A DNA stretch of 64,000 bases from Enterococcus caccae ATCC BAA-1240 (GTDB lineage Bacteria; Bacillota; Bacilli; Lactobacillales; Enterococcaceae): positions 310,001-374,000 of the forward strand of contig NZ_KE136476.1 of NCBI RefSeq assembly GCF_000407145.1, given 5' to 3'. Made by a program: the position numbers and the translations under genes. The notes beneath the pieces were generated by a model, which did not search any database, was not told the origin of the DNA, and was given only the letters and a program-made list of their open reading frames with translations. Positions 1 to 64,000 of the stretch are shown piece after piece (within the stretch, counting starts at the first letter, position 1; every line of letters begins with the position of its first letter).

Positions 1-1670
1 GTGTTTTTGGATTTATATTGATTGAACTAGGATTACCGACGATTTTAGCACGAATGATTGATGTTGGGATTAAAAATAATGATTATGATTATGTTAAACA
101 GCAGGGATTGCTAATGATTGGAATCACAGTTGTCGGTGTGGCAATGAATATCATGCTAGGGTATTTTGGTGCACGAATGACAACGAATATTGTTCGTGAT
201 ATTCGTGATGATCTATTTGAAAAAGTACAGACTTTTTCCCATCGTGAATATGAAACAATCGGGGTATCATCGTTGATTACAAGAACGACAAATGATGCTT
301 ATCAAATCATGTTGTTTATGGGGAATATTTTACGCATTGGTTTTATGACACCAATGATGTTTTTTGTCAGTTTATATATGGTTATGCGAACAAGTCCTTC
401 ATTGGGATGGTTTGTTTTAGGCGCATTGCCCTTTCTTTTAATCGCTGTAGTACTGATTGCTAAAGTATCTGAGCCGTTATCCAATAAGCAGCAAAAAAAC
501 TTGGATGGAATCAATGGCATTTTAAGAGAGAATCTTTCTGGTTTACGAGTGATTCGTGCCTTTGTAAACGAAAAATTTGAAGAAAGCCGTTTTAGCAAAG
601 TGAATGAAGACTATACGAAAAGTTCTAAAAGCCTTTTCCGTTTGATGGCAGCAGCCCAACCAGGATTTTTCTTCTTATTTAATATCGTCATGGTCTTGAT
701 TATCTGGAATGGTGCACTGCAAATCGATCAAGGTAGCTTATTAGTTGGAGATTTGATTGCCTTTATTGAGTATATATTCCATGCATTATTCTCGTTTATG
801 CTATTTGCCAGTGTATTCATGATGTACCCTCGTGCTGCTGTTTCAGCTCGGCGTATTCAAGAAGCGTTTGATATGGAACCAGTGATTCGTGAAAATGAAA
901 CAGGGGTAACAGAGACTAAGACAAAGGGATACTTAGAATTTAAGAATGTAACATTCGCTTATCCTGGGCACTCAGAGAGTCCGGTGATCCGTAATGTTAG
1001 TTTTACAGCTTCCCCTGGGGAAACTGTCGCGTTTATCGGTAGTACTGGGAGTGGAAAATCAACATTGATTCAATTGATTCCGCGTTTTTATGACGTTTCA
1101 GAAGGTCAAGTATTGCTAGATGGTGTGGATGTTCGTGATTATAAACTTAGCGCGTTACGCAATAAAATCGGTTATATTCCGCAAAAAGCGTTGCTATTTA
1201 CAGGAACGATTGCGGAAAATATGCGTTATGGCAAAGAAGATGCAACGATTGAAGAGATGGAGTTAGCAGCCGATATTGCACAGGCGACAGAGTTTATTTC
1301 ACAAAAACCTGATGGATACGATGAACTTCTTTCAGAAGGCGGAACAAACTTCTCGGGTGGACAAAAACAACGTTTAGCGATTGCTAGAGCGGTCATTCGT
1401 CGTCCAGAAGTGTATATATTTGATGATAGTTTTTCAGCACTAGATTATCAAACCGATGCGAATTTAAGAGCACGTTTGAAAAAAGAAACAACAGAATCAA
1501 CTGTTTTGATTGTAGCACAGCGTGTAGGAACGATCATGCATGCAGATAAAATTGTTGTTTTAAATGAAGGGGATGTCGTAGGCATCGGAACCCATCGTGA
1601 ATTACTTGAGAATTGTCCTATCTATTATGATATTGCTGCTTCTCAATTGTCAGAGGAGGAACTAGCATGA
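1..1670 (+). CDS. efrA: ABC exporter half-transporter, EfrA/LmrC-like (5' end outside window)
   Basis: Half-size multidrug-type ABC exporter: an N-terminal membrane domain followed by an ATPase domain. The frame is open through the left window edge, so the true start lies upstream. Numbering from the first in-window start-like codon (TTG at 18), Walker A is GSTGSGKST at about 341-349 and the signature is SGGQ. The Walker B end reads FDDS, with Asp where the catalytic Glu normally sits. Known heterodimeric exporters (LmrCD, BmrCD, EfrAB, TM287/288) have one such degenerate ATP site, and the next gene supplies the canonical Walker B, so the two should form one asymmetric pump. The stop overlaps the start of the partner by 4 bp (ATGA), indicating translational coupling. 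Substrate cannot be read from the sequence; the efr symbol is assigned by family resemblance and gene pairing. Confidence 0.85.
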   Translation, partial: VFGFILIELGLPTILARMIDVGIKNNDYDYVKQQGLLMIGITVVGVAMNIMLGYFGARMTTNIVRDIRDDLFEKVQTFSHREYETIGVSSLITRTTNDAYQIMLFMGNILRIGFMTPMMFFVSLYMVMRTSPSLGWFVLGALPFLLIAVVLIAKVSEPLSNKQQKNLDGINGILRENLSGLRVIRAFVNEKFEESRFSKVNEDYTKSSKSLFRLMAAAQPGFFFLFNIVMVLIIWNGALQIDQGSLLVGDLIAFIEYIFHALFSFMLFASVFMMYPRAAVSARRIQEAFDMEPVIRENETGVTETKTKGYLEFKNVTFAYPGHSESPVIRNVSFTASPGETVAFIGSTGSGKSTLIQLIPRFYDVSEGQVLLDGVDVRDYKLSALRNKIGYIPQKALLFTGTIAENMRYGKEDATIEEMELAADIAQATEFISQKPDGYDELLSEGGTNFSGGQKQRLAIARAVIRRPEVYIFDDSFSALDYQTDANLRARLKKETTESTVLIVAQRVGTIMHADKIVVLNEGDVVGIGTHRELLENCPIYYDIAASQLSEEELA

Positions 1671-3433
1671 AAAAGGCACTCTCTTCTATTAGACGTTTAG
1701 GTAGATATATCGGTCCTTACAAAGGCACGTTTATCTTAGTCATTATTTTTACGATTTTGACCGTTGCTTTTAATGCGGCTTTGCCGTATGTTTCTGGTTT
1801 GCCTATTACTGAAATCAGTAATAATGTTGCTGCAGGAGAAGGCTTGAACTATTCCTATATCATTCAATGTCTGATTTGGATCTTGATTGTTGGTCTAGGT
1901 TATTGTGCGGCACAATTTTTATCTGGCTTTTTGATGGCAACTGTTGTCCAACACTCTATGCGTGATTTGCGTCGAGATATCGATGAGAAAATCAATCGTT
2001 TGCCTGTTTCGTATTTTGATAAAAACCAACAAGGAAATATCTTATCGCGCGTAACCAATGATGTGGATGCAGTTAGTAATGCAATGCAGCAGAGCTTTAT
2101 CAATATTGTTTCAGCAATTCTTGGTATTGTGATGGCGGTTGTGATGATGTTTTATATTAACTGGTTGATGGCGCTGATTTCGATTGTGATGATCCCATTA
2201 TCTTTATTGATTTCAAAAACGATCGTTGGTATTTCTCAAAAATATTTCCAAGGTATGCAAAATGCGCTAGGGAATTTAAATGGTTATGTCCAAGAAAATA
2301 TGACTGGTTTTAGTGTATTAAAACTCTATGGTCGAGAAAAAGAGACTTTAGATGGGTTTAAAAAAGTTAATCATAATCTAAATAATTTTGGGTTCAAAGC
2401 AGCCTTTATTTCTGGTTTGATGCTTCCACTTGTACAGATGACGGCCTATAGTGCTTATATTGGTATGGCTGTTTTGGGTAGTTACTATGTTATTACGGGT
2501 GTGATCGTGGTTGGTCAACTGCAAGCATTCATTCAATACATTTGGCAGATTAGTCAACCAATGGGAAATATTACCCAGTTGTCAGCGGCCTTACAAAGTG
2601 CATCTGCCGCAACGACACGAGTTTTTGAAATTTTAGATGAGCCTGAAGAAGAATTGAATGAACAAAATATTCCTTTACCAGAAAATGTTCAAGGTTCAGT
2701 TCAGTTTGATAACGTTAGCTTTAGTTATGATCCAGCGAAACCATTGATCAGAAATTTGAATTTTGAAGTAAAAGCAGGTCAAACGGTGGCAATTGTTGGT
2801 CCAACTGGTGCAGGAAAAACCACATTAATCAATTTATTGATGCGTTTTTATGATGTAAATGATGGTGCAATCAAAATAGATGGCATCGATACGAAGAAAA
2901 TGGATCGTAGCGATGTTCGCTCAGTTTTCGGTATGGTATTACAAGATGCCTGGTTATATGAAGGAACGATTTCGGATAATATTCGTTTTGGTAAACTAGA
3001 TGCAACTGATTACGAAGTTGTAGATGCAGCTAAAACAGCCAATGTTGATCATTTTATCCGAACAATGCCTGATGGTTATGAAATGGAAATCAACTCTGAA
3101 GGAGATAACGTATCTCTTGGGCAAAAACAATTGTTGACAATTGCTAGAGCAGTGATTTCTGATCCAAGAATTTTAATTTTAGATGAAGCGACAAGTTCAG
3201 TTGATACTCGTTTGGAAGCTTTGATCCAAAAAGCAATGGAACGAGTGATGGAAGGGCGCACTAGCTTTGTGATTGCCCACCGTTTATCAACGATTCGTGA
3301 AGCTGATTTGATTCTGGTGATGAATCAGGGAGAAATTATTGAAAAAGGAACTCATAATGAGCTGCTAGAACAAGGCGGTTTTTATGAAAAATTATATAAT
3401 AGTCAATTCGCGGAAGATGGCGATTATGAGTAA
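1667..3433 (+). CDS. efrB: ABC exporter half-transporter, EfrB/LmrD-like
   Basis: Second half of the heterodimeric ABC exporter, 588 residues. The membrane domain covers roughly residues 15-310 with several hydrophobic segments, and the ATPase domain follows. Walker A is GPTGAGKTT at 378-386. Walker B is ILILDEATSS with the catalytic Glu present. The ABC signature reads SLGQKQ rather than SGGQ. This complements the upstream subunit, which has a normal signature but a degenerate Walker B: one composite ATP site is canonical and the other degenerate. Starts at ATG within the 4-bp overlap with the upstream gene. A hairpin terminator follows the stop directly, so these two genes end the transcript. 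Confidence 0.9.
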   Translation: MKKALSSIRRLGRYIGPYKGTFILVIIFTILTVAFNAALPYVSGLPITEISNNVAAGEGLNYSYIIQCLIWILIVGLGYCAAQFLSGFLMATVVQHSMRDLRRDIDEKINRLPVSYFDKNQQGNILSRVTNDVDAVSNAMQQSFINIVSAILGIVMAVVMMFYINWLMALISIVMIPLSLLISKTIVGISQKYFQGMQNALGNLNGYVQENMTGFSVLKLYGREKETLDGFKKVNHNLNNFGFKAAFISGLMLPLVQMTAYSAYIGMAVLGSYYVITGVIVVGQLQAFIQYIWQISQPMGNITQLSAALQSASAATTRVFEILDEPEEELNEQNIPLPENVQGSVQFDNVSFSYDPAKPLIRNLNFEVKAGQTVAIVGPTGAGKTTLINLLMRFYDVNDGAIKIDGIDTKKMDRSDVRSVFGMVLQDAWLYEGTISDNIRFGKLDATDYEVVDAAKTANVDHFIRTMPDGYEMEINSEGDNVSLGQKQLLTIARAVISDPRILILDEATSSVDTRLEALIQKAMERVMEGRTSFVIAHRLSTIREADLILVMNQGEIIEKGTHNELLEQGGFYEKLYNSQFAEDGDYE

Positions 3434-3440
3434 CCAATAT

Positions 3441-3479
3441 AAAGGGAAGACACTGAATTAGGTGTTCTTTCCTTTTTTT
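3441..3479 (+). terminator. Rho-independent terminator after the ABC exporter pair
   Basis: Imperfect inverted repeat with arms GAAGACAC and GTGTTCTTTCC, followed by a run of T. It starts 8 bp after the efrB-like stop codon. Confidence 0.7.
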
Positions 3480-3553
3480 ATAATGAAGAATCTTTTCAAC
3501 AACAGAATCGATCTAAGTTTGATATAATAATCGTAATAAAAGAGGTGATCGGT

Positions 3554-4045
3554 ATGACAAAAGAGTATTTTATTGCAGCAAGCGCAGATGTTTACGGCAA
3601 CGTAGTACTGGGGAAAGATACCAGTATCTGGTTTCAGTCTGTATTAAGAGGGGATAACAATACAATTACCATTGATGCAGGAAGTAATGTACAGGATGGT
3701 ACAGTGATCCATGTTGATCAAGAGGCTCCTGTCATGATTGGTGAAAATGTGACCGTTGGGCATCACTGTATGCTTCATGGTTGTACAGTAGAGGATGGCG
3801 CTCTGATTGGGATGAGCTCGACCATTTTAAATCATGCAATAATCGGGAAAAACAGTTTGATAGGGGCAGGTTCTTTAATCACAGAAGGAACTGAAATTCC
3901 ACCAAATGTGTTAGCTTTTGGCCGTCCAGCAAAGGTAGTCCGTCCTTTAACGAGAGAAGAAATTCGTAAAAATAAAGAAAACGCTCAACATTATGTTAAA
4001 CTATCTAAAGAGTTCCTAACAGACAAGTATCAGAGACTGACTTGA
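3554..4045 (+). CDS. Gamma-carbonic anhydrase-like hexapeptide-repeat protein
   Basis: 163-residue left-handed beta-helix protein of the gamma-carbonic anhydrase/YrdA family, usually a trimer binding zinc through histidines. The sequence shows recurring hexapeptide-type turns and the motif VGHHCMLHGC with the expected metal-ligand histidines, plus IHVD upstream. The upstream in-frame GTG at 3545 is part of the Shine-Dalgarno AGAGGTG, so the ATG at 3554 is the chosen start. The gene stands alone between two terminators or gaps. Enzymatic activity is not assured, since many family members have no demonstrated carbonic anhydrase activity; an acyltransferase-like role is the main alternative. Confidence 0.85.
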   Translation: MTKEYFIAASADVYGNVVLGKDTSIWFQSVLRGDNNTITIDAGSNVQDGTVIHVDQEAPVMIGENVTVGHHCMLHGCTVEDGALIGMSSTILNHAIIGKNSLIGAGSLITEGTEIPPNVLAFGRPAKVVRPLTREEIRKNKENAQHYVKLSKEFLTDKYQRLT

Positions 4046-4158
4046 GTAGATAGAGAATTTACCTTCTCTTTGTAAATAAAGATCTAGTGCATATCTTTCG
4101 AAAATTGCTTATTTAGGTGTTAGGCTTAGTGCAAAAATAAGGAAAGAAGTGAGCCTAG

Positions 4159-4524
4159 ATGTTCTTAAAAATTAGTGATGAAGCACAGTTGAAATTGACT
4201 CCGTATCTTGAAAGCAAAGCGGTGCTGATTTTAGATTTAGATGATGGTGTGGGTAAGTATTCAAGAATGGGTGTTTGTTCATTGGATACAAGTTTTCGTC
4301 TATTGATATTGGATCAATTACAAGATACATCCGATTTTGATCTAACTCTTGATTCAGATATTGGGGCAGTATACATCAAGGACTATTCTAAACGGTATTT
4401 AGATGAAGAAATGACGCTAGAAGTTGATCAACGTTTACAAGTATTCAAACTGAAAAGTCCAAGTGGTGTTCTAGATGGTAATGTACCACTCGTTGATTTA
4501 CGACCGAATCAAACAATAGAATAG
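4159..4524 (+). CDS. HesB-like iron-sulfur biosynthesis family protein (cysteine-poor)
   Basis: 121-residue protein resembling the HesB/YadR-like fold found across Lactobacillales and annotated as iron-sulfur cluster biosynthesis family. It has only one cysteine (GVCSLD, near residue 40) and lacks the C-terminal Cys-x-Cys pair that binds the cluster in IscA/SufA. The Fe-S role is therefore inherited from the family name rather than visible here. Start ATG at 4159 follows GGAAAG with good spacing. A second cysteine-free relative lies at 16202. Monocistronic, ending in a long bidirectional terminator shared with the convergent flavin reductase operon. Confidence 0.6.
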   Translation: MFLKISDEAQLKLTPYLESKAVLILDLDDGVGKYSRMGVCSLDTSFRLLILDQLQDTSDFDLTLDSDIGAVYIKDYSKRYLDEEMTLEVDQRLQVFKLKSPSGVLDGNVPLVDLRPNQTIE

Positions 4525-4525
4525 T

Positions 4526-4597
4526 AAAGAAGCGGTTGAGACAAACACCCCTGAGGGCAATAACCTTCATGGGTGTTTGTTTCGACCGCTTTCTTTA
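4526..4597. terminator. Bidirectional terminator between convergent genes
   Basis: Long inverted repeat: left arm AAAGAAGCGGTTGAGACAAA then CACCC, right arm GGGTG then TTTGTTTCGACCGCTTTCTT. Flanking A and T tracts suit both directions. It also overlaps the stop codon of the minus-strand flavin reductase. Confidence 0.85.
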
Positions 4598-5215
4598 ATC
4601 TGGTCTTTTTATATCAAATAATTTATCAATATGAGCATATGTATGACCAGCTAATCGTGCGATTGGCTTAAATTTTTCTGGTATAATATACTCATTTTCT
4701 TTATCAAAAATAGTATCAGTAAAATAAAAATCAGTGATTTCGACAACAAATAAATCAGTAATGACCTGTTCTTCATGATTTTTAATAGGGACATATTGAT
4801 GGAGACGAGCTTCCATCCGAATGGGTGCTGCTTTGATTCCAGGTACAGCGACTGATTTGCTTGAAATAGTTTCTATCTTATTGATCGTTATTTCACTTTG
4901 TTCTGGTTCTAAGGAAGCAGCTGTTTTATTCATCAACTCAACAACTTGATCATTGACTAAATGAATCACGAGCTCCTTTGTGTCTAGAATATTTCTTGCA
5001 GTATCTTTAATTGAACCATTCTGTCTAAGAATTGATAAAGTTGCTAACGGAATATCTGAGGCAGCAGCATTAAAAAAACTAAATGGCGCAGCATTGATTG
5101 TTCCGTGATCCGGATTCATTGATGTTACCCAAGCGATTGGTCTTGGAATAATACTGCCGGATAAAAATTTATATGCTTGTTTTGATGTTAGCCTGTTTGT
5201 CGGATAATGCAACAT
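4595..5215 (-). CDS. Flavin reductase-like (FMN-binding split-barrel) protein
   Basis: 206-residue protein of the flavin reductase family (DIM6/NTAB type), which uses an FMN-binding split barrel to pass electrons from NAD(P)H to flavin. The N-terminal segment SGSIIPRPIAWVTS and the following NAAPFSFF are typical of the family. It is the second gene of a two-gene operon: the upstream dioxygenase ends 24 bp before this start, and a GGGGAA ribosome binding site precedes the ATG. The pairing suggests a role in quinone or aromatic electrophile detoxification alongside the ring-cleaving enzyme, inferred from context only. Confidence 0.8.
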   Translation of the reverse strand: MLHYPTNRLTSKQAYKFLSGSIIPRPIAWVTSMNPDHGTINAAPFSFFNAAASDIPLATLSILRQNGSIKDTARNILDTKELVIHLVNDQVVELMNKTAASLEPEQSEITINKIETISSKSVAVPGIKAAPIRMEARLHQYVPIKNHEEQVITDLFVVEITDFYFTDTIFDKENEYIIPEKFKPIARLAGHTYAHIDKLFDIKRPD

Positions 5216-5239
5216 AGATTTTCCCCAATTCTTTCGTGT

Positions 5240-6211
5240 TCAACGTGATTTGTTTGCATCGGAAGTATCGAAAGGACGAACGAATTCTTCGATTTCTGTT
5301 CTTTTACTTTCCAAAAATGGAGGCAAAGAGAGCTTTTCTCCAGCCGTTTCATAGGTTTCATCTTGTAAAAAACCAGGGCCGTCAGTAGCTAATTCAAACA
5401 AAATATGAGGAGCAGCTCTAAAATAATCAGATTTGAAGTAAAAACGTTCAACAAATCCAGAGTTCGGAAATTGCAGACGATTGATTTTATCGATCCAAAA
5501 ACGTAACGCTTCTTGATCTGCTACGCGAAGGGCTAAATGATGAACGTTGCCAAAACCTTCTTGCGCTTCTGGAAGGTCATCTCGATGTTCTACAATTATA
5601 CTGGCCCCGTTACCACCATCGCCTACTTCAAATAAGTGGAAATGTCCTTCAGCATCAATTAACTTGAATCCTAGAACCTCAATCAAAACTCTTTGCATAT
5701 GATCAAAATCAGCTACAGTTACAAATACAGGACCTAATCCTGTCAAAGCGTATTCAGTAGGAACATCCGATTTTTTCCAAGGGGTACCACTTGTGACCCC
5801 TTGATTATTCTCATCAGAGATCAATTGGTATCGTTGTTGATCAAAATCTTCAAATTCCAAATATTTTTTACCAAAACGTTCTTGAATTTCGCCATGGTCA
5901 ATTTGATTTTCATTAAAGCGATCGATCCAATAAATTAAAGCTGCATCATTCTTAACACGAAATGAAGTGCGAGAAATCGTATTTGTTCCTTTCGTTCCTT
6001 TAGGAATACCTGGGAAATCGAAAAAGGTCATATCAGTTCCAGCAGAGCCAAGATCATCGGCAAAAAATAAATGGTATGTTTCGATATCATCTTGATTAAC
6101 TGTTTTTTTTATTAAGCGCAAACCTAAAATATCCGTAAAGAAGCGATAAATTTTTTCTGCACTTGATGTCATTGCTGTAACGTGATGAATACCGCGAATA
6201 TGTGTGTCCAT
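5240..6211 (-). CDS. Ring-cleaving dioxygenase, two VOC/glyoxalase domains
   Basis: 323-residue vicinal-oxygen-chelate protein with two repeats, starting at IRGIHHVTAMT and near GLGPVFVTVADF. Candidate metal ligands are His9/His10 in the first motif, the VHHLALRV histidines and the glutamate in HILFELATDGPG. The family includes the MhqA/MhqO-type hydroquinone-responsive dioxygenases of Bacillus. It is the first gene of the operon with the flavin reductase. The start ATG follows a clear GGAGG. A perfect palindrome sits over its promoter, implying repression that is relieved by a small electrophile. Substrate is not determined. Confidence 0.85.
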   Translation of the reverse strand: MDTHIRGIHHVTAMTSSAEKIYRFFTDILGLRLIKKTVNQDDIETYHLFFADDLGSAGTDMTFFDFPGIPKGTKGTNTISRTSFRVKNDAALIYWIDRFNENQIDHGEIQERFGKKYLEFEDFDQQRYQLISDENNQGVTSGTPWKKSDVPTEYALTGLGPVFVTVADFDHMQRVLIEVLGFKLIDAEGHFHLFEVGDGGNGASIIVEHRDDLPEAQEGFGNVHHLALRVADQEALRFWIDKINRLQFPNSGFVERFYFKSDYFRAAPHILFELATDGPGFLQDETYETAGEKLSLPPFLESKRTEIEEFVRPFDTSDANKSR

Positions 6212-6247
6212 AATATAAAACCTCCAAGTTGATAATTATTTTTGTTA

Positions 6248-6296
6248 GTTAACTTACTAAAAGTAAGTTTACATCTAAACCAATAAATAAGCAACT
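6248..6296 (-). promoter_or_regulatory. Promoter and palindromic operator of the dioxygenase operon
   Basis: On the minus strand a -35-like TTGCTT and a -10-like TAAACT are separated by 17 bp. A perfect inverted repeat AACTTACT-AAA-AGTAAGTT (6251-6269) overlaps the -10 and the likely start point, with two further matching bases on each side after one mismatch. The position is that of a repressor operator; MarR or HxlR/DUF24 regulators are plausible binders, by inference. Confidence 0.65.
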
Positions 6297-6382
6297 TTTT
6301 TATCTTTTCCTAACTATTGCTAGAAAGAATAAAGAGGAGTACCATAGGATTATTAAATAGGAAAAGAAGGTAGGGGAAAGTG

Positions 6383-7249
6383 ATGGAAGAGAAAAAAACG
6401 TTTCATGTCAATGGCTATATTGCATTAGTCGTGCTGATTATTTTACTTATTATTGGTAGTTATTCTTTTTACATGGGGGTAACAGATGAACGTTTTGGTA
6501 TGATTGCGATTGGTTTTGTGTTGTGGATAATCTCTGCTTTATTTTTAAGTTCATTGACGATCGTTAGTCCGAATCAAGCTAAAGCAATATTATTTTTTGG
6601 ACAATATCTAGGGACGATCAAAGAGAACGGCTTATTTGTGACGACTCCTTTGACACAAAAAATCAACGTCTCACTAAAAGTGCGCAATTTCAACAGTTCT
6701 TTATTGAAGGTAAATGATTCGGATGGGAATCCAGTTGAGATTTCCGCTGTAGTGGTTTTTAGAGTTGTGGATACAGCGAAGGCATTATTTGATGTTGATC
6801 GTTATCAAGATTTTGTAGAGATTCAAAGCGAAACTGCAATTCGACATATTGCCACTCAGTATCCATATGATACATTTAATGACGATGACCTTACCTTACG
6901 TGGTAATACTAATGAAGTATCAGAAGAATTGGCAAGAGAATTGCAAGAACGTTTAGCAGCAGCAGGTGTTGAGGTCATCGAAACACGTTTAAATCACTTA
7001 GCCTACGCAACTGAAATTGCAAGTGCGATGCTACAAAGACAGCAAGCAAAAGCAATTCTTTCTGCACGTCAAATTATTGTTGAAGGTGCAGTATCTATGA
7101 CGCAAATGGCATTAGAACAAATCGAGGATGGTCAACAAATAAACTTTACCGATGATCGTAAAGTACAATTGATCAACAATCTTTTAGTATCAATCATTAC
7201 CGATAAAGGAACACAGCCTGTCATTAACACAGGTGACATTCACGAATGA
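6383..7249 (+). CDS. SPFH/Band 7 (prohibitin-homology) membrane protein
   Basis: 288-residue membrane-anchored SPFH-domain protein. Two hydrophobic segments lie near residues 10-32 and 40-60. The SPFH domain starts at LTIVSPNQAKAILFFGQYLG, and an alpha-helical stretch rich in Ala, Glu and Gln (about 180-240) is the usual oligomerisation region. Such proteins scaffold membrane microdomains or chaperone membrane proteases. GTG at 6380 abuts ATG at 6383; the ATG has the better spacing to AGGGG and is chosen. It is followed 23 bp later by a HAD phosphatase gene, probably in the same transcript. Confidence 0.85.
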   Translation: MEEKKTFHVNGYIALVVLIILLIIGSYSFYMGVTDERFGMIAIGFVLWIISALFLSSLTIVSPNQAKAILFFGQYLGTIKENGLFVTTPLTQKINVSLKVRNFNSSLLKVNDSDGNPVEISAVVVFRVVDTAKALFDVDRYQDFVEIQSETAIRHIATQYPYDTFNDDDLTLRGNTNEVSEELARELQERLAAAGVEVIETRLNHLAYATEIASAMLQRQQAKAILSARQIIVEGAVSMTQMALEQIEDGQQINFTDDRKVQLINNLLVSIITDKGTQPVINTGDIHE

Positions 7250-7272
7250 TAGAAAAAGAAAGTGAGTAGTTT

Positions 7273-7923
7273 ATGCAGTATAAAAAGATTTTATTTGATT
7301 TAGATGGAACAATTACAGATTCTGGCGAAGGAATCATTCATTCTGTAGTCTACGCTTTAAAGAAAATGAATAGACAATTACCAGCTATTGAAGAGTTAAA
7401 TTCATTTATAGGGCCACCTTTAAATGAATCATTCAGTAAATTATATCACCTAGATACTCAGGCAACGGATTTAGCAGTGCGTTATTATCGTGAATATTAT
7501 CAAACAAATGGAATGTACGAAAACCGTGTATATGTTGGTATTCCTGAGCTGTTAGCTGCATTAAAGAAAGCTGGGTGTACTCTTTATATTGCAACGTCTA
7601 AACCAGAAATATATGCAAAGCAAATCTTAGTTCATTTTGAACTCAACGACTATTTTGATGGGGTATATGGAGCTAGTTTAGATGGAGGTCGTTCAAAAAA
7701 AGGAGATGTCATAGAGTATGCACTGAAAGAAGCTAAGATAACGCGCTTAGAGGAAACAGTGATGATCGGTGATCGCAGCCACGACATAATAGGTGCTAAA
7801 GAGAATAAACTAGCTAGTATCGGTGTGTTGTATGGATTTGGGGATCGAGCAGAGTTGGAAACAGCAGGAGCTGAATATATTGCTCTAACACCAGAAGAAA
7901 TCCAAAAAATAATTATCAACTAA
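7273..7923 (+). CDS. HAD-superfamily phosphatase, phosphoglycolate phosphatase-like
   Basis: 216-residue HAD subfamily IA hydrolase. Motif I is FDLDGTITDSG near residues 8-18 (nucleophile Asp in DLDGT), motif II is the Thr/Ser in IATSKP, and motif III/IV is MIGDRSHDIIGA. The cap between motifs I and II is helical as in the Gph/PpaX group. The likely reaction is hydrolysis of a small phosphate ester; substrate specificity cannot be read. It follows the SPFH gene by 23 bp with AGAAAGTGAG as a weak ribosome binding site. Confidence 0.85.
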   Translation: MQYKKILFDLDGTITDSGEGIIHSVVYALKKMNRQLPAIEELNSFIGPPLNESFSKLYHLDTQATDLAVRYYREYYQTNGMYENRVYVGIPELLAALKKAGCTLYIATSKPEIYAKQILVHFELNDYFDGVYGASLDGGRSKKGDVIEYALKEAKITRLEETVMIGDRSHDIIGAKENKLASIGVLYGFGDRAELETAGAEYIALTPEEIQKIIIN

Positions 7924-8077
7924 TCGGTCAAAAAAGAGTTGCTTACTTTATAGGAAGGCTAAAACATAACGTTACAAGTTACATCGTAGCCTCATATAAT
8001 CCGAATAATTAATGGAAGGAGTTAAACCATTCTGTTACAGACTGCTCATTCAAGTATACCAGCTCTTTTTTAGTTGG

Positions 8078-8581
8078 TTATTCTGGGAGTTGATCATAAG
8101 CAAGTTGCTCGATAATCTCTTTGTGATCAGGATAACGTGCAATCAATTGTGTTTTTGTAAACAATTCAAAATCTTGATAATCAAATCCAGGAGAGACCAT
8201 ACAGCTGACAAGTGCAAATTCTCCCCCATTTTCGATGCTAGAACCAAAAATTACATCTTTAGGCACAACAGCTTGCAACACTTCTCCATTTTCTAAATCA
8301 GCACCAAGTTGGATGATTTCATATTCTCCATCTGGATACAGTAAATGAATACTTAATGCTGAACCAGAATGATAATACCAGACTTCATCAGAAGTTAAGC
8401 GATGGAAATGAGAAGGATTGTCATTTGTTAGTAAAAAATAAATGCTTGTATAATAAGGGCGCTTTTTATCGAATGCTACTTGTAGTGACTGTGTAGAACG
8501 TAATACTTGTTTAAAATACCCACCCTCTGGATGTGCTTCTAACCCTAGTTGTGATATCCAGTAATCTTGATTTTTCTCCAT
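8078..8581 (-). CDS. Cupin domain protein, DUF985 type
   Basis: 167-residue single-domain cupin of the DUF985/YML079 type. Recognisable features are WISQLGLEAHPEGGYFK at the N-terminus, HFHRLTSDEVWYYHSG (cupin motif 1 histidines and Glu) and a C-terminal SCMVSPGFDYQDFEL. These proteins form jelly-roll dimers with a small-molecule pocket of uncertain ligand. An ATG preceded by GGAGG-type sequence sets the start. It is transcribed alone, convergent with the HAD gene. Confidence 0.85.
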   Translation of the reverse strand: MEKNQDYWISQLGLEAHPEGGYFKQVLRSTQSLQVAFDKKRPYYTSIYFLLTNDNPSHFHRLTSDEVWYYHSGSALSIHLLYPDGEYEIIQLGADLENGEVLQAVVPKDVIFGSSIENGGEFALVSCMVSPGFDYQDFELFTKTQLIARYPDHKEIIEQLAYDQLPE

Positions 8582-8842
8582 GATCCTACCTCCAATTAAA
8601 TAAGTTTAGTGTATTAAATCTATTAAGACCAAACTGAATTGTACGAGACTTCATTGTAATGTTGTCACTTCATTTATAGCTCTATTTTACCTATTAGGCT
8701 GAAAAAATGAAACTTTATCTGATAAATCGGTGAATTTGATGAGTTATTCTCAAATATTTTAATAAAATACTTATAATTTGATAAAAGAAAGCCTTTTCTT
8801 CGGTTATAATTAAGTTCAATACATCACATGAAGGAGAGTCTT

Positions 8843-10180
8843 ATGAGCAAAATTAAAACAGTTATTGTCGGTGCCAATCATGCAGGAATCGCTGCAGCAA
8901 ACACATTGTTGGATACTTATTCCGATCAAGAAGTCGTAATGATCGACCGAAATACGAACCTTAGTTACCTTGGGTGTGGGACAGCGCTATGGGTAGGTCG
9001 TCAAATTGAATCATACGAAAACCTATTTTATACTAATAAAGAGGCCTTTGAAGCAAAAGGGGCTAAAATTTACATGGAAACAACAGTAGAATGTGTTGAT
9101 TTTGAGCAAAAAATCGTTCATTGCAAAAAAAGCAATGGGGAAGAATTCACTGAAACCTACGATAAATTGATCTTAGCGACAGGGTCAGCACCAATCAATC
9201 CTACCATTCCTGGAAGAGATTTAAAAAATGTTGAATTTTTGAAACTTTTCCAAGATGGTCAAACAGTTGATACTGCCATGGCAAAAGAAGAAGTCAAAAC
9301 GGTTGCAGTGATTGGAGCCGGTTACATTGGAGTTGAAATTGCAGAAGCAGCTAAACGTCGTGGCAAGCATGTTTTATTATTTGATGCAGCTGACAGATGT
9401 CTGCCGAATTATTATGATAAATGGTTTACGGCTGACATGGATAAAGTCTTAGCTGACAATGGCATCGAACTGCACTACAATGAATTAGCAAAAGAATACA
9501 AAGGAACTGAAAAAGTTGAAGCTATCGTAACAGATAAGGGCGAATATGCTGTTGATTTAGTGATCAACGCGATTGGCTTCAGACCTAATAATGGTTTAGG
9601 GAAAGATCACTTAGAATTATTTGCTAATGGTGCTTATCTTGTTGACCTGCATCAACAAACAAGTGATCCTAGCGTTTATGCAGTAGGGGATTGTGCAACA
9701 ATTTTCTCAAATGCTGTACAGCAAACAACCTATATTGCTTTAGCTACAAACGCTGTACGTTCAGGGATTGTTGCAGCGCATAACGTGGGTGGTACACCAC
9801 TAGAATCGATCGGAGTTCAAGGCTCGAACGGGATTTCAATTTTTGGCTACCACATGGTTTCTACTGGACTAACGGTGCAAGAATCAGAACGGTTAGGGCT
9901 AAAAATAAAATACACTGAATTTGAAGATTTACAAAAACCAGGCTTCATGAAAGAAAACAATAAAGTAAAAATTAGAATCGTCTACGAAGAAGGCAGTCGC
10001 CGAATTGTTGGTGCACAAATGGCTTCTTATGAAGATATTTCAATGGGAATCCATATGTTCTCATTAGCAATCGAAGAACAAGTAACGATCGATAAACTAA
10101 AGTTATTAGATATTTTCTTCTTGCCTCACTTTAATCAACCCTATAACTATATTACAATGGCGGCTCTTAGTGCTGAATAA
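8843..10180 (+). CDS. nox: NADH oxidase, FAD- and cysteine-dependent (Nox/Npr family)
   Basis: 445-residue flavoprotein of the NADH oxidase/peroxidase and CoA-disulfide reductase family, probably reducing O2 with NADH in the cytosol. The FAD-binding start is TVIVGANHAGIAAAN, with the conserved His of NADH peroxidase in the same place. The redox-active cysteine is Cys45 in SYLGCGTALW. The NADH-binding Rossmann motif is VIGAGYIGVEIAEAA, and the second FAD motif is VYAVGDCA. The ATG at 8828 lies upstream of the AAGGAG ribosome binding site, so the start is ATG 8843. Length matches family members of about 446 residues. Water- versus peroxide-forming activity cannot be settled by sequence alone. 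Confidence 0.88.
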   Translation: MSKIKTVIVGANHAGIAAANTLLDTYSDQEVVMIDRNTNLSYLGCGTALWVGRQIESYENLFYTNKEAFEAKGAKIYMETTVECVDFEQKIVHCKKSNGEEFTETYDKLILATGSAPINPTIPGRDLKNVEFLKLFQDGQTVDTAMAKEEVKTVAVIGAGYIGVEIAEAAKRRGKHVLLFDAADRCLPNYYDKWFTADMDKVLADNGIELHYNELAKEYKGTEKVEAIVTDKGEYAVDLVINAIGFRPNNGLGKDHLELFANGAYLVDLHQQTSDPSVYAVGDCATIFSNAVQQTTYIALATNAVRSGIVAAHNVGGTPLESIGVQGSNGISIFGYHMVSTGLTVQESERLGLKIKYTEFEDLQKPGFMKENNKVKIRIVYEEGSRRIVGAQMASYEDISMGIHMFSLAIEEQVTIDKLKLLDIFFLPHFNQPYNYITMAALSAE

Positions 10181-10191
10181 TTGTAATAAAG

Positions 10192-10226
10192 AAAGGCTGA
10201 GAATTCGCGTTCTCAGCCTTTTATTT
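10192..10226 (+). terminator. Rho-independent terminator after nox
   Basis: Perfect 12-bp stem AAAGGCTGAGAA / TTCTCAGCCTTT with a TTCGCG loop, followed by TTTATTT. Confidence 0.9.
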
Positions 10227-10353
10227 GAAAAGAATCCTAAAACAAATCTTACAAGTTAGTGACTTTTCTCTAAAAAAGTTTAAATTTAAAAAGCTTTCAT
10301 GTATAATAGTTAAAGTTAAAGAAGATACAGAGAGAAAGTAAGGAGGATTTGTT

Positions 10354-11796
10354 TTGGCAGAAGATAACCAAAATAATCAAGATCATTCCAGTTCTTCATT
10401 TAAAGATCAGGTCTTGCGATCTTTGCGAGGAGAAGAAATAGGAAATGATGATTCAGCTTCTTCTGAACATAATGCTCAGAACTCATCACAGCATAACGAA
10501 GCAGAATACAATAGATCATATCGCTCTCAGCCTAACGATCAGGAAGAACCAGTCAGTGTAGCTGACACGCATTCAGTCGGATCTCGCAGTGCTGAACATC
10601 ATTCTAAAAGAGTGGAGCTTCCAGAAACAGGTGAGCAGCCTGATCCAAGTAACAGCGAAGATTCTAAAAATGATAGTGAAAATAAACGAACTAGAAAAAG
10701 AGAAGATCGAATCGTTGGACGAATCGTCCTGATTGTTGCCTCAGTGTTAATTTTGGTCATTGCGATTTTTGGTTTTACTTTTTATAAATATGTCAATGCA
10801 GGGCTACAGCCACTTGACAAAAAAGATACGAAACTAGTTCAAGTGCATATTCCGGAAGACTCATCTAATAAGAAAATCGCTAATATTTTAGAAGACAGTA
10901 AGGTGATTAAGAGCGGACTTGTGTTCAATTACTATGCAAAGTTTAAAAACTTGACTGATTTTCAGGCAGGTTACTATCAAATGTCACCGGATATGACATT
11001 GGATGAGATTGGCGCTCTCTTAAGAGAAGGTGGGACAGCTGAACCAACGCAACTAGCTGATGGAAAAGTAACGATTCCAGAAGGATTTGATATTGATAAA
11101 ATCGGTGATGCAGTCGAAAAAAACACCCAATTCAAGAAAACCCAATTTATTGAATTAATGAAAAATCAAGCATTTTTCGATGCAATGAAAGCAAAATACC
11201 CAGAATTGTTGGGAAGTGCAGCTGAGGCCAATGGAGTTCGTTATCGTTTAGAAGGTTATCTATTCCCTGCGACCTACGATTACTATAAAGAAGCGAAATT
11301 AGAAGATTTTGTCGATCAAATGATTGCAAAATCAAGTAGTGTGATCGAGCCTTATATTCCAATAGTTCATGCAAAAGGGATGACGATCCAGCAAGTTCTA
11401 ACACTGGCGTCGTTGGTAGAAAAAGAAGGCGTGAAAGAAGAAGATCGCAAGAAAATCGCTCAAGTTTTCTTTAATCGATTTGCAGCGAATATGCCATTAC
11501 AATCAGATATTTCTATTCTATACGCATTAGGAGAACATAAAGAATTAGTGACTTATAAAGATTTAGAAGTGGACTCACCTTATAACCTTTATAAAAATAC
11601 GGGATATGGTCCAGGACCATTTAACAGTCCTAGTGAGCAAGCAGTAAATGCTGTTTTAAATCCAATTGCAAATGATTACCTGTACTTTGTTGCCGATATT
11701 TCAACAGGAAATGTTTATTTTGCAGAAACATACGAACAACATCAAGAACTTGTGGCTAAATATGTCAATAAAACTGAAACAGAAAAAAGTGAATAG
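10354..11796 (+). CDS. mltG: Endolytic murein transglycosylase MltG
   Basis: 480-residue MltG/YceG protein that cleaves nascent peptidoglycan strands at the membrane. Residues 1-118 are low-complexity, Ser/Asn/Glu-rich and probably disordered in the cytoplasm. One transmembrane helix spans about 121-145, followed by a LysM-like and a YceG domain. The catalytic glutamate is in LASLVEKEG (about Glu356). The start is TTG at 10354, placed 7-8 bp after a strong AAGGAGG; no ATG is suitably placed. The long cytoplasmic tail is usual for Gram-positive cocci and may contact division proteins. The next gene is greA, as in many Firmicutes. Confidence 0.92.
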   Translation: MAEDNQNNQDHSSSSFKDQVLRSLRGEEIGNDDSASSEHNAQNSSQHNEAEYNRSYRSQPNDQEEPVSVADTHSVGSRSAEHHSKRVELPETGEQPDPSNSEDSKNDSENKRTRKREDRIVGRIVLIVASVLILVIAIFGFTFYKYVNAGLQPLDKKDTKLVQVHIPEDSSNKKIANILEDSKVIKSGLVFNYYAKFKNLTDFQAGYYQMSPDMTLDEIGALLREGGTAEPTQLADGKVTIPEGFDIDKIGDAVEKNTQFKKTQFIELMKNQAFFDAMKAKYPELLGSAAEANGVRYRLEGYLFPATYDYYKEAKLEDFVDQMIAKSSSVIEPYIPIVHAKGMTIQQVLTLASLVEKEGVKEEDRKKIAQVFFNRFAANMPLQSDISILYALGEHKELVTYKDLEVDSPYNLYKNTGYGPGPFNSPSEQAVNAVLNPIANDYLYFVADISTGNVYFAETYEQHQELVAKYVNKTETEKSE

Positions 11797-11820
11797 CCTT
11801 TTAGTATTGCGTATTATATT

Positions 11821-11856
11821 ACGAGCCAACCTATAAATTAGGCGGCTCGTTTCGCT
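11821..11856 (+). terminator. Probable terminator after mltG
   Basis: Hairpin with ACGAGCC / GGCTCGT outer arms and a CCT/AGG inner pair, followed by TTTCGCTTT. The T-run is weak. Confidence 0.55.
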
Positions 11857-12048
11857 TTACTATGGAAACCTAAATTCAATATAGGAAAGATGAGTAATGA
11901 GTAATCTGTAAAAAATTCTAGTAGATTTATAAAAATTAAGGGAATATTATTTACAATTTGCTTAAAGCGTGGTACTCTTTTCTGGATTGAAAGCGGAATT
12001 TTTCAATGAAAATAAAACATTGTAGTAAGTTAAGAAGGAGAAATTAAC

Positions 12049-12522
12049 ATGGCAGAAAAAGTATTTCCTATGACACTTGAAGGAAAAGAAAAATTAGAAC
12101 AAGAGTTAGAAGAATTAAAAACAGTTAAACGAAAAGAAATCGTTGAACGTATAAAAATTGCGAGAAGCTTTGGTGATCTATCAGAAAACTCTGAGTATGA
12201 ATCAGCTAAAGATGAACAAGCTTTTGTAGAAGGGCGCATCACAACATTAGAAAATATGATTCGCTTTGCTCAAATCATTGATAATGATGGTGTTGATTCA
12301 GACGAAGTTTCAATTGGAAAAACAGTGACGTTTATTGAACTACCCGATGGTGATGAAGAAGAATATACCATTGTAGGAAGTGCAGAAGCAGATCCTTTTT
12401 CTGGTAAAATTTCAAATGATTCACCAATTGCACAAGCATTGATTGGGAAACGTTTGAATGATCAAGTGGCAATTGCAACTCCTGGTGGAGATATGCAAGT
12501 AAGAATCACGAAAGTTGGTTAA
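12049..12522 (+). CDS. greA: Transcription elongation factor GreA
   Basis: 157-residue GreA, which enters the RNA polymerase secondary channel and triggers transcript cleavage in backtracked complexes. The N-terminal coiled coil (residues 1-75) contains the conserved [16 protein letters not shown] tip with its acidic residues, and the C-terminal FKBP-like domain carries [10 protein letters not shown]. Length matches the family. A clear AAGGAG precedes the ATG. The 250-bp upstream gap contains the mltG terminator, so greA has its own promoter. Confidence 0.97.
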
Positions 12523-12540
12523 CAAAACAGTTAATAAGAA

Positions 12541-12588
12541 TAAAGGGCGGGCCAAAGCTATCATTAGTTTTGTCTTGCCCTTTAAACC
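12541..12588 (+). terminator. Probable terminator after greA
   Basis: Inverted repeat AAAGGGC...GCCCTTT with a long internal loop just after the greA stop. There is no long T-run beyond the TTT of the arm. Confidence 0.5.
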
Positions 12589-12690
12589 TGAATAGATAGC
12601 GGATAGACCCTGAGTTCATGACCAAAATTAGGGCTAAAGTCCTATAGTAAAATGAGGCTTTAGCAACTAACATTAATAAAGGAATCAAGG

Positions 12691-12696
12691 TATACT
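12691..12696 (+). promoter_or_regulatory. -10 element of the lia operon promoter
   Basis: TATACT lies 27 bp upstream of the first lia gene start. No good -35 hexamer is seen 17 bp upstream, which fits a promoter that needs an activator such as LiaR; that part is inference. Confidence 0.45.
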
Positions 12697-12722
12697 ATTT
12701 TCATAGGAAGGGGGATTATAAT

Positions 12723-13454
12723 ATGAAGAACCCATGGCGTTTTTTTATCGTAGTAGAATCATTACTTTTTATATTGGCTTTATGGCAAATTATACATAAC
12801 CCAGGCTTGGCAGTATTGTTGGCACTGGGTATCTTAAGTGCTGTTTACGCACTGAAAAAAGTTCATCGTAGTAATTTTAATAATTTTCAACTAGTATTAG
12901 GGATTATTCTGATTTTGATCGGGGTAATGAATAGTCCTGCATTTTGGTTGATGTTAGTGTTTGGTGTTTTGTTTATTGGCTTAAAAGGGGTAGAAATTGC
13001 GGGTGTTGATATTACCCAGCGTGCTCCTTGGAGGAAGAAACAAATGATCATGGTAGAAACAACAAATGTGGAACCAAAGAGTGGTCGACGTTTTAAGCGG
13101 CCATGGTTTGCGAATGAACGAATCGGCAACAACGTCTATGAATGGGATGACATCAATATCGATGTTCTATCTGGTGATACGATTGTGGATTTAGGGAATA
13201 CATTACTTCCTAAAGATGACAGCATCATTATTATCCGTAAAGGGTTTGGCCGTACTAGAATTTTAGTTCCATTAGGTGTTGCAGTGATGTTGGAACATTC
13301 TACTTTTTATGGAAATGTTAACTTTGAAGAAGAAAAATATCATTTGAAGAATGAATCATTAAAGGTTTATAGTAATGACTTTGATACGAATAATCGCCGC
13401 TTGAAAATCATTACAAACACGTTAGTTGGAGATCTAGAGGTGATTCGCGTATGA
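12723..13454 (+). CDS. liaF: LiaF, membrane inhibitor of the LiaSR envelope-stress system
   Basis: 243-residue LiaF homologue. The N-terminal third has about four hydrophobic segments (residues 5-90), followed by a soluble C-terminal domain of the cell-wall-active-antibiotics response type, rich in beta strands. In Bacillus and Enterococcus LiaF holds LiaS inactive until antibiotics such as daptomycin or bacitracin disturb the membrane. It is the first gene of liaFSR and overlaps liaS by 4 bp (ATGA). Mutations in this gene are known to alter daptomycin susceptibility in enterococci. Confidence 0.92.
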   Translation: MKNPWRFFIVVESLLFILALWQIIHNPGLAVLLALGILSAVYALKKVHRSNFNNFQLVLGIILILIGVMNSPAFWLMLVFGVLFIGLKGVEIAGVDITQRAPWRKKQMIMVETTNVEPKSGRRFKRPWFANERIGNNVYEWDDINIDVLSGDTIVDLGNTLLPKDDSIIIIRKGFGRTRILVPLGVAVMLEHSTFYGNVNFEEEKYHLKNESLKVYSNDFDTNNRRLKIITNTLVGDLEVIRV

Positions 13455-14554
13455 TGGGTAGGATTTCTCGACAGATGCTTTCCTTATACGCTGCTTGTAG
13501 CACATTTATCGTTGTTTTGCTTACATTATTTTCATATTTCCATTCAATCAAGCAAAAAAATTGGATGTTGGAATTACTTCAAAGGAAAGTCTTTTATATT
13601 CCTTTGATTTTCCATATGCTATTGATTTCTCTTTTAGTTGGATTGTCGACCTTTTTACTCGTATCTATTGTACAAAAGGCACAATATGGTAGAATTGAAG
13701 AAAAACTTAGATTGTTGGCAAGGGGAAGCTATGAAAATCCTATCATTGCAAAAGGCGTACCACATGCTAGCAATGATCAATATATTGGTGAAGTGGATCA
13801 AGATATTTTAAAAATCAGAACAAAATTATTGGAAATGTCGAAAGAGTTGCAATTATTGAATAGCCGTCCACAAATGATGGATGGAGAGACCAAAGAAGAA
13901 ATTTTAGAAGCTGAACGCCATCGACTGGCTAGGGAATTGCATGATTCTGTTAGTCAGCAGTTGTTTGCTGCGATGATGATGTTGTCTGCCTTGAATGAGC
14001 AAGCGCAGCGTAGCGAAACACCAGAACTGTTTCGTAAGCAGTTAGTAACAGTGACAGACATTATCAACGCTTCTCAATCTGAGATGCGTGCTTTATTGCT
14101 TCATTTACGACCAGTAAGCTTAGAAGGGAAAAGTTTGCGCAAGGGAATTGAGCAATTATTAAAAGAATTGCAAACAAAGATCAAGATCGAATTGACTTGG
14201 GATGTAGAAGATGTACATTTGAACAATAGCATTGAAGATCATTTATTTAGAATCGTTCAAGAACTATTATCCAATACACTTCGTCATGCGAAAGCCAAAG
14301 AACTGGAAGTCTATCTTCATCAAGTAGACAAAAATGTTTTATTGCGTTTAGTTGATGATGGTGTAGGGTTTGATATGAGTGAAAATGACAATAAAGCAGG
14401 TAGTTACGGTTTGAAAAACATACGAGAACGTGTAGCTGGTATGGGTGGAATCGTTAAGATAATCAGTTTTAAAGGTCAAGGAACAAGTGTTGAAATCAAG
14501 GTGCCTGTAATAAAGGAGGAAATAACAAGTGATCAAAGTAATGTTAGTGGATGA
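13451..14554 (+). CDS. liaS: LiaS, envelope-stress sensor histidine kinase
   Basis: 367-residue NarL-class histidine kinase with two N-terminal transmembrane helices (about residues 12-30 and 48-72) and almost no extracellular loop, as in intramembrane-sensing kinases. A HAMP-like linker follows. The DHp phosphoacceptor motif is [13 protein letters not shown], with its histidine at the H-D pair. The ATPase domain has an N-box [11 protein letters not shown] and a G-box DDGVGFD. It phosphorylates LiaR from the next gene, whose GTG start lies 26 bp inside this coding region. Confidence 0.92.
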
Positions 14555-15161
14555 CCATGAAATGGTGCGATTAGGAGTATCCTCTTATTTATCGATTCAA
14601 GAAGATATCGAAGTCATTGGAGAAGCTGAAAATGGCCAAATCGGGTATGAAAAAGCGCTAGAATTACGGCCCGATGTGATTTTAATGGATTTAGTCATGG
14701 ATGTGATGGATGGTATCGAATCAACAAAAGCTATTTTAAAAGAATGGCCGCAAGCACGAATCATTATTGTTACGAGTTTTATTGATGATGAAAAAGTATA
14801 TCCAGCAATTGAGGCTGGAGCTGCGGGCTATTTATTGAAGACTTCAACAGCACATGAAATCGCAAATGCCATTCGGGCAATTTCTAGGGGAGAGCGTGTG
14901 TTAGAACCAGAAGTGACAACGAAAATGATGGAGCGGTTGACTAAAAAACAAGAGCCTGTTTTACATGAGGACTTAACAAACCGTGAGCATGAAATACTGA
15001 TGTTGATAGCCAAAGGTCGCAGTAATCAAGAGATTGCAGATGAGTTATTTATTACACTTAAAACAGTTAAAACGCATGTGTCAAACATTTTAGCAAAATT
15101 AGACGTTGAAGATCGAACACAAGCGGCTATTTATGCATTTCAGCATGGATTAGCAAAATAA
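14529..15161 (+). CDS. liaR: LiaR, NarL-family response regulator
   Basis: 210-residue response regulator. The receiver domain has the acidic pocket VDDHE and phosphoacceptor Asp54 in ILMDLVMD. The C-terminal LuxR-type helix-turn-helix runs from [17 protein letters not shown] through [16 protein letters not shown]. The start is GTG at 14529 behind AAGGAGG, overlapping the end of liaS by 26 bp. It would activate the lia operon itself and other envelope genes. A strong terminator follows, closing the three-gene operon. Confidence 0.94.
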
Positions 15162-15171
15162 AAAGATTCTG

Positions 15172-15206
15172 AGTGAATAAGGGATACGTACCTTATTCAC
15201 TTTTTT
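15172..15206 (+). terminator. Rho-independent terminator of liaFSR
   Basis: Perfect 11-bp stem AGTGAATAAGG / CCTTATTCACT with an 8-nt loop, followed by TTTTTT. Confidence 0.92.
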
Positions 15207-15343
15207 CTATTAAATAATCCGTTAGCTAGAGTAGAAGCATACAATTAGCTATATTAGTTTGCTCAAACAGCAACCATTGTTTCTGTTCAATTGTATATCT
15301 GTTTGTTATACTTAAATTAAATTTAATGCTAGGAGACGCGAAT

Positions 15344-16009
15344 ATGAAACAAAATTTTGCAATTATTGGTTTAGGAAGATTTGGTGGTAGTATCTGTCAA
15401 ACCTTGATTGAATCAGGTCAAGAAGTATTAGCCATTGATAGTAACGAGGATCGAGTAAATGAATACATGAACATTGCAACCCATGCAGTTGTAGCAAATG
15501 CACAAGATGAAGCAACATTACGCTCTTTAGGGATTCGTAACTTTGATCATGTTGTTGTGGCTATTGGTGAGGATATTCAAGCCAGTATCTTGGTTACCTT
15601 GATGGTCAAAGAAATGGGCGTTCCCAACGTTTTAGCGAAAGCTGTAAATGAATACCATGCACGAGTGTTAGAGAAGATTGGCGCTGACCTAGTTGTTCAT
15701 CCAGAACGTGATATGGGAATCAGAGTAGCGCATAAGTTAGTTTCCAGAAATATTTTAGATTATATTGAATTGTCAAATGAAGTTTCATTAGCGGAAGTTC
15801 GTGTTTCTAATCCAAAATTTTATGGTAAAACATTAGGGGATTTAAACTTTCGTCAACGTTTTGGCTTGACGGTCGTTGCAATTCGTCGTTCAAAATCCGA
15901 AGTGATCGCTTCTCCCGCGGCTGAAGAAATCGTTCGAGAAAATGATAATTTACTCGTTGTTGGCGAAACAGATGATGTTGATTTATTAGACGAAAAGATG
16001 AATGAGTAA
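15344..16009 (+). CDS. ktrA: Potassium uptake regulatory subunit, KtrA/TrkA family (RCK)
   Basis: 221-residue cytosolic RCK protein gating a K+ channel subunit of the KtrB/TrkH type. The N-terminal Rossmann domain has FAIIGLGRFGGSI for NAD(H)/ATP binding, and the C-terminal RCK_C domain carries the usual EVRVSNPKFYGKTL strand. ATG at 15326 lies upstream of AGGAGA, so ATG 15344 is the start. No membrane subunit gene lies next to it, as is common for Ktr systems where the partner is encoded elsewhere. KtrA versus KtrC cannot be separated here. Confidence 0.85.
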   Translation: MKQNFAIIGLGRFGGSICQTLIESGQEVLAIDSNEDRVNEYMNIATHAVVANAQDEATLRSLGIRNFDHVVVAIGEDIQASILVTLMVKEMGVPNVLAKAVNEYHARVLEKIGADLVVHPERDMGIRVAHKLVSRNILDYIELSNEVSLAEVRVSNPKFYGKTLGDLNFRQRFGLTVVAIRRSKSEVIASPAAEEIVRENDNLLVVGETDDVDLLDEKMNE

Positions 16010-16201
16010 GTTCAAGCACTTTATTCTCTGAAAATCAGACTCTATGCTAAAATGACAAGAGTGATATGTAGCTTTACAGGATAGCATTTTGGAAAAGAAT
16101 AACATTTATTTGCGGCTAAAAGCGCCACAAACAGATTTTCTTACTTTTCTGTCAAAGCTAGGCGGGCCCATTTAGCTTGTATACTTAGGAGGAAATTAAA
16201 G

Positions 16202-16513
16202 ATGAAATTAACAATTACACCAAATGCTCAACAATGGTTTAAAAATGAAATCGCTGTTAGCTCAGATAGTGGCATTCGCTTTTATGGTAAAATTTATGGT
16301 AAGACAGATGTTCATGAAGGTTTTTCTATCGCGATGTCTGTGGAAGCACCTGACCAGCCTCTAGTCAAAGAAGTCATTGATGGGATTACGTATTTTATCG
16401 AAGAAACAGATGATTGGTTTTTTAAAGGGTATGATTTATTGGTGGATTATGATGAAGAAAAAGATGAACCAGAATATAAATTTGCTAAAAATGAAGAGGA
16501 TTTAAAACAGTAG
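16202..16513 (+). CDS. HesB/YneR-like protein without cysteines
   Basis: 103-residue protein of the HesB/IscA-like superfamily (YneR branch), recognisable from ITPNAQQWFKNE, GIRFYGKIYG and the ITYFIEETDDWFF segment. It contains no cysteine at all, so it cannot hold an Fe-S cluster the way IscA does. Its role is unknown; the branch is often annotated as iron-sulfur cluster biosynthesis only through fold homology. It starts with ATG after AGGAGG and stands alone between a 190-bp gap and a terminator. Confidence 0.65.
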   Translation: MKLTITPNAQQWFKNEIAVSSDSGIRFYGKIYGKTDVHEGFSIAMSVEAPDQPLVKEVIDGITYFIEETDDWFFKGYDLLVDYDEEKDEPEYKFAKNEEDLKQ

Positions 16514-16573
16514 GTAGATTCAGAATCAAACATAAGTTAGGGTTGATTCTGATGATTACTTCATAAATTTTAA

Positions 16574-16612
16574 GTGGCTGATTTATGACTTTTATCGTCA
16601 TGGATCAGCCAC
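16574..16612. terminator. Hairpin, probable terminator after the YneR-like gene
   Basis: Near-perfect 16-bp stem GTGGCTGATTTATGAC / GTCATGGATCAGCCAC with a 7-nt loop. A short ACTTACTTT follows, so termination strength on the plus strand is uncertain. Confidence 0.6.
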
Positions 16613-16658
16613 ACTTACTTTGTGTTACACAAATGATTAGAGCGAAATGGTGTTTCGC

Positions 16659-18146
16659 TTAACCAGCTAAAGTAGTTGATTTTGCTGTATATCGTTGATG
16701 TAAAATATCAATAAGTCCAACTTGATAGTCTAATGCAGGTGACAGTGGAATGATTTGAAAATTATCCTTTTGTTTTACTTTATCAGGGAGTAAAAGCTTC
16801 GACGCTGCTATGTAAAAATCGTATTCTTCATTTGAAGTTGAAGAAACAAATGAGACGGAAACAAACGCAATTTGCTCCAAAAAATCATAGAGAGATTGCA
16901 AAAAAATAGCATTAGGTGAGAGGATAATACCAACACTTAACTGATATTTTGGGTTGCTTCGTTCGTAAAAAGGTAGTAGTAAAAACGAACAAATGTAAAC
17001 TAAATCTTCTAAACAATTTTTTATCCAAGAAAAATCTGGCAGTAAAATAATTTCGTTTAAAAAGGCTCTGACCTTTGCCGACAATGGAATATACAACGGA
17101 TTCTGTTCTTTGATACACGATTCCATAAAGTTGATGGTAAGTGGTAGTGAATCTTTTAACACAGAATGATTGAGAAAAGTAGTAAAAATATTGATGTTTA
17201 GTAACACTTTTTCATCATTTGATAGTCTATTCTCTGAAAATAGTGGCAGATAAAAAGCTTCAAACCGTTCAATTAAATTACCAAGAGGTTGCTGTTCACT
17301 TTTCAGGTACTCTTTTACATAGATGATTCTAGGGTCATCTGCATAAAAATAAATATTCCAGTAAAACATCATAAACGAAAGAAATGTAGTTTCTCTTTCT
17401 ATGAAATGCTGTGGAACCTTTAATTTTTCCAGCTTTTTTACAAAAGACTTACTTGTTCTTGGAAAGATTAATTGTTTAAATGGCGGTTCGATAATGAAAT
17501 GTTTTTTTTGTATTCGTAATTGAGAAATAGTGGTTAATAGATACCATTCTCTAGGTTCTGTATAAGTCATCCATTGATGATCTTCTGGGTCAAATAAATC
17601 AACGCCTCTTTTGGTTTCATCAAGCGCTAAAAAAAGATCTTCTCCGTATGATGCAATCCAAAAAAAATTTAAATAGACAATACGAATTAAGTTTTCTTTT
17701 CCAGTCATTTGAAGTTTTGAGCAATTTAGCTGGATATCAAAATCCTTTAAATAATTGATTAGTGGTTGAAGTCGGCGAATAATGGAAGCTCGGCTGATAA
17801 AATGGTCTCTGCAAAAATGTTCGATTGTGTAATTTTTCTCTAAAATTGTTGCAAGTAAGAATCTGTAAGGTAAACTTTTACGAAACAGAAACTGAGAATA
17901 TGGAATATCGCGTAACTTTGATAGCTGAATATGTACTTTTCCTTGGTCTGTTAATAACGCTAATCCTTGCTGTTCCATAAGATCCTCATGAATCTCAGCA
18001 AATAACGAATTTAATCGAGCGTATGAGAAATCTGTAAACTGTTCAAAATAATGAACACTATATGTACCATCTGCGGTGGCTAATAATTGGTTAAAAACAC
18101 TGATTTTACGTTGAGCAACATCATCTAACAAAATGTCTTCTAGCAT
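16659..18146 (-). CDS. Mga/AtxA-family transcriptional regulator
   Basis: 495-residue regulator with an Mga-type architecture: two N-terminal winged-helix segments (about 1-70 and 95-150, the second with HFISRASIIRRLQPLINYL), a long middle helical part resembling PRD domains, and a C-terminal EIIB-like stretch. Family members in streptococci and Bacillus anthracis control surface and virulence genes in response to sugar-phosphotransferase phosphorylation. It is divergent from a glycosyltransferase gene 408 bp away, which may be its target. Start ATG follows AGAAGGAG. No signal for phosphorylation sites can be confirmed by eye. Confidence 0.8.
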   Translation of the reverse strand: MLEDILLDDVAQRKISVFNQLLATADGTYSVHYFEQFTDFSYARLNSLFAEIHEDLMEQQGLALLTDQGKVHIQLSKLRDIPYSQFLFRKSLPYRFLLATILEKNYTIEHFCRDHFISRASIIRRLQPLINYLKDFDIQLNCSKLQMTGKENLIRIVYLNFFWIASYGEDLFLALDETKRGVDLFDPEDHQWMTYTEPREWYLLTTISQLRIQKKHFIIEPPFKQLIFPRTSKSFVKKLEKLKVPQHFIERETTFLSFMMFYWNIYFYADDPRIIYVKEYLKSEQQPLGNLIERFEAFYLPLFSENRLSNDEKVLLNINIFTTFLNHSVLKDSLPLTINFMESCIKEQNPLYIPLSAKVRAFLNEIILLPDFSWIKNCLEDLVYICSFLLLPFYERSNPKYQLSVGIILSPNAIFLQSLYDFLEQIAFVSVSFVSSTSNEEYDFYIAASKLLLPDKVKQKDNFQIIPLSPALDYQVGLIDILHQRYTAKSTTLAG

Positions 18147-18554
18147 ATTTAGTCTCCTTCTAGTAATATTTTTTTATAATAATTAAAAGTTATATATTTC
18201 ACAAAAAAAGATATGTCATTAGTTGAAAAAAGATTTACTCTCTATATAATAACCATTTAAACTGCTTATTTCAATCAGAAAATAAAGTTAAATCAAAAAT
18301 GTAACAATTATTTAAAGTTACATTAACATTGGATTTGTATCCCTTAATTCTTTTCATAATAAGGGTTTTGTTTTTTTATACTTTGAATAATTAAAAAATA
18401 TGTGTTATTTATATTTCAAATTTTTGTTTTATAGCAATATCTTTTGTTATATGTAAAGCAGAAGTAGTATGAATCAATTTATGCATGTTTTTTTTATTAT
18501 TCTGTAAAAGATGTATGTTATAATCAAAAAAGAATATTTTTTGGAGGAAAATTC
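18147..18554. promoter_or_regulatory. AT-rich divergent intergenic region with plus-strand promoters
   Basis: 408 bp without a gene, very AT-rich and possibly curved. On the plus strand TTGAAA (18223-18228) and TATAAT (18245-18250) are spaced by 16 bp. A second extended -10, TGTTATAAT (18516-18524), lies 31 bp upstream of the glycosyltransferase start. No RNA structure or ORF stands out. It is a likely target for the divergent Mga-type regulator, by inference. Confidence 0.45.
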
Positions 18555-19493
18555 ATGTTATCAATTATTGTTCCTTGTTACAATGAAGAGGACTCAATCC
18601 CGTTGTTTTTTGAAGAAGTAGAAAAAGTAAGCGCACAAATTAAACAGGATATAGAATACATATTTATTAACGATGGATCAAAAGATCAGACACTAAATAC
18701 ACTAAGAAAATTATATAAGAAACATCCAGAGAAAGTTCGTTATCTTTCTTTTTCCAGAAATTTTGGGAAAGAAGCTGGATTATATGCTGGCCTTAAAGAG
18801 GCTAGAGGCAGTTTGATTACGGTGATGGATGTGGATTTGCAAGATCCACCAGAGCTGTTACCCCAAATGATTCAAATGTTAGAGGCTAACAAAGATTTAG
18901 ACTGTATCGGTACCAGACGTGGAGATCGTGAAGGAGAACCTGCAATCCGTAGTTTCTTTGCTAGAATGTTTTATAAGTTAGTTAATAAAATAGGAGAAAC
19001 TGAAATGGTTGACGGAGCTAGGGATTTTCGGCTTATGACACGCCAAATGGTGGATGCAATTTTAGAGTTGACTGAATATAATCGTTTTTCAAAAGGCATT
19101 TTTAGTTGGGTCGGTTTTAACACAGAGTATCTTTCTTATGAAAACCGCGAGCGCGTAGCTGGCGCTACCTCATGGTCATTTTGGAGCTTACTAAGCTATT
19201 CGATTGATGGAATAGTCAATTTTTCGGAAGCACCGTTAAATTTGGCTTCGTATGTTGGCGCATTCTCGTGTATGGGATCAGTAATCGCGATGCTTGTTAT
19301 TTTCTTTAGAACTATTATTAAAGGAGATCCTACTAGTGGTTGGCCATCTATGGTTTGTATAATTCTGTTTGTAGGTGGATTGCAGTTACTTTGTCTTGGG
19401 ATAATTGGGAAATATATTGGAAAAATTTTCATGGAAACAAAAAAAAGACCTATTTATTTAGTGAAAGAAACTGAAAAAGACCAACAACAATAA
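18555..19493 (+). CDS. Membrane-anchored family 2 glycosyltransferase (GtrB/YkcC type)
   Basis: 312-residue GT2 enzyme of the polyprenyl-phosphate sugar transferase type. The catalytic domain (1-220) shows VPCYNEEDSIP, INDGSKDQT and the metal-binding DVDLQDPPEL. Two transmembrane helices follow, at about 230-255 and 265-292. Such enzymes move glucose or similar sugars from a nucleotide donor onto undecaprenyl phosphate for later flipping and transfer to wall polymers. No flippase or polytopic acceptor transferase lies next to it. A strong TTGGAGGA precedes the ATG. Confidence 0.88.
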   Translation: MLSIIVPCYNEEDSIPLFFEEVEKVSAQIKQDIEYIFINDGSKDQTLNTLRKLYKKHPEKVRYLSFSRNFGKEAGLYAGLKEARGSLITVMDVDLQDPPELLPQMIQMLEANKDLDCIGTRRGDREGEPAIRSFFARMFYKLVNKIGETEMVDGARDFRLMTRQMVDAILELTEYNRFSKGIFSWVGFNTEYLSYENRERVAGATSWSFWSLLSYSIDGIVNFSEAPLNLASYVGAFSCMGSVIAMLVIFFRTIIKGDPTSGWPSMVCIILFVGGLQLLCLGIIGKYIGKIFMETKKRPIYLVKETEKDQQQ

Positions 19494-19518
19494 AGCGGTA
19501 GGGACCGAAGCGTTAACT

Positions 19519-19563
19519 CCGAGAAATAAGAGGGAGCTGTTTTTGCTCCCACTATTTATTCGG
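19519..19563 (+). terminator. Terminator-like hairpin of a repeated intergenic family
   Basis: Stem from CCGAGAAATA to TATTTATTCGG with an inner GGGAGC / GCTCCC closing a T-rich loop. The 19-nt sequence from 19517 to 19535 occurs again, inverted, between nrdE and nrdF (45324-45342). Confidence 0.6.
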
Positions 19564-19570
19564 ATTCCTT

Positions 19571-19609
19571 GTGGCTGGGGTGTGACTCTTAGAGTGATAT
19601 CCCAGCCAC
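19571..19609. terminator. Convergent terminator hairpin
   Basis: Perfect GTGGCTGGG / CCCAGCCAC stem with further partial pairing inside, lying just beyond the stop of the minus-strand dehydrogenase gene. It may terminate both directions. Confidence 0.65.
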
Positions 19610-19617
19610 TCTTTAGT

Positions 19618-20580
19618 TTAGTAACCTTGATGCAAAGTAATTTCATTTTTTGCTAAAGTACCATCTTGAAGATACTGTCTAAGGTTTTGCATGAAAATTG
19701 TCAGTAATTTAGTTTTAAATCCAGGAGTTAAACCAGAGATGTGTGGACTAATCAGCACATTATCCATTTCCCACAAAGGACTATTTTCAGGTAGAGGCTC
19801 TTCTTCAAAAACATCCAAAGCAGCAAAGCTTAGTTGACCTGAATTTAAAGCATGAATCAAATCATTTGTATTGACTGAAGGGCCACGACCGACATTAATG
19901 AAGACAGTCCCCGTTTTCATTGCAAGAAACATTCGTTGGTTATACATTTGATAAGTGTCGTCTGTTAAAGGCAGTATGTTTACAACAATATCCATCTCAT
20001 TCACAATACGACTCATATTTTTATGGGAATAACACTCAATAAATCCGTTTGTCACGTGCCCAGAAGTATTAACTCCATATGTTTGAATGCCTAAACCTTG
20101 TGCAAAAATAGCAAGTTGTTGGCCGATATGTCCAGTTCCAACAATTAACATTTTTTTCATAGAAAGCTGCTGATAGGAAATATTTTCTCGTGTCCATTCT
20201 TTTTTTGCTTGGTTATTGATGCTAGTACGAATGCCTCGGAATTCAGTCAACAAAACGCCCAAAACATGTTCTGAAATTGAAATACTATGAATACCGCTGG
20301 CGTTGGATAACAGTATATTTTTTTCAGCAAAGCGGTCTAAATCGTATGTGTCTACGCCAGCAGAGATCGACTGTACCCATTTTAAACGGCTTGTTACAGA
20401 AGATAAAAGCTTTTGTCCTAATTCTTTATCCCAGCCTAACATAATCTCAATATCATCTTCGTTTATTTGTAGTGATTCTCTTTTTGCATCAACAATTATA
20501 TAATCAGAGGTACTTTGCCTAATCGTTTCAACTTGCTCTTCTTTCATTTGTTCATAAAGATAGATTATTGGTTGTCCCAT
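19618..20580 (-). CDS. D-2-hydroxyacid dehydrogenase, NAD-dependent
   Basis: 320-residue D-isomer-specific 2-hydroxyacid dehydrogenase. The NAD-binding fold has VGTGHIGQQLA, catalytic elements are INVGRGPSV (Arg), FEEEPLPENSPLW (Glu) and ISPHISG (His). The overall layout matches phosphoglycerate dehydrogenase-like or hydroxypyruvate reductase-like enzymes that lack the ACT domain. The substrate 2-oxoacid cannot be inferred. It starts with ATG after AAGGAGGAAT and is monocistronic; ispG lies 99 bp upstream with its own terminator in between. Confidence 0.88.
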   Translation of the reverse strand: MGQPIIYLYEQMKEEQVETIRQSTSDYIIVDAKRESLQINEDDIEIMLGWDKELGQKLLSSVTSRLKWVQSISAGVDTYDLDRFAEKNILLSNASGIHSISISEHVLGVLLTEFRGIRTSINNQAKKEWTRENISYQQLSMKKMLIVGTGHIGQQLAIFAQGLGIQTYGVNTSGHVTNGFIECYSHKNMSRIVNEMDIVVNILPLTDDTYQMYNQRMFLAMKTGTVFINVGRGPSVNTNDLIHALNSGQLSFAALDVFEEEPLPENSPLWEMDNVLISPHISGLTPGFKTKLLTIFMQNLRQYLQDGTLAKNEITLHQGY

Positions 20581-20627
20581 ATTGATTCCTCCTTGCTAGT
20601 TCATTGTAACAAAAAAGTACTTTAAAC

Positions 20628-20665
20628 AAAAAAAGATTGAACTATTAACAGGCTCAATCTTTTTT
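20628..20665 (-). terminator. Terminator after ispG
   Basis: Stem AAAAAGATTGA / TCAATCTTTTTT with a 13-nt loop just beyond the ispG stop. The arms supply a U-rich end in either direction. Confidence 0.8.
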
Positions 20666-20679
20666 ATTTAAAGCTTAAA

Positions 20680-21771
20680 TTATATTTTTTCTCCACGAGC
20701 GTATGCTGCTGCAAGGAGATCAACTTCTTTTTTCAATTCGTCAACCATGATCTCTTCTGGCACCGTTCGAATGATTCTCCCTTTTTTGAAAAGCATGCCT
20801 TTTCCATTTCCGCCAGCAATGCCAATGTCCGCTTCGCGAGCCTCGCCTGGACCATTGACCGCACAGCCTAAAACGGCAACTTTGATTGGTGCTTGAATTT
20901 TTTCAATATAGTCCTCGATTTCATTGGCAATTGGAATCAAATCAATTTCAATACGTCCGCAAGTCGGGCAAGAAATCAATGTGGCTGCATTACTGGCTAG
21001 ACCGAAAGCTTTTAAAACCTCTTTTGCTACTTTGATCTCTTCTACAGGATCAGCTGACAAGGATACACGACAAGTGTTCCCAATACCGCGAGAAAGTAAA
21101 GAGCCTAGTCCAGCAGCTGACTTTATCCCACCAGAGAATTTTGTTCCTGCCTCGGTGATTCCTAAGTGTAAGGGATAATCGAATGTTTCAGCTGCCAACG
21201 TATAGGCATCAATCGCCAAAAGAACATCACTTGCTTTTAGTGAAACGATGATATCGTAAAATTCTAAATCTTCAAGTATTTTAATATGTTCAACTGCACT
21301 AGCAACCATTGCTTCAGCAGTTGGATAACCATATTGTTGTAAAAATTTCTTTTCTAAAGAGCCTGCATTTACACCGATCCGAATTGGAATTCCTTTGGCT
21401 TTACATGCTGTAACGACCTTTTCTACACGATCTTTACGTCCAATGTTTCCCGGGTTGATCCGGATTTTATCAACCCCTTGTTCAATTGCTTTTAATGCTA
21501 AACGGTAATCAAAGTGAATATCAGCAACTAAAGGAATAGAAATTTGACGTTTAATAGCACCTAGCGCATTAGCAGCGGCTTCATCTGGAACCGCTACACG
21601 CACGATTTGACAGCCTGATTCCTCCAAGCGCTTGATTTGAGCAACTGTCCCTTCAATATCATGAGTTTTCGTTGTACACATACTTTGAATAAATAATTCA
21701 TCACTTCTGCCAATCGTCAAATCGCCGACCTTCACTTGACGAGTATTTTTACGATGAGTCAATTCTCCCAT
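20680..21771 (-). CDS. ispG: 4-hydroxy-3-methylbut-2-enyl diphosphate synthase IspG (GcpE)
   Basis: 363-residue flavodoxin-type IspG, which converts methylerythritol cyclodiphosphate to HMBPP in the MEP isoprenoid pathway. The [4Fe-4S] ligands are present: Cys268 and Cys271 in ISCPTCGR, and Cys303 in [10 protein letters not shown], with catalytic Glu310 following. The TIM-barrel start [11 protein letters not shown] and RINPGNIG are also conserved. No other MEP gene lies nearby, and the cytidylyltransferase at 32210 looks like a cell-wall TarI. Enterococci mostly use the mevalonate pathway, so a lone, well-conserved IspG is notable. Start ATG follows AAGGAGAG. Confidence 0.95.
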
Positions 21772-21913
21772 AATTCATTCTCTCCTTAATTACTGTTCTG
21801 TTTATTTTATAGCCTATTTTGTGTTCTAGCCTTAATTCATGGTCTATCTTATCATAATTTCTAAAGTAGAGAATGTAAGAAATGTTTAAGATTCAAGCAT
21901 TCCTTTTTTCGTT

Positions 21914-22726
21914 TTAGGCCAATGGTGGTTCTTGCCGTTTTTCATTTCGAACAGCAAAAAAGAAAACGAGTAAAGAAATAAAAACAATCAAAAAACTGTC
22001 ATCAAAAGATTGGTTGACAAAATGTAGGACACTACTGATGATTACAGGTAATGTCATGCTGTAAGTTGCAATCTTTAAGCAATCCAAAAAGCGTAATTTA
22101 TATAACCGGAGTTTGCTATAAAGATTGGCTCCTATTGTAATCATGAGTAAATTGATGACGAGATTGATAAAGGTTGGGTAGAGTGTGAAAATAAAAATAA
22201 CTAATTTTATCCAAAATGGCATACTCGCTTCATCCAAACCTTGTTTTAAGTCTTGACTATTTAAGCCATCTAGTGTTCCTTTTGAATAAGGAAATTCAAA
22301 TTGATTGGCCCCTAATAATGAGTCTGCAGCTCCAGAATTAGGTAGTGCGACAACAAATTTATCTTGTAAGAAACCTAAGCTAACGGCCGTTCCAACTGAA
22401 TCAGCTGTAACGTCACTAACCGTTCGTTTTCCAGCTGGATCAAAAGTGAAAATGATTGAGTTTGTTTGGTAAATGAATCCTTCGACATCATCTGCTGCAT
22501 GCAGTTTACCGTCGGAAATTTTAAATTCGGGTAGTTTTGCAGCGATTTTTTGTCCATCCTCTTTGATATCTTGCATGATAGAAAATAGTTGTTTTGTGAG
22601 TGGTAAAGCCAGAATGATACTTAAAAAAATAGCATATAAAATAACTTTCCAAAACGGCATCTTTTTTGCCTTGTTGAGATCAGTTACCTGAAATAGTGAG
22701 CGTCTAAATAGTGTAAATGAGTTCAT
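21914..22726 (-). CDS. DUF1189 polytopic membrane protein
   Basis: 270-residue membrane protein of the DUF1189 family, function unknown. A hydrophobic helix sits near residues 22-45, an extracytoplasmic domain follows, then three C-terminal helices from about residue 165 onward. The upstream in-frame start at 22759 is not used: AGGAGAG immediately precedes the ATG at 22726. Family members in Firmicutes have been linked to maltodextrin-type operons, but no such context exists here. It is divergent from sodA. Confidence 0.8.
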   Translation of the reverse strand: MNSFTLFRRSLFQVTDLNKAKKMPFWKVILYAIFLSIILALPLTKQLFSIMQDIKEDGQKIAAKLPEFKISDGKLHAADDVEGFIYQTNSIIFTFDPAGKRTVSDVTADSVGTAVSLGFLQDKFVVALPNSGAADSLLGANQFEFPYSKGTLDGLNSQDLKQGLDEASMPFWIKLVIFIFTLYPTFINLVINLLMITIGANLYSKLRLYKLRFLDCLKIATYSMTLPVIISSVLHFVNQSFDDSFLIVFISLLVFFFAVRNEKRQEPPLA

Positions 22727-22820
22727 ACATTCTCTCCTGACTTCAAATTGAGTATACACGTCATTTTAAAGGAGTTATCAAGGAAAAACAAGTTTTGCTC
22801 AATTTTTGTAAGCAATTACT

Positions 22821-22849
22821 TTGAAGGTTGCCATAAAATCTGTTATGCT
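22821..22849 (+). promoter_or_regulatory. sodA promoter
   Basis: TTGAAG (22821-22826) and TATGCT (22844-22849) are separated by 17 bp, 43 bp before the sodA start. Confidence 0.6.
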
Positions 22850-22891
22850 ATAAATGTATGAAAATAGAGACTTACATGGAGGGATTTTTTT

Positions 22892-23500
22892 ATGACTTAC
22901 ACTTTACCAGATCTACCGTATGCTTATGACGCATTAGAACCTTATATTGATGTAGAAACAATGCATCTACACCACGATAAACACCACAACACATATGTGA
23001 CGAACTTAAATGCAGCAATCGAAAAGCATCCTGAGCTTGGCTCTAAATCAATAGAAGACTTAATTGCTGATATGGACAGCATCCCTGAAGATATTCGTAC
23101 GGCTGTACGTAATAATGGTGGCGGCCATGCTAACCATGCATTTTTCTGGGAAATTATGGCACCAAACGCTGGTGGTGCACCAACTGGCGAAATTAAAGAG
23201 GCAATTGATGCTACTTTTGGTAGTTTTGATAAATTAAAAGAAGAATTTAAAACAGCTGCAACTGGTCGTTTTGGTTCTGGTTGGGCATGGTTAGTTTTAA
23301 ATAATGGTACATTAGAAATTACATCAACTCCTAACCAAGATTCACCTTTAATGGATGGTAAAACACCTGTTTTAGGTTTAGACGTTTGGGAACATGCTTA
23401 TTATCTAAATTACAAAAATGTACGTCCAGATTACATCGACGCATTCTGGAATCTTGTAAATTGGGATGAAGTAAATAAACGCTTCGCAGCAGCTAAATAA
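22892..23500 (+). CDS. sodA: Superoxide dismutase, Mn/Fe type
   Basis: 202-residue cytosolic superoxide dismutase converting superoxide to O2 and H2O2. Metal ligands are visible as His27 (MHLHHDKHH), the His in [12 protein letters not shown], and the Asp and His in [13 protein letters not shown]. The GGG/NH context suits a manganese-type enzyme. Length is standard. The ATG is preceded by GGAGGG. It is followed by its own terminator. In enterococci sodA is the single superoxide dismutase and a common species marker gene. Confidence 0.96.
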
Positions 23501-23532
23501 GGTACAAAAAATAAAATTTTTAGAAACTTTTT

Positions 23533-23568
23533 GAGGAAAACAGTAAATTACACTGTTTTCCTCTTTTT
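23533..23568 (+). terminator. Terminator after sodA
   Basis: Perfect 12-bp stem GAGGAAAACAGT / ACTGTTTTCCTC followed by TTTTTG. Confidence 0.92.
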
Positions 23569-23631
23569 GTTTGTGGCATACTAATAGTTAGGAATATTAA
23601 ATGAGATAGAAAAGAGCAAAGGAGTTTTGTG

Positions 23632-24606
23632 ATGAATATAGCGATGCAAAAAGTTCATGGGTCCGGAAATGATTTCTTTTTAATAGACGAAACACAATTA
23701 GAACGCCCTTTTACTGACAAAGAAATCGATGCGTTACGCACCCATTTATGTGATAGAAAAACCGGGCTGCTTAATGGGGCAGATGGCTTATTGCTAGTTG
23801 AATCCGTAATAGGTGGCGAGTCATTAGCTAAAATGCGTGTCATCAATAGTGATGGTAGTGAAGCGAGCATGTGTGGCAATGGGCTGCGAACTGTTGCTAG
23901 ATACTTAGCTGAAAAATACGATCAAGAATCATTTACTGTTGAAACGATGTTTGCTGAGCTAAAAGTACGTCAAGCTAAAAATTTAGCAGAAAAAATTGCG
24001 ACTTATCAAGTTGAGATTTCACCTGTACGCTTTGAAGCAGAAGCAATCCCAATGAAAACTAAAAACAATACAATCATTGACGAAAAAATTTCAGAATTAT
24101 CTAGTAAGTTGACATTTTCGGTTGTAGCAGTTCCTAATCCTCACTTGATTACATTTGTAGATCATCAAACGCTAATGGGCGATGAATTTGAGAGAATAGC
24201 AACGTATGTAAATGGAGACAATCCGATTTTTCCTGATGGTATCAATGTAAGTTTCGTAGAGATTTTAGGAAACAATAAAATTTTTGTCCGAACGTTTGAA
24301 CGCGGAGTTGGCTTTACGAATGCTTGTGGAACCGCTATGTGTGCGAGTAGCTTAATGTATGTCTTGCTACATGGGGGAAACTTTGGTGAAACGATTACTG
24401 TCAAAAATACTGGAGGTTTGGTAAATACTGTAGTGCATGAAGAAAATTCAGATGGTTATTGGATGGAGTTGATTGGTAATGCAACAATTACACATGAAAT
24501 ATCTGGCACATTGTCTGATTTTACAAAAGCACAGTTTAAAAAAGCAAGTATAAAAGAAACAAATGAGCAAGCAGATTATGAGAAATTTTTAAAATCTATA
24601 AAATAA
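23632..24606 (+). CDS. dapF: Diaminopimelate epimerase family protein (DapF)
   Basis: 324-residue DapF homologue, which interconverts LL- and meso-diaminopimelate by a two-cysteine mechanism. Both catalytic cysteines are present: Cys81 in ASMCGNGLR and Cys232 in TNACGTAMC. The N-terminus KVHGSGNDFFLID is typical. It is longer than the usual 270-280 residues, with a C-terminal extension of about 40 charged residues. GTG at 23629 abuts ATG 23632, and the ATG is preferred with GGAG upstream. No other lysine-pathway gene lies beside it. Confidence 0.85.
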   Translation: MNIAMQKVHGSGNDFFLIDETQLERPFTDKEIDALRTHLCDRKTGLLNGADGLLLVESVIGGESLAKMRVINSDGSEASMCGNGLRTVARYLAEKYDQESFTVETMFAELKVRQAKNLAEKIATYQVEISPVRFEAEAIPMKTKNNTIIDEKISELSSKLTFSVVAVPNPHLITFVDHQTLMGDEFERIATYVNGDNPIFPDGINVSFVEILGNNKIFVRTFERGVGFTNACGTAMCASSLMYVLLHGGNFGETITVKNTGGLVNTVVHEENSDGYWMELIGNATITHEISGTLSDFTKAQFKKASIKETNEQADYEKFLKSIK

Positions 24607-24685
24607 ATAATCGACAAATATAGAGGGTTGGTATGTCCAAAATATAAAAGTTCGTTATTTAGTTATGCTTAAAAGGAGTGTAGTA

Positions 24686-25516
24686 GTGGTAAAATTCGAA
24701 GGGTTTGGTAGAGACAAAGCGAAAAGGTTTATTTACATAATTGTGATTATCGGTTCTATTAGTGTCTGTATTTTAGGAATAAGGTCTAATATCAATAAAG
24801 AATATCAAAGAAAAGTTGACTACGCAAAATCAACTATAAAAAGTGAATCTGCAAAAATCAAACGGTTAGATAAGCAAGTGAAACAACTGTATCGAGAGGA
24901 TCAGGAAGACTTTTTAATGGAACCAATTGATGAAGAAAAATTAAAAAGTATCGAAAGAGATATCCGTACACTAAAGAAAGAAGCTGTAGATTTTGGCTTG
25001 AAAGATGAGGATTTTTCAAGCAATTTTGTTGAAGTGATCCAAGGAGAAAAAGAACTATCAACTAAAATAGAGGATTTTAACCGTAAAAGAACAATACAAA
25101 AACAAATAAGTGAGCTATTAGTTAAAGCGCCAGTTGATTGGACAGCGAATAGTCCTAATATTGTTATCAATGAGACGGCATCAACTGCAACGATTTCACA
25201 GATTCGTAATGAGGTATCTAAAAGTGAAAACAATTGGACCAAAGCAATGAGTGCATTGTTAGATGAAATGGATACTCAGGTCAAACAATATACTGAATTA
25301 AGGCGAACCATTGAAGCAATGATTCAAGATGGTGCATTGACAAGCAGTATGACGGTGGAAACTTTCTTTCTCGCTATTAGTCAGTTAGAGTTAGTTAAAA
25401 ATGAAACCCTGAGACAAGAACTAGCTAATCAACTAGATATAATTGATAGTCTACTTAAAAAGCAAGCGCTCGGTGAGGTAGTGACTAATCAAGAAGAAGT
25501 TTTACCAAGTGAATAA
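24686..25516 (+). CDS. Unrecognised membrane-anchored coiled-coil protein upstream of the polysaccharide locus
   Basis: 276-residue protein I do not recognise. A short basic N-terminus (KFEGFGRDKAKR) precedes one transmembrane helix at about residues 14-32, then a charged extracytoplasmic region of about 240 residues rich in Lys/Glu/Asp with heptad-like spacing at 33-75 and 85-135. There are no cysteines outside the membrane helix. The start is GTG at 24686, because AAAAGGAG lies inside the longer reading frame that begins at 24665. It lies between dapF and the cps operon, with a 14-bp hairpin after it. It could be an envelope scaffold, but no function is assigned. Confidence 0.7.
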   Translation: MVKFEGFGRDKAKRFIYIIVIIGSISVCILGIRSNINKEYQRKVDYAKSTIKSESAKIKRLDKQVKQLYREDQEDFLMEPIDEEKLKSIERDIRTLKKEAVDFGLKDEDFSSNFVEVIQGEKELSTKIEDFNRKRTIQKQISELLVKAPVDWTANSPNIVINETASTATISQIRNEVSKSENNWTKAMSALLDEMDTQVKQYTELRRTIEAMIQDGALTSSMTVETFFLAISQLELVKNETLRQELANQLDIIDSLLKKQALGEVVTNQEEVLPSE

Positions 25517-25537
25517 AGTGATTATTAGAATCTAAGC

Positions 25538-25573
25538 GATCAATAATTTGAAGAATTGCTCAAATTATTGATC
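25538..25573. terminator. Perfect 14-bp hairpin before the cps operon
   Basis: GATCAATAATTTGA and its exact complement flank an 8-nt loop. The following AATATTCTTGAC is not a T-run, so it may be an operator or RNA structure rather than a true terminator. Confidence 0.45.
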
Positions 25574-25580
25574 AATATTC

Positions 25581-25586
25581 TTGACA
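25581..25586 (+). promoter_or_regulatory. -35 element of the cps operon (candidate)
   Basis: Consensus TTGACA lies 65 bp upstream of cpsC. A matching -10 at the right distance is AT-rich but not a clean hexamer. Confidence 0.4.
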
Positions 25587-25651
25587 AATAATCTTGTAGT
25601 GGTTTCATTTAAAATTTATAATTATTTATATGCAGTTAACTGGAGGAAAAA

Positions 25652-26488
25652 ATGGAAGAGACAATTAGTTTACAAGAATTAATCGGAGTATTAAAGAAAC
25701 GCGTTGGTTTGATTATTGTTAGCATGTTTTTAGGATTGGGAATTGCTGGTATTTTGACTTATTTTGTAATTACTCCTAAATATAGTTCACAAGCACAATT
25801 AATCGTCCGATTACCACAAAATGAAACAACCAATGTCAATGATATTAATGGGAATTTACAAATGATCAATACGTATAAAGATTTGATCAAAAGTGATACC
25901 GTAATGTCTGAAGTACAGCAAAGAATGAAAGGTGAACATGATAGTGATTTGTCTGTTGAAGACTTAAAAGCAAGCATTTCAGTGAATCAATCACAAAATT
26001 CACAGATGTTTTCTATTGTTTCAAAGGTAACAGATCCGCTAGTGGCACAAAATATAGCGAATCAAACAGCTTTAGTTTTCCAAGAGCAGGCTAAAGATAT
26101 GGTGAATGTTGATAAGATATCGATCATATCTGCCGCAACAGCAAATATGAATCAAGTTTCACCGAATGATAAACTAAACCTGCTAATTGGTTTGGCTCTA
26201 GGTATCATGGCTGGTATCGCAGTAGCATTTATTTTAGAACTATTTGATAAAACCATCAAAGATGATAGTTTTGTGGAAGAAGGACTTGGCTTTACAATAC
26301 TAGGTATTGTCCCAAATATGACTGCTAAAGAACTAAATGCCAAATTAGTCCGAACGCCATCACCATCTGAAGACCATGCTGGTGATTCTAGAAGTATAAA
26401 TAAAGAGATACCTAAAACTATGACAAACGAAAATAGTAAACCAGATACTACTACGTCGCCAGTACGTAGAAGCCGTCCACGGGTTTAA
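25652..26488 (+). CDS. cpsC: Capsule chain-length regulator / tyrosine-kinase modulator CpsC (Wzz family)
   Basis: 278-residue polysaccharide co-polymerase. The cytoplasmic start LQELIGVLKKR leads into a transmembrane helix at about 18-38. An extracytoplasmic Wzz domain follows, and the second helix lies near residues 175-195 (LLIGLALGIMAGIAVAFI). The C-terminus (about 200-278) is a Ser/Pro/Thr-rich cytoplasmic tail that is longer than usual. It activates CpsD, encoded 11 bp downstream, and with it sets chain length. An AGGAGGA-type site (TGGAGGA) precedes the ATG. It is the first gene of the locus. Confidence 0.9.
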   Translation: MEETISLQELIGVLKKRVGLIIVSMFLGLGIAGILTYFVITPKYSSQAQLIVRLPQNETTNVNDINGNLQMINTYKDLIKSDTVMSEVQQRMKGEHDSDLSVEDLKASISVNQSQNSQMFSIVSKVTDPLVAQNIANQTALVFQEQAKDMVNVDKISIISAATANMNQVSPNDKLNLLIGLALGIMAGIAVAFILELFDKTIKDDSFVEEGLGFTILGIVPNMTAKELNAKLVRTPSPSEDHAGDSRSINKEIPKTMTNENSKPDTTTSPVRRSRPRV

Positions 26489-26499
26489 AGGAGTATAGT

Positions 26500-27201
26500 A
26501 TGACAAATATAGTGAGAGCTCAAAAAAAGCAAAAAACAAAAGCAGTAAGTTTGATTACTTTAGCAGATAAATCATCACCGATTTCAGAGCAATATCGAAC
26601 AATTCGTACCAATATTCAATATGCTATGGTAGATAGAGACTTAAAAACATTAGTAATTACTTCATCTGGTCCCAGTGAAGGGAAATCTACCACCTCAGCT
26701 AACTTAGCGATTGTATTTGCTAATTCAGGCAAACGAGTTTTATTAGTAGATGCAGATATGCGTAAACCTACAGTAGCAAAAACCTTTGCCTTAGATAATA
26801 CTCGAGGATTAAGTACTTTACTAGGTAGCCGGGAAACAATGCTGCATCAAGTTGTCCAAAATTCTGGAGTAGATAATTTATTTTTGATGACGAGTGGACC
26901 TAAGCCGCCTAACCCTTCAGAGTTACTGGACTCTAGAAGAATGCAAGAGTTGATTCATGAATTAAAACACCAATATGACTTGGTCATTTTTGATATGCCA
27001 CCAGTCGTAGCTGTGACTGATGCACAGATTGTTGCATCAAAATCAGATGGTACGATTTTAGTAGTTCGTGAGAACGTATCAAAGAGAGATTCTTTATTAA
27101 AGGCTAAGAGTTTATTGGAAATGGTTGATGCGAATATCCTTGGCGTTGTCTACAATGGCTCAAAGAATATAGAAGATCAAGGATACTACTATGGTTCATA
27201 A
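26500..27201 (+). CDS. cpsD: Bacterial tyrosine autokinase CpsD
   Basis: 233-residue BY-kinase that pairs with CpsC at the membrane. Walker A is GPSEGKSTT (57-65), Walker A' is LLVDADMRKP (81-90), and Walker B is LVIFDMPPV. The C-terminal tyrosine cluster is short, GYYYGS, and is the site of autophosphorylation in the family. Dephosphorylation would be by the PHP phosphatase encoded next. Located 11 bp after cpsC with AAAGGAG before the start. Confidence 0.93.
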   Translation: MTNIVRAQKKQKTKAVSLITLADKSSPISEQYRTIRTNIQYAMVDRDLKTLVITSSGPSEGKSTTSANLAIVFANSGKRVLLVDADMRKPTVAKTFALDNTRGLSTLLGSRETMLHQVVQNSGVDNLFLMTSGPKPPNPSELLDSRRMQELIHELKHQYDLVIFDMPPVVAVTDAQIVASKSDGTILVVRENVSKRDSLLKAKSLLEMVDANILGVVYNGSKNIEDQGYYYGS

Positions 27202-27226
27202 TAATTGATGAGGAAGGAAAAAGCCA

Positions 27227-27991
27227 ATGATTGACTTGCATTGCCATATATTACCTGGTATTGATGATGGAGCAAAAACGATCGATGATTCACTTGACAT
27301 GGCTAGTATGGCTGTTAAACAAGGAGTCACACACATTCTTTGTACACCTCATCATAACAATGGAAAGTACGATAATCCTGCTAGTCAAGTGATTTCTCAA
27401 GTAGCAGCATTACAAAAAGAATTAGATCAACGAAATATACCTCTTGTCTTGTACGAAGGGCAAGAGGTCAGGATAAGTGGAGATATAGTGGAGCAGATCC
27501 AAATGGGAGATATTTTATTTGCTGATCTTACGAATCGTTACATCTTGATTGAGTTTCCAAGTAACGATATTCCTGCATACACAGAACAATTGTTTTTTAG
27601 GTTATTGGAATTAGGGCACATACCAGTGATTGTTCACCCAGAGAGAAACAGTAAGTTTATTGAAGATCCTAATAGACTGTTACCATTTTTGGAAATGGGT
27701 GTGTTGACTCAAATGACTGCACCAAGTTATGTTGGTATTTTTGGGAAGCAGATCGAACGTACTGCGAAAAAGATGGTTGCTCATAATATGGTATATATGG
27801 TTGCTTCTGATGCCCATAATATAGAAAAACGTGGTTTTTTTATGGAAAAAGCGTTTAAGGCAATTGCGAAAGACAGAAGTGTAGAGCAGGTTGCAGCAAT
27901 GCAACAAATGGCTAAAGATATCTTGAATGGAGATGATGTTCAAAGACCGGAGTTTAAAGAGATTAAAATAAAAAGGTTTGGTTTTTTATAA
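27227..27991 (+). CDS. cpsB: PHP-type tyrosine-protein phosphatase CpsB
   Basis: 254-residue manganese-dependent phosphatase of the PHP superfamily that removes phosphate from CpsD tyrosines. Metal-binding motifs are DLHCHILPGIDDGA at the N-terminus, CTPHHNNG, and further histidines in VIVHPERN and VASDAHN. Here the order is C-D-B, unlike the pneumococcal cpsABCD order. It is in one transcript with cpsC/cpsD and the following dehydratase gene (20-bp gap). Confidence 0.92.
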   Translation: MIDLHCHILPGIDDGAKTIDDSLDMASMAVKQGVTHILCTPHHNNGKYDNPASQVISQVAALQKELDQRNIPLVLYEGQEVRISGDIVEQIQMGDILFADLTNRYILIEFPSNDIPAYTEQLFFRLLELGHIPVIVHPERNSKFIEDPNRLLPFLEMGVLTQMTAPSYVGIFGKQIERTAKKMVAHNMVYMVASDAHNIEKRGFFMEKAFKAIAKDRSVEQVAAMQQMAKDILNGDDVQRPEFKEIKIKRFGFL

Positions 27992-28010
27992 GAAAGAGTG
28001 GGTTTAAAGG

Positions 28011-29819
28011 ATGTCAAGAAAAACAAAAGTGTTGGTATTACTGTTGGTAGATTCATTAATAATTTTGTTAGCTAATATATTTTCGTATTTTTACTTATTA
28101 CCATATGTTGAAATTACATATAATTTTTTGAATAAAGCTGTTGTTGCACAGTTAGTTTTATATATCTTTTGGGGTTTTGTTTTGAAAGTATTTAATCGAA
28201 TTAATCGTTATACGAATCTTAGTGAAATGAGCGCTATTTTTGCAACAACTACTATAACTTTTATGCTTGAATTTATCTTTTTATTTCTGACAGATAAATT
28301 TTATGGCCATAGGTTTATATTAATGACATATTTAGTCGCTACATTCTTCATCATTTCGAGTCGGCTAAGTTGGCGTTTGATTATTGAACATCAAAATAAA
28401 AAATGTTCAATAACTTCTGCTGCAAAAAAAACGCTGATTGTTGGTGCCGGTGAGGCAGGAAGAATATTATTAAATAGTTTGGTTAATTCTACAACGAATG
28501 GTGACATTGATGTTGTTGGATTTATTGATGATGCGCAGGATAAGTTTCACACATACCTTTCTGGTGTACGTGTACTAGGAAAAACAACTGAAATTCCAGC
28601 TATTGTAGAAAGTCACAATATTGAAATGATTACGATCGCAATTCCTTCTCTTCAACCAAAGGAATTACAAAGAATCTTAGAAATAGTAACTCCCTTAGGT
28701 TTGCCTATAAACTCTATGCCTGCATTAGAAGAAGTAGCTTCAGGAAATATCACGATATCTAGACTAAAAAAAATCGATGTCGTTGATTTGTTAGGTCGTG
28801 AAGAAGTTAAGTTGGATATTATTCAATTGACAGACCAATTAACAGAAAAAATAATATTGGTTACAGGTGCGGGAGGTTCAATAGGTTCAGAAATATGTCG
28901 TCAAATAATGAAATTTTCTCCTAAACAACTATTGATTTTAGGTCATGGAGAAAATTCTATTTACCTTATCGAAAGAGAGTTAAGGCGTATTTTTTGTGCA
29001 CAAAAAACAGAAATTATTCCTATTATCGCTGATGTTCAAGATAGAAAAAGAATGTTTCAAGTTGTTGAAAGATATCGACCAGAAATTATTTATCATGCAG
29101 CAGCACATAAACACGTTCCTTTAATGGAGGAAAATCCAGTAGAAGCTGTTAAAAATAATATTTTTGGAACTAAAAATATTGCCGAGGCGGCAAAAAAATA
29201 TGATGTTGAAAACTTTGTGATGATTTCAACAGATAAAGCTGTGAATCCACCAAATGTGATGGGGGCTACTAAGCGAATAGCTGAAATGATCGTAACTGGT
29301 CTTAATAATGGAGGAAATACAAAGTTTTGTGCAGTTCGTTTTGGAAATGTTTTGGGAAGCAGGGGAAGTGTTATTCCTGTTTTTGAAGAACAAATTCATG
29401 CGGGGGGCCCGCTAACGATAACTGATTTTAGAATGACACGTTATTTTATGACGATTCCAGAAGCGAGTCGTTTAGTAATACAAGCAGGGGCACTAGCTAG
29501 AGGTGGGGAAATATTCATCTTGGATATGGGGAACCCTGTAAAAATATACGATTTAGCAAAAAATATGATTAAACTTAGTGGCTATAGAGAAGATCAAATT
29601 GAAATTGTCGAAACAGGCATTCGACCTGGTGAAAAGCTGTTTGAAGAGTTGTTGGTAAATAAAGAAAAAAATTCTGAACAAGTATTTGATAAAATATTCA
29701 TTGGCAATGTTAGTGGTTTTGATATGGAAACAGTTGACTCTTTTGTTAGAAGTCTACTATTTGATGATAAATCAGTATCAGATAAACTAATAAATTTTGC
29801 TAATGAATCTAGTAAATAA
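28011..29819 (+). CDS. Membrane-bound UDP-sugar 4,6-dehydratase/epimerase (CapD/FlaA1/PglF family)
   Basis: 602-residue polysaccharide biosynthesis protein. Four N-terminal transmembrane helices (about residues 7-120) are followed by a Rossmann-like segment with VGAGEAGRILL and then the catalytic SDR domain beginning VTGAGGSIGSEICRQI. The active region ISTDKAVNPPNVMGATKR carries the Met-x-x-x-Lys variant seen in UDP-GlcNAc 4,6-dehydratases rather than Tyr-x-x-x-Lys. It should make a UDP-4-keto-6-deoxy-hexose for the repeat unit, possibly supplying the sugar for the initiating transferase. The exact product cannot be read. Confidence 0.88.
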   Translation: MSRKTKVLVLLLVDSLIILLANIFSYFYLLPYVEITYNFLNKAVVAQLVLYIFWGFVLKVFNRINRYTNLSEMSAIFATTTITFMLEFIFLFLTDKFYGHRFILMTYLVATFFIISSRLSWRLIIEHQNKKCSITSAAKKTLIVGAGEAGRILLNSLVNSTTNGDIDVVGFIDDAQDKFHTYLSGVRVLGKTTEIPAIVESHNIEMITIAIPSLQPKELQRILEIVTPLGLPINSMPALEEVASGNITISRLKKIDVVDLLGREEVKLDIIQLTDQLTEKIILVTGAGGSIGSEICRQIMKFSPKQLLILGHGENSIYLIERELRRIFCAQKTEIIPIIADVQDRKRMFQVVERYRPEIIYHAAAHKHVPLMEENPVEAVKNNIFGTKNIAEAAKKYDVENFVMISTDKAVNPPNVMGATKRIAEMIVTGLNNGGNTKFCAVRFGNVLGSRGSVIPVFEEQIHAGGPLTITDFRMTRYFMTIPEASRLVIQAGALARGGEIFILDMGNPVKIYDLAKNMIKLSGYREDQIEIVETGIRPGEKLFEELLVNKEKNSEQVFDKIFIGNVSGFDMETVDSFVRSLLFDDKSVSDKLINFANESSK

Positions 29820-29832
29820 ATGGAGGAGTATA

Positions 29833-30477
29833 ATGTATAAACAAAATTTGAAACGAATGATTGATATCATTTTATCAATGTTAGGATTGATTATATTATC
29901 GCCTTTATTTTTAGCTATTATCATTGCCATAAAGCTTGATTCAAAAGGTCCAGTTTTTTTCAAGCAAAAAAGATTAGGGATTGATAATTCTCATTTTGTT
30001 ATATATAAATTCCGTACTATGAGAGTTGATACACCTTCAGAAAAGCCTACACATTTATTAGATAATCCCGGTTATTATATAACAAAGGTTGGGGAAATAT
30101 TAAGAAAAACAAGTTTGGATGAATTACCTCAAATTATTAATATTTTGAAAGGTGATATGTCTGTTATTGGACCTAGACCAGCTCTTTGGAATCAATATGA
30201 TTTAATTGAAGAAAGGGAGAAGTATGGGGCCAATTGTATTCGACCTGGGCTAACAGGATGGGCTCAGATCAATGGTAGGGATGAATTAGAAATAGCTGAA
30301 AAAGCAAAATTAGATGGAGAATATGTAAATCAATTGTCATTTTTAATGGATGTAAAATGTTTTTTTGGTACATTATTATCTGTGTTTAAGTCAGAGGGAG
30401 TTGTTGAAGGTGGCACAGGCGTTATCAGACAAAAACGAGAAAAACATAACAAAGGTATTACTGGTAGGAAAGAATAG
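29833..30477 (+). CDS. Initiating sugar-1-phosphate transferase (bacterial sugar transferase family)
   Basis: 214-residue enzyme loading the first sugar onto undecaprenyl phosphate. One N-terminal hydrophobic helix (about 12-33) precedes the conserved block PVFFKQKRLG, YKFRTMR, LRKTSLDELPQ and GDMSVIGPRP with the catalytic Asp-Glu pair, and GLTGWAQINGRDE. It is the short PglC-like form without the extra membrane domain of WbaP. The start at 29833 follows TGGAGGAG; the longer frame back to 29797 lacks a ribosome binding site. Its 3' end overlaps the next gene by 68 bp. Confidence 0.92.
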   Translation: MYKQNLKRMIDIILSMLGLIILSPLFLAIIIAIKLDSKGPVFFKQKRLGIDNSHFVIYKFRTMRVDTPSEKPTHLLDNPGYYITKVGEILRKTSLDELPQIINILKGDMSVIGPRPALWNQYDLIEEREKYGANCIRPGLTGWAQINGRDELEIAEKAKLDGEYVNQLSFLMDVKCFFGTLLSVFKSEGVVEGGTGVIRQKREKHNKGITGRKE

Positions 30478-31294
30478 TTATATCGGGAAAAGTTTAATGC
30501 ACTATTCACCAGACGATATATGCTTTAAATCAATAAGTGTAAGAACAGATAATTGGAAAGATATGGATTTTTCTGAGTTTGATTGTATTGTACATTTAGC
30601 CGCTATTGTGCATAAAAAAAAAAGAATGGACGAGAAAATCTTTTTTCAAGTAAATACTGATTTAGCTATAAAAATTGCAAGAAAAGCCAAAAAGGATGGA
30701 GTACCTAATTTTATTTTATTTAGCACTATTGCGGTATATGGAGACGTTAGTCCAGAGACGGATTTAATTACAAAGGACACTAAATTAAATCCTAGTTCTT
30801 TATACGGAGAAAGTAAACGGCAAGCAGAAATGGCTATAAATGAATTGTCTTCAAAATCATTTAAAGTAGCTATAATCAGACCTCCAATGGTCTATGGAAA
30901 AAATTCACCAGGAAATTTTTCTCTATTGGAAAAATTAGCGCTGCATTGGGGAATATTTCCTAATATCACTAATAGTCGCAGTATGATTTACATTGAGAAT
31001 CTATGTTATTTAATATATATCATTATATCTAATAGATTAGATGGAACGTATCTTCCGCAAAATAAAGAATATGTAGTTACTAATAATTTAATTAGCCTAA
31101 TTAGAAAAGAACATAGAAAAAGAACGTACTTTATTTTAGGTAGGTTTAGTAGATTTATTTTTTCCTTATTATCATTGAGTCTGATAAAAAAAGTATATGG
31201 AGATTTAATGATTGACCAATCATCAAGTGATTTTGAATTGGACTATAATCAAATTTCTTTTCAAGGGAGTATTACAGCTACACAGAAAAAATAA
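30410..31294 (+). CDS. NAD-dependent epimerase/dehydratase (SDR)
   Basis: 294-residue extended short-chain dehydrogenase. The nucleotide-binding start is KVLLVGKNSYIGKSL, and the catalytic pair is Tyr-x-x-x-Lys in SSLYGESKRQAE, with FSTIAVYG as the Ser/Thr strand. It resembles the WbpV/Gne-like epimerases of polysaccharide loci. The most likely start is GTG at 30410, about 9 bp after AGAGGGAG; this puts the start 68 bp inside the sugar transferase gene, an unusually long overlap. The substrate is unknown; 4-epimerisation or 4-keto reduction of the CapD product is plausible. Confidence 0.78.
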   Translation: MAQALSDKNEKNITKVLLVGKNSYIGKSLMHYSPDDICFKSISVRTDNWKDMDFSEFDCIVHLAAIVHKKKRMDEKIFFQVNTDLAIKIARKAKKDGVPNFILFSTIAVYGDVSPETDLITKDTKLNPSSLYGESKRQAEMAINELSSKSFKVAIIRPPMVYGKNSPGNFSLLEKLALHWGIFPNITNSRSMIYIENLCYLIYIIISNRLDGTYLPQNKEYVVTNNLISLIRKEHRKRTYFILGRFSRFIFSLLSLSLIKKVYGDLMIDQSSSDFELDYNQISFQGSITATQKK

Positions 31295-31312
31295 TTGCGA
31301 GGTAAAATAGGA

Positions 31313-32188
31313 ATGGAATTTTTTTCGTTTGATGATATAACGCCAGATAAATTACGCGCTCTCCAGCTAAAGGAACTTGAGATACTTTGTTATTTAAAGA
31401 AAATTTGCTTCGAAAATGAGCTGACATTTTTTTTAGCTGGTGGAACGTTAATTGGGGCTAAAAGAGAAGGTGGTTTTATCCCTTGGGATGACGATATTGA
31501 TTGTTTTATGTTGAGAGAAGATTACGAAATATTGACAAGAAAATGGAATGAGATTGCTGATACTAGATTATATTCACTATGTAGAACAAATAAAACTGAA
31601 AATTATCATCATACAGCAATGTCCATAAAAGCTAACAATACTACATTCATAAATACTCATAGTCAAGATGTTGATATAAACCATGGTGTATCAATTGATA
31701 TAATACCAATTGATATTGCTCCTAGATATAAGCTTGGAAGAATAAAACAAATACTCTGTGCGTTTATTTTCTCTGTTTATAACGCACAAAGAATACCTAA
31801 TAACAAAGGAAAGTTTTTAAAATTATTAACAGGGATCGCATTAGCTATGGTACCAAGTAAAAAATTAAGGTATCTACTATGGAGTAAATCTGAAAAAGAA
31901 ATGAGTAAGTGGACTTTGGAAGATGGAGATTATTTAGTTGAATTAGTAACAGGACCTAAAGCCATTTTTAGATTATTAGAAAAAAAATGGTTTCTGGATG
32001 TTTCTATGGTACCATTTGAAACAGATTTTATGCCAGTAGCTATTGGACATGAGGAGTATCTTTCTTTAATATTTGGTGATTATATGAAATTGCCACCAGA
32101 AAATGAACGATATCCTAAGCATGATATTGTCTATGTTAATTTAAATGAACCATATAAAAAGTTTAAAGGGGTATATTACAACAAATAA
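31313..32188 (+). CDS. LicD-family phosphotransferase
   Basis: 291-residue LicD protein. The family motif is clear: FFLAGGTLIGAKREGGFI followed by PWDDDIDCFM, whose acidic residues bind the metal. LicD enzymes move phosphocholine or another phospho-alcohol from a CDP donor to a sugar. The TarI-like cytidylyltransferase encoded next could supply such a CDP donor. The start is ATG 31313; the TTG at 31295 has no spacing to a ribosome binding site. It follows the SDR gene within 20 bp. Confidence 0.9.
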   Translation: MEFFSFDDITPDKLRALQLKELEILCYLKKICFENELTFFLAGGTLIGAKREGGFIPWDDDIDCFMLREDYEILTRKWNEIADTRLYSLCRTNKTENYHHTAMSIKANNTTFINTHSQDVDINHGVSIDIIPIDIAPRYKLGRIKQILCAFIFSVYNAQRIPNNKGKFLKLLTGIALAMVPSKKLRYLLWSKSEKEMSKWTLEDGDYLVELVTGPKAIFRLLEKKWFLDVSMVPFETDFMPVAIGHEEYLSLIFGDYMKLPPENERYPKHDIVYVNLNEPYKKFKGVYYNK

Positions 32189-32209
32189 AAATAATGGAGG
32201 AGAAAAAAT

Positions 32210-32932
32210 ATGAATGTTGGTTTAATATTCGCTGGAGGAGTAGGGTCGCGCATGAAAAGTGACTCTATGCCAAAGCAATTTTTGGAGTTGGATGGGAAGC
32301 CTATAATTATATACACTTTAGAAATTTTTGAACAAAATAGAAACATTGATCAAGTTATCGTAGTTTGTAAAGAAGAATGGATAGAATATTTAGAGAGTTT
32401 ATTATCAAAGTTCAATATAAAAAAAGTGTTGAGTGTTATTTCTGGTGGAAAGACTGCGCAAGAGTCTCAGTACAGGGGGCTTTTGGAGATCAAACAAAGA
32501 ATAGTGGGATTGAAAGATTGTATTGTTTTAATACATGATGGTGTAAGACCGCTTATTAACGATGAAGTTATTAATGATAATATCAATTCCGTAAAAAAAT
32601 ATGGTGCTACTATAACTGTTAGCCCAGCTATAGAAACTGTAGTTTATATTGATGATAAGGGAAAAGTAAGTGAAGTTTTGGAGAGGTCTAATTGTAGAAT
32701 GGCTAAGGCACCTCAAAGCTTTTGGTTTGAAGAAATAATGTCATCACATAAAAGAGCCATAGAGGATAATAATCATAAGTTCATTGATTCTGCGTCTTTA
32801 ATGCAATATTATGGATTTTCGTTATCGACAGTAGAAGGTGAGCCGGAGAATATAAAAATAACAACACCTGCTGATTTTTATATGTTTAAAGCATTGATTG
32901 AAGCAAGAAAAAATGAAAAAATTTTTAGTTAG
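32210..32932 (+). CDS. IspD/TarI-family cytidylyltransferase
   Basis: 240-residue nucleotidyltransferase that would make a CDP-alcohol from CTP and an alcohol phosphate. The start GLIFAGGVGSRM with SMPKQFLELDGKPI is the CTP-binding loop, and HDGVRPLI and APQSFWF are conserved in the family. Sequence alone does not separate TarI (ribitol-5-phosphate) from IspD (methylerythritol phosphate). Position between LicD and SDR/TagF-like genes argues for a wall-polymer CDP-polyol. In Haemophilus Bcs1 and some pneumococcal loci a similar enzyme works with an adjacent reductase to make CDP-ribitol or another NDP-polyol. Confidence 0.85.
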   Translation: MNVGLIFAGGVGSRMKSDSMPKQFLELDGKPIIIYTLEIFEQNRNIDQVIVVCKEEWIEYLESLLSKFNIKKVLSVISGGKTAQESQYRGLLEIKQRIVGLKDCIVLIHDGVRPLINDEVINDNINSVKKYGATITVSPAIETVVYIDDKGKVSEVLERSNCRMAKAPQSFWFEEIMSSHKRAIEDNNHKFIDSASLMQYYGFSLSTVEGEPENIKITTPADFYMFKALIEARKNEKIFS

Positions 32933-32950
32933 AAAGGAAGACAAAAAGAT

Positions 32951-34000
32951 ATGGACTCAATATTTCATCAAGATTTAGTCGATTCAATATCTGCTTCACG
33001 TAAGGAGCTAGCATTTTTTTCTGGAAAAACTTTTTTCATTTCTGGTATTACTGGATTAATAGGTTATCAGTTTGCGATGACTATTCTATACATGAATAAG
33101 TACCTAGGAACAGATTGTAAAATAATTGGTTTAGCTAGAAATAAAGAAAAATTTGACAACTTATACAGTCAATATGAATCATTAGGTATTGAAGGTGTCT
33201 TTCAAGACATAGTTGAACCACTTAAATGTAATAAAGAAATTGATTATTTTCTTCATGCAGCAGCTACTACAAAGTCATCATCTATAATTGAAAATCCAAT
33301 TAACACGTTTTTAGATATGATAGAAGGAACCAAGAATATATTAGAATTAGCCTGTAAGAATAAAAATTCTAGAACAATATATCTATCTTCTATGGAAGTT
33401 TATGGTCAATTTGATCATTATACTGTGGTGAAGGAAGAAAATCTTGGTTACTTAGATTTAACAAATGTTCGTAATGTATATCCAGAAGGAAAAAGAGCTT
33501 GCGAATTACTATGTTCTTCTTATTATAAGGAGTATGGAGTAGATACTATGGTTGCAAGGCTTGCACAAACTTTTGGTTCAGGTGTCGATTTAAATGATGG
33601 GCGTTTTTTTTCTCAATTAGCTAAAAGTGTAATAAATAAAGAAAATATTATTTTAAATACAAAAGGAAATTCAATTGCTAATTATTGTAATTCAAGGGAT
33701 GTTGTAAGGGCGCTCTTATTACTTTTTAATTGCGGAGAAGCGTCAAATATCTACAATATATCTAATCCTGATTCAACCGATAGTATAAAAAATGTTGCAA
33801 GTATGGTATGCAGAGAAATAGCTTTAAATCAAATAGAGTTGAAATTTCAGATATCACAAGAAAAAAAGTCGAAATATCCAGAAGATACAAAAATCAAATT
33901 AGATATAAAGAAAATAGTTGATTTAGGATGGCAGCCAAAATTTTCATTACAAGAATCATTTGAGAAATTGATTTTTAGTATGGCTGAGAGGATGAAGTAA
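32951..34000 (+). CDS. Extended SDR (epimerase/dehydratase/reductase) next to the cytidylyltransferase
   Basis: 349-residue extended short-chain dehydrogenase. The NAD(P)-binding motif is FFISGITGLIGYQF, the Ser strand is YLSSMEVYG, and the catalytic Tyr-x-x-x-Lys is VYPEGKRACE. It is 18 bp downstream of the cytidylyltransferase and 3 bp upstream of the TagF-like gene, so the three are tightly coupled. It may act on the CDP-linked compound, for instance as a reductase or epimerase making the final CDP-polyol or CDP-sugar. It is larger than the classical reductase half of Bcs1, so the chemistry may differ. Confidence 0.75.
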   Translation: MDSIFHQDLVDSISASRKELAFFSGKTFFISGITGLIGYQFAMTILYMNKYLGTDCKIIGLARNKEKFDNLYSQYESLGIEGVFQDIVEPLKCNKEIDYFLHAAATTKSSSIIENPINTFLDMIEGTKNILELACKNKNSRTIYLSSMEVYGQFDHYTVVKEENLGYLDLTNVRNVYPEGKRACELLCSSYYKEYGVDTMVARLAQTFGSGVDLNDGRFFSQLAKSVINKENIILNTKGNSIANYCNSRDVVRALLLLFNCGEASNIYNISNPDSTDSIKNVASMVCREIALNQIELKFQISQEKKSKYPEDTKIKLDIKKIVDLGWQPKFSLQESFEKLIFSMAERMK

Positions 34001-34003
34001 ATC

Positions 34004-35218
34004 GTGAATTTTGCAAAGTTAAGACAACAAATTTTTAAAATGAGAAAAAGAGATTTGTTTCCATTAATCAAACTTATTTTGACTTATATACCTGGTAAAC
34101 TGTATAGGCTATTTAACTCGGATGTCTGGGTGATTACTGAGTATGAGAATGATGCAAGGGATAATGGGTATTGGTTGTTTAAATATATAAGAGAGACTTA
34201 TCCAAACAAAAAAGTTTTTTATCCAATAAACTTTGAATGTAACGATTTTAATAAGATAAAAAGTTTAGGAAATTATATCAAGTTTGGTGGGATTAAACAT
34301 TATATTCTTTTTTGGGGATGTTCAAAATTTATAGGAACAACTAAATATTACGGTTTTCCATATGGTCGTATTTGTGAAGATTTAGTTCAGTGGGATTTGC
34401 ATGATTTTAAAAATATATTTTTGAATCATGGAGTTGCCAGAGGATATTCATCAATAGTAGATGCTAAAAATACGAACTACGACTTGATTATATCTATGTC
34501 TGAAAAAGAGAAGGAAATTTTAATAAAAGCTAATTTTCAATCATCTGAGAAAGTAAAAGTAGTGGGTTTTTGTAGATATGATAGTTTAAAAAACATTATA
34601 TCAGATAAAAAAAAGATTGTGATTATGCCTACGTGGAGAAACTGGCTAGATTTTAGATTGGAAATAGATGAAAGCAATAAAGAGAAAATAACAAAGCAGT
34701 TTTTAGAGTCAAAATATTATAAGAGTTTTTTTAGTCTAATAAACAACAGGTCATTGTTAGATTTTCTTGACAAAAATGATATTGAATTAATTTTTTATTT
34801 GCACGGCTATGCACAAGTATATAGTGATTATTTTTATTCAAGTAGCAGTCGGTTACTTGTTGCTTCCAAAGAAGAGTATTTTGTACAAGATTTATTAAAA
34901 ATATCTGATTTGTTAATCACAGATTATTCCAGTGTAACTTACGATTTCTGTTATATGAAGAAACCAATGATTTACTATCAGTTTGACAAAGATGAATTTG
35001 AAGAAAAGCAATATGCTGAAAGTAAATATTTTACCTATGACAAAGATGGTTTTGGACCTATCGTCGATACGGAAGAGAATTTAGTAATCATGATAAAAGA
35101 AATGTATGAAAAAAACTTTGAACTTGAAGATGAATATAGAGTTCGCATAGATGAATTTTTTAAGTATGATGATGAAAAAAATTGCGAGCGTAACTATTTA
35201 GAAATTTTAAATTTGTAA
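34004..35218 (+). CDS. CDP-glycerol glycerophosphotransferase family protein (TagB/TagF-like)
   Basis: 404-residue peripheral-membrane polyol-phosphate transferase. The C-terminal half has the family hallmarks: NHGVARGYSS near the donor site, VIMPTWRNW, and LLITDYSSVTYDFCYMKKP, close to the C-terminal catalytic region. It should transfer a phospho-polyol from a CDP donor to the repeat unit or polymer. The GTG start at 34004 follows the upstream stop by 3 bp, with GAGAGG about 12 bp upstream, so initiation may depend on coupling. It lacks the N-terminal extension of long TagF polymerases, so single additions are as likely as chains. Confidence 0.85.
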   Translation: MNFAKLRQQIFKMRKRDLFPLIKLILTYIPGKLYRLFNSDVWVITEYENDARDNGYWLFKYIRETYPNKKVFYPINFECNDFNKIKSLGNYIKFGGIKHYILFWGCSKFIGTTKYYGFPYGRICEDLVQWDLHDFKNIFLNHGVARGYSSIVDAKNTNYDLIISMSEKEKEILIKANFQSSEKVKVVGFCRYDSLKNIISDKKKIVIMPTWRNWLDFRLEIDESNKEKITKQFLESKYYKSFFSLINNRSLLDFLDKNDIELIFYLHGYAQVYSDYFYSSSSRLLVASKEEYFVQDLLKISDLLITDYSSVTYDFCYMKKPMIYYQFDKDEFEEKQYAESKYFTYDKDGFGPIVDTEENLVIMIKEMYEKNFELEDEYRVRIDEFFKYDDEKNCERNYLEILNL

Positions 35219-35237
35219 AATTACTATGAGGAGTTAT

Positions 35238-36107
35238 ATGGAAAAAATATGTGCGGGTATTGTAACTTACAATCCAGAAATAGAATTACTAATTAAAAAC
35301 CTTAATTTAATAAAAAGGCAGGTTGAAAAAATTTATATTTTTGATAACGGGAGTTCAAACCTTGAAAATATAAAAGAAATTGATAAGGATATTGAAGTTA
35401 TTTCAGTTGGAAAAAATGTTGGAATCGCAAAAGCTTTAAATAATATCATGCAGCATGCATCAGACGAGGAGTATGAATGGGTCCTGTCTATGGATCAGGA
35501 TACATTACTGGGTGAAAATGTGATAAAAAAATATTCTGAATATTTGAATGATGAATCGGTTGGTATCCTAACTCTAAAGGTTATTAGAAAATCATCGGAA
35601 CAAAAAATAATTTATGAAACTCCTTCAAATAATTTAGTAGATTCAGTTCAGAGATGTCCTACTTCTGGAATGTTGTTAAAAACTTCTTTATGGGAAGCAG
35701 CAGGGAAATATGATGAGTGGATGTTTATTGATTACGTTGATTATGATATGTGTCAAAAAATATTGCTTTTAGATAAGAAAATTCTTCGAATAAATGAAGC
35801 ATATATGATACAAAATTTAGGTGATACCAAGGAAGGATCATTACTTGGAAAAGCATTTTCTAGAAGTAAGTCCTTAACATTAAATAGATGGGCCAGAACA
35901 TTTAATCATAATCCAAATAGGAACTACTATTATATGAGAAATTCAATATATTTTATAAGAAAATATAAAAATCATATTAAAGTCAAACAAGAAGTTAAAA
36001 AAATATTTTCTTGGGAATTAAAAAAACTATTATTTGAAAAGCAGAAATTATCTCAATTTTTAGTTATTATTAAAGGGATAAAAGATGGAATAATGGTCAA
36101 AATTTAG
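35238..36107 (+). CDS. Family 2 glycosyltransferase, rhamnosyltransferase-like
   Basis: 289-residue GT2 enzyme. GIVTYNPEIELL opens the nucleotide-sugar fold, MDQDTLLG is the DxD-type metal site, and the segment around TSGMLLKTSLWEAAG matches RfbF/WsaF-type rhamnosyltransferases. No transmembrane helix is evident. The frame opens at 35226, but TGAGGAG there is the ribosome binding site, so ATG 35238 is used. It is the only clear GT-A transferase in the locus besides the initiating enzyme, which points to a short repeat unit. The transferred sugar is not determined. Confidence 0.85.
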   Translation: MEKICAGIVTYNPEIELLIKNLNLIKRQVEKIYIFDNGSSNLENIKEIDKDIEVISVGKNVGIAKALNNIMQHASDEEYEWVLSMDQDTLLGENVIKKYSEYLNDESVGILTLKVIRKSSEQKIIYETPSNNLVDSVQRCPTSGMLLKTSLWEAAGKYDEWMFIDYVDYDMCQKILLLDKKILRINEAYMIQNLGDTKEGSLLGKAFSRSKSLTLNRWARTFNHNPNRNYYYMRNSIYFIRKYKNHIKVKQEVKKIFSWELKKLLFEKQKLSQFLVIIKGIKDGIMVKI

Positions 36108-36118
36108 GGGGGGTTGTT

Positions 36119-37468
36119 TTGTACTACATAATTTTATTGCTCATAATGTTGATTTTTTTAGGAGTCTTAGCATACCTTTTTAATAACAAAGATGTTATTT
36201 CAGCTTGGCTAATTGGAATTGGAATGTTTTGCTTTTCTTTAATAGTATGTTTATTAAATATAGATAAGTGGAATGTTGAGATATTACCATTGACAGTGAT
36301 TGTTATTTTTAGTGCATTTATATTTTGGGGACTAGGCGATGTTTTTGCTAAAAGTATATATAAAGTTATAAATCATACTAGCTCTAAGACAATTAAATCA
36401 GCTAAAATCAAAGCTCTTGATATTCAGAAGACAATTACATTGATACTTAGTTTTATAATGTTTATAGTCTTAATTTACTATTTCAGATATATTTATCAGA
36501 TTTCTTTGATCGCTGGAAATACTGGTGGTTATAACGACATGTTTAAATACGCTAGATATGCTGTTATTAATACTAAATACAATATTGATATGCCGTTTGT
36601 TTTGTCGCATCTACTATTGATATCTAAATGTATAGCTTATATTTACATTTTTGTACTAGTCTATAATAAATTTTATTTTAAAATTGTTGATTTTGTTGGC
36701 TTTTTACCAATCGGAGTATATGTTGCACAGATTTCAATATCGACGGCTCGAATAGATTTTATTAGGCTGACTACGTATACCTTGATGCTTGTATTTATAT
36801 TGTGGAAAAAAAATAATTCTTGGAGTAATCGATTAGATTGGAAAATAGTTTCTTATGGTGCTTCAGGTATAATTCTTTTCTTATTAGTTTTTCGGTTGTT
36901 AGGATTTTTAACTACAAAAACAGATTCTAGAGAATTGTGGGATGACATTTCGATTTATATGGGAAGTTCAATTGTCGGTTTAAATCAATATTTAGATTCT
37001 TTTCATAGTTCTAATGATTTTTTTGGAAAAGAGACACTATATAATATATATAAGATCTTGAGGAAAATTAATTTAGTTTCTATCCCAGAATATAATACTC
37101 CTTTAGAATTTCTATATTTTAATGGAAGTAGAACGAATATTTATACCAGTTTTCGTAGATATATTCAAGATTATAATTATATTGGCCTTTACTTTATTCT
37201 CTTTTTTCAAGGTTATTTCTATAGCTTCTGGATTGAGAATATTAAAAGAAAGAAAGTTAGTGGATTTTCTATAATGCTTTTATGCAGTATCTTCTATCCG
37301 GTTGTAGAAATTTCATTGGACGAGCAATTTATAAGTAATATTTTTAGTCTGACAACATTTTATCAATCAATTTATTTGGCAATGCTGTATTACTTGCTTA
37401 TAGGAAAAGACCGTTATTTTTCTACTGAAATAGTAGATTTTTACGAAGTGAGGGGGAAAAATTATTGA
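36119..37468 (+). CDS. Polysaccharide polymerase (Wzy-like)
   Basis: 449-residue polytopic protein with about 11-12 hydrophobic segments and a large hydrophilic loop around residues 270-345, the usual form of Wzy/O-antigen polymerases of the oligosaccharide repeat unit type. Sequence identity between such enzymes is low, so the call rests on topology and position between glycosyltransferase and flippase. The start is TTG at 36119 behind an AGGGGGGG run. The stop overlaps the flippase start by 4 bp (TTGA). Confidence 0.75.
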   Translation: MYYIILLLIMLIFLGVLAYLFNNKDVISAWLIGIGMFCFSLIVCLLNIDKWNVEILPLTVIVIFSAFIFWGLGDVFAKSIYKVINHTSSKTIKSAKIKALDIQKTITLILSFIMFIVLIYYFRYIYQISLIAGNTGGYNDMFKYARYAVINTKYNIDMPFVLSHLLLISKCIAYIYIFVLVYNKFYFKIVDFVGFLPIGVYVAQISISTARIDFIRLTTYTLMLVFILWKKNNSWSNRLDWKIVSYGASGIILFLLVFRLLGFLTTKTDSRELWDDISIYMGSSIVGLNQYLDSFHSSNDFFGKETLYNIYKILRKINLVSIPEYNTPLEFLYFNGSRTNIYTSFRRYIQDYNYIGLYFILFFQGYFYSFWIENIKRKKVSGFSIMLLCSIFYPVVEISLDEQFISNIFSLTTFYQSIYLAMLYYLLIGKDRYFSTEIVDFYEVRGKNY

Positions 37469-38868
37469 ATAGAATTTTAAAAAATTTTTCATATACTTTT
37501 TTCTCTAATATAGTTTCTACTTTGATCTCATTACTGGTGACGTTAACAATACCGAGAATGATTGGAGTAGAGTCTTATGGTTATTTTCAGTTATATATGC
37601 TCTATATCACATTTTTGGGTATATTTCATCTTGGTTGGGTAGATGGAATGTACTTAAAATTAGGTGGTAAAAGCTATGATTCGCTGGATTCTAAATTATT
37701 TTCGGGTCAATTTAAAATTTTTATGTTAACAGAATTTATAATCTCCCTTTTTTCTTGTGTGCTATTTGTTGTTATTTGTGAAAGCACGGATAAAATGTTA
37801 GTGTTGTTAGCTGCGAGTGTTTGTATGTTGTTATATAATTCCAATATATTTATCCAATTTATATTGTTAGCGACTAACCAAATAAAGCAGTATGCTTCTA
37901 TCATCATTTTAGATAGGCTACTATATTTAGTTTTTGTTCTATTATTTTTGCTCTTTAAAGGCAATTCTTATAAAGGCCTCTTAATAGCAGATTTACTATC
38001 AAGAATGATAAGTTTATTGTATGCGATACTAAAAAATAAAAGACTATTAGTGTCAGATTCGTATAAACTTTCTACTAATTTTACTGAAATTAAAGAAAAT
38101 ATTTTAATTGGTTATAAAGTAACTTTCGGTGGTATAGCAGGGATATTTATTACTGGTATAATTCGATTTATGATGGAAGGAAAATGGGGAATTGTCTTTT
38201 TTGGAAAAATATCGTTAGCTCTAACGTTGTCTAATTTAATGATGGTTTTTGTGAATGCAGTTTCTATGGTAGTATTTCCGATTTTAAAAAAAGTACAAAC
38301 AGAGGATCTAAGTTTTTATTATCGAAAAATGAGAGATATACTTATGATAAGTGTTTTTACATTAATGATATTCTATTATCCTGTTAAGTATGTTTTATCT
38401 ATCTGGTTACCAATATATTCTGAAAGTTTACATTACATGTCTTTAATGTTCCCTATAATTATTTTTAATAGTAAAACAGCTATGCTCATAAATACATATT
38501 TAAAAGTGACGAGAAAAGAAAGCATCATTCTAATCTCAAATCTTTTTTCTTTACTTATTAGCATTATTATTGGGTATGTATCAATATTTATTATTTCTAG
38601 TCCAAATTTGGCGGTTTTGTCAATAGTTGCTTCTTTAGCAATTAGGTCAATACTAGCGGAGAAGCAACTCTGTGACCATTTGAATATAAATATAACAAAA
38701 GATACGATTTTGGAAATATCTGTTACTGTTTTTTTTATGGTAATAAATTGGTACATTAAATCTGCTATTTCTATTTTACTTTATGGAGTAGTACTGGTGA
38801 TTTATTTTGTACTGAAAAGAAAAGATATTAAATCCACTTTCGTTTTTGTTTCTAAAAAGAGTAAATAA
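37465..38868 (+). CDS. Wzx-type oligosaccharide flippase
   Basis: 467-residue MATE/MOP-family membrane protein with about 12-14 hydrophobic helices. The opening (FSYTFFSNIVSTLIS, then TIPRMIGVESYGYFQ) is the family signature. It would move undecaprenyl-linked repeat units to the outer face. The TTG start at 37465 is 8 bp after GAGGGGGA and overlaps the polymerase stop. It is the last gene of the operon, followed by a strong bidirectional hairpin. Confidence 0.9.
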   Translation: MNRILKNFSYTFFSNIVSTLISLLVTLTIPRMIGVESYGYFQLYMLYITFLGIFHLGWVDGMYLKLGGKSYDSLDSKLFSGQFKIFMLTEFIISLFSCVLFVVICESTDKMLVLLAASVCMLLYNSNIFIQFILLATNQIKQYASIIILDRLLYLVFVLLFLLFKGNSYKGLLIADLLSRMISLLYAILKNKRLLVSDSYKLSTNFTEIKENILIGYKVTFGGIAGIFITGIIRFMMEGKWGIVFFGKISLALTLSNLMMVFVNAVSMVVFPILKKVQTEDLSFYYRKMRDILMISVFTLMIFYYPVKYVLSIWLPIYSESLHYMSLMFPIIIFNSKTAMLINTYLKVTRKESIILISNLFSLLISIIIGYVSIFIISSPNLAVLSIVASLAIRSILAEKQLCDHLNINITKDTILEISVTVFFMVINWYIKSAISILLYGVVLVIYFVLKRKDIKSTFVFVSKKSK

Positions 38869-38869
38869 A

Positions 38870-38912
38870 TTAAGAACTAGTCCTCTAATATTTTTAGAGG
38901 ACTAATTCTTAA
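38870..38912 (+). terminator. Terminator of the polysaccharide operon
   Basis: Near-perfect 19-bp stem with arms TTAAGAACTAGTCCTCTAA and TTAGAGGACTAATTCTTAA (one mismatch), a 5-nt loop, then TTTATTTT. Confidence 0.9.
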
Positions 38913-39116
38913 TTTATTTTGAAAAAAGAGAATAGTTCTTAAGTTTTTTGGGGACTAAATTTTTTAGGATAGATCAATAATAGCTTCAGTTGTATCTTAC
39001 TATTTTACAAATACATTAAGATATCATGCCAATTCCCCGAAAAAGTTGCGGCGGGATTCAAATTGTGAGAAAATAAACATCATGAATTATTCTTGCAAAA
39101 AATGAGGAAGTGTCTT

Positions 39117-40247
39117 ATGAATCTATGGAAAAAAGTAATATTGACTGTTTTAGGAGTGGTTCTTATATCAGTTGCTGGTTTTTGTGCATATGGGATTAAA
39201 ATGTACTCTGATGCAACGTATACAGTGAAAGGAGTTTTCGAGTCTATTGATCGCACATCTAAAAAAAGAGATGTAGCGGTAAATATTGATGCTCAAGAAC
39301 CATTCTCTGTTTTATTGATGGGGATCGATACTGGGGACTTAGGTCGTACAGAGCAAGGTCGCTCAGATACTACAATGGTAGTTACTATTAATCCGAAAGA
39401 AAAGAAATCAACAATGATTAGTTTGGATAGAGATATCTTAACTGAAATCGTTGGTAATGGGACCGAAGATAAATTAAATCATGCGTATGCTTTTGGCGGC
39501 GCTAAGATGGCGATTGATACGGTTGAAAATTTGTTAGATATTCCAATTGATAATTATGTATCAATCAATATGAAAGGGATGAAAGATCTAATTGATGCTG
39601 TAGGTGGTATTGAAGTTGATAATACAATCGGCGAGTTTACATTAGATGGTATCGTTGTTCCAGCTGGTAAGGTTAAATTGGATGGAGAAACTGGATTAGC
39701 ATACGCTCGCATGCGTAAAGAAGATCCAGAAGGTGACATTGGACGTCAACGTCGTCAACGAGAAGTTGTTGAAAAAATTGTTAACAAAGTAATCAGTTTA
39801 GATGGCGTAGCGAAATACAGAAAAATTTTGGATGCAGTAAAGGACAATGTAAAAACAGATCTGACTTGGGATAATATGGTAGATATTCAAAAGAAATACA
39901 TGCCTGCTTTTAAAGATATCGATTCATTGCAATTAGATGGAGAAGGTACAGAAATCGGTGGTATTTACTATCAATTACTTGATCCAACGAAATTATTTGA
40001 AGTCCAAACTAATTTACGTGGTCAATTAGGTCTTGCTAAAAATGAAAACATGCAGGCGACCGATAACGCAAATTATAATAATTATGCGGCTGGTGATGGA
40101 GCTGCATATGGCGGATATTCTGATGATACTAATGGTTATGCTTCAAATGGCTATGTAGATCCAACTACAGGCGCTAATGGTGAGGCCGCTTATACGGATC
40201 CAAATGCAGTAGCTGAGGAAGCTCCTTATTCAGCAAACGGTTATTAA
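39117..40247 (+). CDS. LytR-CpsA-Psr (LCP) family glycopolymer ligase
   Basis: 376-residue LCP protein attaching undecaprenyl-linked polymers to peptidoglycan. One N-terminal transmembrane helix (about 5-25) precedes the extracytoplasmic LCP domain: [22 protein letters not shown] with conserved Arg/Asp, SLDRDI and [10 protein letters not shown]. The last 60 residues form a Tyr/Asn/Gly-rich, low-complexity tail. ATG 39117 follows GAGGAAG and is preferred over the TTG at 39093. Its place just after the polysaccharide operon suggests that it anchors that polymer. A GC-rich imperfect hairpin (39030-39065) lies just upstream. Confidence 0.9.
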
Positions 40248-40253
40248 ATTTAA

Positions 40254-40289
40254 AACTTCTATTCTTGCTGAGAATAGAAGTTTTTTTAT
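40254..40289 (+). terminator. Terminator after the LCP gene
   Basis: Perfect 12-bp stem AACTTCTATTCT / AGAATAGAAGTT with a 5-nt loop, followed by a T-run. Confidence 0.93.
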
Positions 40290-40375
40290 TTTACGTCTAC
40301 TTTAGACTAGAAATCTCTTTTATAGGGTGTTATAATTGGACTATACCAAATTTGAATACAAGGGAGCAATTTATA

Positions 40376-41077
40376 ATGGAAATTATCAAAGTAGCGAACG
40401 CTGAAGAAGGCGGCAAAAAAGCATTTGAACTGATCAAAGAAGGCATGAAAAATGGCGCAAAAGTTTTAGGACTTGCTACAGGAAGTACGCCTGAGACTTT
40501 ATATAAAGAAATGACGACAAGTGATCTAGATTTTACAGACATGACTTCTGTAAATTTGGATGAATATGTTGGTTTAGGTGGAAATGATGATCAAAGTTAT
40601 CGTTATTTCATGAATGATCAATTATTCAACAAGAAACCATTTAAAGATACATATGTACCAAATGGAAAAGCAGAAGATCTAGCAGCCGAATGCAAACATT
40701 ATGAAAGTATTATTGACAGCAATCCAATTGATATTCAAATTTTAGGGATTGGTCAAAATGGACATATTGGCTTCAACGAACCAGGAACGCCTTTGGATAG
40801 TTTAACTCATGTAGTTGAATTAACAGAATCTACAATTAATGCAAACAAACGTAATTTTGAAAAAGTAGAAGATGTCCCAACTAGAGCTGTTTCAATGGGA
40901 ATTGGTTCAATCATGAAAGGGAAGAAAATGATTTTAATGGCCTATGGCGAAGCAAAAGCTGATGCAATCAAAGGGATGGTAGATGGACCAGTTTCAGTTG
41001 ATCTACCTGCAAGTGCGCTACAAAATCATTCAGATGTTGTTGTCATTATTGACGAAGCAGCAGCAAGTAAACTATAA
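40376..41077 (+). CDS. nagB: Glucosamine-6-phosphate deaminase NagB
   Basis: 233-residue NagB converting glucosamine-6-phosphate to fructose-6-phosphate and ammonia. Conserved parts are [12 protein letters not shown] (phosphate loop), [10 protein letters not shown] (catalytic Asp) and [15 protein letters not shown] (catalytic His/Glu). Length matches the short Gram-positive form. The frame opens at 40265, but ATG 40376 follows AAGGGAG and matches the family N-terminus. It is monocistronic, with its own terminator. Confidence 0.96.
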
Positions 41078-41089
41078 AAACAAGAGGCT

Positions 41090-41126
41090 GTGGTCGAAAG
41101 AAGTATTTCGACCACGCTTTTTTTTA
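41090..41126 (+). terminator. Terminator after nagB
   Basis: Perfect 10-bp stem GTGGTCGAAA / TTTCGACCAC, then GCTTTTTTTTT. Confidence 0.93.
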
Positions 41127-41201
41127 TAGAAATGAGTGTCACGCCCTTAATCTGAATTAGTGCTATAATGAAATAGGAGAGCAGTAGGAGGAATGAGTAG
41201 A

Positions 41202-41906
41202 ATGGATATAAATTTAACAGTTCCTGAGATTATTATACGACTATGTTTGGCAATGCTGATTGGCGGAGTGATTGGTTTTGAAAGACAATATAAGAATCGT
41301 CCGGCTGGTATGCGGACACATATTTTAGTTTGTATGGGTGCGACGATCATTGCATTGATTCAGGTCGAAATTGCAGCAAGTGCTTTGCAAGATGCGGTGA
41401 ATCATCCAGAATTGACTGGTGTGATTCGTTCTGATCAAGCACGATTAATTGCTCAAGTAGTGAGCGGGATCGGTTTTTTAGGTGCTGGAACAATTATTGT
41501 CACGAAACAGTCCGTAACAGGTTTAACAACTGCTGCATCACTTTGGGCTGTAGCAGGTCTGGGAATTGCAATTGGTATGGGTTACTATGCGATTGCTGTC
41601 ACTAGTTTTATTGGTGTTTTTATTGCATTGACACTGGTTAGAAAAGTAATACATGTTCCAACAACCAAAAAATTAGAAATTCGCTATATCCATAAACAAG
41701 AAACAAAAGAATTTATCAATCAGTATTTTGAAGAACATAAAATTGAAATTGAAGATGTAAATTTTAATGTGGTATTCGTTGAGGATACGCAGATTTATAC
41801 TAATATTTATACGATCGATTTACCAAAAGGAATGACATATGCAGAAGTAATCGAAGATTTATCTATCCATAAGAATATAACAAAATTACGCTTAGTTAGC
41901 ATTTAA
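41202..41906 (+). CDS. MgtC/SapB family membrane protein
   Basis: 234-residue membrane protein. The N-terminal MgtC domain has about five hydrophobic helices with GGVIGFERQYKNRPAGMRTH, the family hallmark, and the soluble C-terminal domain (about 150-234) is ACT-like. MgtC proteins affect magnesium homeostasis or ATP synthase function in other bacteria. ATG 41193 is only 1 bp from AGGAGG, so ATG 41202 (10 bp spacing) is preferred. Convergent with the DUF92 gene through a shared terminator. Confidence 0.88.
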   Translation: MDINLTVPEIIIRLCLAMLIGGVIGFERQYKNRPAGMRTHILVCMGATIIALIQVEIAASALQDAVNHPELTGVIRSDQARLIAQVVSGIGFLGAGTIIVTKQSVTGLTTAASLWAVAGLGIAIGMGYYAIAVTSFIGVFIALTLVRKVIHVPTTKKLEIRYIHKQETKEFINQYFEEHKIEIEDVNFNVVFVEDTQIYTNIYTIDLPKGMTYAEVIEDLSIHKNITKLRLVSI

Positions 41907-41924
41907 GTTACGTTGATAAGCACT

Positions 41925-41967
41925 AAAAAAGAAGGGGCTTAAATTTTTTAAGAGCGCCTTCTTTTTT
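41925..41967. terminator. Bidirectional terminator between MgtC-like and DUF92 genes
   Basis: Stem AAAAAAGAAGG / CCTTCTTTTTT with further CTTA/TAAG pairing inside. The A and T tracts work for both converging genes. Confidence 0.85.
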
Positions 41968-41971
41968 GTCC

Positions 41972-42799
41972 CTACTGTTGTAGAAAATAAAGTATAAACC
42001 AGCTCAAAAGAACTGTTAAACACCCACTAAAAAAATTGACCCAGTCATTTGATAGCCATGAAATACCACTAATTGGCTTCGTTAGATGAAGATGATGGTA
42101 TCTTTGTTCAGTCTGTTGCCCGCAGATAATACAACGATATTTTATTTGAAGGGTAGCACCAAGGACACTATCTACAAGTGAGTTAGCAACACCAAGAATA
42201 AACGGCAAAATGACCATTAAACTTGTGGGAAAGGGATTAACGTAAAGTCGTCCAGAAAACAACCAAAACGTAAATGTGATCAACAAACTACCACAAACAG
42301 AGGCAATGCTGCCTAGTGTTGAAACACCGCCAGAAAGACCAGGGGCAATCTGTTTGAATGAAACAATTGAACGAGGAACTGTTTTACTTAAAATCCCAAT
42401 CTCAGAACCCCAGGTATCAGCAGTTGCACCTGCAATACCGCTAACATAACCAATCATAAATAATTGATTTTGTGTGTAGTAGAAAAGAACGAGAGAAATA
42501 ACTGCTGGAAGACTGTTAGCAAGTACTTGCCAAGCATCTCTTGTATGTCCTTTTTCAGTAAGTCGTTCAACTTTAACGATGTTTCTTACTTTTTTTGCTA
42601 TATGAATATATCCTGAACTGCCGAAGAATAGAAGTAGTATTCCCCAAGTGGGCCATGAGCCAAATCCACAAACGATTGTCGCAATAACAATTGTAGCTAA
42701 AGCGCCAGATTTTGTTAGTAAATATGTGATGTAAGAAAAGCTGCCGATTAAGCAACCTACAATAAACCCTAGTGATAATTTATAGGCTAAAATAGTCAT
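41972..42799 (-). CDS. DUF92 integral membrane protein
   Basis: 275-residue membrane protein of the DUF92 family, related to phytol kinase VTE6, function in bacteria unknown. Seven or so hydrophobic helices are visible. Conserved features include ATADTWGSEIG and GGVSTLGS in the central loop. A CxxC (CIICG) sits in the loop before the last two helices. It ends at the terminator shared with the MgtC-like gene and is divergent from the AI-2E-family gene. Confidence 0.82.
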   Translation of the reverse strand: MTILAYKLSLGFIVGCLIGSFSYITYLLTKSGALATIVIATIVCGFGSWPTWGILLLFFGSSGYIHIAKKVRNIVKVERLTEKGHTRDAWQVLANSLPAVISLVLFYYTQNQLFMIGYVSGIAGATADTWGSEIGILSKTVPRSIVSFKQIAPGLSGGVSTLGSIASVCGSLLITFTFWLFSGRLYVNPFPTSLMVILPFILGVANSLVDSVLGATLQIKYRCIICGQQTEQRYHHLHLTKPISGISWLSNDWVNFFSGCLTVLLSWFILYFLQQ

Positions 42800-42965
42800 G
42801 ATGCACCTCTTGAATTAATTTGGTGTACAAAATAAGTATAGCATGAAAGCGATGTGAATATTAGAGAGAGCAATTTTTTTATAAGATAACAGACTCCCCC
42901 TAAAAAAAACTTTTTATACTTGAAAAGAATGATAAAATAAAAGTATCAAGTATTGGAGGTTTTGT

Positions 42966-44084
42966 ATGGGGTCTTTATTTAAACAATCAAAATTGTTATT
43001 TTGGACAGTGGAAATTGTACTGACCATTATTGGCGTTTTCTTTTTGTTAAAAATGCCTAATATTTTTACGCCCATTTTTGGGATGGTATCGGCTGTTTTT
43101 ATGCCGTTATTGATTGCTGGATTTTTATACTATATGTTTGATCCAATCGTCGTTTTTTTAGAAAAACGAGGTCTTCCTAGAATTGGAGGTTTTTTGCTTT
43201 CATTTGCAATCTTGGTTGTTTTGATTGCGTTGGTCGTCATGAATGTGGTTCCGCAATTGGTCAATCAATCTCTAGAATTGAGTCAGTCACTTCCAAGTTA
43301 TGCGGAAGAAATGAATCAATGGTTGAATGACTTAGGTGATTTAGAAGCATTTAAGGGGTTTAATATTCAAGAACAATTGGATAAGGCAAATATTACGATC
43401 AGCAATATTTTGAATTTTGCCATAGTAGGGGTAACTAACAGCCTTTCCAAAATAGTTGGGCTATTGATGAGATTCTTTATTTTACTTTTTACTGTGCCGT
43501 TTATTTTATTTTTCATGTTTAAAGATGGTCACAAATTTTTGGATGCAATGTCACATTTTTTCCCAAAGAGTATTCGCAGTGAACTACGTCAAACGGTCAG
43601 AGAATTAAATCAAACGTTGTCAGCATACATCAGTAGTACGGTTTTAGATGCACTGATTATTGGGATATTAAGTTTTATTGCGATGACGATTTTTAAACAA
43701 CCATATGCGTTACTATTGGCTGTTTTTTGTGGTTTGACGAATATTATTCCTTATGTAGGTCCATTTATTGGTGCCGTTCCAGCTATTTTAGTCGGTCTAT
43801 TTATTTCACCATGGCAAGCACTATATATGGCCTTATCGATTCTGGTGATTCAACAATTAGATGGTAATTTAATCAAACCACTTTTAATGGGGAAATCATT
43901 AAACATCCATCCATTGACGATTATTTTAGTTTTGATTGCTTCTGGCAGTGTGGGAGGTATTATTGGTATGTTGATCTGTATACCTGTGTATGCGGTGATC
44001 AAGACATTAGTTCTTAATATTGGTAAAATTTATAGGATTAAAAAGGGAAGTACAGAGAAGGTCTTAAAGGATGAAATTGTCTGA
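42966..44084 (+). CDS. AI-2E family transporter (permease of the PerM/YdbI group)
   Basis: 372-residue polytopic membrane protein of the AI-2E transporter family with about eight helices. The C-terminal block has NIIPYVGPFIGAVPA and QQLDGNLIKPLLMG, both conserved in the family. Substrates differ across the family (AI-2 export, Na+/H+ antiport), so the family name should not be taken as function. ATG follows TTGGAGG. A strong convergent terminator lies beyond it. Confidence 0.88.
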   Translation: MGSLFKQSKLLFWTVEIVLTIIGVFFLLKMPNIFTPIFGMVSAVFMPLLIAGFLYYMFDPIVVFLEKRGLPRIGGFLLSFAILVVLIALVVMNVVPQLVNQSLELSQSLPSYAEEMNQWLNDLGDLEAFKGFNIQEQLDKANITISNILNFAIVGVTNSLSKIVGLLMRFFILLFTVPFILFFMFKDGHKFLDAMSHFFPKSIRSELRQTVRELNQTLSAYISSTVLDALIIGILSFIAMTIFKQPYALLLAVFCGLTNIIPYVGPFIGAVPAILVGLFISPWQALYMALSILVIQQLDGNLIKPLLMGKSLNIHPLTIILVLIASGSVGGIIGMLICIPVYAVIKTLVLNIGKIYRIKKGSTEKVLKDEIV

Positions 44085-44130
44085 GCATTATTTTTCGTTT
44101 AATACTAGATTTAGCGAGGAAATTTGTTGA

Positions 44131-44180
44131 AAAATAGGACTAAGATAAAACCATTGGAGGTTTATCTTAGTCCTATTTTT
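44131..44180. terminator. Bidirectional terminator between the AI-2E-family gene and nrdF
   Basis: Perfect 19-bp stem, AAAATAGGACTAAGATAAA and its complement around an 11-nt loop. It lies between convergent genes. Confidence 0.93.
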
Positions 44181-44185
44181 TAGTA

Positions 44186-45148
44186 TTAATCCATGCCAAT
44201 TAAATAATCGTCATCTTTCATTGCTTCAACAGTTCCTAATAGGTAACCATTGCCAACTTGTGAAAAGAAATCATGATTACTTGTGCCAGTAGAGATACCG
44301 TTCATAACAATTGGGTTAACATCATTTGCTGTATCAGCAAATAATGGATCCATACCAAGGTTCATCAAGGCTTTGTTCGCATTGTAACGTAAGAAGGTTT
44401 TGACCTCTTCAGTCCAACCTAATTCATCGTATAACTGTTCAGTATAGCGTTCTTCATTTTCGTATAGTTCATAAAGCAGATTGTACATCCAGTCTTTCAT
44501 GTCATTTTGTTCTGCTTCAGTCAGTTCGTTGAAACCTAATTGGAATTTGTAGCCAATATACGTTCCATGAACAGATTCGTCACGAATGATTAATTTGATA
44601 ATCTCCGCAACGTTGGCTAACTTGTTGTTTCCTAAGTAGTAAAGAGGAGTGTAAAATCCAGAATAGAATAAGAATGTTTCTAAAAATACACTAGCAACTT
44701 TCTTTTCTAAGGGAGTACCGTTTTTATAGATTTCATTGATTTTTTCAGCCTTAGTTTGTAAGTAAACATTTGTATTTGTCCATTCGAAGATTTCATCGAT
44801 TTCTTTTTTAGTATTTAATGTACTAAAGATGGACGAATAGCTTTTAGCATGGACAGATTCCATAAATTGGATATTGTTTAAAACAGCTTCTTCATGTGGG
44901 GTACGGACATCGTTTCTTAATTGTTCCATACCACTTTCAGATTGAACTGTATCTAATAGTGTTAAACCACCAAAAACGTATCCTACAGTTGTTTTTTCTA
45001 AGTCAGAAAGAGTTCGCCAGTCATCTAAATCGTTAGACAAAGGAATACGAGTATCTAACCAAAATTGCTCTGTTAGTTTTTCCCAAGTAGATTTGTCGAT
45101 AACATCTTCGATAGCGTTCCAATTGATCGCTTCATAATATGTTGCCAT
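44186..45148 (-). CDS. nrdF: Class Ib ribonucleotide reductase beta subunit NrdF
   Basis: 320-residue beta subunit that holds the dimanganese-tyrosyl radical cofactor. Carboxylate/histidine ligands occur in the EAVLNNIQFMESVHAKSYSS helix and in IKLIIRDESVHGTY. The C-terminus DDDYLIGMD is the tail that docks on NrdE. It lies 295 bp after nrdE in the same direction, a larger gap than usual, filled with a long hairpin that could set the subunit ratio. Start ATG follows GAGGAGG-type sequence. Confidence 0.95.
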   Translation of the reverse strand: MATYYEAINWNAIEDVIDKSTWEKLTEQFWLDTRIPLSNDLDDWRTLSDLEKTTVGYVFGGLTLLDTVQSESGMEQLRNDVRTPHEEAVLNNIQFMESVHAKSYSSIFSTLNTKKEIDEIFEWTNTNVYLQTKAEKINEIYKNGTPLEKKVASVFLETFLFYSGFYTPLYYLGNNKLANVAEIIKLIIRDESVHGTYIGYKFQLGFNELTEAEQNDMKDWMYNLLYELYENEERYTEQLYDELGWTEEVKTFLRYNANKALMNLGMDPLFADTANDVNPIVMNGISTGTSNHDFFSQVGNGYLLGTVEAMKDDDYLIGMD

Positions 45149-45266
45149 GTATTTTCCTCCTCATTCCCTTTACGTTAAAATACAATAAATCATAGAATAT
45201 CTGGGATACAACTCTACAAGTTATATCCCAAAACTTTAAAAATCGACTAAACGGCAAGAAAAAAGC

Positions 45267-45344
45267 AGCTCCTTCGAAAATAAGTTGGAATGCACAAAAA
45301 TCTAGAAAGAAATTTTCGTGCATTCCCTCTTATTTCTCGGAGCT
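45267..45344 (-). repeat. Long stem-loop in the nrdE-nrdF gap
   Basis: 78-nt imperfect hairpin: outer AGCTCC/GGAGCT, middle GAAAATAAG/CTTATTTC and inner GGAATGCAC/GTGCATTCC around an A-rich loop. Part of it matches the repeated 19-nt motif seen at 19517-19535. The rest of the 295-bp gap (45149-45443) shows no gene. Confidence 0.6.
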
Positions 45345-45443
45345 AAACACTTTTGTCTCGGCCTCTTTTTTACGAGTGTATTGATTCAATTTGTTATAAT
45401 AAGCATCTTGATCAATATGCTTGTATAAGTTTGTCGTTAGTAG

Positions 45444-47609
45444 TTAGATAACGCAACTTTCGCATTGGTTGCTACCGATTTCTTCAGCATCGTCAGTAAA
45501 TGTTCGTACATAATAAATTGATTTAATGCCTTTATGGAAAGCGTAATGACGCAAAATATTCAAATCACGTGTTGTTTGTTTTGGAGAATCTTTCCATTCA
45601 TATAAGCCTTCTGGAATTTCAGAACGCATAAACAGAGTTAAACTCATGCCTTGATCCACATGTTGTTGGGCTGTTGCATAAACATCGATGACTTTACGCA
45701 TATCCATATCATAAGCAGATGTGTAATAAGGAATCGTGTCATTTGCCAAGTAAGGAGCAGGGTAATAAATTTTACCGATTTTCTTTTCTTGACGCTCTTC
45801 GATCATGCGAGTAATCGGATGAATACTAGCACTTGTATCATTGATATAAGAGATAGAACCGTTCGGTGCTACAGCTAAACGATTTTGGTGATATAAACCA
45901 TCTTTTTTCACTGCATCACGTAATGCTGCCCAATCAGAAGCACTCGGCACAAAAATGTCTTTAAAGATTTCTTTGACTTTGTCTGATTTAGGAGTGAAGT
46001 CTCCTTCAATATACTTGTCGAAATATGAACCATTCGCATAATCTGATTTGTCAAAATTATGGAAGGTTTCATTGTATTGTTTTGCAATGTTGTTACTTTC
46101 TACTAAAGTCCAGTAGTTTAATAAAGTAAAGTAAACATTGGTGAAATCTAGTGAGTCTTCAGAGCCATATTCCATATGGTTCTTAGCAAAGAAAGTATGC
46201 AGCCCCATTGCACCAAGCCCAATTGTGTGACTTAATTTATTTCCGTTTTGAATAGAAGGAACTACATCGATATCTGAAGCATCTGTAACAAAAGTTAACG
46301 CACGTGTCATTGCACGAACAGATTTACCAAAATCAGGGCTATCCATCAAGTTAACGATATTTGTTGAACCTAAGTTACAGCTGATGTCAGTACCTAATGT
46401 CTCATATTCTTGTTTACCATTTAAAACAGAAGGTGTTTGAACTTGTAGAATTTCTGAACATAGATTACTCATGATGATTTTGCCATAAGCTGGGTTGCTT
46501 CTATTGGCTGTATCAATATTGATGATATATGGGTAACCAGATTCTTGTTGTAATTTAGAGATTTCATTTTCTAAATCACGCGCTTTGATTTTACGTTTGC
46601 GAATTTTTGGATTCGCAACTAGATTATCATATTCTTTTGTAATATCAACATAAGAGAAAGGCACGCCATACTCACGTTCTACGCTATAAGGACTGAATAA
46701 ATACATATCTTCATTATTACGAGCTAATTCATAAAATTTATCAGGAACGACAACGCCTAAAGACAAAGTTTTCACACGAACTTTTTCATCCGCATTTTCT
46801 TTTTTCGTTGAAAGGAACATTTCGATATCTGGATGGAAGACGTTTAGGTAAACGACTCCTGCACCTTGACGTTGACCTAATTGATTAGAATAGCTAAAGC
46901 TATCTTCGAATAATTTCATAACAGGAACCACGCCGCTGGCAGCTCCTTCATAACCTTTGATTGGTGCTCCTGCCTCACGTAAGTTCGCTAATGTGATTCC
47001 CACACCGCCGCCAATACGTGATAATTGTAAAGCTGAGTTGATTGAACGGCCAATGCTGTTCATATCATCTGTCACTTGGATCAAGAAACAAGAAACAAGT
47101 TCACCACGACGTTTACGTCCTGCATTTAAGAAAGAAGGTGTTGCAGGTTGATAACGTTGATGGATCATTTCATCTGCCAATACTAGAGCTAACTCTTCGT
47201 TGCCATCAGCAAAATACAATGCATTGAAAGCCACACGATCTTCGTAGCTTTCTAAGTATTCAGTTCCTTCATTATTTTTAAGTGCATATTGTGAATAAAA
47301 CTTGTACGCTGCCATAAATGATTTGAATTCAAACTGTTGTTCATCAAGAAACGTATATAATTGTTCAATAAAACCCATAGAATATTTTTCAATAAATGCT
47401 GTTTCTAGGTAGTCATTTTCGATTAAGTAATTAATTTTTTCTTCTATAGTATTAAAAATTCTTGTATTAGGAAGGACATTTTCTTTGAAGAAAGCTTCCA
47501 GGGCTTCTTTATCCTTATGTAAAGGAATTTGCCCATCTACAGGACGATTGATCTCATTATTCAGCTTAAAATAGCTAACATCTTTAATTTCTTTTAGACT
47601 CAAGTTCAT
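45444..47609 (-). CDS. nrdE: Class Ib ribonucleotide reductase alpha subunit NrdE
   Basis: 721-residue catalytic subunit reducing ribonucleoside diphosphates. Redox-active cysteines are in GELVSCFLIQ and in NLGSTNIV context (ISCNLGSTN), and the C-terminal pair is NQCESCVI, which receives electrons from NrdH. Radical-transfer and active-site stretches such as RLAVAPNGSISYIND are conserved. The start lies 26 bp inside nrdI, so translation is coupled; there is no strong ribosome binding site. Gene order nrdH-nrdI-nrdE-nrdF. Confidence 0.96.
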   Translation of the reverse strand: MNLSLKEIKDVSYFKLNNEINRPVDGQIPLHKDKEALEAFFKENVLPNTRIFNTIEEKINYLIENDYLETAFIEKYSMGFIEQLYTFLDEQQFEFKSFMAAYKFYSQYALKNNEGTEYLESYEDRVAFNALYFADGNEELALVLADEMIHQRYQPATPSFLNAGRKRRGELVSCFLIQVTDDMNSIGRSINSALQLSRIGGGVGITLANLREAGAPIKGYEGAASGVVPVMKLFEDSFSYSNQLGQRQGAGVVYLNVFHPDIEMFLSTKKENADEKVRVKTLSLGVVVPDKFYELARNNEDMYLFSPYSVEREYGVPFSYVDITKEYDNLVANPKIRKRKIKARDLENEISKLQQESGYPYIINIDTANRSNPAYGKIIMSNLCSEILQVQTPSVLNGKQEYETLGTDISCNLGSTNIVNLMDSPDFGKSVRAMTRALTFVTDASDIDVVPSIQNGNKLSHTIGLGAMGLHTFFAKNHMEYGSEDSLDFTNVYFTLLNYWTLVESNNIAKQYNETFHNFDKSDYANGSYFDKYIEGDFTPKSDKVKEIFKDIFVPSASDWAALRDAVKKDGLYHQNRLAVAPNGSISYINDTSASIHPITRMIEERQEKKIGKIYYPAPYLANDTIPYYTSAYDMDMRKVIDVYATAQQHVDQGMSLTLFMRSEIPEGLYEWKDSPKQTTRDLNILRHYAFHKGIKSIYYVRTFTDDAEEIGSNQCESCVI

Positions 47610-47961
47610 TCACTACTTTCTTAAAGGATTCCACGTCTTCGTTCGTGCCGCTAAATTCAAACGCAAAAAGCATTGGAACGTTGTAATCACGTGCTATGTC
47701 TTTGGCTGTATACACATATAACTCTGCGAAATTGAGGTTTCCGCCTCCAGCAACGCCTTGCAGGTATTCTTGATTGTTCTTGTAATCAAGAAAATCGTTC
47801 ACTACTTCAGTGATTTCTTGGTCATAAGTAGGAACGACTAAGACAAAAGGCTCATTTATCTCAAAAAAAGGATTCGCAGGCTCAATTTCATAAGCTGCTA
47901 AATCCAATTTTTTAATGAAGCGTCTCGTTTGTCCGGTGACTGAAAAATAAACAATTTTCAT
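47584..47961 (-). CDS. nrdI: NrdI flavodoxin-like maturase
   Basis: 125-residue flavodoxin-like protein that supplies the oxidant for assembling the Mn2-tyrosyl cofactor of NrdF. VYFSVTGQTRRFIKKL is the FMN phosphate-binding region and LVVPTYD and VAGGGNLNFAELY are conserved. It is one base after the nrdH stop and overlaps nrdE by 26 bp. Confidence 0.93.
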   Translation of the reverse strand: MKIVYFSVTGQTRRFIKKLDLAAYEIEPANPFFEINEPFVLVVPTYDQEITEVVNDFLDYKNNQEYLQGVAGGGNLNFAELYVYTAKDIARDYNVPMLFAFEFSGTNEDVESFKKVVNELESKRN

Positions 47962-47962
47962 T

Positions 47963-48187
47963 TTAGCTAGCCAATTGTTTTAATTGATCAGGACGGAATC
48001 CTACAACTGTTGTAGCATCAGAAGTGATAACCGGAACACTTTGGAATCCTTGTTCTTTTAACCAGTCGATTGCGTCTGGTTGGATATCGATATTTACTTC
48101 TTCAAATGCTATATTATTCTCGCTTAAAAAGCGTTTTGCCATTTTACATTGGATACAATTATTTTTAGAAAAGATTTTTACGTTCAT
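47963..48187 (-). CDS. nrdH: Glutaredoxin-like protein NrdH
   Basis: 74-residue thioredoxin-fold electron donor for NrdE. The redox motif is CIQCKM near residues 11-16, and the C-terminal VVGFRPDQL is the typical NrdH end. It is the first gene of the nrd operon, behind a strong promoter and NrdR-like boxes. A GGGGG-containing ribosome binding site (TTGAGGGGG) precedes the ATG. Confidence 0.95.
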   Translation of the reverse strand: MNVKIFSKNNCIQCKMAKRFLSENNIAFEEVNIDIQPDAIDWLKEQGFQSVPVITSDATTVVGFRPDQLKQLAS

Positions 48188-48219
48188 TTTTAATTCCCCC
48201 TCAATTAGTTTACTTCACT

Positions 48220-48247
48220 AGTATAAATCTCTCACGGAAAAAGTCAA
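48220..48247 (-). promoter_or_regulatory. nrdHIEF promoter
   Basis: On the minus strand -35 TTGACT (48242-48247) and -10 TATACT (48220-48225) are separated by 16 bp, 33 bp from the nrdH start. Confidence 0.75.
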
Positions 48248-48254
48248 CACTTAG

Positions 48255-48301
48255 GCACTACATATTGTGGTTGTTTTTAGATGGAATACCATGTTTTGTG
48301 T
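48255..48301 (-). promoter_or_regulatory. Two NrdR-box-like sites 31 bp apart
   Basis: GCACTACATATTGTGG (48255-48270) and ATACCATGTTTTGTGT (48286-48301) match the NrdR consensus ACACwATATATwGTGT at 13 and 12 of 16 positions by eye. The centre-to-centre distance of 31 bp is the usual NrdR spacing. They lie just upstream of the nrdH -35. Confidence 0.7.
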
Positions 48302-48509
48302 TTTTGAAAGAAATATGAAAGCACGTATTCTCTAGATTTGAGCGACTTTTATTGCCATTTTTGTGTTTAAAAAAGAAATTTATTAAATTTTGAATTAGAA
48401 AATTCAGTGTCTAAAGCACAAGATATAGTGGTCAATTAAAATAAGGCACACTATTAAACGAGGCAAGTACAAGTTGCTAAATGTTTTCTTACTATAGGTA
48501 GAAAGAACA

Positions 48510-48538
48510 TTGATTTAAGTCTCACAAACGGGTATACT
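48510..48538 (+). promoter_or_regulatory. feoAB promoter
   Basis: TTGATT (48510-48515) and TATACT (48533-48538) with a 17-bp spacer. The transcript would start inside the Fur-like box. Confidence 0.75.
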
Positions 48539-48541
48539 TAA

Positions 48542-48561
48542 TGAGAACGATTATCAATATC
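48542..48561 (+). promoter_or_regulatory. Fur-box-like operator of feoAB
   Basis: TGAGAAC-G-ATTATCA (48542-48556), extended to 48561, matches the 19-bp Fur consensus at about 15 positions. It sits at the expected transcription start, fitting iron-dependent repression. Confidence 0.7.
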
Positions 48562-48581
48562 AATGGATATTGTAATGAAAC

Positions 48582-48613
48582 TTTTTCACAAATGGTAGTG
48601 GAGTTTGTGAAAA
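48582..48613 (+). repeat. Hairpin in the feoAB leader
   Basis: Perfect 11-bp inverted repeat TTTTTCACAAA / TTTGTGAAAAA with a 10-nt loop, between the promoter and the feoA start. No T-run follows, so it is not a standard terminator. Confidence 0.55.
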
Positions 48614-48671
48614 AATATAAAGTGAAAGTTTTTACTATAAAATAGCTGTTAAAAATAAGGAGGACCACTAA

Positions 48672-49139
48672 ATGTTGACATTGGCACAAGCAAAATTAAA
48701 CAAGGTTTATATGATTGAAGAGGTTCAGGCAGAGGGTTTTGCAAAGACGCACTTGAATAACCTTGGTTTTGTGCCAGGTGGTAAAGTTGTGTTGGTAAAT
48801 TATTCTGGTGAGAATGGAATTGTTTTGTTGCACAATAGCCGGATTGCAATCAATTTATCTGTATTGAAACAGATTATTATAGTAGAAAAAAGCCTTAGCG
48901 AAGAAAATTGGCTATCGCTAGATCAATTGATGGTCGGTGAGAAAGGCCGTGTAATCGGCATCCATGGGCAAGGAGTAGTAAAGAGGCGGCTAATGGATAT
49001 GGGGTTGACAAAGGGAGTAGAGCTTCTTGTTAGAAAAATGGCGCCATTAGGAGATCCGATCGAAATCAATCTTCGTGGTTATGAATTAACGTTGAGAAAA
49101 AATGAAGCAGAATTAGTATTGGTGCAGAAAGAGGGGTAA
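48672..49139 (+). CDS. feoA: FeoA protein with two FeoA (SH3-like) domains
   Basis: 155-residue protein made of two tandem FeoA domains, about residues 1-75 and 80-155; classic FeoA has one. The repeats share the KxxLxxLGFVPG / RRLMDMGLTKG pattern. FeoA binds and supports the ferrous iron transporter FeoB, encoded 3 bp downstream. ATG follows AAGGAGGA. It is regulated through the Fur-like box upstream. Confidence 0.92.
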   Translation: MLTLAQAKLNKVYMIEEVQAEGFAKTHLNNLGFVPGGKVVLVNYSGENGIVLLHNSRIAINLSVLKQIIIVEKSLSEENWLSLDQLMVGEKGRVIGIHGQGVVKRRLMDMGLTKGVELLVRKMAPLGDPIEINLRGYELTLRKNEAELVLVQKEG

Positions 49140-49142
49140 GAA

Positions 49143-51296
49143 ATGAAAGAACAGCATATTGCGTTGACAGGAAATCCAAATAGTGGGAAAACAACCGCTT
49201 TTAATGCACTGACTGGTGCAAATCAATATGTAGGAAATTGGCCTGGTGTTACTGTCGAGCGTAAAGAAGGGAAGTTTAAAAAAGACAAGCAACTAACGAT
49301 TCAAGATTTACCTGGTATTTATTCTCTCTCCCCATACACGCCAGAAGAAGTGGTTGCCAGAAATTATTTATTAAGCGGGAGTCCGGATGTCATTGTTAAT
49401 ATTGTTGACGCTACGAATTTAGAACGAAACTTATATTTAACCACACAATTGATGGAAATAGGGATTCCAGTTGTAGTTGGCTTGAACATGATGGATATTC
49501 TGGATAAAACTGGAAGAAAAATCAACATTGAAAAACTGTCCTATGGATTAGGTGTAGACGTTTTTGGCATTAGTGCTTTAAAAAATCGTGGGTTGGATGA
49601 CCTGGTAAAAAGAGCAGCCAAAGCCGCTAAAGTTTTTCCGCAAGAGTTTAATTATCCAACCTATGATAACCGTTTAGAAGCAGCATTAAACGAAATTATG
49701 GATGTTGTGGGAACTAGTGTATTGGAAAAACAAACACGTTGGTACAGCATTAAATTATTTGAAAGAGATGTTAGAGTTTCCGATGAACTAGAATTGAGCA
49801 TGTTACAGAAAAAAGAGATAGAAGAAATTATTAAAATTACAGAACGAATTTTTGGTGATGATAGTGAATCAATCATTATCAATGAACGCTATGAGTTCAT
49901 CACCCGTTTGACTGCTCTTTGTGCAATCGAAAAAAATGAGATAACATTTAGTACAAGTGATAAAATCGATCGAATTGTGACCAATCGTTGGTTGGCTTTA
50001 CCGATTTTTGCCCTGATCATGTGGTTTGTTTATTACTTAGCGATTCAAACAGTCGGAACTATGGGAACAGATTGGATCAACGATGAATTATTTGGAAATT
50101 TTGTACCAAATACAGTTGAAGGTCTATTAGCTAATTGGCAAGTAGCACCTTGGATGCAAAGCTTGATTTTAGATGGGATCATTGCTGGAGTTGGAGCTGT
50201 GTTGGGTTTCTTGCCACAGTTAGCAGTTTTATTCTTATGTCTGGGTTTTTTAGAAGATTGCGGTTATATGTCGAGGATTGCTTTTGTCATGGATCGCTTG
50301 TTTCGAAAATTTGGATTATCAGGAAAATCGTTTATTCCGATGTTGATAGCAACAGGTTGTGGTGTGCCAGGTGTCATGGCTAGTCGTACGATTGAAAATG
50401 AAAAAGACCGTAAGATGACGATCATGGTTACAACATTTATGCCTTGTTCCGCAAAATTACCGATTATTGCCTTGATTGCGGGCGCTTTTTTCCCGAAAAG
50501 TAGTTGGGTTTCACCATCCGCATATTTTATTGGGATTGCAGCAATTGTATTATCGGGCATTGCGTTGAAAAAGACTCGTTCATTTTCTGGTGATCCAGCA
50601 CCGTTTATCATGGAGTTACCAGCCTATCATATGCCACAGTTAAGTGGTGTTCTTCGTCATGCTTATGATCGTAGTAAATCATTTGTTAAGAAAGCCGGAA
50701 CGATTATTTTCGTGATGAGTATCATTATTTGGTTCACTTCTACGTATACATTTACATTACAAGAAGCAGGTGCCGATCAAAGTATTTTAGCAAACTTAGG
50801 GAAAATCATTGCACCGCTATTTGCACCACTTGGCTGGGGCACTTGGCAAGGGGCAGTTGCTACGATTACCGGCTTAGTTGCAAAAGAAAACGTGATCGGT
50901 ACATTCGGGATTTTATTTGGACATTTAGAAGAAGTTTCTGAAAATGGAGTAGAGGTTTGGTCTGCCTTACAGGGTGCATTTACGCCGGTTGCTGCTTATT
51001 CATTTTTAGTTTTTAATTTATTATGTGCGCCATGTTTTGCAGCGATTGGTGCGATTCGCAGAGAAATGGGTGATTGGAAGTGGACTTGGGGAGCAATTGG
51101 GTATCAATGTGGTTTAGCTTATGTCGTTAGTTTTATTATTTATCAATTTGGGCATGTGATTTTTGAAAACGGTCAAGTGGGTATAGGTCTATTGATTGCA
51201 GCATTATTATTGATTGTTATGGGCTATTATTTAGTGCGAAAACCAAAAGCAGTAGAAGAGCCAGTTATCACAATGGCAACATTAGAAAGAGGGTAA
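49143..51296 (+). CDS. feoB: Ferrous iron transporter FeoB
   Basis: 717-residue Fe(II) transporter. The N-terminal G-domain has G1 GNPNSGKTTAFN (about 9-20), G3 DLPGIYS and G4 NMMD. The membrane part starts near residue 280, with two Gate domains including LIATGCGVPGVMASRTIE and PCSAKLPI. Length is typical for Gram-positive FeoB. Operon feoA-feoB-Cys-rich protein. Confidence 0.96.
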   Translation: MKEQHIALTGNPNSGKTTAFNALTGANQYVGNWPGVTVERKEGKFKKDKQLTIQDLPGIYSLSPYTPEEVVARNYLLSGSPDVIVNIVDATNLERNLYLTTQLMEIGIPVVVGLNMMDILDKTGRKINIEKLSYGLGVDVFGISALKNRGLDDLVKRAAKAAKVFPQEFNYPTYDNRLEAALNEIMDVVGTSVLEKQTRWYSIKLFERDVRVSDELELSMLQKKEIEEIIKITERIFGDDSESIIINERYEFITRLTALCAIEKNEITFSTSDKIDRIVTNRWLALPIFALIMWFVYYLAIQTVGTMGTDWINDELFGNFVPNTVEGLLANWQVAPWMQSLILDGIIAGVGAVLGFLPQLAVLFLCLGFLEDCGYMSRIAFVMDRLFRKFGLSGKSFIPMLIATGCGVPGVMASRTIENEKDRKMTIMVTTFMPCSAKLPIIALIAGAFFPKSSWVSPSAYFIGIAAIVLSGIALKKTRSFSGDPAPFIMELPAYHMPQLSGVLRHAYDRSKSFVKKAGTIIFVMSIIIWFTSTYTFTLQEAGADQSILANLGKIIAPLFAPLGWGTWQGAVATITGLVAKENVIGTFGILFGHLEEVSENGVEVWSALQGAFTPVAAYSFLVFNLLCAPCFAAIGAIRREMGDWKWTWGAIGYQCGLAYVVSFIIYQFGHVIFENGQVGIGLLIAALLLIVMGYYLVRKPKAVEEPVITMATLERG

Positions 51297-51300
51297 GAAC

Positions 51301-51432
51301 ATGTCAACATTGATTCTAGCAGTATTGATTTTTGGTGGAGCTGGGTATGTTGTGTATTCTCGCTTCAAAAAAGGAAAGAGCTGTGATGACTGCCACACCA
51401 CATGTCCTGTAAACAAAGAACAAGGGGAATAA
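51301..51432 (+). CDS. FeoB-associated Cys-rich membrane protein
   Basis: 43-residue protein, starting 4 bp after the feoB stop. One transmembrane helix (residues 2-20) is followed by a basic stretch and the cysteine cluster SCDDCHTTCPVNKEQ. It matches the short FeoB-associated Cys-rich family that takes the place of FeoC in Firmicutes. Start ATG 51301, stop TAA 51430-51432. The cysteines may bind iron or sense redox state. Confidence 0.88.
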   Translation: MSTLILAVLIFGGAGYVVYSRFKKGKSCDDCHTTCPVNKEQGE

Positions 51433-51442
51433 AAAAGATTAA

Positions 51443-51482
51443 ATACAATGAGATAAAACAGTTGTAATTTATTTCATTGTAT
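51443..51482 (+). terminator. Hairpin after the feo operon
   Basis: Stem ATACAATGAGATAAA / TTTATTTCATTGTAT with one mismatch. T-run is weak, so termination efficiency is uncertain. Confidence 0.55.
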
Positions 51483-51495
51483 CTAATGTTCCCTC

Positions 51496-51524
51496 TTGAA
51501 TAAACGACTTTCAAGTGCTACAAT
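51496..51524 (+). promoter_or_regulatory. tRNA-Lys promoter
   Basis: TTGAAT (51496-51501) and TACAAT (51519-51524) with a 17-bp spacer, 20 bp before the tRNA. Confidence 0.65.
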
Positions 51525-51543
51525 ATTTAAGTACTAAGTATTT

Positions 51544-51608
<65 letters not shown>

Positions 51609-51616
<8 letters not shown>

Positions 51617-51640
51617 TTGGGTGCCAAACCCACGAGAACG
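51609..51640 (+). repeat. Left attachment site core (attL)
   Basis: 32-bp sequence starting ACGACCCATTGGGTGCC and ending GAGAACG, identical to 58969-59000. It includes the last 8 nt of tRNA-Lys and a small TGGGT/ACCCA hairpin. Confidence 0.92.
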
Positions 51641-51697
51641 AAGGACTATCGGCGCTATTGCAGCGTTTCGAAGATAATCCTTGCGTTCTTATTTTTA
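51616..51697 (+). terminator. Element-borne structured tRNA terminator
   Basis: Large stem: GAACGAAGGACTATC pairs with GATAATCCTTGCGTTC around an inner CGCT/AGCG hairpin and a TTTCGAA strand, then TTATTTTTATT. The same fold with changed but paired bases follows the right repeat (58976-59054). Confidence 0.75.
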
Positions 51698-51700
51698 TTC

Positions 51701-51719
51701 TGACCACAAATTGACCACA
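51701..51719 (+). repeat. Candidate integrase arm-type sites, left end
   Basis: TGACCACA at 51701-51708 and TTGACCACA at 51711-51719 are direct repeats just inside the left end. A related TTGACCAC lies near the right end at 58838-58845. Confidence 0.35.
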
Positions 51720-51735
51720 TTTTTCATAAATCAAA

Positions 51736-51778
51736 AAGCCATTAGCACAGACTTCGCCAAGTCGATTGCTAGTGGCTT
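51736..51778 (-). terminator. Terminator of the element's left XRE gene
   Basis: AAGCCATTAGCA / TGCTAGTGGCTT stem with inner GACTT/AAGTC. Read on the minus strand it ends in TTTTTGA. Confidence 0.8.
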
Positions 51779-51781
51779 ATA

Positions 51782-52099
51782 TTATTTATTATTCAAAGAT
51801 TTTAAAATCGCTAAAATATGTTCTAATGTTTCGTCATCTAAATCAACCAAATTAGTATTGATTGCTGAAACTAGTTGGCTATGATTCTTAGGTTCATAGA
51901 GAAATTCACTAATGGAAATTTCTAAGTATTCACAAATAGCATAAAGCATTTGAATTGAAGGCATAGAACGTTTATTTTCTATTGAATTAATGTAATTTTC
52001 ATTTTGTCCGATTGCAATACTCATTTCTCTTGCACTGACATTTTTCTTTGTTCTAAATTTATGAAGTCTTTCAGATAAAAAAGTTTCAAAATTATTCAT
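51782..52099 (-). CDS. XRE-family (Cro/C1-type HTH) regulator
   Basis: 105-residue repressor-like protein. The helix-turn-helix spans about residues 12-65 (KNVSAREMSIAIGQNENYINSI with IENKRSMPS), and the C-terminal 35 residues form a short dimerisation tail. It is divergent from the 99-residue orphan gene, with palindromic sites in the 156-bp gap, fitting an element maintenance repressor. Start ATG 52099; ribosome binding site GGAAG is about 11 bp away. Confidence 0.85.
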   Translation of the reverse strand: MNNFETFLSERLHKFRTKKNVSAREMSIAIGQNENYINSIENKRSMPSIQMLYAICEYLEISISEFLYEPKNHSQLVSAINTNLVDLDDETLEHILAILKSLNNK

Positions 52100-52152
52100 A
52101 GCTATTGTTCACTTCCTTTTACACCATTCTACATCATATAAGTATCGTTTTT

Positions 52153-52205
52153 ACAACATTAAAACAATTATTTGAGTTGTTAAACATTTTTAAATGTTGT
52201 ATAAT
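52153..52205 (+). promoter_or_regulatory. Promoter and operator of the 99-residue orphan gene
   Basis: -35 TTGTTA (52177-52182) and -10 TATAAT (52200-52205) with a 17-bp spacer. ACATTT-TT-AAATGT (52184-52197) lies in the spacer, and ACAACATT (52153-52160) is the inverted match of AATGTTGT (52193-52200). Likely binding sites of the divergent XRE protein. Confidence 0.6.
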
Positions 52206-52255
52206 CTAGAAAAGGAAGTTTTTAAAATAGTAAAAAGAAGGAAAGAGGAATAATT

Positions 52256-52555
52256 ATGGATAATTCAACAAAGCTTGGACTCAAAACTGAAAATAATCAA
52301 CCAATCAAAAAATTAAGTCATCAAGATATTTATGAACTTTATGATATGCTTGAACAATTGAAATCTTGGCAAGAACCACTAAATTTATTAGGACGATTTT
52401 TTGGTGATATGAATCGCCCTGTAGATAAACGTAAGATTGCTAAAGAATACTACTCTTGTTCTCAGATATTTAATATCTTTAATCTAGAGTTCGCTTTTTC
52501 CATGCAAAGGATGGAAACACAAATTAATGAGTTAAGAAGGAGAGAGAAAGTATAA
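52256..52555 (+). CDS. Unrecognised small element protein
   Basis: 99-residue protein, no family recognised. It is soluble and mostly helical, with KLSHQDIYELYDMLEQLKSW, a central FFGDMNRPVDKRKIAKEYY and a charged C-terminal helix ending in ELRRREKV. One cysteine. It is transcribed from a promoter that overlaps XRE-type operators and ends at a strong bidirectional hairpin, so it is the one gene visibly controlled by the left repressor. Candidates include a copy-control, excision or anti-repressor factor; none is shown. Confidence 0.6.
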   Translation: MDNSTKLGLKTENNQPIKKLSHQDIYELYDMLEQLKSWQEPLNLLGRFFGDMNRPVDKRKIAKEYYSCSQIFNIFNLEFAFSMQRMETQINELRRREKV

Positions 52556-52565
52556 GGCATTCCAA

Positions 52566-52621
52566 AAAGAAACTGTGATATCTATCAGAATTTATTTTCT
52601 GATTAGTATCACAGTTTCTTT
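52566..52621. terminator. Bidirectional terminator inside the element
   Basis: Perfect 15-bp outer stem AAAGAAACTGTGATA / TATCACAGTTTCTTT with an inner CAGAA/TTCTG hairpin. It separates the convergent orphan and integrase genes. Confidence 0.9.
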
Positions 52622-52629
52622 ATTTAGTA

Positions 52630-53819
52630 TTAGTTTTGCTGATGCATCAGTTCAGCAAATTTTTCTACAGCTTGTTTGTTTACTTCTTTCGTAACATGAA
52701 GATAAACTTTTCTCATTGTTTTAGAATCTTCGTGACCAATTCTTTCTTGGATTGCTTGTAAATCTACACCAGCTTGCGCAAGTAAACTTACATGTGTATG
52801 TCTAAATTTATGAAGAGATAAATTTTTTGTAATTCCAATTTTTTGAAGATATCTTTTTAAGCGAAAACCGATTGCTCGTCTAGATTCTGGGTACCCAGTG
52901 AAATCACCTTGCAATTTAGCGAAAACAAAGTTCTTATCATGGTAGGCTGGAAATTCTTGCTTTATTTTCATTTGTTCAAAGTTTATACTACTTAGTTGTT
53001 CTAAAACAATTTTATCCACTGAAATAACTCGATTGGATTTTTTCGTTTTAGGTGTAGTAAGTTCATATTCTTGGATTCTATTTTCATTTCTAAACAACGT
53101 TTTATGGACACTAATAGTTTCATTAACAAAATCTATATCATCCCATTGTAAAGCTAATAACTCACCAATTCGAATGCCTGTATAAGCTAATGTTAAAAAA
53201 ATTGAATAATCAAGTATGTTAGTATTTTTTCGGACATAGTCTAAAAATGTTAGTAATTCTTTTTTAGTCAAATAAAGTTCTTCCAGTGATTTTTCTTTTA
53301 ATTCTTCAATGGTAGTGATTCTTTTAGGAATAACGACATTTTCTGTTGGATTTTTCTCTATCAAGTTATTCTCAAAAGCATACTTGAAAATTAATTTACC
53401 GACTATATTCAATGTTTCGATGGTACTTTTACTGTAGTTTTACTAAACAATGTATTCAAAAATTCTTGATAAATGATTGAACTAATTGTTGTAAGTGGAT
53501 ATTGCCCTAAATACTTTTTAAGATTAGGTATTGCAGTTGTTTCACGATTTAATATGGTACTCTTTTTTACACCTGAAAGCTTATATTGCTCAAACCAGTG
53601 GTCTATGACATCAGTAAACAATAAACTCTTGTCGGGTATCGACTGACCTATAGAAACCTTTTGAAATAGCTTAGAAGCGCCCAATTGCGCTTCTTTTTTA
53701 GTTTTAAAGCCTCGTCGAGTTATATACTTGACTTTCCCTGTTTGCATGTCAGTTCCAGCCCTAGTTTTAAACATCCACATTTCACCTTTTTTTGTCTTAT
53801 ACTTTTGAAAGCTTGCCAT
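52630..53819 (-). pseudogene. int: Tyrosine integrase, frameshifted
   Basis: The N-terminal part (53409-53819, 136 residues) has the arm-binding domain (MASFQKYKTKKGEMW) and the start of the core-binding domain. The C-terminal part (52630-53412, 260 residues) has the catalytic domain: Arg in TGIRIGELLAL, HKFRHTH, and the active Tyr in KVYLHVT. The two are out of frame by one base. Adding one A to the AAAA run (minus strand; TTTT at 53427-53430) restores a continuous reading VKSTIETLNIVGK and a normal length of about 396 residues. Either a real inactivating deletion or a sequencing error in a homopolymer. It would have catalysed insertion at tRNA-Lys. Confidence 0.85.
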
Positions 53820-53847
53820 TGTTCAGTTCCTTTCCGAAACTTCCAAA

Positions 53848-54738
53848 TCATGCTATACTATTCTTGTCTAGGGAGTAGTGTTTTTGATTAGGAGAGTTTT
53901 TCTCTTGTTCATTAATGCTACTTTTTATTATATTGTCAAAATCTTTTGAATCTGTCATTATCATATAAGTTGTTTCATTATCAAAGTATTCTTCATTATT
54001 GATAAATACTTTTCTAGAATAATTTTTGTAGAGTTCTAATTTTTTTGATCGTTGTAATTCCAGTTTAATCTCTTCTATATTTTCTATACACATCACTTTT
54101 TCAAAAGGCTTCTTTAAGTTCTGGCTAGTAAAGAAAGCTTTTTTGTGTTCAGATTTTTCGGCTAAATCTTTTGTGAAATATTTACTGACATAGCTACCAT
54201 ATTTTTCTTTTGCTACATCATTTGGGATTTGATTAATTCTGATAAAGCCATGTTTCCAAATGTGTTGTAGTTCATTAGTTGGAATAAAAGGAAAGTCGAA
54301 TAAAACAAGGTGATAATGAATAACGGACTTTCCTGTTTTTAGCTTTCGTTTTGCCTGTATTTCCCAAGTTGCAATATACTTGACTCTGGGAAGCTTCATT
54401 TTCTTTGTCAGTCTGTAATTTAGCCGTTTTATAAACTTGTTAAATAAATAGTTTGTTTTCTCTAGGCTTTCTAGATCATCCGCAAAAGTTAGTGTTAGAA
54501 ATTTTGTCTGATTATCAAAGTTCATATTAATCAACCTACGAATATATTGTGCTTTATTTTTATAATAATTAGCTTTCTTATCAAGTCATTCCTCCTCAGA
54601 TTCTTTATTTTTTTCTTTTAATGGAATGATAGAGCCAGTTTTTCTTTTTCCAGTGAAACCATAAATAACTGGAGTCTGATAAAAATACAATTCTGAACTG
54701 TAAGGAGTGGAAATCACTTTAACATTGTATTCTGGCAT
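53848..54738 (-). pseudogene. HUH-type rolling-circle replication initiator, internal stop
   Basis: Reading from ATG 54738 (AAAGGTGG ribosome binding site) gives a 296-codon frame with one TGA at codon 51 (54586-54588); a single C-to-T change from CGA (Arg) would explain it. Downstream the protein shows the Rep motifs FLTLTFADD (motif 1), HYHLVLF (HUH) and YGSYVSKYFTKD (catalytic Tyr with Lys). The residues on both sides of the TGA read as one continuous protein, ESEEE then LDKKANYYKNKAQYI. The product probably nicked an origin in the adjacent noncoding block. Restart downstream of the stop has no good ribosome binding site. Confidence 0.82.
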
Positions 54739-55126
54739 TAATTGACCACCTTTCAGATGTAATGACTTTTTTTTATAGATCTGCTCTAAACTGTGAATTT
54801 GACCTCAATTTCTGCTTTTTATATTCTCCAGATAGTAGACTATTATCAAGTTAAATAGGAAGAACCTCACTTCGTTCGATTCTTCTGGCTCTTGCACCAC
54901 ATCCGCACTAGCATTTGTCGCTGACGCACAAATGCGCACGGTGTGTCTCAGAGCCTAAAAAATAGAAAACTAATCTAACCCCTAGCCCCAAATCATTTGG
55001 GACACACTCGCCGTTGGGCAGTTCTCTTTGCTACTTCATATCAAAGAGAAGACAATCAAGTGTTTTATGGGAGGATATTAGCCAACAACTCCTTAAACCG
55101 CTTCGCTATTTACCGTTGACTGCACT
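54739..55126. other. Noncoding block between rep and the DUF3173 gene; candidate replication/transfer origin
   Basis: 388 bp with no convincing gene. Perfect palindromes are GCATTTGT...ACAAATGC (54911-54935) and CCCAAAT-C-ATTTGGG (54987-55001), plus a weaker GAAGAA...TTCTTC at about 54870-54890. It is less AT-rich than the flanking element genes. Position next to an HUH Rep gene fits a double-strand origin or oriT, which is inference. Confidence 0.4.
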
Positions 55127-55330
55127 TTATGCAGACTTCTTTTCAAACGTTAAACTGAAACCTAAAATTTCTTCAACTGCTTTTTTAGGAACAAGTCCTA
55201 ATTTTGAATTATCATAGAAGTTAAATCCTTTATTAACCATTAAGATTTTCGATTCTCTGATGATTCGAGTTGCTACAGAGGGTTTGAAGCCTAATGATTC
55301 TAAATCTGATTTTGTATCAGTGGTATTCAT
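55127..55330 (-). CDS. DUF3173 family protein
   Basis: 67-residue protein of the DUF3173 type often found beside Rep and integrase in streptococcal and enterococcal integrative elements. The pattern LESLGFKPSVATRIIRESK, then GFNFYDNSKLGLVPKKAVEEILG matches the family as I know it. It is probably a DNA-binding accessory (excisionase-like) factor, but no function is established. ATG follows AAAGGATG. Divergent from the right-hand XRE gene. Confidence 0.78.
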   Translation of the reverse strand: MNTTDTKSDLESLGFKPSVATRIIRESKILMVNKGFNFYDNSKLGLVPKKAVEEILGFSLTFEKKSA

Positions 55331-55368
55331 GAAATCACATCCTTTTAAACCAACTTTCTATGTTTTTA

Positions 55369-55429
55369 GTAGTTTTAAAACTACCTTAATGACAATATAA
55401 CATCTTTAAATCGACTTTTTAACAAAAAG
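55369..55429. promoter_or_regulatory. Palindromic operator candidates between the DUF3173 and XRE genes
   Basis: GTAGTTTTAAAACTAC (55369-55384) is a perfect 16-bp palindrome, and CTTTTT-AAC-AAAAAG (55415-55429) is a second inverted repeat. Both lie in the divergent promoter region. Confidence 0.5.
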
Positions 55430-55483
55430 ATTGGTTTAATTCTACTTTTTGTGTATAATGAGTTTGAATGGAGGTTTTAATCA

Positions 55484-55993
55484 ATGTTAAAAAGTAATTT
55501 AGCTGAAAATATTAAGAAGTATCGTAAGAAAAAATCATTAACTCAAGTTGAACTAGCTGAAAAATTGAATATTTCAAAACATAGTATTATAAGTTACGAA
55601 AAAGGGGCGACCTTTCCATCTAGTGATATTCTTGAAAATATGATGGAATTGTTTGAAGTTACGCCCAATCAATTATTTTTTCCGATTTATACTGATGAAG
55701 ATGAAATTACGGATAAAGAAGCAAAGATTAAAGAATTAGAATCTTATCGAGAAAATATTTTAACGACTGTTAAAAATATTGAAGATAATGCTTCATTGAT
55801 AGAATACAAAGATCCTGTTTATGATGAGCAAGGAAATATTATTGAATATAAAGATGTAGAAATTTCAGCTATGGACCAAGCTATAGGTGTTTTAGTGAAG
55901 GCGATAGATTTAGAAAATTTGGATATGAGATTGTTAATTGAGGTTTTTAATATGAAGATTGACGGTGAAATTAAAAAAATTGATATTAAATAA
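55484..55993 (+). CDS. XRE-family regulator with C-terminal extension
   Basis: 169-residue regulator. The N-terminal HTH (residues 8-62) reads KKSLTQVELAEKLNISKHSI then SYEKGATFPS. The C-terminal 100 residues are acidic and helical and do not match a protease or metal site by eye. It is divergent from the DUF3173 gene and upstream of the nuclease/ATPase cassette, from which a terminator and 144 bp separate it. It may control excision genes or the cassette. Confidence 0.82.
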   Translation: MLKSNLAENIKKYRKKKSLTQVELAEKLNISKHSIISYEKGATFPSSDILENMMELFEVTPNQLFFPIYTDEDEITDKEAKIKELESYRENILTTVKNIEDNASLIEYKDPVYDEQGNIIEYKDVEISAMDQAIGVLVKAIDLENLDMRLLIEVFNMKIDGEIKKIDIK

Positions 55994-56004
55994 TTGTATC
56001 TTGT

Positions 56005-56046
56005 AAAAAGAAGAAATTCAGTAATTGGATTTCTTCTTTTTTTTAA
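56005..56046 (+). terminator. Terminator after the right-hand XRE gene
   Basis: Perfect 13-bp stem AAAAAGAAGAAAT / ATTTCTTCTTTTT, then TTTT. Confidence 0.9.
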
Positions 56047-56137
56047 CCAAAAATATGTTAAACTAAGCTTGTATGTTATTGCATTCAATTAGTATGTTTT
56101 TTTAATTTTTTATTTTAGGAAAGAGGCGCTTGTCATA

Positions 56138-57235
56138 GTGTGTTATACAATATCATCTACAGAAAAATTAAATGAATCCGCATCAAGTTTTGAAACTGCA
56201 TCATTATTGTACTTAATAACATTAAATAGTAATAGAAATAAAATGCATTATTATTTTATAGATTTATTCAACGATGTTACATCAATGACAGAAAAAGATG
56301 AAATCTTATTTGATGTACAATCTAAAAATGATAAAAATATGTCTCCAAAAAAATTAGGTAGATATTTAGTAACACTTTTTAAAAACTATGTTTCTTCTAT
56401 AGAATTTGACTCTTATTACTTGACCATTCCTTGTAATCTTAACGAAAAAAACATTAAGAAGAATGTGCATTCTAAAAGTAAAACTGCAAGAATTATAGAT
56501 TATCTTGAACAAGATGCATTGAGGAAAGTAGGGGAAGGGTTATTTGAAGAAATAAATGATAAAACATACTTAAATAAATATGTGAAAAGTAATACTGATG
56601 TTGTTATTAAAGATGAAATTAATAAATTTCTATCTAAAACTTATGTAGTTATATTATCAGTTGAACATGAACAATTAGTATTAAACTTTCTTGAAAATAA
56701 ATCTTTAAATGTTGATAAAGTATTTTTAAAAAATATTTTTAATGAAATCAGAGATGCACAAAACAAACTAAAACAAATAAACGTAGAAAATTTGACATTG
56801 AATGTTGTTTCAGAGGCAGTGGATTTAAAAAAACATTTTGTGAGTGAAGAACTGAGAACATTAGTATTCAATAGAATTATAATGTTGGATTTTTGTGATA
56901 ACAGCTTACCTTTAAACTTTGTCTATTACGTTACAAGGAATTATTCAGATTTTTCCGAATGGGAATTAAAAGAATTATATACAGATTGTATTGATTCAAT
57001 AAGGAAAACAATTTTTGACAAAAATAGTAAGAAAGTTTTTTGGACGACCTTTTGTGAAATATACAATCTTATTTTGAACCATCCTAATTTATCAATTACT
57101 GAAATCTATCAAAAATTGGAAAGAAATTTTATAGATAAAATGAAATTTCTTAGGGATAGTGAAGATGTGTATATATATTTTATTGCTTTAATTCAAAATG
57201 GAGTAAAGGGGTACTTAGAAGAGTATGAAAATTAA
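56138..57235 (+). CDS. Putative nuclease-like effector of a two-gene cassette
   Basis: 365-residue protein, no confident family match. The N-terminal 95 residues look like a PD-(D/E)xK-type nuclease core of the Cap4/DUF4297 kind: a helix with Glu19, an acidic IDLFNDVTS (Asp46), and the strand ILFDVQSKND giving Asp59-x-Gln61-x-Lys63. The rest (100-365) is helical and Lys/Asn-rich, possibly the sensor or partner-binding part. No signal peptide or membrane helix. The start is GTG at 56138, about 11 bp after AGGAAAGAGG. The stop lies 11 bp inside the next gene, which encodes an SMC-like ATPase, so the products are probably partners. The nuclease assignment is by motif and context only. Confidence 0.6.
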   Translation: MCYTISSTEKLNESASSFETASLLYLITLNSNRNKMHYYFIDLFNDVTSMTEKDEILFDVQSKNDKNMSPKKLGRYLVTLFKNYVSSIEFDSYYLTIPCNLNEKNIKKNVHSKSKTARIIDYLEQDALRKVGEGLFEEINDKTYLNKYVKSNTDVVIKDEINKFLSKTYVVILSVEHEQLVLNFLENKSLNVDKVFLKNIFNEIRDAQNKLKQINVENLTLNVVSEAVDLKKHFVSEELRTLVFNRIIMLDFCDNSLPLNFVYYVTRNYSDFSEWELKELYTDCIDSIRKTIFDKNSKKVFWTTFCEIYNLILNHPNLSITEIYQKLERNFIDKMKFLRDSEDVYIYFIALIQNGVKGYLEEYEN

Positions 57236-58841
57236 TATGGTAGCGATAGGAAATTCAGAACAAGCATTTGTAGAAAAGAGAATTACAAATGGTGTAAATA
57301 TCATTATAAGTGATGATAATGATAGAGGGAAAACAATTGTTATACAGTCTATTTTGTTTGTATTGGGGAATGTTCCTGTATATCCAACAAGTTTTGACTG
57401 GAAAAACCACTATTTTTATTTATCTATTGATGTAAATAACTCTACTATTGAAATCTTACGAAAAAGAAATCAATTTATTGTGATTGATTCAAAAAATAGT
57501 TTTCAGATATTTGAGACTGTAAAAGATTTTACAAAATATTTTGATAAAGAAATTTATAAACTTCCACAATTTATAAAAAACGAAAAAAAAGAGACAGCAT
57601 CACTTGATTTATTTCACCAACTGTATTTTGTAGGGCAGGATGAAAGAAGTACATCAAATATAGTTAATGCTGGAAGGTATAACAAAGTAGATTTTTTAAA
57701 TATGTTAGCATTTATGAAATATGATTATTTAACTGAGACTGGTTTATCAGAAAAAATTAATAAACTTAAGAGTGAATTGAAGAATTTGAAAATAGATATT
57801 GATAAAAAGAATAAATCAATTAAATATAAAAAGAGGTTAAAAAAATATGAGGAAGCAACGAATTTAGTTGAGGTTGAAAAGAAGTTTAAAAGGGTTAGAT
57901 TGGCTTTGAATAAAAGGATAAAAGAAATATCGGAATTAGAAAAAGATTTAGCTCGTTTAGAAAATTTTATGTCTACTAGAGATAGGTTGAAAAACGAACT
58001 TAACTCACTTAATAAAGAACTAAACTATGGAAATGTGAAATGTAATGATTGTGGATCGAAAAATATAATATATAGTTCTAAAGATGATAGTTTTTCTTTT
58101 AATGTTTCTAACTCAGATATTAGAAGAAAAATTCTTGAATCTATTGATAGAGAAATCCTGACAACACGTTTTGAAATTAACGAAAAAAAATCTTTGATTA
58201 GAGAGAAAATTAATGATAGAAGTCAAGTTTTAGTTGATGAAGGTTTGACTCATGAAGATTATGTTTATTTTTCAGAATTTAATAAATCATTAATTGACTA
58301 CAATGATGAATTAAAAGAATTGTTAGATATTAAAGATAGTTTGGAATTGGAGATTACTACTTTAGAAAATCAGAAGAAAAATTCATCTAAAGAATCTAAG
58401 TTGGCAGAAAAGAAAATTTTAGAATTAATGAAAAAGGAGTATCATTATTTTGATAATGAAGGAAACTTAGAATTTGATAGCTTATTTACTAAAAGAAATG
58501 TTACTCATTCTGGAAGTGATAGGCAAGAGTTTATGTCTGCAAAATTAATTGCTATAAATAAATTTTTAGAATTACCTTTTCCAATAATTATTGATGCATT
58601 TAGAGAAGGTGAGTTATCAACGAATAAAGAAGAATTAATGATTCCTAGATTTGAGAAATTAAATACTCAAGTTATATTATCTTGCACTTTGAAAAAAGAA
58701 GAACATTTTTCAAATAAATATTCTGAATTGAAAAATGTAAATAAGATAGACTATTCAAAAAATGAAAAGAACCATATTTTGAGTGCTAAAGCATTGAAAG
58801 AATTTAAAGAAATAATTAGTAAATTTAATATTACCCTTTGA
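57225..58841 (+). CDS. Short Rad50/SMC-like ABC ATPase with CxxC hook
   Basis: 538-residue ABC-type ATPase of the SMC/Rad50 style. A variant Walker A, DDNDRGKTIVIQ with Gly35-Lys36-Thr37, and the Q-loop YFVGQDERS (about 135-142) open the head. A coiled coil at about 174-265 leads to a Cys273-x-x-Cys276 zinc-hook-like turn (VKCNDCGSKN), and a return coil at about 300-402 follows. The signature SGSDRQ (429-434) and Walker B FPIIIDAFREGE (Asp457, Glu461/463) complete the head. Starts inside the upstream gene by 11 bp. Similar heads occur in LmuB (Lamassu) and ABC-three-component systems, but this one is much shorter and comes with a single partner. Confidence 0.75.
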   Translation: MKINMVAIGNSEQAFVEKRITNGVNIIISDDNDRGKTIVIQSILFVLGNVPVYPTSFDWKNHYFYLSIDVNNSTIEILRKRNQFIVIDSKNSFQIFETVKDFTKYFDKEIYKLPQFIKNEKKETASLDLFHQLYFVGQDERSTSNIVNAGRYNKVDFLNMLAFMKYDYLTETGLSEKINKLKSELKNLKIDIDKKNKSIKYKKRLKKYEEATNLVEVEKKFKRVRLALNKRIKEISELEKDLARLENFMSTRDRLKNELNSLNKELNYGNVKCNDCGSKNIIYSSKDDSFSFNVSNSDIRRKILESIDREILTTRFEINEKKSLIREKINDRSQVLVDEGLTHEDYVYFSEFNKSLIDYNDELKELLDIKDSLELEITTLENQKKNSSKESKLAEKKILELMKKEYHYFDNEGNLEFDSLFTKRNVTHSGSDRQEFMSAKLIAINKFLELPFPIIIDAFREGELSTNKEELMIPRFEKLNTQVILSCTLKKEEHFSNKYSELKNVNKIDYSKNEKNHILSAKALKEFKEIISKFNITL

Positions 58842-58845
58842 CCAC
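58838..58845 (+). repeat. Candidate integrase arm-type site, right end
   Basis: TTGACCAC overlapping the stop of the ATPase gene; matches the two copies near the left end. Confidence 0.3.
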
Positions 58846-58858
58846 TGACCTTTTCTTG

Positions 58859-58884
58859 ACCTCCTTTCAAATCAAAAGTGAGGT
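58859..58884 (+). terminator. Weak terminator-like hairpin after the cassette
   Basis: ACCTC / GAGGT with an inner TTT/AAA, then TATTTTCTTTA. Confidence 0.4.
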
Positions 58885-58968
58885 TATTTTCTTTATCTAC
58901 TGAATTGGAGTATGCTCAAAACAATTAAAATCATTGTATTTCTATCTAAATAAGAGTTAAAAACACAC

Positions 58969-59000
58969 ACGACCCATTGGGTGCCAAACCCACGAGAACG
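58969..59000 (+). repeat. Right attachment site core (attR)
   Basis: Exact 32-bp copy of 51609-51640. The base before it (C) differs from the left copy (T), and the base after it (G versus A) differs too, so the identity ends sharply. Confidence 0.92.
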
Positions 59001-59057
59001 GTATTCTGTCGGCGTCTTTGGACGTTTCGAAGATGGAATAGGCGTTCTTTTTTTGTT
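58976..59057 (+). terminator. Chromosomal structured tRNA-Lys terminator
   Basis: Stem GAACGGTATTCTGTC / GATGGAATAGGCGTTC around CGTC/GACG and TTTCGAA, followed by TTTTTTTG. This should be the original tRNA terminator, now separated from its tRNA by the element. Confidence 0.75.
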
Positions 59058-59161
59058 TATGTGCTCTTTAAACGGATTGTATAAGTGCAATAATCATATG
59101 AAGTGAGTATTCCATTATTTAATGATACACTAAAGAAAAGAACCATCTAGGAGGGGAAATC

Positions 59162-60040
59162 ATGAAAAAGACATTCCTATATTCATTCACATTGATTGCA
59201 TGCCTATCACTAGTTGCATGCGGTGGAAAAGGTAAAACAGCTGAAAGTTCTAGCCAAACTAAGAATACTGAAAAAACCAGCCAAACTACTAAATCTACCA
59301 GTGAAAATACAACGAAGCCAAGTACGAGCCAAAGTTCTACAAAATCATCCACATCATCAACAGAAACGAAGACTAGCGAAAGCAAAGCAGCTGTAAAAAC
59401 AGAAACCAATACACCTGCCAAACAAGCGGAGACTGTCTTGAATCAGTTAAATACAGCATTTTCAAAGGATCATTTACCTCAAGCTATATTGACGAGTCGA
59501 ACAGCTGAGTATTTAACGGCAGCAACAACACGTGTAGCTGATCAAGCTAATTTTAGAATTTTATATTACGCAGAAGCTAACCCAATAGAAGTGAACGATC
59601 TTGCAGTTAATGATTTACAACCAATCTCTTCATTTGAGAAGAAAACATATGATACAAATGAAGCCGCGGCTAGTGCAGTAAATCAACTCATTGATAATGG
59701 GGGAGAGCCAATTGATTTAGGTTATGGAATCACTGGCCACCAACAAGGGGCTGCAGGTTCTAGTTATTTATCATGGCAGGAAGGAAATTGGCGTTTAGTT
59801 GTTCGAGCTTCAAATATTGGAGGAGAAGTAGCGGAACCGTTGGCTAAAGAAGCTGTTGCCTATTTAGAAAAAGCTATGCTTCCAGCACCTCAAAATGTTG
59901 GACAGATTTCTTTAACAGCTAGTGTGAGTGACAACTATCAAACAAATTCAGTGGTATGGCAAGAAGGGGCGATTGTTTACACTATTCAGCATTTTGATGC
60001 ATTACAAGCACTCAAAATGGCTGTATCAACGAAAGAATAA
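59162..60040 (+). CDS. Putative lipoprotein with Ser/Thr-rich linker
   Basis: 292-residue secreted lipoprotein. A signal peptide with lipobox LVACGG puts the lipidated cysteine at about residue 20. Residues 22-85 are a low-complexity Ser/Thr/Lys linker that would span the wall. The C-terminal domain (about 85-292) is globular and not recognised by me. ATG follows AGGAGGGG. It lies at the chromosomal side of the integrated element and is monocistronic. Lipid anchoring is clear, function is unknown. Confidence 0.82.
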   Translation: MKKTFLYSFTLIACLSLVACGGKGKTAESSSQTKNTEKTSQTTKSTSENTTKPSTSQSSTKSSTSSTETKTSESKAAVKTETNTPAKQAETVLNQLNTAFSKDHLPQAILTSRTAEYLTAATTRVADQANFRILYYAEANPIEVNDLAVNDLQPISSFEKKTYDTNEAAASAVNQLIDNGGEPIDLGYGITGHQQGAAGSSYLSWQEGNWRLVVRASNIGGEVAEPLAKEAVAYLEKAMLPAPQNVGQISLTASVSDNYQTNSVVWQEGAIVYTIQHFDALQALKMAVSTKE

Positions 60041-60102
60041 GTTTATCTCACTAGTCAAACTAATACGAAAGCAAAGGAATTATAAAGTACTTCATTTGAG
60101 TG

Positions 60103-60131
60103 GTATCGGAAGGAATTCCGATACTTTTTTT
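60103..60131 (+). terminator. Terminator after the lipoprotein gene
   Basis: Perfect 9-bp stem GTATCGGAA / TTCCGATAC with a 4-nt loop, then TTTTTTT. Confidence 0.92.
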
Positions 60132-60166
60132 GTTTAGTCCTATTTTCATAAAAAATAAAATGAATA

Positions 60167-60272
60167 AAGTTTCCCACTATAGGCACTTGATTTATCTTTT
60201 GGGGAAGAAAATCAGCGACTGAAAAATGTGCATACAAAATCAGAAGAACTCCTATGCCTATAGTGGTGACTT
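60167..60272. repeat. MITE-like inverted-repeat element
   Basis: 106 bp with about 18-bp imperfect terminal inverted repeats: AAGTTTCCCACTATAGGCA at the left, the complement of AAGTCACCACTATAGGCA at the right, sharing a perfect 12-bp CCACTATAGGCA. TA flanks both ends (60165-60166, 60273-60274), as in IS630/mariner-type insertions. No coding capacity. Confidence 0.45.
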
Positions 60273-60375
60273 TAAACGGAAGTATAGAAATTGTTATATA
60301 CTTTGAACTTATTATAATAGAAGAATTACTATGTAGGCAATTGATACGCCGTTAAAAAGGAAAATAAAAGCAAAA

Positions 60376-60417
60376 CCCTTATCTAAATCCAACTATTTAT
60401 TAGCATCTAGATAAGGG
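60376..60417 (-). terminator. Terminator of the YutG/PgpA-like gene
   Basis: CCCTTATCTA / TAGATAAGGG around a 22-nt loop. On the minus strand it is followed by TTTTGCTTTTATTTT. Confidence 0.8.
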
Positions 60418-60440
60418 CTTTACTTTGTATTTAAGAAAGT

Positions 60441-60947
60441 TTACTGTGTAATACTACTTTTGTCAGGTTGAGAATGAGCAAGACGACTGGCAGCAGCTGC
60501 TGCGATTGCGCCAACAATATCATCTAAAAATGTATGAACTTGTGGTCCTTCATGAGAATTAAGTTTAGCCAAGATGCCTGGTTTTACTTTATCAATATAA
60601 CCGTAGTTCGTAAATCCGATTGAACCATAAACATTTACGATTGAAAGCGCCAAAATTTCATCGATTCCGTAAAGACCTTCATCTTCTTCCAGAATCTCCT
60701 GTAAAGGATGTATTAATTTTTTTTCTTCAGCTAAGATATCTAATTGAATACCAGTGATAATCGTATTATGGACTTCACGTTTTGACAAAACACTATCAAT
60801 ATTTTCCATACAAGTTACCAAATCAAGATCTTCAATGTACGGCTTCTGTAAAAATAAAACTAACTCTGCTAAATCTTCCATTTCAACACCGCGATCTTTC
60901 AGTAACTGACGAGCCTTTTTCTCTAACGTTTCTCCTTGTATGACCAA
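60441..60947 (-). CDS. Phosphatidylglycerophosphatase A-like protein (YutG family)
   Basis: 168-residue protein of the PgpA/YutG family. Conserved elements are GIDEILALSIVNVYGSIGFTNYGYID, HTFLDDIVGAIAAAA with the metal-binding Asp-Asp, and the helical N-terminal part. The Gram-positive form lacks the membrane helices of E. coli PgpA, and its phosphatase role is not certain. The start is TTG at 60947, eight bases after TTGGAGG; an ATG further upstream (60992) has no ribosome binding site and would overlap the divergent gene's promoter. Confidence 0.8.
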   Translation of the reverse strand: MVIQGETLEKKARQLLKDRGVEMEDLAELVLFLQKPYIEDLDLVTCMENIDSVLSKREVHNTIITGIQLDILAEEKKLIHPLQEILEEDEGLYGIDEILALSIVNVYGSIGFTNYGYIDKVKPGILAKLNSHEGPQVHTFLDDIVGAIAAAAASRLAHSQPDKSSITQ

Positions 60948-61032
60948 AATAATAACCTCCAATACTTCATTTTTAAACTTAGGATACATCAATGGTATAC
61001 TATTTAAAGAGAAAAATGCAAGGAGAAAATCG

Positions 61033-61275
61033 ATGAATCCACTAATAGAATGTTGTGAACAAAACCTAGCTAAAGGTGCAGAGCTATTATTGAGTGATCC
61101 ATTTATTGAAGAAAATGGGGATGTGATCTCTTATTCCTGTATGAATGAATGTGTTCTTTGTGCTCAAACATTCTTTGTTTTGTTTGAAGGCGAACGAATA
61201 ACGGGTGTTACACCAGAAGAGCTGGTTGAAAATGTAAAAAAAGCCATCATCTGTTGGCAAGAAGATATGGGATAA
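61033..61275 (+). CDS. DUF1450 (YuzB-like) protein
   Basis: 80-residue protein of the DUF1450/YuzB family. It has cysteines in IECCEQNL and in SCMNECVLCAQ, a cluster that could bind metal. ATG 61033 follows AAGGAGA; the longer frame opening at 60940 has no ribosome binding site and would overlap the divergent yutG-like start. Function is unknown. It ends at a terminator shared with the convergent reductase gene. Confidence 0.82.
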   Translation: MNPLIECCEQNLAKGAELLLSDPFIEENGDVISYSCMNECVLCAQTFFVLFEGERITGVTPEELVENVKKAIICWQEDMG

Positions 61276-61320
61276 TAAAAAATGGAACCTGTCATTTAAT
61301 GGCAAGTTCCATTTTTTATT
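61274..61320. terminator. Bidirectional terminator between the DUF1450 and reductase genes
   Basis: Perfect 15-bp stem AATAAAAAATGGAAC / GTTCCATTTTTTATT around a 17-nt loop. Confidence 0.92.
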
Positions 61321-62332
61321 AAAGCATCTTAGCTTCTTTTCCTTCAAATAAACTAGTACTATGCATCGGCTGGGTTCTTGTCTCAGGTTTAATATAGTGC
61401 AATGCATTATTGACAGCAGTCGGTGCTTCCCCAAATCCTGTGGCAATCAATTTTACTTTCCCATCATAATTACAAATGTCACCAACTGCATAAACACCAG
61501 GAAGGTTTGTTGACATATCAGAGTTCACCTCGATGGCATTACGGCTAACGTCTAAGCCCCAATCTCTTAAATGACTCAAAGATGAAGTGAAACCGTAATT
61601 GATGATCAAAGAATCTAAATCAAGTTTTTCAAAGTTATCTGCTTTGGTTTCTTTCAATTGAATCCCTTTGAATGAATCGTTTTCTACTAAGAGTTGATCA
61701 ATGACATAAGGTGTATAGATTGAAACTTCGGAATTTTTCAAATTATCTACGCTATGCTCATGTCCACGAAATTCGGGACGACGATGGATAATCGAAACTT
61801 CTTCTGCAATTGGTTCCAACATTAGAGCCCAATCAATAGCAGAATCACCACCACCTGCGATGGCTACTTTTTTACCCGAAAATTTACTCATATCTGTTAC
61901 ATAATAATGAACATGGTTTCCTTCAAGTTCTGCTGCACCATCGATTGTTAAACGTCGAGGCTGAAATGAGCCATTGCCAATCGCAAAGATAACGGCTTTG
62001 GAGTAATGAACACCTTTTGATGTTTCAATACGTAAGTAGCCATCTTCTTGTACCAAATTCCTCACTTCTTCTTCTAAACAAGTTTCATGAGCAAAAGGAG
62101 CAATTTGTTTTTCTAAATTTTCGATTAGTTCACTAGCTTTGATTGCGGGAAAACCAGGAACATCATAAATATATTTTTCAGGATAAAGCGTAGACAGTTG
62201 TCCACCCAATTGAGGCAAACTATCGATAATTTTTGTTTTTGCTTTACGGATTCCTGCATAAAAAGCGGCGAAAAGACCCACGGGACCTGCACCGACGATG
62301 GTTAGATCATAAATATTTTTTGAATCAGACAT
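61319..62332 (-). CDS. Ferredoxin/flavodoxin-NADP+ reductase (YumC type)
   Basis: 337-residue FAD- and NADPH-binding flavoprotein of the thioredoxin-reductase-like FNR group. FAD motif is DLTIVGAGPVGLFAAFYAG, the NADPH motif is VAIAGGGDSAIDWAL, and VYAVGDICNY is the second FAD motif. The CxxC that defines thioredoxin reductase is absent, which marks the YumC/FNR branch and argues against TrxB. It supplies or takes electrons from flavodoxin or ferredoxin, which IspG (at 20680) needs; any link between the two is inference. TTG 62335 abuts the chosen ATG 62332, after AGGAGGAAAAG. Confidence 0.88.
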   Translation of the reverse strand: MSDSKNIYDLTIVGAGPVGLFAAFYAGIRKAKTKIIDSLPQLGGQLSTLYPEKYIYDVPGFPAIKASELIENLEKQIAPFAHETCLEEEVRNLVQEDGYLRIETSKGVHYSKAVIFAIGNGSFQPRRLTIDGAAELEGNHVHYYVTDMSKFSGKKVAIAGGGDSAIDWALMLEPIAEEVSIIHRRPEFRGHEHSVDNLKNSEVSIYTPYVIDQLLVENDSFKGIQLKETKADNFEKLDLDSLIINYGFTSSLSHLRDWGLDVSRNAIEVNSDMSTNLPGVYAVGDICNYDGKVKLIATGFGEAPTAVNNALHYIKPETRTQPMHSTSLFEGKEAKML

Positions 62333-62483
62333 CAACTTTTCCTCCTGTTTCTATAATAAAAAAGTGTCCATTCAGATAAAATGAAACCCTAAATAATAGT
62401 ATATCGTTTTTCACAAAATATCACTTGTAACAGAAAAAAGCAAGTGGAAGTTTGTGAAAACAAGGTTCTTTTAAAAGAATAAC

Positions 62484-62565
62484 AAAGATAATGGAATTTT
62501 CAAGTGAAGTTGTTTATGATAATAAAAGATAATGGAATTTTCAAGTGAAGTTGTTTATGATAATA
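62484..62565 (+). repeat. Exact 41-bp tandem duplication upstream of the cyclophilin gene
   Basis: Copy 1 is 62484-62524 and copy 2 is 62525-62565, identical and directly adjacent. Each contains GATAATGGAATTTTC and TTTATGATAATA, the latter -10-like. The second copy ends 35 bp before the cyclophilin start, so the promoter may be doubled. Confidence 0.9.
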
Positions 62566-62599
62566 TAAGTAAGTAAAAATTAATGAGGAGGAAATAACA

Positions 62600-63187
62600 A
62601 TGTCAGAATTTCCACAATTAGATTTAGCAAATGTTAAAGGCCCTAAAGCCGTGATAAAAACCAACCGCGGGGATATTACTGTGCAACTATTCCCAGAACA
62701 TGCACCAAAAACAGTTGAAAACTTTGTTCAACTAGCCAAAAAAGGCTATTACGATGGTGTGATTTTTCACCGTGTTATCCCTGATTTTATGATTCAAGGT
62801 GGCGATCCTACTGGAACAGGTATGGGCGGTGAAAGTATTTACGGCGAAAAATTTGAAGATGAATTTTCTAAAGATGTGTTCAATTTACGTGGAGCGTTAT
62901 CAATGGCTAATGCTGGACCAAATACGAACGGTAGTCAATTCTTTATCGTGAATAACCAAAATGTTCCTGCTAATATGTTTGGACAATTAGAAGGTGCTGG
63001 CTTCCCTACAGAAGTGATTGAAGCGTATAAAAAAGGTGGTACACCTTGGTTAGATTTCCGTCATACTGTTTTTGGTCATGTTGTAGACGGTATGGATGTT
63101 GTAGATGAAATTGGGGGCGTACAAAGAGATTCTCAAGATCGTCCAACGTTTGATGTAGTCATTGAAAAAGTAGAAATTAGTGAATAA
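62600..63187 (+). CDS. Peptidyl-prolyl cis-trans isomerase, cyclophilin type
   Basis: 195-residue cytosolic cyclophilin that speeds up prolyl-bond isomerisation. The catalytic Arg is in [21 protein letters not shown], and FIVNNQ and the [12 protein letters not shown] stretch are conserved. No signal peptide or lipobox, so it is the PpiB-like intracellular form. ATG follows GAGGAGG. A strong terminator follows. The start is preceded by the 41-bp duplication. Confidence 0.94.
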
Positions 63188-63196
63188 GCAATAGCT

Positions 63197-63252
63197 AGCA
63201 AAAAAGCTTGAAACAAAACTAAAAACTAGTTTTGTTTCAAGCTTTTTTTGCT
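63197..63252. terminator. Bidirectional terminator between the cyclophilin and aminotransferase genes
   Basis: Very long inverted repeat of about 25 bp, AGCAAAAAAGCTTGAAACAA on the left and its complement on the right, separated by a 5-nt loop. Confidence 0.93.
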
Positions 63253-64000
63253 ATTCAAAAGAATATTTGATTCTACGTAACCCTTCAATCAGTGTTTCTT
63301 TTGGACAAGCAACATTCAAACGCATATGTTGTGTGCCGTTAGGTCCAAAAGAGATCCCAGGATTTAAAACTACTTTTCCTTTATGGATGAGTTGCTTTTG
63401 CAATTGTGCATCGGTCAAACCCAACGATGAAAAATCTAACCAGATCAAGTAAGTTCCTTCTGGCCGCATCATTTTGACTTTTGGAAGTTCTGTTTGCAAG
63501 AAGGTACTTACCGTGTCAATATTTTCTGTTAAATAAACGAGCAACTCTTCTAGCCAGTTATCACCATGTTGATAGGCGGCTTCTGTACCTACATAGCCGA
63601 AAATATTGATCTCATTTTGAAAGTTACGTTCTTGTGCTGCAATGAATTTTTTCCGTAAGTCAGGATTTTCAATAAAAATCATTGAATTTTTAATACCAGC
63701 TAAATTAAATGTTTTTGTTGCAGCAGTCAATGTGATCGAGAAATCTTTAAACGATGGGTGGACATTTGCAAATGTTGTAAACACATGTGGAGCAAAAATT
63801 AAGTCTTGATGGATCTCATCACTGATAACAAGTACATCGTACTTTGCGCATAGTTGACCAAATGCTTCTAGTTCGCTTTTTGTCCATACTCGCCCACCAG
63901 GGTTATGTGGATTACAAAGAATAAATAGTCGAACATTTTCAGCAACGATCTGTTTTTCCATCTCTTCAAGTGCCATAACAAAGTGTTCTTGTTCTATTAA
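63251..64000 (-). CDS. PLP-dependent aminotransferase/C-S lyase, MalY/PatB family (5' end outside window)
   Basis: C-terminal part of a fold type I PLP enzyme. The frame stays open to the right edge, so the start is beyond the window; about 249 residues are visible of an expected 390. NPHNPGGRVW and VISDEIHQDLIF are cofactor-contacting motifs, TAATKTFNLAG carries the PLP lysine, and MRLNVACPKETL the C-terminal Arg. The MalY/PatB group includes cystathionine beta-lyases as well as aminotransferases, so the reaction is not fixed. Confidence 0.88.
   Translation of the reverse strand, partial: LIEQEHFVMALEEMEKQIVAENVRLFILCNPHNPGGRVWTKSELEAFGQLCAKYDVLVISDEIHQDLIFAPHVFTTFANVHPSFKDFSITLTAATKTFNLAGIKNSMIFIENPDLRKKFIAAQERNFQNEINIFGYVGTEAAYQHGDNWLEELLVYLTENIDTVSTFLQTELPKVKMMRPEGTYLIWLDFSSLGLTDAQLQKQLIHKGKVVLNPGISFGPNGTQHMRLNVACPKETLIEGLRRIKYSFE

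Follow-up and report, generated by a model that had tools for sequence, protein, structure and literature searches.

We describe a pair of overlapping genes, M22A and M22B, in a 64,000-nucleotide stretch of the Enterococcus caccae genome (the window, by which we mean the whole stretch that was analysed). The cassette, which belongs to the candidate family PDC-M22, is likely to be a Lamassu-like immune module with two components, a putative ATPase sensor and a putative PD-(D/E)xK-type nuclease; it is the cargo of a small integrative element that sits in a tRNA-Lys gene. Judged from sequence comparisons, a defence role of the pair is probable, and our verdict is that M22 represents a divergent two-component system of Lamassu-like type that has already been catalogued.

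The gene pair and its family

The cassette consists of the following features:
56138..57235, + strand: M22A, 365 aa with a GTG start, putative effector and predicted PD-(D/E)xK-type nuclease
57225..58841, + strand: M22B, 538 aa, LmuB/Rad50-like ABC ATPase with a CxxC hook, putative sensor and switch
57225..57235, + strand: overlap of M22A and M22B, 11 bp

Both reading frames and their overlap had been noticed in a first-pass annotation and are present, as are all the motifs that it named. M22A contains E19, D42 and the Asp-x-Gln-x-Lys motif D59-V-Q61-S-K63. M22B contains a variant Walker A (S29-D-D-N-D-R-G-K36-T37), the CxxC hook (C273-N-D-C276), the SGSDRQ signature (S429-G-S-D-R-Q) and the IIIDAFRE Walker B (I454-I-I-D457-A-F-R460-E). 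The 11-bp overlap may couple the translation of the two genes. A promoter consensus scan gave 24 promoter-like sites compared to 28.7 in shuffles, and the same scan gave no terminator-like site.

The PADLOC search that the first-pass annotation had proposed assigned both proteins to models of PDC-M22, which is listed in PADLOC-DB 2.0.0 as a putative defence candidate. M22A matches the PDC-M22A model with 3.6e-107 over residues 1–357, and M22B matches the PDC-M22B model with 1.2e-176 over residues 1–537; the LmuB model also matches M22B (1.7e-21), with PDC-M22B remaining the best model. The two proteins thus match near full length, the two-gene layout is in common, and we found no difference from PDC-M22. 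The window pair also has the gene adjacency that we assumed as a criterion for this family, and it is here taken as a member. Because PADLOC already lists the family, the earlier reading of an undescribed system has to be rejected; the cassette is probably a good example of a catalogued candidate family rather than a new kind. Literature searches for PDC-M22 and for the structure entries 9UX7/9UX8 found nothing, and no activity data on the family were found in them.

Conservation and co-inheritance of the pair

The scan of 84,980 species yielded at least 80 M22 loci, and at least 86 were found overall. In 79 of the 86 loci listed, one A gene lies directly before one B gene (four of the 79 are cut by contig ends). 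By record title, the loci listed come from several phyla. The genes overlap in 78 of these 79 homologous pairs when the longest ORFs are taken, most often by 4 bp (32 pairs) or 11 bp (18 pairs). Neither the window pair nor any of the 79 pairs has a gene separating A from B, and BLAST clusters within 4 kb revealed no recurrent third gene among them, with the reservation that a very fast-evolving small gene could escape such clustering. This neighbourhood survey, also proposed earlier, bears out the claim that no third gene fits and leads us to reject the idea that a third gene was lost here. One locus has B without A (L131).

The two genes are co-inherited: the distances of A and B are correlated with r=0.84, a value reached by 0 of 1000 permutations. 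A comparison of two Enterococcus copies gives dN/dS values of 0.14 (A) and 0.12 (B). Furthermore, the motifs are invariant in 69 aligned sequences (the window's own included) and are thus not due to chance. In M22A, D59, Q61 and K63 occur in 69/69 sequences, and E19 and D42 in 68/69, with one gap. In M22B, S29, N32, G35-K36-T37, C273, C276, S429-G430, D457, R460 and E469 are invariant, and in at least 68 of the 69 the residue that follows the Walker B Asp is not acidic. From these alignments (A3/A4), 10 of the 79 pairs were left out: the near-copies L125 and L134, the contig-end-cut L136, L146, L147 and L150, L089 with its short A, and L039, L040 and L042. Outside this set, an A protein of Cytobacillus firmus has Asn at the position of D59 and is without the N-terminal stretch that bears E19.

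Searching phage records with M22B gave no match. A scan of viral_contigs gave no match with a single protein and two loci with the alignment.

The mobile element

The cassette rides on a 7.36-kb element in a tRNA-Lys gene, with the following features:
51543..51617, + strand: tRNA-Lys(CTT), integration site (ARAGORN); congeners have this tRNA next to the site as well
51609..51654, + strand: left attachment repeat, a 46-nt direct repeat, 87% to 58969–59014
58969..59014, + strand: right attachment repeat, partner of 51609–51654
52630..53819, − strand: tyrosine integrase split in two frames (53409–53819 and 52630–53412), PF14657/PF14659 on one part and PF00589 on the other, phrog_1 on the second
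53848..54534, − strand: rolling-circle replication initiator of the element, PF23343 (3.9e-19), phrog_3419
55484..55993, + strand: HTH regulator of the element, PF12844, ending 145 bp before M22A

In 4/4 congeners compared, the site is empty, with the tRNA side contiguous with the right flank. That the cassette is the only cargo of a mobile element, as annotated earlier, is broadly right. The HTH regulator is not conserved along with the cassette, and a related HTH cluster occurs near 7 of the 79 loci listed. Compared to Enterococcus termitis, the element genes have an uneven synonymous divergence of 0.13 to 1.17 and the three flanking genes one of 1.39–1.67 (Nei-Gojobori, values near saturation). 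As the element genes are less and more unevenly diverged than the flanks, we reject the idea that the element has been inherited vertically here since the two species separated.

In some other genomes, M22 lies beside Gabija, OLD, BrxL or methyltransferase genes, as seen in a raw neighbour scan with no background set. The scan drew on 75 of the 79 loci and on ORFs of up to 900 aa; 129 neighbours were picked, two open-ended ones were dropped and 127 were scanned.

Relation to Lamassu

On profile comparison, M22B is homologous to LmuB along nearly its whole length (hhalign E 2.1e-31 over 504 columns), including the solved LmuB chain 9ux7_A, which it matches in the PDB (6.9e-13). The earlier reading as a Rad50/LmuB-like ATPase therefore holds. 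The variant Walker A, the CxxC and a Walker B of the form D-S/A-F are shared with LmuB relatives. In a tree of 24 of the 69 M22B proteins (every third row, with L140 and the window's protein added) together with 23 of 29 relatives, M22B forms a separate clade with support 100/100 on a long stem (2.0 changes per site), and it may hence respond to another trigger than Lamassu does.

The relatives named in the first-pass annotation were said usually to include a small third component and an ATPase of greater length. We find this for part of them only. Near-copies (e.g. L006–L008) being counted singly and L025 (E 9.2e-4) left out, 22 of 29 LmuB-like loci have two genes, five have a small gene in between and two were assigned to neither layout. 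The five three-gene loci (L020, L022 and L033–L035) have a middle gene of 152–167 aa and LmuB open frames of 675–690 aa. The statement does not hold for the nearest relatives, most of which are two-gene loci; 18 type-I-like LmuB proteins among them have 551–565 aa (L021, with 517 aa, appears cut), and we therefore reject the view that the 538-aa ATPase is unusually short. Published statements disagree on the third gene: LmuC is given for about 10.2% of Lamassu systems (PMC8565338), whereas Lamassu is called usually three-component, with an LmuB of about 650 aa, in PMC10586767. Since most LmuB-like loci are two-gene, LmuC is this infrequent in the former source, and the solved entries 9ux7/9ux8 hold LmuA (315 aa) and LmuB (562 aa), with two LmuA and four LmuB chains over both, there is at best a weak case for the earlier label of a reduced type, though the latter source calls three components usual.

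The two-gene Lamassu systems (type I, LmuA and LmuB, apparently the kind of 9ux7/9ux8) share with M22 the A-B order, a short overlap in most loci and an effector with D...Q-x-K near its N-terminus; their LmuB resembles M22B in size, variant Walker A, CxxC and Walker B (D-S-F/P). They differ in that LmuA and Cap4 models miss M22A and that M22B forms its own clade. Type II, DdmABC and ABC-3C, which are grouped under Lamassu in PMC10586767, likewise have an LmuB-like ATPase and an upstream effector but differ by the small middle gene and the longer LmuB frames. PDC-M46 in PADLOC also has two genes, with E-D...Q-A-K-S in its A and 480–501 aa in its B; however, no CxxC was found in the three B proteins, and they lie on a distant branch. 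Of the Lamassu components, the window pair has a match to LmuB, no match to the LmuA model and no LmuC, which applies to three-gene systems only.

The putative nuclease

Asp...Gln-x-Lys is the active-site motif of Cap4/DUF4297 nucleases. M22A scores 32.1 against the LmuA profile, above the full-length nulls tried: 100 column shuffles reached at most 23.7, and neighbour proteins tried singly at most 26.0. By contrast, hhalign gives a probability of 14%, and the N-terminal part with the motif region alone reaches 16.5, a value within its null (maximum 19.0). In the alignment, Q61-x-K63 of M22A stands with D43...Q56-x-K58 of LmuA, so that by sequence its Q-x-K after a conserved Asp is in register with LmuA/Cap4 nucleases.

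Model searches with M22A gave no match to the LmuA models in PADLOC or to PF14130 (Cap4_nuclease) at E up to 1, and the homologues L042, L069 and L108 gave none to PF14130 at E up to 0.1. No Pfam or NCBIfam cut-off was reached, and the M22A profile had no match in the PDB. Among the A proteins of LmuB-like loci that were scanned, 6/8 match LmuA and 2/8 PDC-M46A, and 4/5 LmuA proteins given to Pfam match PF14130. Run against 398 genomes sampled across the phylum, the LmuA model PDLC00241 had two weak partial matches. Of the earlier Cap4/DUF4297-like assignment, the conserved motif residues D42, Q61 and K63 stand and the Pfam family does not; M22A is likely a PD-(D/E)xK-type nuclease. The earlier interpretation is supported in part: what stands is a two-gene module of a Rad50/LmuB-like ATPase with a likely nuclease partner on a mobile element.

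Alternative explanations and proposed mechanism

M22 might instead be a functionally separate ATPase-nuclease system that shares only the LmuB-type ATPase with Lamassu and has its own trigger and effector chemistry, perhaps processing DNA ends rather than aborting infection. The separate M22B clade, the failure of LmuA and Cap4 models to detect M22A and the strongly conserved residues peculiar to M22 (N45-D46, T79-L80 and N83 in A; R460 and E469 in B) favour such a separation. As gene order, similar sizes and the two-gene layout are common to most LmuB-like loci, and as both proteins match Lamassu profiles, strongly for B and weakly for A, we regard it as rather unlikely. Similarly doubtful is that M22 forms an own class of two-component immunity parallel to Lamassu, with a mini-Rad50 without the canonical catalytic glutamate, another trigger and a distinct nuclease subfamily.

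Somewhat less probable still is that the pair mainly protects its carrier by plasmid or element exclusion or by addiction. This would suit a cargo that travels with an integrase and a Rep, homologues that are found on plasmids and near recombinases, and a serine recombinase as the commonest neighbour cluster within 4 kb (16 of the 79 loci listed). In L111 and L130, A is broken while B is intact, as would be expected if A were a toxin and B its antitoxin, but L099, with B broken and A intact, contradicts this unless it is a sequence error. Moreover, as Lamassu is reported in PMC10586767 to act on phages and plasmids both, plasmid exclusion is no alternative to phage defence. A chance pair of an SMC-like ORF beside an unrelated ORF, to which only the lack of Pfam matches would point, is refuted by the retention of the pair in several phyla and by the correlation of distances, and is hardly credible.

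For the preferred reading, a two-component Lamassu-like module, the model of LmuB in PMC10586767 was counted in its favour. M22B, as an LmuB/Rad50-type protein, would probably dimerise via its head domains and the CxxC hook and may survey phage or plasmid DNA for ends or unusual structures. Since no acidic residue follows the Walker B Asp, ATP binding would probably make it a slow switch that works almost in one direction only. Upon recognition, M22B might release or activate M22A from a putative A-B complex, and M22A would then cut DNA, so that the infection is aborted or the plasmid destroyed.

Significance

Our analysis fixes the identity of a gene pair that Pfam, NCBIfam and PHROGs leave unnamed. 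It places the candidate family PDC-M22 beside two-component Lamassu and provides a set of homologues, invariant residues and a host genus, and it documents that in Enterococcus a cassette of this kind is carried by a small tRNA-Lys element. Should M22 be a class by itself, sensing could be separated from killing in a minimal system of only two proteins. If the pair is active, it would offer a compact case for asking how a Rad50-like head, which may be a poor ATP hydrolyser, turns a nuclease on.

Identity of the gene pair

The two genes form a same-strand pair with an 11-bp overlap. They belong to a candidate family already in the catalogue, and are best read as divergent two-component Lamassu-like immunity.

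56138-57235, + strand: M22A, the first protein, 365 aa, GTG start
57225-58841, + strand: M22B, the ATPase, 538 aa

The first-pass annotation had placed both ORFs and their overlap correctly, and all motifs that it listed were found in the two proteins. It had also called the system a candidate undescribed one, which is not supported: in PADLOC-DB 2.0.0, the first protein matches PDC-M22A (3.6e-107) and the second PDC-M22B (1.2e-176), followed by LmuB (1.7e-21). Neither protein was matched in Pfam or NCBIfam at the curated cut-offs or in PHROGs at E 0.001. Passages of PMC12988326 describe PDCs as putative candidates for defence, obtained by guilt-by-embedding and mostly without experimental validation. 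The string PDC-M22 was not found in the literature searched, which did not include the preprint naming the candidates. The pair is single-copy in the 3.55-Mb genome (7 contigs).

Relation to Lamassu

To search the PDB, we used a profile of 69 M22B sequences and observed one natural chain that is well matched, 9ux7_A 'Lamassu protein LmuB' (562 aa, E 6.9e-13), over profile positions 19-498. Weaker matches lay mostly in the coiled-coil part, with a designed helical protein at the top (2.8e-6). Furthermore, profile-profile comparison with ten LmuB proteins gave E 2.1e-31 over 504 columns. M22B and its LmuB relatives have in common the CxxC, a Walker B of the form D-S-F/P and a variant Walker A, which in many reads S-x-x-N-x-x-G-K-S/T. 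In M22B, the Walker B Asp is followed by S in 46, Y in 7, C in 6, A in 4, G in 3 and F in 2 of the rows listed (68 of 69). For LmuB, parts of PMC10586767 report a Glu-to-Gln change in Walker B and infer low hydrolysis; by analogy, we infer that ATP hydrolysis by M22B would also be low. A tree built from 47 B proteins places M22B in a single clade (100/100; stem length 2.0) and unites the two type-I-like LmuB groups (98/95). Its grouping of three-gene LmuB with M46B, the ATPase of another candidate pair, is weak (88/64) and was flagged for long-branch risk. The tree is unrooted, and M22B may fall within Lamassu or next to it.

For M22A, the match to Lamassu is weaker. D59, Q61 and K63 are invariant across the 69 sequences, and E19 and D42 are present in 68, the remaining one being gapped. 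A Cytobacillus firmus A protein outside this set has N at D59 and is missing the stretch containing E19. In LmuA, D43, Q56 and K58 are invariant (n=11 proteins), and a profile alignment of 212 columns brings the conserved D/Q/K residues of both families into register. This comparison had E 0.0019 as a single comparison, with a probability of only 14%. Its score of 32.1 exceeded the maximum of 100 column shuffles (23.7), the reversed profile (17.5) and the maximum among the neighbour proteins tried singly (26.0; set of 127). The full profile thus scores above its nulls, yet the N-terminal part alone (16.5) stays within its shuffles (maximum 19.0), so that M22A is a probable, not proven, LmuA-related nuclease.

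The first-pass annotation had contrasted the pair with relatives that usually have a third component and a longer ATPase. The review PMC10586767 supports this, calling three components usual, but the closest relatives of the pair are two-gene systems of similar size: among 29 LmuB-like loci from the order and class genome samples (near-copies counted), the gene directly upstream encodes 311-385 aa in 22. It encodes 152-167 aa in five (L020, L022, L033-L035) and its size could not be determined in two (L019, L037). Eight upstream genes of the 311-385-aa class were scanned, giving LmuA in six and PDC-M46A in two; at L020, LmuA is the second gene upstream. Pfam Cap4_nuclease (PF14130) matched four of five LmuA proteins (L006, L009, L011 and L029, not L028). 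The L029 proteins match 9ux7_C 'Lamassu protein LmuA' (315 aa, 3.9e-133) and 9ux7_A (9.3e-223 for LmuB), and 9ux7 and 9ux8 together hold two LmuA and four LmuB chains. LmuC occurs in about 10.2% of Lamassu systems according to the relevant part of PMC8565338.

PDC-M46 is another two-gene pair (L023, L024 and L036; A proteins of L023 and L036 scanned in PADLOC). Its A protein carries E-D...Q-A-K-S, and its ATPase is LmuB-like and smaller, with no CxxC found.

Distribution of the family

A five-sequence M22B alignment detected at least 80 loci in 84,980 species genomes and two in viral contigs. With the 80 matches listed, the two viral loci, plasmid loci L039 and L040, L042 and the window, we obtained 86 loci, a few of them near-copies. 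By record title, the hosts include Bacillota, Proteobacteria, Bacteroidota, Spirochaetes, Elusimicrobia, Coriobacteriales and Gastranaerophilales, among others, with many metagenome bins. The family is uncommon. Strong M22A matches occurred in 2/398 phylum-sampled genomes, the window's own and G1002, where B adjoins A; strong M22B matches occurred in 2/395 order and 3/398 class genomes, including the window's own and one broken copy (G705).

Among the matches listed, exactly one A match sits immediately before a single B match at 79 of the 86 loci; these include four with one gene cut by a contig end (L136, L146, L147, L150) and one with a short A of 256 aa (L089). The longest ORFs overlap in 78 of the 79 listed pairs, the commonest lengths being 4 bp (32 pairs) and 11 bp (18 pairs). 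A, B or both are broken at five of the 86 loci, among the matches listed (L086, L099, L104, L111, L130), and L145 retains fragments of B only. Decayed copies are thus not rare, and may mean that the system is costly or that the sequences contain errors. At L131 (1-2291), a metagenome contig of 5.7 kb, an intact B stands without M22A, with an unrelated 122-aa cysteine-rich ORF upstream; it may be an orphan, have a different partner or result from an assembly join. Over 69 loci, the distances of A and those of B are correlated (r = 0.84; 0/1000 permutations as high). Because shared history contributes, this supports co-inheritance more than contact.

Genomic neighbourhood

Of the 79 listed pairs, 34 have a same-strand ORF of at least 45 aa no more than 150 bp upstream of A, and 44 have one at such a distance downstream of B, but many of these ORFs are probably spurious; no recurrent family was found at these positions. 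The largest neighbour clusters within 4 kb of these pairs were a serine recombinase (16), HTH proteins (7) and tyrosine integrases (6). From reading, we take the 16-locus cluster to be a large serine recombinase (example L143:2149-3819); Pfam Resolvase matched 6 of 127 neighbours. With this recombinase near 16 of 79 pairs, integrative elements of several kinds seem to carry the family.

We scanned the 127 nearest neighbours (120-900 aa, 75 loci), without a background control, against PADLOC at 1e-10. The 25 commonest of 235 families included cytosine methyltransferases (3), PDC-S02 (2) and GajB models (2). A separate PADLOC scan of ten proteins identified GajA and GajB at L092, OLD at L075, BrxL at L098 and, at L102, a type II methyltransferase, while five of the ten had no match. 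These neighbours are only suggestive of a defence context.

The integrative element in Enterococcus

51543-51617: tRNA-Lys(CTT); the left repeat starts inside its 3' end
51782-52099, - strand: left-end HTH gene
52630-53819, - strand: tyrosine integrase in two reading frames, a separate integrase domain on each part

Two copies of a 46-nt repeat (87%), at 51609 and 58969, bound the element. Besides the cassette, it holds the split integrase, a Rep of the rolling-circle type (PF23343), two HTH genes and small ORFs. In all four congeners compared (L045, L046, L047, L053) the site is empty, the tRNA side directly adjoining the right flank. The split integrase may mean that the element is immobile, or a sequence error may lie behind it. 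The right-end stretch is matched, whole or in part, in 22/22 genus genomes, and six (G003, G008, G009, G010, G011, G018) carry two to three repeat copies kilobases apart on a single contig. The 3' end of tRNA-Lys(CTT) looks like an integration hotspot (window 51543-51654 and 58969-59058; L044-L068).

Enterococcus termitis has the pair at the same site, without a counterpart of window stretch 52808-55470. Directly downstream of its pair lies an additional ORF of 299 aa, hydrophobic over a stretch at its N-terminus (L140:9728-10627) and absent there in the window. Between the two species, dS is 0.57 for A, 1.17 for B and 0.33 for a 99-aa ORF of the element, whereas three flanking genes, which from reading are presumably FeoB-, FeoA- and thioredoxin-reductase-like, have values of 1.67, 1.39 and 1.51. 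The left-end HTH gene is near-identical (dS 0.13 versus 1.39-1.67 in the flanking core genes) and was likely exchanged recently. This dS pattern fits parts of the element moving laterally or recombining, and dN/dS (0.14 for A, 0.12 for B) fits both proteins being kept by selection.

By analogy with Lamassu, as described in parts of PMC10586767, the M22B dimer would do the sensing, upon which the putative nuclease M22A would be released or activated and would then damage DNA.
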